Source: Sistotremastrum niveocremeum HHB9708
Lineage: Eukaryota > Basidiomycota > Agaricomycetes > Sistotremastrales > Sistotremastraceae
Assembly: GCA_001630475.1 (NCBI GenBank)
Contig: KV419412.1
Coordinates: forward strand, 208,867-272,866
Length of the DNA stretch: 64,000 bases
Reading direction: 5' to 3'
Shown: piece by piece, positions 1 through 64,000 of the stretch
Position numbering within the stretch: position 1 is the first letter of the stretch
Layout: each line of letters begins with the position of its first letter
The notes under the pieces: model-generated
What the model was told of the DNA's origin: nothing
The model's input: the letters and a program-made list of their open reading frames with translations, nothing else
The model's database searches: none
Made by a program: the position numbers and the translations under genes

Positions 1-68
1 TCTTCGTCATCACGCCATAAATCCAAGTCAAGTCGTAGTAGACATTCAAAAAGTCTCTCCTTGCTCCG

Positions 69-818
69 ATGGACCCTCCACCGCAACCACGCTCTCCTGT
101 TCGTCCTCCCTCTCCTCCCTCTCTCCACCATACTCACACTGACCTATATGATAACAGCGTACAAACCCGCTTCCCAGAACTCATCTCCTCCCAATCCTCC
201 CGCTCGGACCGAGACCGATCCTCCTCCTCTTCTTCATCGTCGAGGAGTCGCAGAGACCGTGAACGCGAGCGGGAACGGGACGATGATGAAGATGATGAAG
301 ATGATGAGTTCGACGATGGAGAAGAGGATGAAGATCTTGATGATTTCGATATCGATATTGACGATGACGAACTCGATCTTGATAGTGACGCTGACAGTTC
401 CACTGTTGGCATGAATGAGAAGGAGAAGGAGGAATTTTCGGCTGTGCCGTCTATGCCTCTGCCTTCGTCTTCGTTGAGAGAGAAAGAGTCGTCAGCTTCG
501 TCGTTGAAGGAGGGATCGAGACATTCGTATCCTCGTATGCCGTTACAGCCTCTCAATATCATGATGTCCGCCTGCTGAGCGGGTTTCACCTTCCCTTCTC
601 TTTCATGGCACTCCGTCGATCATTGATGTCGAGTGCGGAACGAGAAGACGACATCTTCAGCTGCAGCTGCATATGCATCAGGACCTGGGATCCCTCCGCC
701 TCTTCCTCACCAATTTACATCAACCTACATCACATCACTTCAAATATCGATTCCTTGTCTTTTGGGCACCGCGCGCCGCTGCTGTCTTTACTCAACCCAC
801 TTTTGCATCAACCATTAA
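69..818 (+). CDS. acidic, Arg/Ser-rich low-complexity protein (3' part or small gene)
   Basis: I do not recognise a family. From the ATG at 69 the protein opens with a Pro-rich stretch (MDPPPQPRSPVRPP), then an Arg/Ser block with RERERE repeats, then about 40 residues that are almost all Asp/Glu, then a Ser-rich tail. The composition resembles disordered nuclear proteins that bind nucleic acid or histones, but that is inference. The frame stops at 578; a good donor (GTATGC at 535) and acceptor (CAG ending 660) would instead splice to a tail PAAAYASGPGIPPPLPHQ that stops at 818, and I prefer this. Bases 1-60 read as SSSSRHKSKSSRSRHSKSLS in another frame, so an upstream exon may lie outside the window and the ATG at 69 may not be the true start. 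Confidence 0.45.
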
Positions 819-1973
819 CTTATCTTCATTCATTGTATCATATTGTATCACGTATCAAACAAACCCGCCAGCCGGGCCTAGAATGGTACGTCGCTCCCCT
901 CCCTTCCTCCAACCAATTATTAATATTGATATGGGTGTAGGTTTATCATTCAGGACGACGGAATATATTTTGAGCGAGTCTCCCGGCACTGGCACCTCAC
1001 TGCATTCACCAAATTCATATGTATCAATCATATGTATCACTCATTCACTCATTCCTTCCTTCATTGTATTCTTCCCCTTCCGCTTTTGGTCGGATTTGTA
1101 TCCTTTTGTCCTTCCGAGCCTGTCGATTCTGGACTCTTTCTTTCTTTCTCCCTCATCATTTTTTCGCGCGGACGATTTTTATTACCTTTCTTTCTTCTTT
1201 TCTGTCGCTCTCGGGGTTTTGTTACTTGCTTTCCTTCGCTTCGCTTTGCTTTCGAGGGCTTTAGGGCTCTCTTCTCAACCCCTACACCTCCGCTTCCTCT
1301 TCCTCTTCACCTTTTCGCCCTCCCTCTCAGACCCGGACTCGGACTCGAACCAGACCACTCCACTCTTTCTCGGGCCCTCCTACCATCGGTTAGGATGCGT
1401 CCTTTCGGTCTGGCAGTCCGGTCTAGCTCGGTTGGGTTGGCGGCTTTTACTTTGTAGTAATCTGGCTGCTTGCAGCTCCTTTCTTTCTCGCATCGCATCT
1501 CCGATTTTCGCTCTCTCTTTACTCTGTTGAAGTCGATCACCGGTCCCCTGCCAGTTGGGACGTGGAGATCCTTCGACTTGAGAGTTATCGGGTAAATGTT
1601 GTTGTTGTTGCTGTATAAACTGCTTGCGGTTTTCTTGGTTTTTGTTGCAAAATATAATGGGGTGGGGGTTGTATACTGTTGATGCTTTCGATTGAGATGA
1701 GTACCTGAACGCAGGATTGAGATGGAGAGAAATAATAATAAAAATAATAAAAATAAGATATTCGTCCAATCGAAAGTCGCCGATTTACGGAACGACATGT
1801 GATTTCAACTCCGCTCCCTCCCGCGGACTCAACTCGGCTTTAGCTCGACCCCCCTAAGCACAAGCACGAGCTTAACCTCGCCGTCGCCGTCGCTGCCTCA
1901 GACGACCCAGCTCACCATCATTCTCAAACTCGGATTGGACTTGGAGAGTGACGAAGAGGATTGAGGATTAAGC
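819..1973. other. gene-free stretch, pyrimidine-rich, upstream of SDH4
   Basis: No convincing gene. The middle (about 1040-1330) is very rich in C and T with many CTTTC/TTCCTT runs, as in fungal promoters and 5' leaders. A microsatellite-like AATAATAAAAATAATAAAAATAA tract runs about 1732-1756 and a GTTGTTGTTGTTGCTG run lies near 1598. Open frames here on both strands are low-complexity and unsupported. Confidence 0.5.
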
Positions 1974-2834
1974 ATGGCATCCAATCTCCTACGTAATCAA
2001 CTTTTGCGCAAGAACGTCGCTCGGTCGACTTTGAGCCGTATCCAAGGTCCGTCCCAATCAACCGTGCTCTGGCACGGCACGATATATGATTCTGACTGTG
2101 ATGGGGATATTTAGCTCGCGCGAGCTCGAATGTGAATTATCAATACGTTCCAGGCGGTCGTACGTCCCTCCTCCTTCTCCCAACATTAACACTCAAGTGC
2201 TGATGATGACGACCTGGAACAGCTATCCTCCGAGGAGGCGTAAACGACCCAACTCCCTTCCCTACCCCCTCTAGATCACACGGATCGCATCATTGGGCAT
2301 TTGAACGTCTCCTAAGCGCTGCGCTCGTCCCGTTGACTGGAGCTGCGTTTGTTACTAGTGGGACGCCGTATCCTATTTTGGATGGGATTTTGGGTGTTAG
2401 TTTGATTATCCATTCGCATATTGGGGTACGTCTATTTCAAGTCACTCTCCATCTTGTGTCGCTCGCCATGCTCGGCTCCCTTGATTCGTCCTGTCGATCA
2501 ACTTCCAATGGAGCGATCTCTCGACTCCACCTCATCATACACCTTCTTTAGTCCCACTACATAAATGCAGATACCCGAATACTGACTCCTCCCTTTGACA
2601 GTTCGATTCAGCAGTCGTGGATTACCTCCACACACGTAAATTCCCCATCCTCGGTCAAATCGTAAAGTGGGGTCTGAGAGTCGCTACTGCCGGTGTACTC
2701 GTTGGAGTCTATCAATTCAACACTAATGATATCGGTGCGTCATCCCCCTTCTTTCCTCTCCTCATTCGCCTCTGAACATGTGCTGATTTGGTGTAGGTTT
2801 GACGGAGCTTATTCGACGGGTGTGGATCGCTTAA
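1974..2834 (+). CDS. SDH4: succinate dehydrogenase membrane anchor subunit (CybS family, SDH4)
   Basis: Small membrane anchor of mitochondrial complex II; with SDH3 it binds ubiquinone and heme and holds the SDH1/SDH2 heads on the inner membrane. Exons I read: 1974-2046, 2115-2159, 2223-2425, 2602-2734, 2797-2834; all junctions keep frame. The start MASNLLRNQLLRKNVARS is basic and lacks acids, as a mitochondrial presequence should. The core carries the CybS signature HGSHHWAFERLLSAALVPLT, then three hydrophobic helices including PILDGILGVSLIIHSHIG with the helix-2 His, and FDSAVVDYLHTRKFPIL with the DY pair of the quinone site. The end GVYQFNTNDIGLTELIRRVW matches the third helix and matrix tail of human SDHD (FNYHDVG). 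About 163 residues, normal for the family. Confidence 0.93.
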
Positions 2835-3213
2835 TGTAGGGAATTCACGATGAGAGGGAGAAGGTGGATGGTGGAGATGTGGATCCCGGGCTGGGTCATT
2901 CGGAATCCGTCGAGGACGCGCGAGCAATTGTAGAACCAGCCACGCAGAACTGTACATAAATCAAAGAATCAAAACGTCTTTCGACATAAAATTCGTCCCC
3001 GAGGGCCCGAGCCGGTCGTAGATCATCGTGTAAAAGCCATGTCATTGCTATTGATTAGAACTACAGAAAACAAATGCAGCTATTTCCGAAAAGATCCCAG
3101 TGAAATATGAAGTAAACTTAGCCTCATCTAAGACATCCAATAGATGTCGCGTTTTAGTACTCGTAACCGTGCCATCATTACCCATTACCCATTAACCCAT
3201 GAGAATCATCACC
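2835..3213. other. convergent 3' region of SDH4 and the MFS gene
   Basis: The two flanking genes end toward each other, so this stretch should hold both 3' untranslated ends. I see no further gene. Confidence 0.5.
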
Positions 3214-5071
3214 TTACGCCTCCTCATTATGATCTTCCTCTTCTCCTTCAACAGCAGCAGCCGCTCCCTCCTCTTTCAATCCCAGACTTGCAACTAACCC
3301 CAATCCAACCAAAACCAACAAGACGACATACACCAATCTCCCGCCGAGCAGATCCTTCTCCACCGATATAGCAAAGAGGGAAGTGGCGCTCTCAGGACCG
3401 ATGGCGCGTGCTATTGATGCTGTGGTTTGTGCTAAGCCATTCGTTGCGCCGAGAGCGGACGAGGAGGGTGCAGAGGACATTATCAAGATGAATATGCAAC
3501 CTACAAATGTATGTATGAGTTGACTGGAAGAAGACGACAGATGAGAAGGACGTACCCCATGTCATACTGACGAGAATACATCCCGCCAACTGCGCACCCA
3601 ACAAACTCCACCCAAGCACACCCATCTCCCCTCCATTGGCCCTAACAACCTCATTCATAACCGGACAAAGCAAAATCAACCCCAAAAAGCTTCCCAATCC
3701 AACTCTATACACTCTAACACTCCCCCACCTCCTCTGTATCTTCCCAAACAAAAGAAATTGGAATAAACCATTAACGAGACCCATTCCTGCTAGACAGGAG
3801 CCGATTTGGGCGGATGAAAAGCCTAGACCGCCGAGGGAGGGGGGTGTGGAGAGGAAGAGGGGGTAGAGGGTCATGAAGGCTATTTCGATGAGGGCTAGGA
3901 GACCGTAGTTTATTATTGAGAGTGTCAGGCGGGGGGTGAGGAGGGAGCGAAGGGGTGGCGGTGAGGGAGCGAGCTCGGGCGAGGGTATGGAGGATGTGAG
4001 GTCGTCGGAGAGTGTTTGAGTGGATGAGGATGGGGAGAGTGGTGAGGTGGGCGATATGGGTGATACAGGAGATGAAGGTGAATCGGTGTATGATTTTGGG
4101 GAAGGCGAACGCGAAGCAGGCTTTGTAGCAGGCTTTGCTTTTGATGGGAGAGTCTATGTGAGTCATCAGCATGCGTTCGCGGCAGAGGGACTGAAGGATG
4201 TCGTACCTCTCTAAGAGCAAAGAATCCTAGAGTAGCAGACGATAATGCGACACCCGCAGCCGTTGCACAAGGTAGAAAATAAGGATATTCCTCCCAGAAT
4301 TGATTGCTCCCGAATACGCGTGGAAATCTCTCGAACGGATGAGACAGCGCCCCTCCAATCAACGGTCTAAATTTCATCAGTACACAGTCCTGGATGACAT
4401 TGAGAAAGGATACCAACGAACCCGATAGTAGACCCAACAGGCCACACGATAGGCAAGAAAGCCACCACATCCGCCAAATTCGTATCATCACACATCTCCG
4501 CCATGCTACACTTGATGACGCCCACATTGCCACATAGTGCGCCGGCCAATGAACGAGATACGACGAGGGCCCAGAAAGTCTTCGAAAGACCGAATGAGAG
4601 CATGGATGTCGCGAGGCCCATCACGCCGATGGTCAGGACGGGCTTGCGTCCGATTTTGTCTGAAAGACGGCCCCAGTGTAGGACCATTAGGGCTTCGGCT
4701 ACGAAGAATAAGGATTCCTGGAATCAATCAGTACCGGGCTCATACAACGACGGCAAAGTGGAAATCATACGTACAATGAGACCGGCATAATATCCTACTT
4801 TCCCATAATCGCCCTTCGTAATCCCGGTCTCTTCAATCAATTGATTGACGAACGGGTATATCACGGTATTCGTCACTGGTTCCGCCAGTGATAGAAATAG
4901 CAATACTGCTATCTGGAACTTCGGGATGGGTGTTACAGGTCGGGCACGTCGGGCACGACGATGGGATTTGAGAGACGGAGACGTGTCTCTGCTTCGTGAG
5001 TTCAAGTTGGACTCGGATGTCGTGTGATCATGAGATGCTGTGATGAGCGGCGACCGTTCGTCCACGGTCAT
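3214..5071 (-). CDS. major facilitator superfamily transporter (ZIFL/DHA1-like)
   Basis: A 12-helix secondary transporter. The ATG is at 5071 and the first exon runs to 4775. The N-terminus is polar (MTVDERSPLITASHDHTTSE), with a basic RRARRARP patch just before helix 1. Helix 1-2 contains LFLSLAEPVTNTVIYPFV, the fungal DHA1 style. MFS motif A is plain: HWGRLSDKIGRKPVL between helices 2 and 3. The motif region VSRSLAGALCGNVGVIK fits helix 4 and WPVGSTIG / GPLIGGALSHP fits helix 5 (motif C region). A long Ser/Pro linker (SPSSPVSPISPTSPLSPSS) is the central cytosolic loop. The C-half has SSAQIGSCLAGMGLVNGLFQ and the end GATNGLAQTTASIARAIGP, as in plant ZIFL and fungal relatives. It ends acidic (EGEEEDHNEEA). 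Several short introns. Substrate unknown; multidrug or organic-ion efflux are possible. Confidence 0.88.
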
Positions 5072-7002
5072 AGCTGTTCGTTCAATCGTGTCGTGGTCGT
5101 GAGACGTGCTTCGTCACTGCGGCGTGTGGAGTACTAGGCACAGGTCTAGGACGAATTCCTAGAAAATATCACAGGAACGTGATAAAGGTCAATAGCAAGA
5201 AAACGGTCGATGTGGTCGAGCGATAAGAGACTATGGCCAGCTCTGGAGTTGATCCATGTGAGTTTTGGAACGAGAAGGCTTTGTTCGACCGAGAGACGAG
5301 AAATTGGCTGAGATAACCATAACGGACCGTTCCTTCCGATTTCCGCTTGACACACCGATCACAAATATTCGTAAGCGCTCGACGTAACTCGCATCGAAGC
5401 ACAGGAACGCCATTCAATGTCAGGTGAGACGTCTGTTCTATCTAAACTCCATGTGGAAAGGGACAGGATTTATACAGGGCCCGTCTGTATTATTTTATTT
5501 CGGGTTTCATACATGACCTTGAGGGGCCAGTAAAGCACTTGAGAGAGTCAAAATTGTTTAGAGCTGGCGCTGAAAAATTTAAGTATGTAAGAGACGCCTC
5601 ACTGATGACTGATGGTGTCATCTAGATTGCACGTAAAGCCTCATCGCTTGGGTGAGGATGTGGGAAAAGAGGGCGCCGAAAGAAACCATTCTCAAAGCCG
5701 AGGACCCGTTGTGACAACTTAGAGGTTCGGTCTCTTCCATAAGTTCCATTCAGGACCATCCTTTCATCTGCTTTCAGTTTTGTCGATGTGGAATGTGCTT
5801 CTGCTGTTCAAATTTTCATTTCCCGGATCGCGCGGCGAACGCTCCAGTGGAGACCTGACCGTAATTACTGTCAACTGTCAGTCAAACGACGAGTCTCGAT
5901 CAAAACAATATCACACGGTGATCAAAAAATACCTAGGAAGGGTTGTATTCTCCGAATGGTCGTCTCTCCTTCCATGCTCAAAGGCAGTGGGCTGTCGTGA
6001 TCCACATGACCATCATCAATCGAGCCCTCTTCGACTCGGGCAGTCTGACTCATTTCTGCCAGTGGATATGTATACTGACTTTTGAATCTCGTGAATCTTT
6101 CAAGAACTCTGCTTATTACGATACGATATTGCTATTGAAGATCGGCACCAATCGTCCTCTAATGGTAACATCCAACTCAGCGTGAAGCGGGCTTCAGCAA
6201 CAGGTACTAGTATACTTGCCCTATCTCGAAATCGTCACCGCATTCTCTCACTTCCTTCTGACACGATGACTCACTCGAAGGTATGTTCAATCCGAAGGTC
6301 GGCATCTTCCAGAATATCTACGCAAATAACCTTCAAAAAATCATTTTTGGTACATCATATACTCCATGACACAGGGACCTCATTGAGATCAAATGTGATC
6401 GCCAGGCATCGCGAGCGAGTGCTGCGAGAGTCTCCTTAAGAGAAATATCAAACTCTAAAGGCGCAATAATTTCGCACGGAGTCAATTCAAGGTAAACAAA
6501 GAATAGACGCCTGTGCATCAAAGCGAAGGGAGCTGCCACGTCTTGTCCTCTCGTCTTTTGTTCGACGTCTTTCCTGAGTTTCAAAGGCAGTCGGTATCAT
6601 ATATTCTAAAACTTTCTGGTCAGCTCATTCCTTTCTGCAACACTATTATCATGCGAGCTCGGAAATCTTCAGTGCTTGTAGTGTTCTCAGACATCGTTTA
6701 TCAAGGTATCATACAATATCTACGGCCTTTGAGACCTATAGCGAGCTGTATCGCTGAGGTAATGACCTGTACGTGACAACACAGTATCCGAGATTTTGTC
6801 GACGCTCAAGCGATTTAACAGATCAGAGGCACTGATAAGATTTGCAACTGCGAGATAAGCTTGTTGCCATCATTATTGGCTAGATCGTCATAACATTACA
6901 GGTAACCACACTCGCAAGACATCTGACGGTTGGATCTAAAAATCGATGGAAATCAACGGAACAAAGCGTTATTGAAAGTAAACACGCTTACACCCATCAT
7001 TT
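5072..7002. other. 1.9-kb gap between MFS gene and small disordered gene
   Basis: The left end is the promoter of the minus-strand MFS gene. From about 5780 to 6780 there are several short overlapping plus-strand frames, none with recognisable domains, good codon character or a consistent splice chain. It could hold a decayed element or a noncoding transcript; nothing can be called. Confidence 0.4.
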
Positions 7003-7782
7003 TTACTTTTCCCTTCGGAAAGCTTTTCCAATTACTGCTATACTCCTCTTGAGTCTCAGCTTCGACGAAGATGACTCTTTCCGAGGCTTCGATAAGAGAT
7101 ACGTTCTCTCTTCCTCTTCGGAGTCGCTCCATCGACTCCCGGTCGGAGATGCGACCTCCGGTGTTTCGCTTTCCTGTAGTTCGACATTCTGCATGATTTC
7201 GAGACTCCCACCTACTACTTTTCCGGCGCTCGCTGAGTCGCAGACCGGAGATGCGCTGGAGCTTGCGGCATCAGCCCAAGCAGAGCCGGGGCCGAGACCA
7301 TTAGGAGCACATCGGAACCGGAGGACCGGACTGTCACCGATGGAAGTGGTACTGGGAGACGATGCGACATTAGATGCCGACGAGATGTGTGGTTGCCCAT
7401 CGCCACTCTCGGTGGAAGCGGTATCAGCGGGAGCTAGTGCGTGGTTCTGCCGCACTGTGGGATCCTTGATGAAAGGTTATTGAGAATCTTTAAAGGGGAA
7501 GAGGACGTCACTCACGAAGGTCTGAGCTTCCAGTTTAGGCGGTTTCCCTAAACTCTCCAAGAGAAGCACCAGTCTTGGATCAGTGCAATCCCCCGGCGAA
7601 TCCGTTCCTTGCTCACGCCCAGGTTCTTGGGCTACCACTTCCGCGACGCCAAGCTTGATGGGTGAAGCGATTGGCCGTATAGGCTCTTCTCCCGTGTGTC
7701 TGGTTGTTGGTTTCGTAAATATCGAAGGCAATGATGTCAGAGCACGTCTCCGGGACCTTTCAGCCGGCCGCGGTAGCGACAT
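7003..7782 (-). CDS. small disordered hypothetical protein
   Basis: Not recognised. Exon 1 starts with an ATG at 7782 (MSLPRPAERSRRRALTSLPS) and runs to LEAQTF, followed by a GTGAGT donor near 7515; the second part begins about 7455 after an intron that ends in AAG or CAG and reads to the stop at 7003. The exact acceptor is uncertain. The protein is Ser/Pro/Ala-rich with a conserved-looking patch CTDPRLVLLLESLGKPP at the end of exon 1, an acidic patch SDSEEEERTYLLSKP, and a basic end (KLRLKRSIAVIGKAFRREK). No signal peptide or membrane span. Possibly a regulatory or scaffold protein, but nothing shows its job. Confidence 0.55.
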
Positions 7783-8095
7783 GACAGAAGGCGTTCAGTA
7801 GAGTAGTAGAGTAGAGGCGCTGATAATTGAAATCGTAAGTTAACAGAAAGGTGGAGGAAGAACAAGACTGGGTTGCAGGTCTCGAATCGAACTCGAACAG
7901 TGGCGGAAAGCAGCGGATCAATCAATCACTCCCTAACTTTTACTCGGCTAACTCTGGGAATCTGCCGATCCCGGCGCAAGGTAATAAATGGGGAAAGATT
8001 TACAAGCCTCGATAGAGTCTTAACTCTACATTTCGCGGACAACAATGAACAAAGGGCCTGGGTGGACGTATACAGGAATCATTGGGACGACGGTA
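7783..8095. other. intergenic, promoter of the 7.0-7.8 kb gene
   Basis: Upstream of a minus-strand gene and downstream of the HNH-like copy A. An inverted pair around TCGAATCGAACTCGAAC (7882-7898) superficially resembles a tRNA T-arm, but no tRNA fold follows. No gene seen. Confidence 0.4.
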
Positions 8096-9599
8096 CTAGT
8101 CAACTTGGGCTGATTGAGGCTTCTCGGCGAAATCCAGTTTTGGATCCCAGTCCCAATCATGGTCAGAATCCGGCCCATAGATGCGGCCGTTGCGAGACGA
8201 GGAGGGAGAAGATTCGGTGTATCCGATAGTGTTACTCGGGCTCAAAAACGGTTGACCTGCCAGATCTTCCTCGGTCACAATCACCTCACCCGGGTACCAT
8301 GCCTCATAGGGAAGAGGGGGGAGGGTGCGTTCTTTAAATCTGTCTTGGAAGGGATTGCCCAGCTCAACGCAGCATCCAACGAGTTGCTGTGCCATATAAG
8401 CGTCGAACACTGACTTACCTGGTTCTTGGACCCAGCACGGATCACCAGATGTAATCTCCTTGTCTTGAATCCGGAACCCAAGCTTTGTAGCCGTTAGATA
8501 TTCCTGATGCCCTGCGGGATCGTTGTGAAGCCAGCGAAGAAGCGCTTGCTGAAAATGAGCTCGAAGAAGAGCATCCGAAGGGCGCCCTGCATGCTCGCTC
8601 CAGTAATCGATCAATAGTTTGCCGCTTTCTCTGACAGTAACGTCCCAGTTCTGACAATCGACGAACTGAACAATGCGGTAATCATCCTAATGCGAAGATA
8701 TCGTTAATAAGTGTTTTCCCCCAAACGCGTTGACATACATCAACATCGATAGAGAACCAATAGGCATTAAACACCTCACAAGGCATATAGCTGCATATGA
8801 AGGCATTGGAACGAGACTGCATCAGTTGTGCGAAAGACTCTGCCGATTCGGCCTGCCCGGGAATAAGCTCTTGAACTAGAGGATCTACGATCTGCGATTG
8901 ATACTTATAAGCATGTTCATCCTCTTCTTGCGTTTATACATACCCTAGACGGTGCCATAAGAGGAAATATCCTTGTGCAGAAAAACCGGGCTTGTTGTTC
9001 GCGACGTGGATCGGGGAGATCCCAACCTGTGATCAAACATCTCTTGTCTCTGCGGCAAACCTCTTCAAAAACTTCCTCGTCCTATAACATGCTGGATTAG
9101 ACTTCCCGAACCAGTATCATGAGGAAATCATTCTTCATACGAGATGAGTTGGCTTGCTCTGACGTAAATTGACAAGACAGCGATAGAGGGGAAGGGTGAT
9201 CTTCCGGGAAGGTGACAATATACGGAAATCTGTTTGCATCCATGAGATTGACTTCCTTCCTTAAATTACCTGGGACCACTCGCCTTTACTAACAATCTGA
9301 AAGGATCCGATCGGGAAGAGATTTTGGAAATCGCGAGGTATGACGTGCGCGTCAGGGAGACTGCGAATAAACCAACCATCGTCCTCTGGCAATAGATATA
9401 AGATCTTCAACCACCTATAGATGTCTCGGACAAAAAAGTTTTCGCGTTGCTCCAGGCCAGCAATTATTGACTCTTGCTCATTGAGGATCAAGATATTGCG
9501 CCTCTCATAATAATCGTCTATGGTTGTATCGAATTCATCATCAGAGTCGTCTTCTTCGTGCATCCTGGGCTTTCGTGGGGCTACTGGTGTGGTTGCCAT
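8096..9599 (-). CDS. fungal HNH-nuclease-like protein, copy A, catalytic motif degenerate
   Basis: Five or more exons; the ATG is at 9599 (MATTPVAPRKPRMHEEDD). An acidic head is followed by ERRNILILNEQESIIAGLEQ and FVRDIYRWLKILYLLPEDDG, the N-terminal module seen in many Agaricomycete HNH proteins. After an intron comes EEVCRRDKRCLITGWDLP, equivalent to the RD..CvvTG lead of the HNH domain, then FFCTRIFPLMAPS where active members have (A/T)HIIP. The second half has SRSNAFICSYMPCEVFNAYW, where active members have N.i.L...lH..FD, then FSIDVDDDYRIVQF. The family's trailing motif PSDALLRAHFQQALLRWL is intact. So both His positions look replaced (R and E) while Asn is kept: likely nuclease-dead. 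The tail is acidic (YGPDSDHDWDWDPK). Function unknown; a nucleic-acid or protein-binding role is inference. Confidence 0.75.
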
Positions 9600-10137
9600 T
9601 CTGATGTTTCCTCGTGTACATGAAAAAAGAGTTGTGAAACCTTGCAAGAGGTCGAAACGCACAGAACGCCGCACACCACAAGTGAAGATGGGTGATAAAT
9701 GGTCGTGGGAGGATGGAAGCAATGTTCGGTCATCTCGGTCATCAGGTGCCTAGCATCGACCCTTGTTTACTTAAACGTCTTATGCCATACTTATGTCATA
9801 ATATATTGAGTTTCACGGAGACGATATCATGCCTGATGGATATTTCGTATCAGTCTGGAACTTGATGGACCGTGCGTCGGCGCAGTACTGAATGTGCCTG
9901 GGACATCACTCCCTATTATCACAGTCAAATATGGTAGTTGGGAATATTGCGACTCAATTATTGCCCGTACATTCAGTGCTTTCACAAGGATAAGAAAAAA
10001 TAATGAATCACAATTGTGTGAAGGAGAAGTAGTCCTAGTCTGCGAGAAGAATGGAGAAAATCGGACGGCTTGGATTTGTCTGGTCCAAAGTCCGTATGTG
10101 GGATGAAGACTGGCAGAAATTTATTCACGGGCACCAG
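9600..10137. other. spacer between the two HNH-like copies
   Basis: Should carry the promoter of copy A and the 3' end of copy B (both minus strand). Frames here are short and unconvincing. No gene. Confidence 0.4.
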
Positions 10138-12452
10138 TCACCAGTCTGGTTCGGAGTTCCAGCTCTCCTCAGAATCCGAGCCATAGACACGCCTTTCTCT
10201 CAAGGGGGAAGCAGAGCGCTTTGGAGCGCGAATCACGATGTTGGGGCTCAAAAATGGCTGACCCGCTAGATCACTCTCGGACAACATCACCTCGCCCGGA
10301 TATCTATGGCGAGCTTTGGGGACAGGCGAAACATCGGGTTCTTCGAATCTGCTTTCAAAATTATTACCCAGCTCAAAGCAGAAACCAAGGAGTTGTTGTG
10401 CCATATAGGCCTCAAAGACTGATTTCCCGGGTTCTGTAATCCAGCACGGGTGACAGGTGTCCAGATGTGACTTCTTTGTCTTGAATCCGGAATGAGAGCT
10501 TGGTAGCTGATAAGTACTCCTGGTGCCCTGTTGGATCGTGGTGAAGCCAGCGAAGGAGCGCTTGTTGGAAATGAGCTCTGAGAAGGGCATCCGAAGGTCG
10601 TACTGCGTCGTCACTCCAAGAATCGACTAATAGTCGACCACTTCCAGTGGCAGGAACGTCCCAGCGTCCGCAATCGATGAACTGAACGATACGATAATCA
10701 TCCTGATGGACAAAGTCAATGATGAAAAAGATCCTCTGGAGTCTGGAGTGCATCACGTACATCAACGTCGATAGAGAACCAATATGCATTGAAGATTTCG
10801 CAAGGCATGAAACTACATATGAATGAATTGGACGGTGACTGCAACAGCTGAGCGAATTGCTCAGCTGAATCGACTATTCCTGGGATGAGATCTTGAACCT
10901 CGAGATCTGCCCACTAGGCGCAAGTGATACATTGTGTCGTACGCTTTTCGTTCGAAGACTTACTCTAGAGGGTGCCATGAGGGGGAATAGCCTTGTGCAG
11001 AAAAAGTCATCTTCATCCTCATGTCGCGGATTGGGAATATCCCAGCCTGTGATTAAGCATCTCTCGTCTCTGCGACACACCTCTTCGAAAACTTCTTCAT
11101 CCTAAAGTATGAGGAGTCAGTCGCGTTGGACCATCCCCTCCTCCCCTTTCAAACGAAGTGTAGAAACGTGGAGAGGGTTCAGGTTATTGGCCGGACCTCC
11201 CACTGACGTCACGTCTCGGTGTAGACCGCCCTAATCCCCGCCAATGACATCAGGTCTCAGCTGCCTCACTAGTACGCGCTCGATTTTATCTGCTCGTCCT
11301 TTCTTTTGTCATTCTACTTCTCGTATTGACTGCCGTGTCAATTGCTGTTTCCAAGCGCGGCCCCCCTCTTCTTCTCTCTGTTTCCGTGACTTCTGGGTTA
11401 CATTTTCTGTCCACTCTATGCTTCTGTATTGCTTTCTTTGTCTGACCGACTAACCATGAAACCGCGGCTTTAAATTGGCCTCCAGCTTCGCGGGTGGTTG
11501 TCGTTTCACTCATCCACACTACATTGCCACTCGCTTTAATTATCCCCAGATGTACACATAATCGTCAAGAAGTGAAACATCATCTTTACTGGACGTCAGC
11601 GCAATTCATCAATGAATCATCATGGCTACTAGTACTACTCCGAGCCGCATCAGTTGAACAGTTTACCGTAACGGACTACTATATTTCATATTTCCACGTG
11701 AACGGCCTGGTCATGTTACATCCCGAAGTGACCTTTTCCAATCGAGTGGTTTTCTACGAGGACTGGGATCTCTTCAGGGAACTGGGCATGGGTGTCCCAG
11801 GCCGGGATCGCCAAGCGACGTAATTATGGATGTAAAAATGGAAAAGATAGTAAGGAAGGCGCCGCAAGCAGTATTCCATGTTCATGAATGATTGTCGATG
11901 GATGAATGAGAAAAAAATCGAGAGGAGGAGGGGACTGCTGGCGCCCCGCGCCGCTAACGATGCAACAATTTGTTTCTTCTCACGATACGACTCGGCCTGC
12001 TATGACGTATATTGATGAGACAGCGGTGGATTGGCACCTTCACTTTCCGTGCAGGCGACAAAATGACCAAATCTGTGTGGGGTTTGTGAGCGGAAACGTC
12101 TTGATGCGCAAGCAACGTGCCACCAGCCTTTGCTGATGATTTGGAAAGAGCCAGTTGGGAAGGTGGAATCAGATGTTGGAGCTATGCCATGGCCGTCTGG
12201 AAGACAACGGATAGACCAGTGTCCGTCCTCTGGAAGCAGATACAGCATCTTCAACCATCTATAAACGCTCCAGATTAAGAAACTTCCACGTTGTTCGAGG
12301 CCCGCTATGATTGATCCTTGTTCATCGACGAAGAGAATATTGCGTCGTTCATAATAGTGGTCTATTCTTGTGTCGAATTCGTCTTCAGATTCGTCTTCCT
12401 CAGCTGAGTCGTGAACACTGGGCTTGCGAGGGGCTACTGGGGTAGCTGGCAT
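10138..12452 (-). pseudogene. fungal HNH-nuclease-like protein, copy B, frameshifted and with an enlarged intron
   Basis: Tandem paralog of the 8.1-9.6 kb gene, same strand. It starts at the ATG at 12452 (MPATPVAPRKPSVHDSAEED) and keeps YERRNILFVDEQGSIIAGLEQ, VCRRDERCLITGWDIP, FFCTRLFPLMAPS, DDYRIVQFIDC and PSDALLRAHFQQALLRWL. The same two His positions are replaced, so the loss predates the duplication. Two differences stand out. The intron before DEEVFEEVCRRD, about 90 nt in copy A, is about 880 nt here. And at about 10448-10461, after KEVTSG, copy B has 14 nt where copy A has 7, shifting the frame: translation stops at 10412, while the homologous tail (PCWITEPGKSVFEAYMAQQL onward) continues in another frame to 10138. 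It could still make a shortened protein; hence broken or C-terminally truncated. Confidence 0.7.
11106..11980. other. about 880-bp insertion inside an intron of HNH-like copy B
   Basis: Absent from the same intron of copy A. The piece holds a promoter-like stretch and, on the plus strand, an open frame ending at the TAA at 11821-11823 (FTVTDYYISYFHVNGLVMLHPE... ELGMGVPGRDRQAT), opposite to the host gene; it has no good in-frame ATG near its 5' end, so it may be a 3' exon or a relic. An inverted pair TCCCCTCCTCC (11134-11144) / GGAGGAGGGGA (11924-11934) lies near both edges, but it is low-complexity and I see no target duplication. Could be a captured gene fragment, a DNA element, or a nested gene. 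Confidence 0.45.
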
Positions 12453-12639
12453 GTTCCCCTCGTTTCGTGTACATCAAGAAATAAATTGAGAAGCTAGGTC
12501 GACACAAACCAAGAGCCGCGCACGACAGTTGAAGTTGTTGGGGATAGATTGCCGTGGGAAGATGGGAGTCAAGCGCTGTTCGGCCAACCATCAGGAAACA
12601 CCCCCCCGAGGTGCGTAGCCCTACCATAGCTACTACACA
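12453..12639. other. promoter side of HNH-like copy B
   Basis: Short upstream region of a minus-strand gene, ending where the CATAGC-rich element begins. No gene. Confidence 0.35.
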
Positions 12640-13287
12640 TCGCTATGTAGCGACATGTAGATCCATAGCGCCCATAGACAAGTCGCGTTTATATAGCCGC
12701 CCGGTAGCCTCCCCATAGCTTCCCTATAGCATATCCGTAGAAACGTGTGAATCTCATTAGTTATATAGCATGCCGATAGTAGGACTGGTAACTGTGATTG
12801 CTTCGAGCTTTGATGCCATTGAGGAACGCACGAAAGGACTTTTTTTTTAAAAAATGTATATTCAAACTACGAGGCGATATTCTACATTTGATGAAACATT
12901 GCTATCTGAAGCTGATCTGAGTGTCTGGAGGCCACAACATACTCAATAGTCGTAATCTCATTGTAGTAATGTAGTAATGTACGTTGTCCGCATGACAGTC
13001 TAGTAAATGTTATCCTTTTCTCCAGATGCATTCTCTACTGACAACCGAACACCTTCCAGAGCCTCGAAACCTTCAAGTTACTTAATATCACACATTTCCT
13101 ATGCATCGCCACCCGGAAGCTATACGGATCTATCAGCGGTTTCCGGGCTGGTGCTGCTATGGGCCTGCTATCAGTCGGCTATGGGAATGCTATGGGTCTG
13201 TGTGGGCTCAAACAATTTTTCATAGCGCTACAAGAAGCTACGGCTGAACTATCAGATCTCTCTCGACCCTTCGCATCTACATAGCGA
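12640..13287. mobile_element. putative small non-autonomous DNA element with inverted CATAGC/GCTATG end repeats
   Basis: The left side carries repeated CCATAGC units (12624-12630, 12663-12669, 12713-12719) and related ATAGC words; the right side carries the reverse complement GCTATGG (13156-13162, 13178-13184, 13189-13195). An 11-bp inverted pair TCGCTATGTAG / CTACATAGCGA lies at 12640-12650 and 13277-13287. The left copy is part of a small hairpin, CGCTA-TG-TAGCG. Clusters of subterminal repeats pointing inward are usual for MITE-like elements. No target duplication is clear and the true ends could lie slightly outside (similar words begin near 12614). No coding capacity. Confidence 0.45.
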
Positions 13288-15116
13288 CTTCCACTTCCAA
13301 GGGCCGTTTCCTGATGACTCGTTCAAGTTGCGAATTCGTTTACAGTAGTACATGGACGACTCTCGCAGACAATACGTCGCGTTCGACTGGCTGTGTTCGT
13401 TTCGAGTTTGACTATTCGGTGACTTGTTCATTATTGCGACAGAGGCTGCTAGTGTGAAGCTTGCTTACTACGTACTCAACAGGCTGCTTTCGATTGCTTT
13501 AGCCGCTTTCACTGTCAAGTTGTTGGCACACGTATTGAGGCTCAGGCTGAATAGTAGCCACAAGTGAAGAGGGACACAGACACTTGCACATAGTTATTCG
13601 CCATAACACTAGTAGTCTTGAAGAGACATCTGCAAGGTTGAATTTTTTCGGGATATCGCGGCATCACCCCCAAGCTTCTCCTGGTTCTTGCGCTTCTGAG
13701 CTGCTTCTGAGCGACAATACTCGAGATCAATCTCGGCGTATTGTAAAAATTTCTGTTCGCGAAGGCTTTCTCTTTCTCTTGAAATGCAAGCTAGCAACCA
13801 GTTTTCCGAACTTTGGTGTTTTGCAGCCCGTTGCCGGTCTCTCTTTGTCTTGAGGTCTGAACCTGGTCCAATGCTGTGGATCCGAAATGTCGTGGCACAG
13901 TCGTACTATCTCACAGCGGAGGTGAGGATCCGTTGCCCATCGCCGCGGCGTTGTCTCAGCAACTCAGGACTGCATGATCGACATTCTTATAGCCTCAAGT
14001 CCTGTACCCAGGAAATACTGATTCAGTCATTCTCTTGGATCAGATAAAGAACGAAAAAAGAAGAAATTGTGTCAGATTCAGCTGTCGCAGATTCAGACCG
14101 TGCTTCAAGACACAAGGCACGTCTATTCGGGCCCCTCTCAGTGCAGACCGCACAGCAGTGACGAATTATTTAGGGGTCTTGGTGTGTGGTCTTTTGTCTC
14201 CGAGTTCTCGAGTCGTACGATTGGATCTATCAGCTGAAAAGGTGCTCGACCTGAAACAAAGCTACAGGAACCGAATATATTGGAACAAAGAATCCCCCGG
14301 GCCACCACAAATATCAATTTCATAAAAGACCCTTTTCTTGTTGCTGCATCTCAGTCACGATCTGTCAACTCAGGCACTGACACCAAGTGGCACAGACGAC
14401 AGGCGTGAGAGGAGTGGCGCGAGCGGAGCAAAATGGTGCTTCCATAATCCGGGTCGTCACCCATGCCGGATTGCCTATTGTTCCTGCTGAGTTCCCACCG
14501 ACTTCCCTGAGAAATCTAACGAAACAAGGTTTATGTTCCGGCATTTCGCTTGCGATATATGTCCTCGACGATAAGCTTTTTGACTTCCGGCGTTCCTTGA
14601 TGTCTCACCGTCTCGACCCCTGCCTACGCTGTCTTCGCCTTCTCACTAATACCGTCGAATAGAAGTCTCGTCTCTTTGCAATGGACATATTCAGGAGCAG
14701 ACGAATGCTCACAGGTTTCTCTTCACCAAATTGTTGTGAAAAGCAACCAGGATTCTTCTTGTTGTGAGGTGTAGGACCCTGTTACTCGGCCATCAATAAT
14801 ATATTCACGTAGACATGATAAAGCAAGCGACGACAAAGAATAAATCACCGAGCCCGGTGGATCAACGCTGTACCTTCCATAAGCAGAGACACCAGACCAG
14901 AGACATGGCGCGACAAAATTCGATCGTAGCCTCGCGTAACATCCACAAAACCGCGGCTGCGAGATCTACAGATTGGACCCACTTTGGACCCCTCTTCTGA
15001 GCTTCTAGCTTCGTTTCGAGGGTTAGGCTGGATAGCCGATATTCAGGGAGAGAACAAAGTTGATGTTTGAATTTTTGAGAGCACGGTCACGAGGTCTTGT
15101 TTTGTTGACTGTCTCG
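13288..15116. other. unassigned 1.8-kb stretch upstream of the C2H2 gene
   Basis: Only short frames. A minus-strand frame at 13609-13797 is hydrophilic and coiled-coil-like (REQKFLQYAEIDLEYCRSEA) and may be a gene relic, but it has no partner exons that I can connect. The right end is the promoter of the gene at 15169. Confidence 0.4.
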
Positions 15117-15124
15117 TATATAAG
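15117..15124 (+). promoter_or_regulatory. TATA box of the C2H2 transcription factor gene
   Basis: TATATAAG lies 45 nt before the ATG at 15169. The spacing implies a very short leader. Position and sequence only. Confidence 0.5.
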
Positions 15125-15168
15125 ATGGTGGCTTGAAGCCACTTATAATTCTTCATCTCGAGCTCCCC

Positions 15169-17020
15169 ATGGAATTCTACACTTTTGATCCCGTCGATAC
15201 AGCACTCGCTGGTCCCAGCACGTCTGAACACTCGGTCTTCCCCTCCTCGTCGAACTTGGAACAACACGGAACTTTGTTCGTCCTATTTGTATATTCCTTT
15301 CTACCTTGTCTGACATTTCATTTGTAGGGATTTCGACTCGTATCTTGACTATCTTTACCCTACAAATGCAGCGTCAACTTCCTACACCCCTCCTCCTTTC
15401 CCATCGTCTTCAGCACAAGGTACTGGTTTCGCCTCCGAACACTTCTATCCCGACTACCTGGGAGACATATTCGGCGTTCAAGAGCTTTCCGGGTTGAGCC
15501 AGGACTATGTGAACTATGACGGTCACTTGGCCGGGGGCTCGACATCGGAGCTCCAAAACACGAATATTCCTTCGGTAAGTTCGGTCTAGATAGCTCGCCT
15601 CATCCGTGCGGCGCATGCTGACGGTATCATACCGTATCCCACAGACGCGCTGGTTAGGCACAACTGGGACACGAAACTCCGACAGCACGTCGGCTCGCAT
15701 CGGATTTTCCACTCAATCCGACCACGGCTTCTACCACCACCCTCCGGCAACAGACGCATACTTCAACGACTTCATGCCAGCGAGTTTTCCCACTCATGCC
15801 GTCGGTGTCGATCCGAATGCGTTACATCCGGCTCAGCCCTCTTCGACGTCATCGCCACTATCGTCAGTCTCGGAAACTGACACGACGATGCTCTTGGACT
15901 TCTATGAGCCACCCATGAAACCTCTTGCCACTCAACTCTCGCAACCTATCATTACAACTCTCGCGGATGAGACGCACTCACTTTCGAGATCTTCGACCTT
16001 GACGGCTTGTTCGTCGATGTACGATGATATGGGTTTGGGCGGAGGGATCAGCGTGTCTATGAGTGGCATGAGCGCGTCGGGGTCTACGAGGACTCTCAAA
16101 CGAGAGACAGCCTCGGACTTCCCGGATATTCAGATTCCTACATTGTCAACAGTCTCGAGCGAGGAGATCGAAATGCCACTCACCCATACCACGCCCTCTT
16201 CATCCATTGAGTTCACTCAAGAGATGTTCACCGAATGGGCTTGGAAGAAACATCTCACGACGAAAGGAAAACCCGTTTCCCTTTCCGGCGTGAAAGAATA
16301 CCACACTTTCAAACCGACAGATTACGAATCCGATCTTATCTCCTCCCACACCATCTCTCCCATCCCGCCGATCCTCACTATCATATCCCGCGCTGATCCT
16401 CTCTGTCCCTGGAGAAAGCGAAAAGTGGACCAGGAAACAGGCGAAGTGACGTTTGAGGAATGCAAGCGCAAACCAAAGGCCGCAGGGGACTGGGCGAGAC
16501 ATTTCCAGTCGCATCTTAAGGATCTGGTGGGGAAGACTATGGAGTTTGAGTGTCCAGTCTGTGGGAAAGGGTTTGCCAGGTATGATTCGTTCAAGAGGCA
16601 TGCGATGCCGAAGTCGAGAGGGAAGCAGAAGCCCGAACCGACGGCGAAGACGAAGAGCAAGACGATCGCTCAGATTCCGGGGAGCAAAGGCAAAGGCAAA
16701 GCGAAGCGAGACATTCTCGGCAATAAGCCATTGGTCTCGGGTGCCTCGATGAGCCGCTCGAGACGTGGCAAGCTGAAAGAGGAATACTCAGATGACGGCG
16801 ATGACGACGTCGATGAATTTATGGAAGACTCACTGCCAGTTGCATCAACGAGCAAGACATCCACCCGGGGAAGACCAGCACAGCCATCTTGTGGTGCTTT
16901 CGCGCCCTTGGCTGAGATTCCAATCGCTGACTGGAGAGAGACCTTCTTCCCGTAAGTCTACTTCTCTCGGTGATTGTCTTCTTGAGCTCATCTCTGCGCT
17001 ACAGGGGCCGTAGTACATAA
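15169..17020 (+). CDS. C2H2-like zinc-finger transcription factor
   Basis: Exons 15169-15275, 15328 to about 15573, 15645-16951 and 17001 or so to 17020 fit. The N-terminal half is Ser/Thr/Pro-rich and acidic (FDSYLDYLYP, DYLGDIFGVQELSG), as in activation domains. Near the C-terminus a first finger-like unit has CPW then CKRK..GDWARHFQSHL (wide Cys spacing, then H-x3-H), and a second has FECPVCGKGFARYDSFKRHA, a standard C-x2-C-x12-H half whose second His is not at the usual place (next residues MPKSRGKQ). A Lys-rich patch and acidic SDDGDDDVDEF follow. The strong GTAAGT donor at 16952 and the CTACAG acceptor ending 17004 give an end FFPGRST; without splicing it would end two residues after FF. 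Nuclear DNA-binding role is well supported; the target is unknown. Confidence 0.8.
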
Positions 17021-17807
17021 GATCACAGCGATGTTTCTCCTGTGGTCCTTTGACTTGTGACGAATTTACGATCCTAATGACTTGACTAACCTGTATAAAG
17101 CTTACACTGCACTGTTGTTGACTTACTTTTATTCCTTAATGTTATTACGTCCCGGACATTCATCGACTTCCATCGTGATAGAGATGACGCCGACAGGATC
17201 AGCCATCCGGGTTGAATAATGCGAAAGACGAGAACGAAAGGGGTTGGCCGCAGAAATGATGGAAGTAGGCGATTTATGTGGTTGATTCAACCCCATCCAA
17301 ACCGGAATTATGACTCGATTTGGACCTGCAAAGCCGGAGTGATGAGCTCGTTCATCTGGTGCATGAATATCTGATGCATTTACCTATGGCACTTTCACTG
17401 GGAGCTTCAGACAGTCCTTATACAGTGATAGCGAGGTCTAGATATCGATCTGAATAGATCTTTATGATTAGTGCCGATTTTCAATTTCAGAGATATAGCG
17501 TACCTCGCCGACATCACAACCTCTACCTCCATCGCCGAGATAAATATCATTTAGACTTATCAAAAAATCAAACACGAGGACTAAGACTGAAATTTAGCAG
17601 TCAGATTGAGGCCTCATGTTCTTCATCTCCAACATTGTGATGATGATCCGCTTTCATCGACGACCGTTCAGACTGCCGGATTCAACGAGGCTCCTTGACA
17701 GACCGTGGATATTGAACCCTTGACCCATCAGGAGTGATCGGACGAATAGAATATATAGTTCTTGGAGGTGGAGGAGGTAGCAGAGAGCGTCGAGGTCGGA
17801 TTCCGGA
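17021..17807. other. intergenic between the C2H2 gene and ATG15
   Basis: Contains the 3' end of the C2H2 gene and the ATG15 promoter. No convincing gene; an AT-rich patch runs about 17440-17600. Confidence 0.45.
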
Positions 17808-19785
17808 ATGCTTCCACTGCAGCTGGCGCCGCCGTCTCCTGTTTTGAAGTTGAAGCTTCCGCATACGCTCATTCTTGTTCTTCTCATTCTTATCTTCGAG
17901 ACATCCTTGACTACAGCAAGTATTAATAACGAGAATAATGACAACCCAAAGTTATATTCAAATCAAGCTCAACATCCCTTCACCGTCCCCCAACCTCACT
18001 CATCTTCTAGCCTAAATCCAAATGATAATGCTAATGCGAAACCCTTGAGGTTTAGACTGAAACATATACACGCCACGACCTCTGATGCACGTACAATACT
18101 CCACGATGTCCCACCCGCAGAGAAGCTCTCGTCGTCGGCGTCCTCATTCAGCTCATTTCTAGCACCATCTTCACCTCTTCAAACACAATCTCAAACAGTT
18201 TACAAAGCCCTCACTTACCCTTCACATGGGTCCCCACTTGAATCAAATGAAAGTCCCGCGCTCGACTGGACGCCCCACGATGTCCCAGGCCCGAATATAA
18301 CGTCCAGATTGACAGTCCTCGAACTGGCTAAAATGGCTGGAAATGCATATTTCAAAGAAGGAGAGAGAGGGTGGTACAATCTCCCTCCCAAGGGCAAGTG
18401 GAATGTAAGTCCCTCCTCTCTCTTCTCATATAATTTTTTTACTGATTTCTGGTTAGGAGACGAAGTTTGGATGGGTGGCTGAGGATGGTGGCTTTAGAGG
18501 ACATGTGTTCGTCTCTGAACTCGAGCCTCAGGGAGATGAAGACGACATCAGCGAAGCTGATGGCGCAACTTCGACCAATACGAGTGTGGTCGTCATCTCA
18601 ATCCAAGGACCTACATCAGCTCCATTCGACCACTTCTACGCATCCACATCAGACCTTACCTCAAACCACACCTCCGATTCCTTCGCTTTCAACAGACACA
18701 CCAGCTCTTCCGCTAACAATATCGATTCTAATCAAATCCACGCCGCACCCTATCCACCCGACAAACTCAACGCAAACCTCCTCCATTCCTGCTGCTGCGC
18801 CCGCATCTCCGGAGCTTGGCGTCCTGTCTGCGACTGTTATCTCGGTCCAGGTGGAGGTCGTGGAGATGGGTATAGATATAAATGCGAGACGCAGTGTTTG
18901 GAGGATGCCCTCGCCCCGCCGCCGCCCCCTGAAGACGAAGAGAAGGAAGAGGCTCCGTTGTTCTATGAGCGTGGCGTGGTGAGCTGTCAATTTTTTGTCT
19001 CATCTTCGTCTTCCCGAACTAACGTTGAGAGTACGTAGAATCTATATAACAATATCACTCACCTTTATCCGAATTCTACGATCTGGATAATCGGTACTCC
19101 CGCTCTCCTGAGTTATCGCTCCAAAACTAACGAATGTAACAAAGGACACTCGACAGGAGGTTCCTTAGCCTCCCTCCTCGGTCTTACATTCGGAGCACCA
19201 GTCGTAGCATTCGAAGCTCCAGGAGAAGCTATAGCTGCCCAGCGACTTCATCTCGCTATGCCCGTACGCTGCCGTTATGACACTCTTCATATCTCTACTA
19301 ATGACGGTCCGTGAGCAGCCCTCGACGCAACACATCACTCATTTCTATCATACCGCCGATCCGGTACCTACTGCTCAATGTACAGGTCCTGGATCAGCAT
19401 GTTGGATTGGCGGATTCGCTTTCGAGACGCGGTATGTCCTCTTCTCACCCCTTCCCTTCCTTTGTCAGCTGTTCTTGACTTGTTGATCTGAAACTGAACG
19501 ATAGGTGCCACCTCGGCAAATCCTCAATCTTCGACACAGCCCGCGTCCTCTCCTGGCGTCTAGGTCTATGGAATCATGCCATCTCAGCTCTGATAAATGG
19601 GGTTCTGAGCCGCGAGTTTCCTAAGGGCACATGGGATGACGATCCTGGTGATGGGGATAAGGGAGGGGAGCTGCCAGTTGCGAGGAGCGAAGACGGTTGT
19701 AATGTACGTCTCTTTCTCCTTGTTCTGTGAGGCAAGGACTGATTTGGGCTTTGTACAGGATTGTTCGGAGTGGGAATACGTCTAA
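17808..19785 (+). CDS. ATG15: autophagy-related phospholipase/lipase Atg15
   Basis: Vacuolar lipase that breaks down autophagic and multivesicular bodies. Seven exons: 17808-18404, 18457-18978, 19039-19093, 19145-19263, 19319-19431, 19505-19703, 19759-19785; all phases agree, giving 543 residues. A single N-terminal hydrophobic segment (LILVLLILIFETSLTTA) is the type II signal anchor of the family. Then come LTVLELAKMAGNAYF, FGWVAEDGGFRGHVFV, VVVISIQGPTSAP, NANLLHSCCCARISGAW..VCDCY, LYNNITHLYPNSTIWIIGHS, and LASLLGLTFGAPVVAFEAPGE. The nucleophile elbow is GHSTGG (usually GHSLGG); the catalytic Asp lies in FYHTADPVP and the His region in RCHLGKS. The N-terminal part before the lipase fold is longer and more Ser-rich than in yeast. 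All core motifs are present. Confidence 0.93.
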
Positions 19786-20340
19786 TTTCCCTTCACTTGC
19801 ATCGAGTGCGACCGTAGCGTCAAGTCGAGCTCCAATCACGTTTACACCTTCAGTCATCATCTATCGTCCGGTGGACCTCTTCATTCATTCAGCCCTGTAT
19901 ATCGTTTGCCTTACACGCTTTCATCGCCCTTGCATTCCTCGCTGTCGATATATTCATACACGTCCTTTTGCATTGTAAAATACTCCATGTCATCATTGCA
20001 TATAAGTTACACATACAATGACTCTACTTCGCTCTAAGATTGTGGACTCTTCACGAGCAAAGATTAAAAGCTTGAAATGTAGTACTATGACACTAATATG
20101 CCATCTTAGACGTTATGTGTATGTTAGAGGTCGGTAGCAGCTCGTCAACGTATTCCCCATCGCTTTCTACAATTCCTATTCCTCATCCACATCCAAGCCT
20201 ATCTTCGAGCTGCTTGTCCCTCTGCCCGGATACTGCGCCCCGCCCGTCCGTCCCCTCTTCTACCATCCATCGCTCCTACAATTCGCCAATACAAGACGAA
20301 GGAAGCTTAAGAGGGTCATAACAGACACCCCAATCTATAT
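19786..20340. other. convergent 3' region of ATG15 and TSC13
   Basis: The two genes end toward each other. No gene seen. Confidence 0.45.
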
Positions 20341-21743
20341 TTAAAATATAAATGGCACAAGGACTTTCCGTCCTCTAGGATATTTATCTCCGAATTCGCG
20401 TTTATAAGATTTATGTTTCTTGATAGCCCACAGCGCCATCTGTGTTGTCGATACGACCAGGAAGAGGAGTGCTGCAATGATCATCGTCAGCTGTGCTGGT
20501 GGTATACTTGCAAATAAGGAACATACCGCTGTAACTGAAAGTTCCGGCCCAAATAGCACCCCAAGCAAGAATCTCCGTCAGATAATTCGGACAGCTCACG
20601 AGCTCGAAGAGGAAACCGCGAGGGATGGCGCGAGTTGTGGTATTGGCTGGTCGGAGGGAACGGAGGATTAGATGCGTTTGGAGGTTTGAGAGTTCGGCGA
20701 GCTGGGTAGGGCGTCAGTGTAAATCCAATTGGAGGAAATGGGATATGGAGGTGCGGCTTACGACGAATGATACGCCTATGGCTCCTAGGAAGAGAGTGTT
20801 ATCTCTCAATGTGCCTTGTAGAGCTTCGGCGGAGTATGCGGGGCGATAGATGGATAATGCGAGGAGGACACCTATAGAGCGACGACGCATCAGTCCTTTC
20901 ACTCGACGACGGCGAAAGACGAAGGGTGGGACGAACCGGAGAGAAGCCAGTAGTGTGCTGAGCTGAGGCACGTACGTCAGATGGGTGAAGGGAATGAGAA
21001 GATGGAGGGGGGACGTACTTTTTGAAAACGTTCGTGAAGGGCATCGTAGCGTGTGAGAACCGGTGAACGCTACATCCCCATCAGCCTCCATCTCTACACA
21101 GTCAAACGAGCAGGAAACTTACAACACCGTTTCAAACTCCCGTTTCACGAAGTGTCCGAGAACAAGATAATAAACCAACCTACCCACATCCCCGTCAGCT
21201 CATCCCATGTCTCAAACACAAAGTCGAAGAACGAAGACGTACGTCTGTAATCTTGAATACTCGTAAGATCCCCATGCCCAGCTGGCGGTCGAAAGGTGAT
21301 AGATCAACGGATGGATAATTAGCGGTCCACCCTGTTCACTCGTCGTCAGCGTCAGCTTCCAAGGCAAGGAGGGAGGCCGCACGTATTCGATTAAGAAGAC
21401 TGTTCGCCAGCCGATTTGTGGTCCTAGATCCTTATAATACAGCTTCCCGTCATCTCCAATCTTCAGCTCTGAAAGACTCTGATCGTCTTCTAATGCCTTC
21501 CCCGAATCGTCTTTCGAGATCTTCTGGCGCGTCGGGTGTAACTACATTTAACCCAACAATCAGCTATCTAATCGCCGCGAAATAGACGGGATGAGGTACC
21601 TTTTTCTTGGCTTGCAGTGCAAGTTTCACGTCTTGTATTTTTATTTCTGAAGCTGGCTTCGAGAACGAGAGGACGATGGGGGCTTTTGGTTTCGATGCGC
21701 TTTTCTTGCTCTTGGAGGAGGGGAGGAGTGTTATTGACACCAT
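20341..21743 (-). CDS. TSC13: very-long-chain trans-2-enoyl-CoA reductase (Tsc13)
   Basis: ER membrane enzyme that carries out the last, NADPH-dependent step of very-long-chain fatty-acid elongation, feeding sphingolipids. ATG at 21743 (MVSITLLPSSKSKKSASKP). The N-terminal ubiquitin-like part contains ASEIKIQDVKLALQAKKK and LHPTRQKISKDDSGK, then LYYKDLGPQIGWRTVFL and GPLIIHPLIY as in all Tsc13/TER proteins. The diagnostic run KREFETVFVHRFSHATMPF leads into NVFKNSAHYWLLSG, nearly the same as yeast Tsc13. The steroid-reductase-like core has LRSLRPANTTTRAIPRGFLF, ELVSCPNYLTEILAWGAIW, and the end YKREFGDKYPRGRKVLVPF, including the conserved Y and the FxxxYP.GRK tail. Six or more short introns, all phase-compatible where checked. 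Complete. Confidence 0.93.
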
Positions 21744-21887
21744 CTTCGGTGTGTCGAGCTTAGAGAACGACGAAGTGTTCCGGGGATTACTAGCACAGAA
21801 CGCTACTGCTACTGGCCTGGTTGGGGATGAGGATGGGGTAAGAGCCTGAACTGAGCTGAGTCGCTATAACTTAGGCGCTCGAACGAC

Positions 21888-21893
21888 GTACGT
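21888..21893 (+). repeat. left target-site duplication GTACGT
   Basis: Six bases directly outside the left inverted end; identical to 22708-22713 on the other side. Confidence 0.75.
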
Positions 21894-22707
21894 GAGGACC
21901 CCTGTTTATCCCACCCGAACCCACATCCGCGTGCGGATAAAATCGCGAGGATTTGGGCGAAAATGTCACAGGAGAAATACGGATATCAGTGAAATTTTGG
22001 CCTCGATGTTACATGCGATGTGCGGATAGTGGTCCGGGCGAGCCAGGATGTCAGATCCATTATGCGGATATTCCGTGCGCCGCCACACTTTGAAAATAAT
22101 ATGTATGTTCAATACGCTCAGATATACATCCGTAGACCCATTAGTCATCATAAATTGATGCAAGAAGGGTTGTACATTGCTTCTCTCAAGTCAGGCGATT
22201 TCTGCACTCAATGTCCCGGACTCCCGGGCTCGGTGAGGTTTGCTTAGATTTCGCCGATTTCAGCCTTTCGATACCTGTTGTCCTTACCCTTGGACGCTAA
22301 TACCACTCCTCAACGGTCTAGCCATTCCGCGCCTCAATACGTCAGAGTGCAGCGAAGCGTTCAGAGTGCGGCCCAGAAGATGAGCAGGCGAAAGTACCGA
22401 GGGAAGGATGGGCAATTGGATGAAATGAGGGTGGATGTAGATGTAGACGACTTCGAAGGAGTGATACGTGGTCGAGGACGCGAAATGAGCGTGGCTAGTG
22501 CCTCAGGATGCGATAGAGACCTTGTATGAATATTTTTCGATTTTTCCCGAATTTTTTGATGTCATATCCGTTTTGCGGATATTTTCACCAAGATTTTGAA
22601 CCCACATCCGATCTGCGGATATGGGTCGTGATTTGAGCTAGGAAAAACGTGCGGATAGTGGGGTCCTGAAGCGGATGTGGGTTCAGGTGGGATAAACAGG
22701 GGTCCTC
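21894..22707. mobile_element. 814-bp non-autonomous DNA transposon (MITE-like)
   Basis: Inverted ends of 37 bp match at 36 positions (21894-21930 against 22671-22707 reversed); both begin GAGGACCCCTGTTTATCCCA, and the one difference is at position 23. Direct GTACGT duplications flank it. Inside, the word GCGGATA(A/G/T) recurs toward both ends (about 21915, 22022, 22065, 22575, 22616, 22651), and a third AACCCACATCCG copy sits near 22599, typical of subterminal transposase-binding repeats. An internal frame at 22278-22529 shows no transposase motif. The superfamily is not assigned: the end sequence is unfamiliar and a 6-bp duplication fits few groups. High end identity suggests a recent insertion. 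It lies between HSBP1 and the TSC13 start, within 150 bp of the latter. Confidence 0.85.
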
Positions 22708-22713
22708 GTACGT
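22708..22713 (+). repeat. right target-site duplication GTACGT
   Basis: Direct copy of 21888-21893 just outside the right inverted end. Confidence 0.75.
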
Positions 22714-22894
22714 GGCGAAGCGCTGGAAGGAGACTCAAAAAATATGCCAAATGTTATACAAGCCAATTGATGTCATTATACCATTATATCCTACAGCCTC
22801 ATTTCTATCCTCACCCTCTCCCGAGCTCGAACACCCAGAGACAGAAACAAAGGAAATACACATTAAGAACCCCGAAGAAAGCTTCAGCTCAACA

Positions 22895-23566
22895 TCATCG
22901 CCCATTCACACCCAGCATCCCTCCACTCCCGCTTTTCCCAGATCCACCACCGAAAACAGAAGAAGCCGTGGGAGACTGCGGTACACTAACGTTCGATTCG
23001 AAATCGCCGTTTATGATATCTTGGATGGAAGCTTCGAGGGCGTCGACGCGGGTTGACATTTGGTCCACTGTTGACTGGTCAGTACGATTCTCTCGGTTTA
23101 GACGGGGAAGAGGGAGGTGAAGGAAGGAAGGGAGCGGATGAGAACGGATGAAGCAATGGTAAGCGAAAGGAAGGAAAAACAGACGTACTCCTAGCTAATA
23201 CCGAACTCGACATTTCATCGAACTTGCCCTCCAACTGTCCGAGCAGCGTCTCCACCTGCATTCCCAATTAACCCATCCATCAGCTCGCATCCTTTCCGTA
23301 AATTTAAAGAAGGGGGGACGTACAAATGCAGTCAGCTCATGCGGAGAACTGATATCTTCTACTTTTCCCGTAGTATTAAGCGTCAATTTACTCGTTCCTG
23401 CGCTCGTACTCGAGGTCGCAGTAGCATTCGACGTGGCGGAGGTGGATTTGGTGATAGTAGGTGATGAAGCGCGAGAGCCTTCAGGAGTTGATCTCGATGA
23501 GGTGATACCAAGACCTTGGCCTTGAGAGGATGATGACGGGACTTTGAGAGCGAGAGCTGATGCCAT
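22895..23566 (-). CDS. heat shock factor-binding protein 1-like coiled-coil protein
   Basis: Exons 23566-23324, 23255-23189 and 23067-22895 give 160 residues. The centre, HELTAFVETLLGQLEGKFDE followed by MSSSVLARMDQMSTRVDALE and ASIQDII, lines up with HSBP1 (T..VQ.LLQQMQDKFQ.MSD.I..RIDDM..RIDDLEKNI.DL), with the same heptad pattern, so it should form the HSBP1 trimeric coiled coil. Animal HSBP1 binds the HSF1 trimer and dampens the heat-shock response, and other members serve WASH-complex assembly; either role is inference here. The N-terminal 75 residues are Ser/Thr-rich and disordered and the tail is Gly/Ser-rich (SSVFGGGSGKSGSGG), so it is about twice the animal length. Start chosen as the first ATG in frame after a stop-containing stretch. 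Confidence 0.82.
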
Positions 23567-25328
23567 GAGATTGAAAATATATGGTGTGATGTCTTTATCG
23601 GGATGGATGGGGCTGTCGAGGGTGATGTTCGTCCGAGTCGTCAAAGTCGTTCGGGAATCCAGATACTGGGGATGTCAAAAGAGTACAGATGGCTCGAAAT
23701 TGTGAGCAGTGATGGCTTATAGCCTTGGGTTCGATTCGACAGTAGCGTGAACACTGAACAGCCTGTGCCAATGGACGTGAATGTGGATGGGTATCTAGGT
23801 ATCTAGCTGAAGCATTAGACTTCCCCACATCATACCAGTCACTTCGGGACTTACTCCAAGGCAAAGGCAGATGTGGTTCAATGGCTGAAACGCTGAATGT
23901 TAAAGCTTGAAGGGTCGCAGGTGAGGTGAGGGAGACGGGTTGAGGTATCGATTCCGAACTCCGATCCCGTGTTTCAGATTGCAAACCGGAGAATGAATCC
24001 GATAATCCCGCGTTGTGTTGACTGTCCACCAAACCTTGTCTACTTTATTATATGAGATCAATATCTCCACCTTTTGCTATCTTACGCTCTTACTTCAATG
24101 TATACAGCTTTGTCTGGATTATGGCGGCTCCATTTTCACGTGGTCTTGTGCTCGATACGGAACAAGCGCCACAGCATAAAAGTTTCGCTTACTCGAAAAG
24201 TTGTATTCGAAAGAAATTTCTCGAGAAGTTGATGAGCCCTTATCTCGCCAGAATCTCTCCTGGTTCTAACCTCTTTGGATGGACGTGATATTCTAGCCTT
24301 GTTCGGTGTGCCTGACGACTCGAGTATACTGAGCTGGAAAGCCGACCCGCTGACCAATCCATAGATGGTTAGACATGCTTTGACCATCACAGCTTCGTGA
24401 TCTCAGAAACCTAGCTTGGTAATTTGACAGAGCAAGATAAAGGACCAAAGTATACACCGCAATTCATCGAAGGGCTCTCGCTTCGTTGCCGGAACTGTAC
24501 CCTGAATTATTGATGACGCATACCTGTTGACCATTTATGGATATTTCTTAACAAAGCGCATGCGTGCCTGACGACTCGTTCGCTTCGTCCAAGTCGTTTC
24601 AGAATTCCAGTGTTTCGACATCGGAATACTGCGTGCCGGCCTGCCTATGGTTCTTATATTCTTAATAAATACCCTTAGCCTCGGAGCATCAGGGAGGTTT
24701 GCCATGTTTATGAGGGAATTTCTGGGACTTAATCTCCCCAATAGTGGCGGTGACAATGCGCCTGGTACTTGAATTTGAATCACAAAGGCTGGGACAAATA
24801 GCCGGTATGTCCGTTAACGTCCTTTGTCTGGACTGGGAGTTCCCGAGCCAGTGTTTGTCAGGTTGGAGCAACGAGCAGGGCATAGAAGACAGATGCATGC
24901 ACCATAGACAATACACAAGCCTCTTCAATAACGTTGGACCCACCCCCGTACATGAATGTACTTCTCGGCAATCAAGTTGAATCACCACAAGAAGTCCCAA
25001 AAGGAGCTATCCGAGCTATGAGTCTCTGCCGAAAAGGTGCTAAGGACCACGTTTCCGATCATGGTATCCTAGTTAAGCCCTCGATCACCAGATCTAAGAC
25101 TTACTGCACTACGCGTAACCAGATCCAAAAGATAGCGCCCGGACCCTCTCTCCTACGCGCCTTTATCCGCTTAAAAATCTCGTGAAATTCTTGTTCTTGG
25201 AATGGAAAACAAAGGCCACAGTATATAAGCCTTTGGAATCGAGGATAGAATGGTTGCACTGAAGTGCTCTTGGTTATCAGGATAAAGGATATGTTTAAGT
25301 GAATACTTGGAAAATCATGTTCGCGGCA
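23567..25328. other. 1.8-kb gap between HSBP1-like gene and the 25.5-kb gene
   Basis: A minus-strand open frame at 23595-24030 (ending FPNDFDDSDEHHPRQPHPSR) lacks an ATG at its head and lies directly upstream of HSBP1; it may be leader or an unrecognised 5' exon. The rest (24050-25300) shows only short frames on both strands. No gene called. Confidence 0.4.
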
Positions 25329-25334
25329 TATAAA
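25329..25334 (+). promoter_or_regulatory. possible TATA box
   Basis: TATAAA, about 172 nt before the ATG at 25506, followed by a C/T-rich stretch (about 25370-25500) typical of fungal start sites. Confidence 0.35.
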
Positions 25335-25505
25335 GGACTCTCAGATGCTCGCTTCTCGGAAACCGCCTGTCCTTTCTCCCCCCCTTCCCGCTCCCTCCTC
25401 CTCCCTCTTCCTACGTTCCTCTATCTTTATCGTCCAACTACGCTTCACTCTCATTCTAATCATCCCCACTCTCATTGCATCTATCTATCTATCCATTCAT
25501 TCATT

Positions 25506-26188
25506 ATGCCCACCGCTGTCCCTCCCCCCTCTCCCCGCACCCCTAAGAAGTCGAACCAGCTCAGAAGAGAATCTGCAGCTCCGTACCCTCTCAAAGTAAG
25601 CTCATCACTTTCCTTCGAAGATCATACGTACTCAGATCTCTATAGTCGCCTCGCGCCGCTGGGTTAACTTCGTCCAACACCAGAGTTATCCTTTCTACCC
25701 CCTCCGCCAAGTCTCCTTTGTTGACTTCCAGCAATAATCGGTCATTCCCTGAATATCCGATACCTAATTACCCCCACGTTGAAGCATTTGAACGACAGTT
25801 TGCTCGGACGGATCCATTCAATGCTCCATCTCCCTCTCATCCTACCTACGCTGGAAATGTCAATGGGCCTTTCCTACATGGCGCAGGAGCGAGCCATCAC
25901 TATCCCTCCTCCTCCGTCTCGAGTCCATCCGATGTAACGAGCGCGACCAACTACTCTACACCTTCTCCGCCTCCCTCTCGAAACGTCTCAGACGCTCGGT
26001 ATAGGTCCAACGCCAGTGCTAGTGCGGGTCACGGTCTTGACACTGGTAATACCTCAGGCTCGGGACGGACACCGTCGACCGGACTTCCAAGCTTCAATGA
26101 GCCTAAGGAGTGGTTTGCACAAGAGTCAGAGGAGTCTGCTTCCGGGACAGACCGAGATGCGGATGGCGAGACGGATCCCGATTGCTAG
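25506..26188 (+). CDS. Ser/Pro-rich disordered hypothetical protein
   Basis: Two exons, 25506-25595 and 25646-26188, both phase 0, giving 210 residues. Starts MPTAVPPPSPRTPKKSNQLR, an SP/TP-rich basic head with possible proline-directed kinase sites. A more ordered patch, PEYPIPNYPHVEAFERQFAR, lies near residues 55-75, followed by Ser/Gly/Thr-rich sequence and an acidic end (GTDRDADGETDPDC). No membrane segment or signal peptide. The highly C/T-rich promoter suggests strong transcription. Function unknown. Confidence 0.65.
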
Positions 26189-26664
26189 ACTTCGAAAGCC
26201 TGAGTCATGTTGGCGTCGACGGCAGTGCCGGTATGTTCTCAAATGTGCTAGATATGCATGGTGCTGACATCATTGCAGTGACGCGCGTATCCGAAAAAAC
26301 AAAAATCCACAAAAAATACTCCCTGTTTCTCTAGTTCCCGATCGATCGAGCAGCGCTCGCAGTCATTCCTTAGTTAGCAAATTATTAGTAGCCCTGTAAT
26401 CAGTGTTTCATATCTTAGTCATCTGTCATAGTCTCAATATATTTTACTTCCCTGTTAATTTGGTTGATTGACACGAGCGATCAGCTCTCCAAGGAGTACG
26501 TAAAGGAGACCTTGGCGGATGACGTGATTCCGCGACAGGATGAGGTATTTGTCCTTGTTTACCAAAGGCTTCGATGGCTCCATGCTGACTCAGCTCGAGC
26601 CAGTGAGGCGTCCATTTTCGTCTCCCTCTCTTTCGCAACGGTTTGGTCTTCGTCGTCGACCACC
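26189..26664. other. intergenic before the PIN-like transporter
   Basis: Contains the 3' end of the previous gene and the promoter/leader of the next. No gene. Confidence 0.45.
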
Positions 26665-28129
26665 ATGAGCTCTTCGCTCGCAGTTACTCTTTTATCTTCC
26701 TTTCAATCGTCTTTGTCAGTCCTTTTGACACTCTCTTACGGTCTTGTCGCCTCGAAACTCGGCATTCTTTCACCTGCATCAGCAACACAGGTTGCTCGAC
26801 TATGCATCCAAATATTCCTTCCTGCGCTCTTATTTACGAGTCTGGGAAGTCAAGTGGGAGCTTCTGACTCCAATCTGAACACGCTTTGGCCATTGATCGG
26901 TACGCTTTCAATTTCTTAACGATTTATCAGCTAACGACCTCGTCGCGTAGCCTGGTCGTTCGCCTATCCCATGATATGCCTCGCATTCACATATCCAATG
27001 GTTCGATATCTTCAATTCCCGACATGGACTCTCCCCGCTGCAGCATTCAACAGCGCGACATCTCTTCCCCTCCTTTTAGTCGATGCGCTAGTTGCCACCG
27101 GCGCTCTAGACAGCATCATCGGCGTTGGGCCAGATCAGCAGAAAGGACACACACGGCTCCGGAATTATCTTCTGATCAATGCTATGATCTCCAATGCCCT
27201 CACATTCACTCTTGGACCTCACCTTTTGAAGATTGGACACCGGCACATTGGTAGACGAAGAAGTAAAGGAGGAATTGCGATCGTGCATGATCGGATGAGC
27301 TCCTCTATTCAAGGTGGATTCGACGATTCCGCGGATCCTTTGTTGTCGGAGAGTATCAGCTCGAATGCCAGTGTACCATCGCTTGCCCAACCTTTCTTGA
27401 ACCGATTGCCAGAACCCTTGCGCGACACTCTCCTTTTCCTACAGAGCCTAATCAATCCGCCTCTCGTGGCAGTGATACTAGCGATCATCGTCGGAGAGAT
27501 AGGGTTCCTTCGGACCGCATTCTTTGAGAAGGAGGGCAGCTTCTTCCATTCGTGGCTTACGAAGAGTCTCGAGAATATTGGCAGCGTTTTCTCAACGTAC
27601 GTCGTACTGAACCCCGACTCTGTCGAACGCAGAATTGAAATATATTATACAAGTGTCCAAATGTTCGTCGTCGGGTGCAAACTGTACGAAGGGATATCAC
27701 AGACACATCACTCCCAACCTGACTCCGAGAGCGAAGCAGAGTCCTCAGATCTACCTCGTGATAAAGCGATCGGCGTCATTCCACTCACTTGGTTAATATC
27801 CCTCCGCTTCGGGGTCATGCCGATCTTCTCAACTACAGTCGTGTACATCCTACTCGCCCGTCAACAACTCGCTCAAGACCCCCTTCTATGGTTCGCCCTT
27901 ATCATCATGGCCACTGGGCCTCCTGCTATCCGTCTTGCTGCACTTTCCGAATTGAGTGGGCAAGGCCAAGGCGCACAGCAGGCAGTTGCACGTTTATTGG
28001 CGGTGAGTAAGAGTCATGCCCATGTTACTCAACGAGACTTATCTTGCTTGATAGATATTCTACGCTATCACGCCATTGATATCTTTTCCCGTCGTCGCCG
28101 CTCTCAAAGTGTGCGAAACATTTCTCTAA
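26665..28129 (+). CDS. auxin efflux carrier (PIN/PILS-like) family membrane transporter
   Basis: Exons 26665-26899, 26951-28002, 28055-28129 give 453 residues. The N-terminal half has five hydrophobic helices with the family pattern: LTLSYGLVASKLGILSPASA, then CIQIFLPALLFTSLGSQV (the LP.LLF motif), FAYPMICLAFTYPMV, and AAFNSATSLPLLLVDALV, the (F)xNsxsLPL motif that marks this family. A hydrophilic loop of about 90 residues follows, then INPPLVAVILAIIVGEIGFL and four more helices, including IPLTWLISLRFGVMPIFSTT and LIIMATGPPAIRLAALSEL, and the end FYAITPLISFPVVAALKV. In plants relatives move auxin; in fungi the cargo is unproven, and ER location is typical. The second ATG start was set by the clean hydrophobic N-terminus MSSSLAVTLLSSFQSS. 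Confidence 0.88.
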
Positions 28130-28629
28130 TCACGACCTTTACGACCTTTACGACCGCATTATCATTATATTCTGCATTCGCTCTAAATTATGATCCCTGT
28201 TATCATTCTGCTCGTTCAACGACCTTCTATACTCGTCTCATGTAATCATCGTAGACCTAATAAGAGCAAGGTATGAACTTACAATGTACCGCAAGCTGAC
28301 GATTTGAAATTGCTTGTGAAATCGAAGCATCGGCTAATACTCCTTTACGTAATGCCCGCACGACTGCCTCAGGCTGCCAGTGCGGGCTGCCATCTCCAGT
28401 CCCCCAAGTGCTTGCTCTGGTCGACATCGCTGATCCAGACCGATCTTATACTGCGCAAGCCTATCTTCTGTCTAGCTTGGTCTCTTCATCCGAGAACTCG
28501 GCTTGCTTAGCTTTATTCTGGCGACTTTACTCCGTCGCGCAAGTATTCAAGCCCACGACGAGACTCGTAGCTAATCACGATGCTTGCTTTTGGCTCTCAA
28601 GTATCTGGGATATCTGTGTTGACAAAGTC
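28130..28629. other. intergenic before the first Cdc42-like gene
   Basis: Holds a small tandem repeat ACGACCTTT x3 at about 28134-28157 in the 3' end of the transporter gene. No gene. Confidence 0.4.
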
Positions 28630-29411
28630 ATGAAATGTGTAGTCGTTGGTGACCGTGATGTTGGCAAGGTACGTGGTCGAACAGTGACCGGAGTTGTATA
28701 GACGTATGCTAACAAAGATTCTGCAGAAATGCCTCATGGTCACGTATGTTAGAAAGAGGTTTCCAGTGGAATACATACCTTCTGTGTGTATCCAAAGCGC
28801 TTTTAGCTCCTGAGCAGTGCGCTCATGAATGCTCGCCAGGATTGGACCGGTACCTCTGTAACGGTGATGATCGGAGAGGAGCCGTATACTCTCAATCTAT
28901 CTACTACAGCCGGTAATTGTTCAGCCTGATTGGTGGAAGTTTCTCATCACTCAATTACTGTCGTGCAGGTCAGGAAGACTACGATCAACTCCGGCCTCTA
29001 TCCTATCCTCAAACCGACGTCGTTCTCATCTGCTTCTGCGTTACTTCTCGCGCATCGTTTGAGAATGTCAAGAAAACATGGGTTCCAGAGATCCGTCATC
29101 ATTGTCCCGGCACTCCATATCTTATAGTCGGAACACAGATTGATCAGAGATCGGATTCTAAGGTCTTGGCCGACCTGGATAAACGAAAGGAGCGACCTAT
29201 CCTTCCTGAAGATGGAGAGAGACTCGCAAATGAAGTTGGTGCAGTCAAATATGTGGAGGCCTCGGCGCTCACGCAGATGGGCGTGGAGAACATCTTTCAT
29301 GAGGTGAAGCTCCAGTATGTTCTATAGCAACGTTTTCTCACACGTGGTCCGATCTCGCAGGCGATTATAGCAGCTTTGACTCCTCCCAAGAAAAGGTGTG
29401 TTGTGGTATAA
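28630..29411 (+). CDS. degenerate Cdc42-like Rho GTPase, copy 1
   Basis: Short exons joined by phase-compatible introns read [110 protein letters not shown] and the end [13 protein letters not shown]. The overall length and order equal Cdc42, and the CVVV end is a prenylation box with a basic lead, so membrane targeting is kept. But in Cdc42 numbering G12 is R, A13 is D, T17 (Mg2+ ligand) is K, T35 is S and switch I is changed, and D57 is T. Q61 and the TQxD guanine-specificity motif remain. Normal GTP/Mg2+ handling is therefore doubtful. Likely a pseudo-GTPase or an unusual regulator of polarity signalling; inference. Confidence 0.78.
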
Positions 29412-30124
29412 ATGCTTGCCCGCTATCGCATCGATATCTCCTGGCACCGAAACCTGATCCAAGGGTGCTCCTCTCGCCGAAACCAGATATGACTCCGGCA
29501 TACAGCCAGTCCACGATTCCTGGGCTCCCAGAAGGCAAAACACTCTCATTCATACGAGTGCTGTATTCTGTCTCCCCAGCCTGTCGTCAGACCTCTGAAG
29601 TCCTTGCTATCTCTACGATAGGCTTTACCTCTACGATCTGAGCCCGTTTGAATAGATCTGAGTATACAAGCACTTCTGATGTTCCGGCTGCTTCGCCATC
29701 TCAGTCTAAAATGTATTCGGAAAGCTCAGTTTTGGGTTGTTCATGAAACCGACATTGCCAGCATGGCAGCGCTTGCGAGCGATGCTGGAGATCAAAGGAT
29801 CTCCTGCGATGTAGTCAGCGCTATGCTTATACAGAACGGTATATGCATGAAAACTAGGGCGTTCGATCGCCCCAAGAGAAGAAATGGCATTTTCGTGGGT
29901 TCGGAATCAAATTATTGACAAGGAGTCAGGAACGCCTGACGCCGAATTCGGCTACTTGCGTTCCTTTTCAATAGCCGTCACTTTCAAACCTGTGCTCAAA
30001 AACTTGTGCGAATTGACGTGCTGTTCAGCCAGCGGGCATTATCGGACATCCCAGATTTATCTCTGAGATACATCTCAGCGCTTTCAGTGGATCTTCTCGT
30101 GTCATCCGATAATTTGTCATCGTG
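29412..30124. other. spacer between the two Cdc42-like genes
   Basis: Only short unconvincing frames. I looked for a third GTPase copy and saw none. Confidence 0.4.
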
Positions 30125-30937
30125 ATGAGGGACCGATCATCAAAATTAATACATATCATGGCTGTTGGAGACAGCGATGTCGGAAAGGTATAATAACTGC
30201 CGTGTCATACTCGTAGTGGTGCACAGTGCTGCCCTGACCCGTTTCTCAGAGAAGCCTGATACTTTCTTACGCCAACGAGAAATTTCCAAGCGAGTATATG
30301 CCCTCAGTAAGTAACAAGTTAGTTTTGCCTAGTATTAATTGTGAATATTGATATGTCATCTCCAAAGGCGTTCGTTGAACATGAGGGCACATTAAATATG
30401 GGAGACGATCAGCGCACTTTCAAACTGTCCACGATCTCTGGTGCTTCGTCTCTCTTTTTTTCCAGATGCACAGAACGCTCAAACAAGCCGCTCTTCCTAG
30501 GCATGGAACAATATGATCGATTGAGGCCCTTGAAGTATCCTGAAGTCACCGTCCTCCTCGTCTGCTTCAGCGTCATATCTCCCATCTCTTTCGACAACGT
30601 TAGAGACCTTTGGGTGCCCGAAATCGGGCATCATTGTCCCGACGTTCCCTTCTTTATTGTAGGGACTCAAGTTGATCAAAGAGGGGATACTCGGGTCTTG
30701 GAGAAACTCCAGCGACTTCGAGAGCGCCCTATTCCGACTGACAAGGGAGAGAAGCTCGCAAGTGAAGTCGGTGCACTCCGGTATCTAGAATGCTCTGCGC
30801 TCACGCAAATGGGTCTGAATAACGTCGTCGAGAAGGTAGATATTATATTTCGAAATGACATACCTTTCCATTTGAAGCGACTTCTACAGGCTTTACTCGC
30901 TGCTTTAGGACGACCCATTGATAGCATTGGCCTCTAA
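30125..30937 (+). CDS. degenerate Cdc42-like Rho GTPase, copy 2
   Basis: Tandem paralog of the gene ending 29411. Exons give [21 protein letters not shown], then [96 protein letters not shown] and the end [14 protein letters not shown]. In Cdc42 numbering T17 is R, T35 is S, D57 is T and Q61 is M; the switch I effector loop is unlike Cdc42. There is no C-terminal Cys box or basic patch, so it should not be prenylated. It shares S56/T57 and the A13D change with copy 1, so both descend from an already altered ancestor. The first ATG (30125) keeps the beta-1 strand in register. A soluble pseudo-GTPase is the best guess; decay toward a pseudogene is also possible. Confidence 0.72.
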
Positions 30938-31531
30938 GCCCATGCTTTCGCCCTTTTCATGAATTTAAAATGGTATCATCTGTTACTATAATAGGATCCT
31001 TGACTGCCTCTCCCCATCACTGGCTCTCTGTCTCCTTTACCATCGCACTGCAGATTTCAGAGTGAACTAAAAATGTCGGATGTGTCAAGCGCGATCCATT
31101 TTCCCTACTTTCTGCGTTCATGATCGCTTCGAAAGGCCGTACTCTAGCATGGCATGAGAAAAATCTTGGTCCACAACTTTTCACTTCTCCCTCGTAGTAA
31201 TACTCATTCTGTTGTCGCGCCACTTTGCCTCTGCTCAGTATTTTCCTCGGCATTCCCTATTCGGTTCCGAACAAAGGAAGTACAAATTAGGCTTGTTTCT
31301 ATGGGACGAGGACGAGTGGTGACCGGTTACCGGTGACTCATGTCGATCGAAGCCACCCGAGAAGGTGGCTCGGTGTCTGTTTGCTTCCCGAACAGGAACA
31401 AGAGCCACAAAATTATTCAAGACAAAGGATGTAGTGGTGCACGCATAAATACAGTTTCTCCCTTCCCGTCGTCTCTCCTCCACCACCGTACAGTCTACCG
31501 ACCAAACACGACGCTTGAAATCGACCCCAGC
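30938..31531. other. promoter region of the 31.5-kb gene
   Basis: No gene. Contains the quasi-palindrome listed separately and a C/T-rich stretch just before the ATG at 31532. Confidence 0.4.
31319..31337. promoter_or_regulatory. 19-bp quasi-palindrome GTGACCGGTTACCGGTGAC
   Basis: Two ACCGGT cores flank a central T; the arms pair at 8 of 9 positions. It lies about 195 nt upstream of the ATG at 31532, where a dimeric regulator could bind. The factor is unknown. Confidence 0.3.
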
Positions 31532-32373
31532 ATGAGTTCCAATATGCCGGGCCCGCAGGCTCAGGACGATCCTCACGTCATTCTTGCCCCCGGAGCGATG
31601 TACCATCATCATCAGCTCGTGATCATCGAAGACGTTTATACACCCGTTGATTCTCGTGGTCAAGTGATTGGCATTGCCACGAGAAGAAATAGGACGTCCG
31701 CTTCGACAAGGCTGCATATCGTTCCGCCTTCTCCTCACCAGAACGATTTCGCACAAAGGGGAAGGTATCAACAGGCTACTCAGCCAACCTTCAACGGCAT
31801 GGAGAGTGCATTGAATAATGTACGTCGACCAAAAATGATATGAGTGCCTTTGATGGCCACGCTTATACGTTCATCCTTCAGGCAACATCGGCACACTCAT
31901 GGACTCCCGCAGGAGTGGCACCCGTTCCTATCAATTCCAATCCTACCACTTATGCCCACGAGCCCACTTTCAATAACTCCATCACTCCCAGATATCACAC
32001 TCTACCTCCCATAATGAATGGATCGCATGAAGAAGCAGCCAGGGAGGATGTGCCACTCGCTTCCCGGTATCTCCCTAGTATGCCACCTACAAGTTCCGGG
32101 TCTTCGCGATACCTTCCAGACCACGATCCTCGCACCCGTCACATTCACAACCCGTATGATACGGGAAACTCGAGCCTCGCTGGCCATTCGGAATATACAG
32201 GACCATCCAATCCTTTGTCCGTTAGCAGCGAACCAAGGAGGTCGAGTGCGAGTCAAGTTTCGACCAGTCATGTGCGCAATGAGCCATATCCGCTAAGGAA
32301 GAGAGGAGTGAAAGTGGAGGAAGACGATGATGAGGATGGGGAGTACGAGATTGATCCAGACTATGTAGGATGA
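31532..32373 (+). CDS. disordered hypothetical protein with acidic C-terminus
   Basis: Two exons, 31532-31819 and 31882-32373, phase 0, 259 residues. The N-terminal third looks more ordered: HHHQLVIIEDVYTPVDSRGQ then VIGIATRRNRTSASTRLHIV, which could be a small beta-rich unit. The rest is Ser/Pro/His-rich; the end has a basic cluster (LRKRGVKVEED) followed by DDDEDGEYEIDPDYVG, a pattern common in nuclear fungal proteins. No known domain recognised. The leader is C/T-rich. Function unknown. Confidence 0.65.
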
Positions 32374-33229
32374 AATGATAGAAAGGGACCTGTGTGAGGT
32401 TGACTTGTTGGCGATCTTGGGCTCATCGCTCGTAGTTTACCAGTCATTTTGTGTTCCGATACCCTATGAATTTGATTCTAAAACACCCATGATATGTCTC
32501 CGTCTGTGTCCTGAGCTGTGTCAGGCATTGACCGATCTGCCAGTGGACTCCGAACGAAACTCGAGGACGGTGTGTTTACGCAAGTTTGGCAAAGGCTTCA
32601 ACTTGGGCCGAGCTGCCCGCCAGCGTTCATTCTTCTTCTCAGCGCCCCGTATCTGCGAGGTAAAAAATTTAGGTCGTCGTATCCATAGAGTATGAAGCCA
32701 ATAGCATGATTCATCTATCAATTCAATTCATGCCTTTTGTTCGTACCTCTTTCCGAGCGGTCCGCCCTGTGTGAACCAAGGCAGTAAAAGCTCTCGATAT
32801 AGTGTGCTCCTTGTTCCGGATAATGCCATCTGTACTTCACTTCCGAATATCGGATTGCTCGTGTGTGAGCTGGTGTGTTGATCATCGGCGGCTAGGTTAC
32901 ATGTGGCAAGTCCCCATGTGTCTCAAAGATATCATCATGATGACGTGCATTTTGGGGGTCTCAGGGACGCGGAAACGTTGTCATTGAGTTTGAAACCGGA
33001 AGTCGTTGAACCCAGAACAGCAACGAACGATAGGGCGGATGTCTCGGAGTCGAAAGAAAGTAAACTCGGAAGCATGTCCGACATCCGAAACCTCCTCTCC
33101 AGCCGAGCCGACTCATCCAGCCCGTCCAGCGTCGCCTCCGAACCGCTGTCTCACCATGACTATAAAGGCTGCTATGCCAAATACCTGCTCTCGTATTTTT
33201 CAACCACTCTACTCATCTGATACTACTCC
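32374..33229. other. intergenic, possible 5' exon of the 33.2-kb gene
   Basis: At about 33073-33180 a frame reads MSDIRNLLSSRADSSSPSSV followed by ASEPLSHHDY, low-complexity but protein-like, and could be an upstream exon spliced into the next gene. The rest shows nothing. Confidence 0.35.
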
Positions 33230-34760
33230 ATGACAACCCCAACACTCGACCGACAAATTCGGCATCTTGACTTCCTGCCTCCCAAGCAGGACATCGCAGC
33301 CGTCACACACTCCCTTTCGATGTCGTCGTCGTCGTCGTCAGTGGCGAGCTCTTCTGACTTGAACTCGTGTTTCTCCTCTGCCATAGGACACACCTTCTCG
33401 TCAGGCACGAGCGCGACCGAACCTGAGCTGGAAACACCATTGGACTCTCCCTGTTGCGAGATCAAAGTCCAATTCGGCGGCTTCTCATTCCATCCTGAAA
33501 CCCTCACGTCCTTATCGTTGACTCAACCTCGAAATAACTCACTCGGTCATGCCCCACCATCTTCGCCCAGACAGCGTGGTCCTAAAGGAGAGAAAATCGT
33601 CGGCGACAGGATGCGTTCTTTGATAGAAGATCACGAGTCTGATAGTGAAGCCGACACAGAGGGTGAACATCCCAAGGCGCGGCTTTTAGGAGCTCGATCA
33701 GCCGGAAGCCATCGTGGTGCGGCAAAAGCTAGGAAATCTTACGGAGCTCTAGCTCCTCGTCCTACTCAAATTCGCCTCCCGTCGATGATACAAGCACGCT
33801 CGAACAGCCTCAATTCCGAGGCGAAGACAACGCCCATCTCAGCGATTTCTTCTCGAAACGTACGTACCCTATAGACCTCGATGCCTCTGTTCCTTGCTCA
33901 CCGGGTAACTCCAGGTTAACCTTGCTGCCAAACGACCGGCCAGTATTGGACTGGGTCTGAGCATCAATATGCCATCCCATGGCATTAAGCTCCCTCCTCC
34001 CTCTCCCGGCGTCACGCACAGCACGACACCGATCTCACCGATTTCGCCAATCTCCCCCGTAAACACACCCACCCAACCCTACACTCGGAAACTACTCTCG
34101 TCTCGAGCTCGAGCACCATCCGAGCGCATCTCAGCGTTGATATCCTCTGACATGTCGGTATGTGATGCAGAGCACCCCATGCTCCTTCCCCCCAAACCGA
34201 GATTGCGGCCGGTATCCAATCCTCTTGGATTCCGAGACAAAACTTTGGCCAAAGAGATCGACGCTCTTCCCGTACTGGACGCACCTTCTTCATCTCCTCC
34301 ATCTTCGTCTCGGAGGAGTGCATCACTTGGCCCTCCTTTACTCCTGACCAAGTCCGCCCGTCGACCTTTACAAGTTTCCGATCTACTCTTCGGATCGCCG
34401 ACGACGACTAAGCCTCGTACGCATCGGCCCACTCCTACTTCACTCCCAAACCAAAAGGCGCCCCTTTCGCTGCATATTCCCCTCTCTTCCGCTTCCCTTT
34501 CCCAAGCTCGACGAGCGTCCAATCCATTCCTCTTGGAGTCTCCCGACAAGACAAGCCCCGTCGCGCATAGTACAACCCCATGGGCCTCGGGAGATGAGGA
34601 AGATGACGACATCAGTGATATCGAACATCGCATGGATTTCGATGACCGGGACCGAAATCAACCTGCGAACGACCGCTCGGAAATCTCAGACGACGAAGAC
34701 GAAGGTGTAGATCCTGAACTAGGGAGGGGGAGGAGACAGAACTTCTACTGGGTCTGGTAG
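33230..34760 (+). CDS. Ser/Pro-rich hypothetical protein, 491 residues
   Basis: Exons 33230-33859 and 33915-34760, phase 0. Almost wholly Ser/Pro/Arg-rich and disordered. Short conserved-looking islands: VQFGGFSFHPETLTSLSLTQ, KSYGALAPRPTQIRLPSM, LRPVSNPLGFRDKTLAKEID, KSARRPLQVSDLLFG, then acidic SGDEEDDDISDIEHRMDF and an unusual aromatic end, RGRRQNFYWVW. Many SP/TP sites suggest phosphorylation control. Such architecture is common for fungal regulators that bind partners through short motifs. I cannot name it. The start at 33230 is uncertain because coding-like sequence precedes it. Confidence 0.65.
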
Positions 34761-35750
34761 AGTCTCATGTCGCCCGAACTAGAAAGCTCTCACTATTTAT
34801 TGCTCGTGTATGTTGGTTCATCTCTTCCTGAGCCGAACTCTTAGATGCTGGCCATTATTTTGTATATTATCACGCGTCCGGACATTTTCTTGGCACTGTC
34901 GTGGCGATGATTACTAATCAATGTACTTATATTGTACACTAAACTGTTAGAATTTCCAACAAGTGAATTGATTTCGCTGCAACGGATGCAAATCTTGATG
35001 CTTGATCAGATCCGCCGGGAGCATATTCACATCCGACTCCGACTCCGACACATTGAAGAAGTCGGAGTTTCCATTTACGGTTGGCTCTTTCGGATCGATG
35101 TCCGGACTGCCATCCGATGCAACGGCTACTGTTCTTTTTCTTATGGCATGGAATGAGCGGCTTCCGGCTTGCGCTTGTTTTCAGTGCTAAGACGAGTCAA
35201 GAAACCGCTGGCAACACTTGTGCAAGAACTCCGAGCTACCCGAGCCCCCTAGCTTTGATGAAGCACTCAGGATCACCCTAGCGCTATCGCGCGCTCTTGT
35301 ACAAACGGTCACCCTTGTTTTACTGTGTAGCAAGGATTAAAATTCAAAATCCTGAGAATTCGTTGAATCTACTGGCAAGATACGCATTTCGCCGAAATTG
35401 CCTCTCTTCTCCAAATACGGAACAAAAGCGATCCACTAGTCGGCAGGCTAATGCGATTACCGTTTCGTCCGGTATGCAACAGTGGCGGTTCTTTCACGCT
35501 CCAAAGGCCGTGCCGATCATGCTGTCTATACTAGTACTGTTGATTTTCTGACTGCATTGACTGCATTTCCGGAGTCTCTGGTCTCATGGGATCATCCTTT
35601 TGCAGTGTCTAATGAATAAGATGTTACACCTCACGTTGGACTAATTAGGATAGTGGTGTCGCAGCCGAAAATGAACACGAGATCATTTGAAAGTCCGCGC
35701 CTCTTTACCCGCTAAAAGGCCCACTCGCACTTTCTCTCTTCCTCTCTACC
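34761..35750. other. gene-free 1-kb stretch
   Basis: No supported gene; short frames only. The end resembles a promoter with CTAAAAGG at about 35712 and a C/T-rich run before 35751. Confidence 0.4.
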
Positions 35751-36488
35751 ATGACCTTCTCTACTCCTCGTACCCCATCCTCTGCCATCTATTGACCTGA
35801 CCCTCCATCAGCTCTTTAGTAGGGTATGGTCCTCTTAACTCCTACCTAGCCTTGATCTCACGTCATTTCTCTTAGAGTTTCCTCGCCGTCAGATCAATGC
35901 TGTCGCCGTCAACATCGACCGCCACCCTCGATCAAGTTTGAGCCTTGTATATGTCTTCGTGAAGGCTTCTGTGAGTCATAACTGACTTGAGGTGATCCTT
36001 CTCGCTCTTACGGCAACACAGATCCCTGCGAATCGTCCGCCACTGTTGCTCGCCGAAACTGCCACTCGATGTCCTGGTCAGTACCCCTTCCTTTGCACAG
36101 CCAAATTCATCCTGATTCTCATGCCATGTATAAGGAACCCTTCTAACACTACTGACCGCCCACTGAAGATCTTGAAGCCCTCTACTAGATCTTACATCAC
36201 TATCGTCTCAAGTCACATCGGATTCACCAAACGGTACGCGGCCACCCCATCCAACAAGGTTCGTGTATGCTCGTCTATAATACCGACGTTCTGACGTCTT
36301 TCGTGTAGTTCCATTCCCCGCCGACTATACAGCATCAGAGAGAAGCACCTGAACCAACAACACCCGGACCATCAATTATATACTCGCCTTGTGATTCATC
36401 GACTTCTGGTCACTCATGGGTTCACTACATCGTTCAGTACGCTCATACGGCCATGTCTCATGTTTTCTTTTCCATGATGTTTTGCTGA
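35751..36488 (+). CDS. doubtful multi-exon small protein gene
   Basis: After a promoter-like C/T run an ATG reads MTFSTPRTPSSAIY and stops, so splicing is required. Downstream pieces with splice signals look coding: PPPSIKFEPCICLREGF, NPSNTTDRPLKILKPSTRSY, then after a GTTCGT donor and GTGTAG acceptor FHSPPTIQHQREAPEPTTPG and PSIIYSPCDSSTSGHSW, running to a stop at 36488. The opening resembles the SPRTP-rich start of the gene at 25506. I cannot fix a full chain of exons, so this is a proposal only; it may be a noncoding or decayed locus. Confidence 0.25.
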
Positions 36489-37966
36489 TAGAGAAAATAT
36501 GGGAAGATGAGAGAGAGTGATAGTCAATATGAAGGTGAGCTTCTTCACAAGATTTTGTTCGCATACGATGACACTAATCAAATTATTCTGATACATGTAG
36601 GTTGGAGGGCATTGTGACGAGCGTATGGGGCGTGGTGAGCAACGCAATCTTCCGGCTGACACAACAGAATACGTTCTATGCCGGTAGGAGAGACGAAGGA
36701 GGGGGTCGCTGGATGTATACGTGTTGGACCATTGAAAGGGTACGGCTTTTCTTCTGGAGGTCGAATTGCTGTGCTCATATTTCGTCAGATTATAGGCATG
36801 GAATCTGTAGTAGAAGTTGATTCATTATCAGACTCGGGGAGGGCCAACAGTCGTTGAGTGTCAGCATCCTAACCATTTTGAAGACAAAGCCAGCGTACAA
36901 GAAAGTCATCCCTCGACAACGGAGAGAGAGGGTGATCTCTCATTCGATCCTGTTCTCGTTCCTGCTGACCTGGGCGCGCCAGTGTGAGGACGCGGATGTA
37001 TAAAAGAGGTATCAAAGGGCGTAGACACGTGAGCTATGTCTGCCTAGTAGGCCAACTACTGCTAACCTTCATTCTGTTCGATAGCTCGAGCTGTTGAATA
37101 AATGTATTGGTGAGCGTCACGCATGAAATTTGCACACCGCCACACGTTTCAGCCGTTCGGAATACTGTACCCGCAACCAGCAAATACTTCTTGCCTCTCG
37201 AACAACAACAGAATATCACAATGCAAGTCGGGTACGGATCGTTCTCCCGCTATAACAAATCATGAGCTGACTGTATATCGCATACTAGAGGATCAGAGGT
37301 TACGGCGAAGATAATACCTAATAGTGGTTGAAGTCGAGGGCGGTCGCTACGTCTCAGAGCTTCTGCTGTCAAATTCACTGATCGCTTTGTGGGATTAGAC
37401 TGACCTCTTTAGACTTCCTCCATTTACAGCATGAATGACAGGTTCGGACCTTTGGTAGTAAAGAGGGGAATGAACGTTGGGGTAGTGGGCGTCATGTTGC
37501 GGTCGTGGGTCACAGGTACGTGAGACCACGGGTGTTGCGGACAAATATTCCCCAGCCACCCAGATGGTTTCATGAGGACCTGAGAGACTGCTATTATAAT
37601 ACTCGTATATGCAAACGCAGATCATGTGATGCAGTTTTGAGTGTATACAACATTGTTAGTTACAAACGTTGCGCATCGAACACGAAAAACAATACTACAA
37701 TATGAAGCATGACTCGCACAGTTGCCTGGGTCAGTGGGTGCGCTCCTGACTTTAAAGCCTTTGTGACACCGCGCTGTGACAGGCGTGGAGATTTTCTTGC
37801 CGAGGTTTACCGGTAATACTGTGCTTCCCAGGCATAGTGTTTAATGATGTAGCCAATGTGCAACGGATCCAGCAGGCGGCGGCCTCAATCTAAAATGAAA
37901 GGTGACACTGCCAATCTCTCAGGCCGAAACAAACTTCTTGTAGGCTCGCAAGCAGACATCGGAGTC
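36489..37966. other. gene-free 1.5-kb stretch
   Basis: Only short frames with no domain signal. It is downstream of the DUF6535-like gene. Confidence 0.4.
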
Positions 37967-40900
37967 TCAAACTTCAAGAAGTTCTGTGGCATCCTTGTGC
38001 ACTTCGTTCCGTGCAGCATCTGATCCAACTATTCTGCGTATATGGTGGCCGAAACTTTCCAGCATGAACTGAAGGCCACGAAAGTGAGACTCGGGTTGAA
38101 TGGGCTGCGTGGCATCTTCAAGATCAGGAGAGAGACCCATTTGTGCAGAAGAGAAGGGTTGAAAATCTTTCGCTAATGATGAAGTTATTTCAATCAAAAT
38201 CGTCTCGGAGGACAAAGTTGGCACAGACCTGATTTTCGATTCTCAAGGTTTTCCAAATAAAATCTGGCGCGTTCGGCAGTGAATTGGCTGGTCCTGTCAC
38301 GTTCGTCCCATACAACCGCCATCTCGAAAGGAGGCTCATCACAAAGCTTGAGGAAATCCCGAGCCGACTCTGGGTCAGAGAGGGTATCCAAGGCTCCGTG
38401 ATCAAGATAGAAGATCAAGGCATCAGAGTATTTGCGCCAAGTCTGTTCAGGTGGGTCTCGCGGTAGCAGCGAGAGGAGCCGAGTTAGATCGATTTCTTCA
38501 GGCACTCTGAAGTCAGAGGGAAGTTGGGGAGCAAGATCCGCGAGGAATTCAAATATCGGCATCTCGGCATTGTATTGGACCGACGGAGGGAGACAAACCA
38601 ACGAAGAAAGGCCATGCAGATAGTCGAGCTCTTTTCCTCGCATGACAAACATAACAACATCCGACATTTGCTTCCACGGCAAAGGCGGTTTCTGCATCAA
38701 TTCTTGAAGGATGTACAGGAAGTCAATATCGCCGAGAATCTCGGCAGCGCTTGCTGTCTTTCCTTCGCGAACAAGTGAATTGCATTCTTGGAGCGCATTC
38801 AGCATCAACTCTTCAGCCCCTTTCACAGATGACCGGCTGAAATAAGTCGCCATGATCCCATTCATAGATGAATGTTCCTCTTTAGACAAAGGAGGGATCT
38901 CTAGATATAATCGAATTTGATTGGTGAAAGAATGGGGTGAATGTATCCACATACCAATGAAATTAGCCTGGTACTGTTGGAGATAATGGAGAGCGCGCTC
39001 TCGTATATATACTCTCCTGTCAATATCCTCCAGGGAAGGAGCGGCACAGGATTGGAAGAATTTATGAGCCGGCTGCATGTCTGAAAGCTGTTCACAGCCA
39101 CCGTGATCGAGATAGTAGATTAGGGTGCCGTCATATCTTTGTTCCTCTCGTAGTCCGTCCCCGACGTCAGCTAGCAGTGTTAGCGTTGCGGAAAGATCGA
39201 GACCTGGAGGGACGCAGAAATCGGAGGGCAACATAGGGATTAAGTGGCCTAAGAATTCAAGAGCAAGCAACCGATCGTCAAGTATACGCATTTTGGGAAG
39301 ATTGGAGAAGAAATCAGCCAGATCATTCAAGATCGCGATCTCGTCCCCTTTCGTGATGAATGCGACAAGCCCTTCTATGTTGAACCAATATACCCATGGA
39401 TTTTGAATCAATGACTCAAGCAACAAGATTCTGCTAGGGGCAGCAATTTTTCCGAGGACCTCTGTTTCGTCTTCATGGACGAGGTCCTTGCACTGGAAGA
39501 CCGCCGAGAAGAACAGGTCTTCTCGAGCCTCATATTTCTTGTCTTTGCCACATGAAGACAGAACACAGGCTAGCGATTCCTCGTATCGATTGGAAGAAGG
39601 CCACAGACCCCGAAGGTCTTCGTTGTTCTCCTTCAACGAAGAAAAGAAAACCCAAGAACGGAAAAAATCCCGGAAAGGTTCAGATGATTGAGCAACGAGA
39701 CTTTGGCATTGTTCCGTGCACCATTGAGTTAAGATGTTCTCCTGGAGATCATCTTTCCATTTCCAATCGTTCTCTCTCCATACCGGGGAATCGGCGAAGT
39801 AGATTAACTGCTTGTGTACCGTCTCCTTCACACGGAAGGACGTGTCCGTCGCTAAGAAGCGCTCGCGCACGGCGTTGAATACTGGCCATAATCGGTCTCC
39901 AGCATTGGACCACTTGGCAAACTCAAAGGAGGGTACCACCCGTTCCAGGACATCACTATCGTTCGTATTGAGAACTAAGCGCGCAAAGGCTTTGAGTGCC
40001 TGCACGTCGCCATCGTCGGCGTTCTTTTCTTGGATCAGAGCTTCGACTGACAATTCGTCTCGTGTTCCAATCCCACCTGGATTGCGTTCGCTTTCGATCT
40101 TTGTCGCTGTTAATCGCCTGAATAAGGGTCGGCACAGTCGAACGAAGCGACCGAACATGCGCGCCGCTGCATTGTCATTCCGAATGTCCTGGTCCTGATC
40201 ATCTGCTTGATTGTCAGTCTTGTCTTCTTCCGCTTCCTTGGGGGACTCGAATCCCCCCGTTTCGTTGGCCACGATATTCGGAACATATCTCGGCACCTTC
40301 GCTTGACCTCGACTCTTCCCCTCTTCCGATTCCTTGGGGGATTCCCCCTTTTCTGTGGCTGAAGTATGTCTGGGCGACTTGGCGGATGTGAATACTCGGA
40401 ACGCCCAACGCATCCCAGAACTCAGCGGGCTCTCAAATGGTGAGTTCTCGTTCACAGCGGCATGGTAGGTAGTCGCAAGAATGATGCCCATGATGACAAC
40501 GGCCATAGCTGCGGCAGAGATGGCGCCGATGATTAGGATTGGCGCCGAGCTCGTGAAAGAGAATGCGATGACCCAAAATTGAAGGATGAATCCAGCTACG
40601 AAGAATCCGATAGACAAGAGTAGGGTCCAGAATAGTACTCCCATGAGGGGGAGAACACGACGTTCAGCGAGCAGCTTCCGTCGCTCTCGAGCGAGGGCTC
40701 GCTCAAGGTTTGTCTTGCCAAGCGGGACAGCGAGCAGTCGTCCAGCCCATTGCATGCCCAAGACACATAGAACAGAATTGAAGATCTGCGTTATCGTGTT
40801 AGCCATTGCCGTCTGCAGTAACTATATTGAATATCCTCACACTGAATATGAGCGCTAGATAATAGAAGAGGGCCACGAATTGCGTGGAGGTGTCAGGCAA

Positions 40901-41417
40901 AGGCACTTTCGTCGTCGTCGATGACGACGAGTCTGTGGAAGATCCAGTGGTATTTGGGGGAGAGGTGAAGGCCTGGATGAGAGGTGATATAAATGCCGTG
41001 ACGACTGTCAAGAAGAGGGCGATCTGCAATGGCATGCCTCAGCTGTGTGCTTTTTACGAGTGTGTTCTACTCACAAATATCAAGGACACGTTCATCAAAT
41101 CCCGCCAACCATCCACGGTTACTTTGATCTTCGCCAGAGCTTCCTTATCCAAAGCGCCCCACGTCTGTTCGTCCTTTAAACCCCTGGATTCGTAGGCCTT
41201 ATCGTCTGCGTTCTGATTGAGTATATAAGATATTTGAAACAGAAGAAGCTGTATCACTCTTCGTTGCGTCTTTCTCCAGCGTGTCCAACATCTTGCTATG
41301 GCTCTTCAGAGTTTTGCCCTGCTCCGCAATCATCTTATTTTGCTCTTTCATGAGGTCCAGAAGTTGGCCGAACATTGGCACGAGATCCCCAGTACTGCCG
41401 GGAGTGGTGGCTGCCAT
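37967..41417 (-). CDS. DUF6535-like multi-pass membrane protein with long helical C-terminal region
   Basis: Five exons. ATG at 41417: a coiled-coil-like head (LMKEQNKMIAEQGKTLKSHS), then TWGALDKEALAKIKVTVDGW, RDLMNVSLIF, IALFLTVVTAFISPLIQAF, a Ser/Thr loop, and QFVALFYYLALIFS. The next exon gives IFNSVLCVLGMQWAGRLLAV and two more hydrophobic segments (LPLMGVLFWTLLLSIGFFVA; a strongly hydrophobic span ending MGIILATTYHAA). This order (W..~DLLL..aL.s.v.taFi..s...l, then ..Wf.SL.~sL..all..~~kqW...y) is the DUF6535 pattern of Agaricomycetes. About 700 further residues are soluble and alpha-helical with repeated units (LADFFSNLPKMRILDDRLLA / FLADLAPQLPSDFRVPEEID), so the C-terminus contains internal repeats. 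The end exon reads AKDFQPFSSAQMGLSPDLED. Roughly 1,080 residues. Function unknown. Confidence 0.82.
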
Positions 41418-41668
41418 GACAGGCTCGATGCAATTGACGGTGCAACAGACAACGTAGTCTCAAGAGTCGTCAGGAAGTGAACACGATGCAGTCGCCCTCA
41501 CGGTGCACTGCGGCCATGAAGCAAGTTGCACCGCCTACTAAGCGCCCAAAAGACCGCAAATATATAACAAGACCGTTCTTCAAAATGCCGTTTGAACAAA
41601 ATAGGGACAATACGCAGGACGATGCAATAATCTACGTGAAAGATTATAAACAAATCTGAAGGCGGAAG

Positions 41669-43340
41669 CTACACGTTGTTCGAAGCTTCGGCGGAAGTGA
41701 CAGCATTAATAGCTGAGTCTAGCGCACGTATAACTCTTCGAATCTCGTCCTCCGTAGTGTAGTGAACGAAGCTGACTCTCACGACGTTCATATCTGGAAT
41801 AGGTGGCTGCAGCGAAGATACCAAGCCATAGGTATAGAAATATCCGTTGCGTATTCCAATCTGCTCCCACAATCATTAAACGTGCAAAAGACTTTCGTTG
41901 ACAGAGACACGAACCTTTGATGAATCCAGATGTTGTACGATTCGTCGACTTCCCCCCGACCCTAGACCCAATACTACAAAGGAGATCGTAGGCGTTCTAT
42001 CAGCGCGAACTGGAAGGCTGTCATCTCCGACAACTCGGACGCCTCGATCCCATTTACTCCGGAGGAATTGAATCACAGGCTCAACGTGGGTCTTCTGTTC
42101 GTACTCTGCGATGGATTCAAACGTTTCTCCAAGGGCTGCACGCAGTTCTGCGAAATTCGCAACATCATATCTCTGCCGTTGAGAAGCTTCGGGATCAGAT
42201 TTGAGTTGAAGCACCATGGTTGGCTTCCAAGACGACAGAGAGAGGAGATAGGGGAGCACAGCGGACGAGCCGTATACTGTCTCCGCGCCATGGCCTCCAG
42301 GAAGAAGCATTCCGCTCGTCCCCTCGACTTTCAGAAAATGATGGACGAGCGATGTAAGAGAAGTCCGCAACGCTGATTCTCTGACGAATGCAGTCCCAAG
42401 ATGGGGGCCAAAGATCTTGTACGGTGACTGAGCAGGTCATAGAAGTCACACTATGTGAAGCCGTACCTTGTAGAAAGAGAAGTATGCGTAATCCACGTCC
42501 CAATCCTTGACATCAATTCTCCGGTGCGGCGAAAACGCAACGCAATCCACAATGAACTCAAGCTTCCTGACCCCTTTTCGTCTTCCCACTTCTCGCGCTC
42601 TTCGGATGATCTCCTTCAAGTCATTGGCAGTGCCTAGAATGTTTGAAGTAGCAGAGAAGGCGATCAGGCGAGTCCGTTCGGTGATGAGAGGGAGCAGTGC
42701 ATTGGCGGAAAGTTCGACCGCATAGGGATTCGATTCTCTGCCAGCTATAGGCGTATGGTTCCAGAACTTCAGGTTCACGTTGGGACGTCTCTTCACGAGA
42801 CGTTTCCACGGCGTAGCGTTGGCTGTAGGACTCAATAAGTCAGAATTCGGAACCAGTACGGTGAGCACCATACATTCGTGTTCTCCAGTGGTAATGATCT
42901 CTTCTCCGTCATTAATATCGTTATCGATTGCGAGAGCAATATTGTTGACCACGGCGGTTGAAGAAGGGCCAAAAAGGACTTCAGCAGGAGATGCGTTCCA
43001 TAATACCGCGGCTGATGCAATCGCCTCAACAATGCGCTTGGAAGCAAGTTGAGAAGCAGGATAATCAGCACCTAAAGTCATATTGACCATTGACTAGAAG
43101 GTGATTGAAGATAATGAATACGTACCACCCGAGACGCTACTCTCAAGAAGATAATCCGAGGTCCTTGATGCCACTTCGCTCAAGACCTTGGATACAGTTT
43201 AGTTCTTTGTACACCACCTTGCGTGCATGAATACTTGCCTGAGAGCCTCCAGAATTATCCCCAAACAGGAAGCCACTCTTCAAGGCTGGAAAATGCCCTC
43301 GAATATCTTCAATGTCCAGCGACGTGTCCACACGCATCAT
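41669..43340 (-). CDS. class V aminotransferase / cysteine desulfurase-like PLP enzyme
   Basis: ATG at 43340 (MMRVDTSLDIEDIRGHFPAL), then FLFGDNSGGSQ, the substrate-loop start of the family (~DN~~gt). FGPSSTAVVNNIALAI is the cofactor phosphate-binding helix, EEIITTGEHECMV has the ring-stacking His (cf. ~.~e.eHhan), LIAFSATSNILGTANDLKEI the S-N-~G motif, and FIVDCVAFSPHRRIDVKDWD the V-D-x-x-x~.PH pattern whose Asp pairs with the pyridine nitrogen. YKIFGPHLGTAF holds the Schiff-base Lys. The end, IGIRNGYFYTYGL..VRVSFVHYTTEDEIRRVI, is the usual C-domain. All catalytic groups appear present. The stretch SFYK-SP-YKIFGPH has a few extra residues at an exon join, so that junction may differ. Substrate unknown; it could act on cysteine, kynurenine-like or an isopenicillin-epimerase-like compound. 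Confidence 0.85.
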
Positions 43341-43561
43341 TCAGAGAACTGGGCTTTCGGTGTCTCCTACGTCGAGTACACCGGACTCAGCCAACGTTTT
43401 GTCATCTTATTGAGCAGACCGGGCTTCAGCTGGGAAGAATGCATTGCGCAGAAAGTTGATGGATGATGTGCTCCGGCAGAGTGCCATATCTGGTTTAGCG
43501 CCCAAGCAGTCTTCGCAGACAACGGTGCTATATCAATGGGGTAGTATATTGGATATATTAG

Positions 43562-64000: not shown

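Follow-up and report, generated by a model that had tools for sequence, protein, structure and literature searches.

The window, a stretch of 64,000 nucleotides on contig C19 (556,293 bases, in a 34.7-Mb assembly) of the crust fungus Sistotremastrum niveocremeum HHB9708, a species whose current name is Sertulicium niveocremeum, carries two CDC42-like genes in tandem on the forward strand. Copy A lies at 28630..29411 (exons 28630-28668, 28727-28783, 28840-28912, 28969-29303 and 29361-29411) and encodes a protein of 184 amino acids ending in CVVV. Copy B lies at 30125..30937 (exons 30125-30187, 30250-30306, 30368-30440, 30501-30835 and 30890-30937) and encodes 191 amino acids ending in SIGL. Each gene consists of five exons and four introns of 54 to 62 bases. 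In these gene models all eight introns have GT-AG ends and both products are open, free of stops; the same exon joins were recovered by spliced profile alignment against canonical Cdc42/Rac. The two proteins are identical at 91 of 192 aligned columns, and both align with Cdc42 from end to end, in keeping with the near-full-length alignment reported by the initial annotation.

Two public proteins correspond to these genes: P0001, a protein of 184 residues from S. suecicum, corresponds to A with 95% identity, and P0121, from S. niveocremeum HHB9708 itself, is identical to B over 94% of the query. The P0121 model begins at an internal Met (codon 30158) and not at 30125; this later start would drop most of β-strand 1 of B (30125-30160), and the longer frame from 30125 extends the Cdc42 alignment upstream. 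Whole-domain small GTPase homology was detected with the Pfam Ras profile, at 134.5 bits for P0001 and 103.4 bits for P0121, and A matched Cdc42 of the PDB with an E value of 3.4e-75. The best PDB match of a moderate P0001 model in Foldseek was Cdc42 (2odb), with a TM score of 0.74. AF2 models calculated from 27 rows each reached a mean pLDDT of 72 (P0001) and 76 (P0121). Much of the second half is good, block means rising to 91 and 94, respectively; the P-loop region is poor, helix 1 not being formed and residues 1-40 of P0001 having block means of 49-64, which is not readable as evidence by itself, and the position of Lys17 cannot be taken from models this weak in the nucleotide-binding half. 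Upstream of the pair, the neighbouring frame at 26935-28242 gave a Mem_trans (PF03547) match barely above cut-off (26.3 versus 25.7 bits), and no Pfam match was obtained in three downstream frames and one upstream frame around the pair.

Altered residues of the nucleotide site

In Cdc42 numbering, A has R12, D13, K16, K17, S35, T38, T40, S56, T57, Q61, Q116, D118, Q119, S158 and A159, and B has S12, D13, K16, R17, S35, V38, H40, S56, T57, M61, Q116, D118, Q119, S158 and A159. At the end of the A P-loop (28654..28668; this and all following features of the pair are on the forward strand), G12R and A13D (GAT, 28657-28659) are followed by the conserved G15 and K16, and residue 17 is Lys (AAA, 28727..28729), so that the Thr acting as Mg2+ ligand is gone. 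The same stretch of B (30173..30187) carries G12S and A13D (GAT, 30176-30178) with G15 and K16 kept, and residue 17 is Arg (AGA, 30250..30252). Switch I and the effector loop of A, which span intron 2 (28781..28854), contain T35S, V36D, F37W, D38T, N39G and Y40T; positions 36 and 38-40 are changed in both copies, and 37 in A also. F56S and D57T are exon-internal in A (28900..28905, D57T being ACT at 28903-28905), and both recur in B (30428..30433, ACG at 30431-30433). Gln61 is kept in A (28971..28973) and replaced by Met in B (ATG, 30503..30505). Over positions 58-77, which include switch II, A differs from CDC42 at 1 of 20 residues (R66Q) against 64 of 184 overall, the region having been picked after looking, and B differs at 8 of 20. 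Further downstream, the TQID of A is followed by L119Q (29133..29147), and its prenylation box CVVV lies at 29397..29408.

By the G-motif definitions given in the sections of PMC8146680 that we drew on, G1 (GxxxxGK[ST]) is broken in both copies, reading GDRDVGKK in A and GDSDVGKR in B, and so is G3 (DxxG), which reads TTAG and TISG. Ser35 satisfies the loose G2 motif x[T/S]x in both; the effector loop is not intact, since D38 and Y40 are changed in both copies and F37 in A. G4 (TQID in A, TQVD in B) and G5 (SAL) are kept. The C-terminal CaaX box is present in A (CVVV) and absent in B (SIGL). The replacements at 13, 17 and 57 noted by the initial annotation were found codon by codon, and its description of one copy with CVVV and another with Met61 and no prenylation box also holds; T35S, which retains a hydroxyl, F56S and L119Q are shared changes beyond those that it named. 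In Cdc42, Mg2+ is coordinated by T17 and T35, and by D57 through water. The earlier view that the changed positions bind Mg2+ or phosphate is refined for A13, whose side chain is itself not a Mg2+ ligand.

We compared A and B with a reference set in which 244 homologues were reduced to 235, by removal of the public A/B copies and of unsuitable lengths, and then to 234 canonical sequences. The latter were chosen by K16, T17 and D57, so these three residues are fixed by construction. The sequence excluded at this step, P0214, is an atypical Cdc42-like protein with Glu at 35 and Met at 16 that keeps T17 and D57. In the canonical set, 89 positions are fixed to 98% or more. A has another residue at 27 of them, B at 38 and both copies at 20, and at 5 of these 20 the departure is identical (A13D, T35S, F56S, D57T and L119Q). 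Ser35 and Gln119 each occur in 2 of the 234 canonical sequences. T17 and D57 are present in 223 of 223 other homologues, a count that comes from the best-scoring matches listed and is hence biased to canonical proteins. P0202 and P0206 (Mycena venus) are also atypical, in having T35S with Gly at 61 (P0206 also A59G), T17 and D57 being kept.

Splice joins restoring GKT and DTAGQ, which the initial annotation had named as able to overturn the losses, were not found, and the loss of these residues stands. Codon 57 lies within exon 3, so the choice of splice sites cannot restore D57, and among the alternative in-frame open joins of intron 1 that we tried (five in A, two in B) none restored GxxxxGK[ST]. 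Sequencing error is unlikely as well, because these residues recur in the counterpart of A from S. suecicum.

Origin of the copies from CDC42

The genome contains an intact CDC42 at C1:368.5 kb (GDGAVGKT, DTAGQ, end CVVL), which answers the earlier call to look for a normal gene elsewhere, and it also carries Rac, Rho1 and others (gene names assigned from sequence). CDC42 has introns at residue.phase 17.0, 36.0, 60.1 and 172.0, and A and B match it at all four and have no others; intron 17.0 is the only one of the four that Rac and Rho1 also have. The identity of all four intron positions shows that both copies arose by duplication of the fungus's own CDC42 at the DNA level. Retroposition is ruled out because introns are kept in both copies, and derivation from Rac or Rho1 because intron 17.0 alone is in common. 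Identity to the fungus's own CDC42 amounts to 120 of 184 aligned residues for A and 100 of 186 for B.

The relationship between the two copies was analysed with trees and simulations. In a tree of 33 proteins using all columns, in which the branch of B is long and the bootstrap had yet to converge, A, P0001 and B form a clade (99/94) beside the fungus's own CDC42 (94/70). When the nucleotide-site columns were masked (23 proteins, 137 columns), A grouped with P0005 (91/95) and B with P0123 (85/78); the grouping of A with B was not rejected on these columns (p-AU 0.256), nor was that of A with CDC42 (0.187). The Rho tree proposed earlier as a check thus joins A and B with all columns and does not with the masked ones. 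Both copies have changed at 43 positions, with an identical state in 11 (26%). Across 500 simulations of separate divergence, 9% of doubly changed positions were identical on average and the fraction 11/43 was never reached; a count of 11 as such occurred in 7 of the 500, because the simulations had more doubly changed positions (54.8 on average). Positions 98, 101 and 126, among the 11, carry states common in ordinary Cdc42s, and dropping them leaves 8 of 40 (20%), which was reached in 4 of 500 simulations. Near-invariant positions alone give 5 of 20 identical, with P 0.03 against the 9% expected.

A common pseudo-GTPase ancestor of A and B is thus likely on these comparisons, albeit not secure. 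The initial annotation had proposed one lineage and not two decays, which agrees with the tandem arrangement, the shared introns, the identical co-changes and the full-tree clade; the part that did not stand firm is the grouping itself, which the masked tree splits. The losses could instead have arisen separately in A and B by convergence, or have been exchanged by gene conversion, an explanation that we regard as rather unlikely. It draws on the masked-tree placements, on the number of identical changes reached by chance in a few simulations, and on three other paralogues that lost T17 too, each to another residue. Residue 163 points the same way: Met163 is found in both copies here (A 29277-29279, B 30809-30811) and Lys in the S. 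suecicum A, which would be a parallel change or a short gene conversion. Against separate losses, D57T and L119Q each require at least two base changes from the CDC42 codons, the excess of identical co-changes persists when the three common states are removed, and the full tree unites the copies.

Further degenerate loci and probable retention of copy A

The A/B pair belongs to a set, missed by the initial annotation, of at least 21 degenerate CDC42-like loci including A and B, a lower bound obtained by six-frame searches of the fungus's own genome with A, B and two pieces as queries. A second tandem pair lies on the reverse strand of contig C1 (about C1:382280-383013 and C1:380813-381538, within L040 at C1:375000-384999), about 12 kb from CDC42. 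Its P-loops read GDWLSGKN, with a natural Asn17 as in the laboratory dominant negative T17N and a tail CIVV, and GDNGCGKH. The four introns of the GDWLSGKN copy lie at or within one residue of those of CDC42. In the tree, C1a and C1b have very long branches and do not fall within the Cdc42-Rac set, so the CDC42 origin of this pair rests on introns and sequence and not on the tree. Single degenerate copies are found at C7:329 kb (L014/L041; tail CTIQ) and at C30:406 kb (L030/L052; GPDESGK followed by Met17; tail CTIQ).

The remaining 15 loci form a cluster at C10:619-855 kb (L042-L050; 16 match rows, two of them counted as one gene). They contain the C-terminal half of a Rho protein, many with the motif GPVLPEEGERLA..IGA.KYMEC, and no internal stop was found in any of the 16 match rows, a TGA at C10:697 falling beyond the likely donor. 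All 15 genes have a Val (GTN) codon after the residue at the last intron position of CDC42, which fits the same last-intron donor as in CDC42. Candidate last exons end in CaaX-like tails at C10:619 (CLVQ), C10:674 (CVLQ) and C10:821 (CFLQ); most others have none. Two pieces of this cluster had no Pfam match at E 0.001, and one C1 copy matched Ras at 78 bits. Introns and best matches suggest that the C1 pair and the C10 set derive from CDC42.

A P-loop exon with its donor was identified in 5 of the 21 loci (A, B, both C1 copies and C30). The strict P-loop pattern, which itself demands K, R, Q or E at 16, was found ahead of none of the other 16 (C7 and all 15 of C10), reflecting either true absence or an over-strict pattern. 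In all five copies with a clear P-loop exon G15-K16 is kept and T17 is lost, the residues in its place being K, R, N, H and M; K16 is the last codon of its exon, so its retention may partly serve splicing. Low-scoring forced alignments placed a residue at 17 in 6 of 13 C10 loci: Ser in L023 and L038, and Lys, Val, Ile and Glu. Given Ser17 in these weak alignments, loss of T17 may not cover the whole set.

Conservation of A was assessed against its S. suecicum counterpart. Of 184 residues, 10 differ between the two, every one of them within positions 85-183, and the first 81 residues, which include all the P-loop, switch I and 56-57 changes, are identical. With a split chosen after looking, this clustering has P 0.0025 for an even spread and P 0.0004 if the first part of A had changed at the rate of the rest. 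Maximum-likelihood dN/dS, the calculation that the initial annotation had called for, was 0.247/1.68 (about 0.15) for CDC42-A, well under 1, 0.332/3.06 for CDC42-B and 0.402/1.89 for A-B; dS is near or past saturation and the constraint of CDC42 itself is mixed in, so these pairwise values serve as support and no more. Neutral simulations of CDC42 with point changes only left 32, 7, 2 and 0 of 2000 runs stop-free at 0.3, 0.5, 0.84 and 1.2 substitutions per site. Because the altered half of A is unchanged in the sister species, a working non-switching mimic is probable over a dead gene: decay of A appears unlikely, and these sequence comparisons support its retention by selection as a protein. 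B has an open frame and a saturated pairwise dN/dS, and is known from the S. niveocremeum copy alone. The original view that the copies are retained and not decaying is supported for A, with its half identical in S. suecicum, dN/dS below 1 and no stops, and is weaker for B, known in one species with saturated dS.

A search scored on residues 4-58 of P0001 returned 21 proteins. P0001 itself reached 114 bits and the next protein, 60% identical, 61 bits; K16, T17 and D57 are present in all 20 apart from P0001. A wider pseudo-GTPase lineage across other fungi was rejected, as this word-based search gave no second species, beside that of P0001, with the altered half of A. The full-length searches covered the best 120 of 5175 and the best 120 of 913 matches, and more diverged relatives could be hidden behind these.

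A possible non-switching mimic of Cdc42

With T17 and D57 lost, a stable Mg2+-GTP state should be prevented, and A and B should not work as normal GTP/GDP switches. As the effector residues 36 and 38-40 (in A also 37) are changed, CRIB effectors should get no signal. From the observed residues, the CDC42 origin, the open frames and the conservation of A in two species, we infer that the proteins neither bind Mg2+ nor cycle, and that they bind regulators and damp Cdc42. The reading that we place ahead of the others, with a probability of about 0.42, is that A sits anchored at the membrane as a GDP-bound or nucleotide-poor mimic of Cdc42, occupying its regulators without signalling, B being a more diverged relative without the CaaX box. 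Replacement of T17 by Lys or Arg and D57T, together with T35S, would abolish the Mg2+ site. The CRIB-type effector loop is lost too, with the overall sequence, G15-K16 and the guanine-recognition motifs TQxD and SAL retained. The switch II face and CaaX box of A could then hold a regulator at the membrane, so that an exchange factor and/or the GDI of Cdc42 would be occupied by A and the signal not passed on.

The dominant-negative positions T17 and D57 are both altered in both copies. Cdc42 D57Y is a dominant negative, and Rac2 D57N, Rac1/Cdc42 T17N and Cdc42 D57Y are altered at the same two positions as A and B. Rac2 D57N loses GTP binding, keeps GEF binding and sequesters upstream signals, according to the portion of PMC6321979 consulted, and Rac1 T17N serves as a dominant negative in the excerpt used of PMC7609038. 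Cdc42 T17N is the form named in the entries for the solved DOCK8 and DOCK10 complexes (PDB 3vhl and 8i5f). These dominant negatives are engineered or disease point mutants, whereas A and B are natural genes in which both positions and the effector loop are changed together. Cdc42 and Rac with T17N or D57N are otherwise disease alleles or tools of the laboratory. Conserved paralogues that occur in nature with changes at these residues would point to evolution damping the polarity switch by the same trick.

Candidate partners exist: in the genome, RhoGDI matched at a single place, RhoGEF gave 18 exon matches and CRIB gave 4. The GEF-binding face of A is nearly unchanged over 58-77, yet A carries F56S and R66Q, at positions that contact GEFs and the GDI, so that regulator binding may be lost; this counts against a decoy. 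For B, the 8 of 20 changes in switch II and the absent CaaX box count against it too, and the dominant-negative-like reading is best applied to A more than to B. That the whole set of at least 21 loci are natural Cdc42 decoys, titrating regulators to tune or compartmentalise Cdc42 signalling, is a distinctly doubtful extension, prompted by the loss of T17 in five of five copies that have a clear P-loop exon and by several CaaX-like tails.

Behind the decoy reading we rank relaxed duplicates, a Mg2+-independent nucleotide binder and a nucleotide-free scaffold. That the copies are drifting or dying without a selected function, their open frames being due to luck or recency, appears unlikely. The many degenerate CDC42-like loci, those on C10 being more degraded than A and B, would fit such drift, as would the missing CaaX box of B and a C10 pair with dN/dS of about 0.58 (0.277/0.476). 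It is difficult to reconcile with an altered half of A that is the same in two species while 10 changes fell in the remainder, with only 2 of 2000 neutral runs stop-free at 0.84 and 32 at 0.3 substitutions per site, with GT-AG ends at all eight introns, and with a second C10 pair at 0.183/1.575, a third being saturated.

A binder in which Lys or Arg17 stands in for the charge of the metal and nucleotide remains bound, like Rnd or an ATP-binding pseudokinase, would account for the basic residue at 17 in both copies from different codons (AAA and AGA) and for the retention of K16, TQxD and SAL, and class (ii) pseudoGTPases that bind nucleotide are described in the sections used of PMC5593906. 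The same sections place the altered residues of Rnd proteins elsewhere, near switch II. Moreover, Asn, His or Met at 17 in three relatives shows that a basic residue is not the rule, and the new Asp13 probably adds negative charge near the phosphates. We regard this binder as markedly improbable. We give an equally small chance to a nucleotide-free scaffold with new partners, comparable to CENP-M or to the pG domains of p190RhoGAP. PseudoGTPases of class (i) are on record (PMC5593906, same sections), and each copy has a new effector loop of its own, that of A being the same in both species, but TQxD and SAL would not be expected to be kept without a bound base, and A retains switch II and CaaX.

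PseudoGTPases are an established group in what we consulted of PMC5593906 and PMC10211241; among the matches listed in the open-licence literature, no title on Cdc42-derived pseudo-GTPases in mushrooms was found. Rnd, RGK, CENP-M, fungal dynein LIC and p190RhoGAP pG1/pG2, as covered in the portion of PMC5593906 used, resemble A and B in small GTPase homology with degraded G motifs; A and B differ from them as fungal CDC42 duplicates that keep G4 and G5 and lose the Mg2+ ligands. Canonical fungal Cdc42 shares with A and B the full-length alignment, the four introns, TQxD, SAL and the insert region, and with A also CaaX and switch II, but keeps GxxxxGK[ST], DxxG and the effector loop. One genome thus holds an intact CDC42, the near copy A, the further copy B and far more degraded relatives, a system for following a GTPase into a pseudo-GTPase.

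In most of 111 fungal Rho proteins G1-G3 are perfectly conserved, according to the excerpt of PMC8146680. The Ras-family expansion of Laccaria bicolor (Rajashekar et al., via the same excerpt) likewise consists of recent duplicates in a mushroom, in which motifs were gained or lost; there, five of seven Rho proteins are Rho1, and that excerpt describes no Cdc42-derived loss of the Mg2+ site. Cryptococcus neoformans has a duplicated Cdc42 in a basidiomycete, as here, and the portion of PMC3738472 consulted describes its copies as paralogous signalling proteins.
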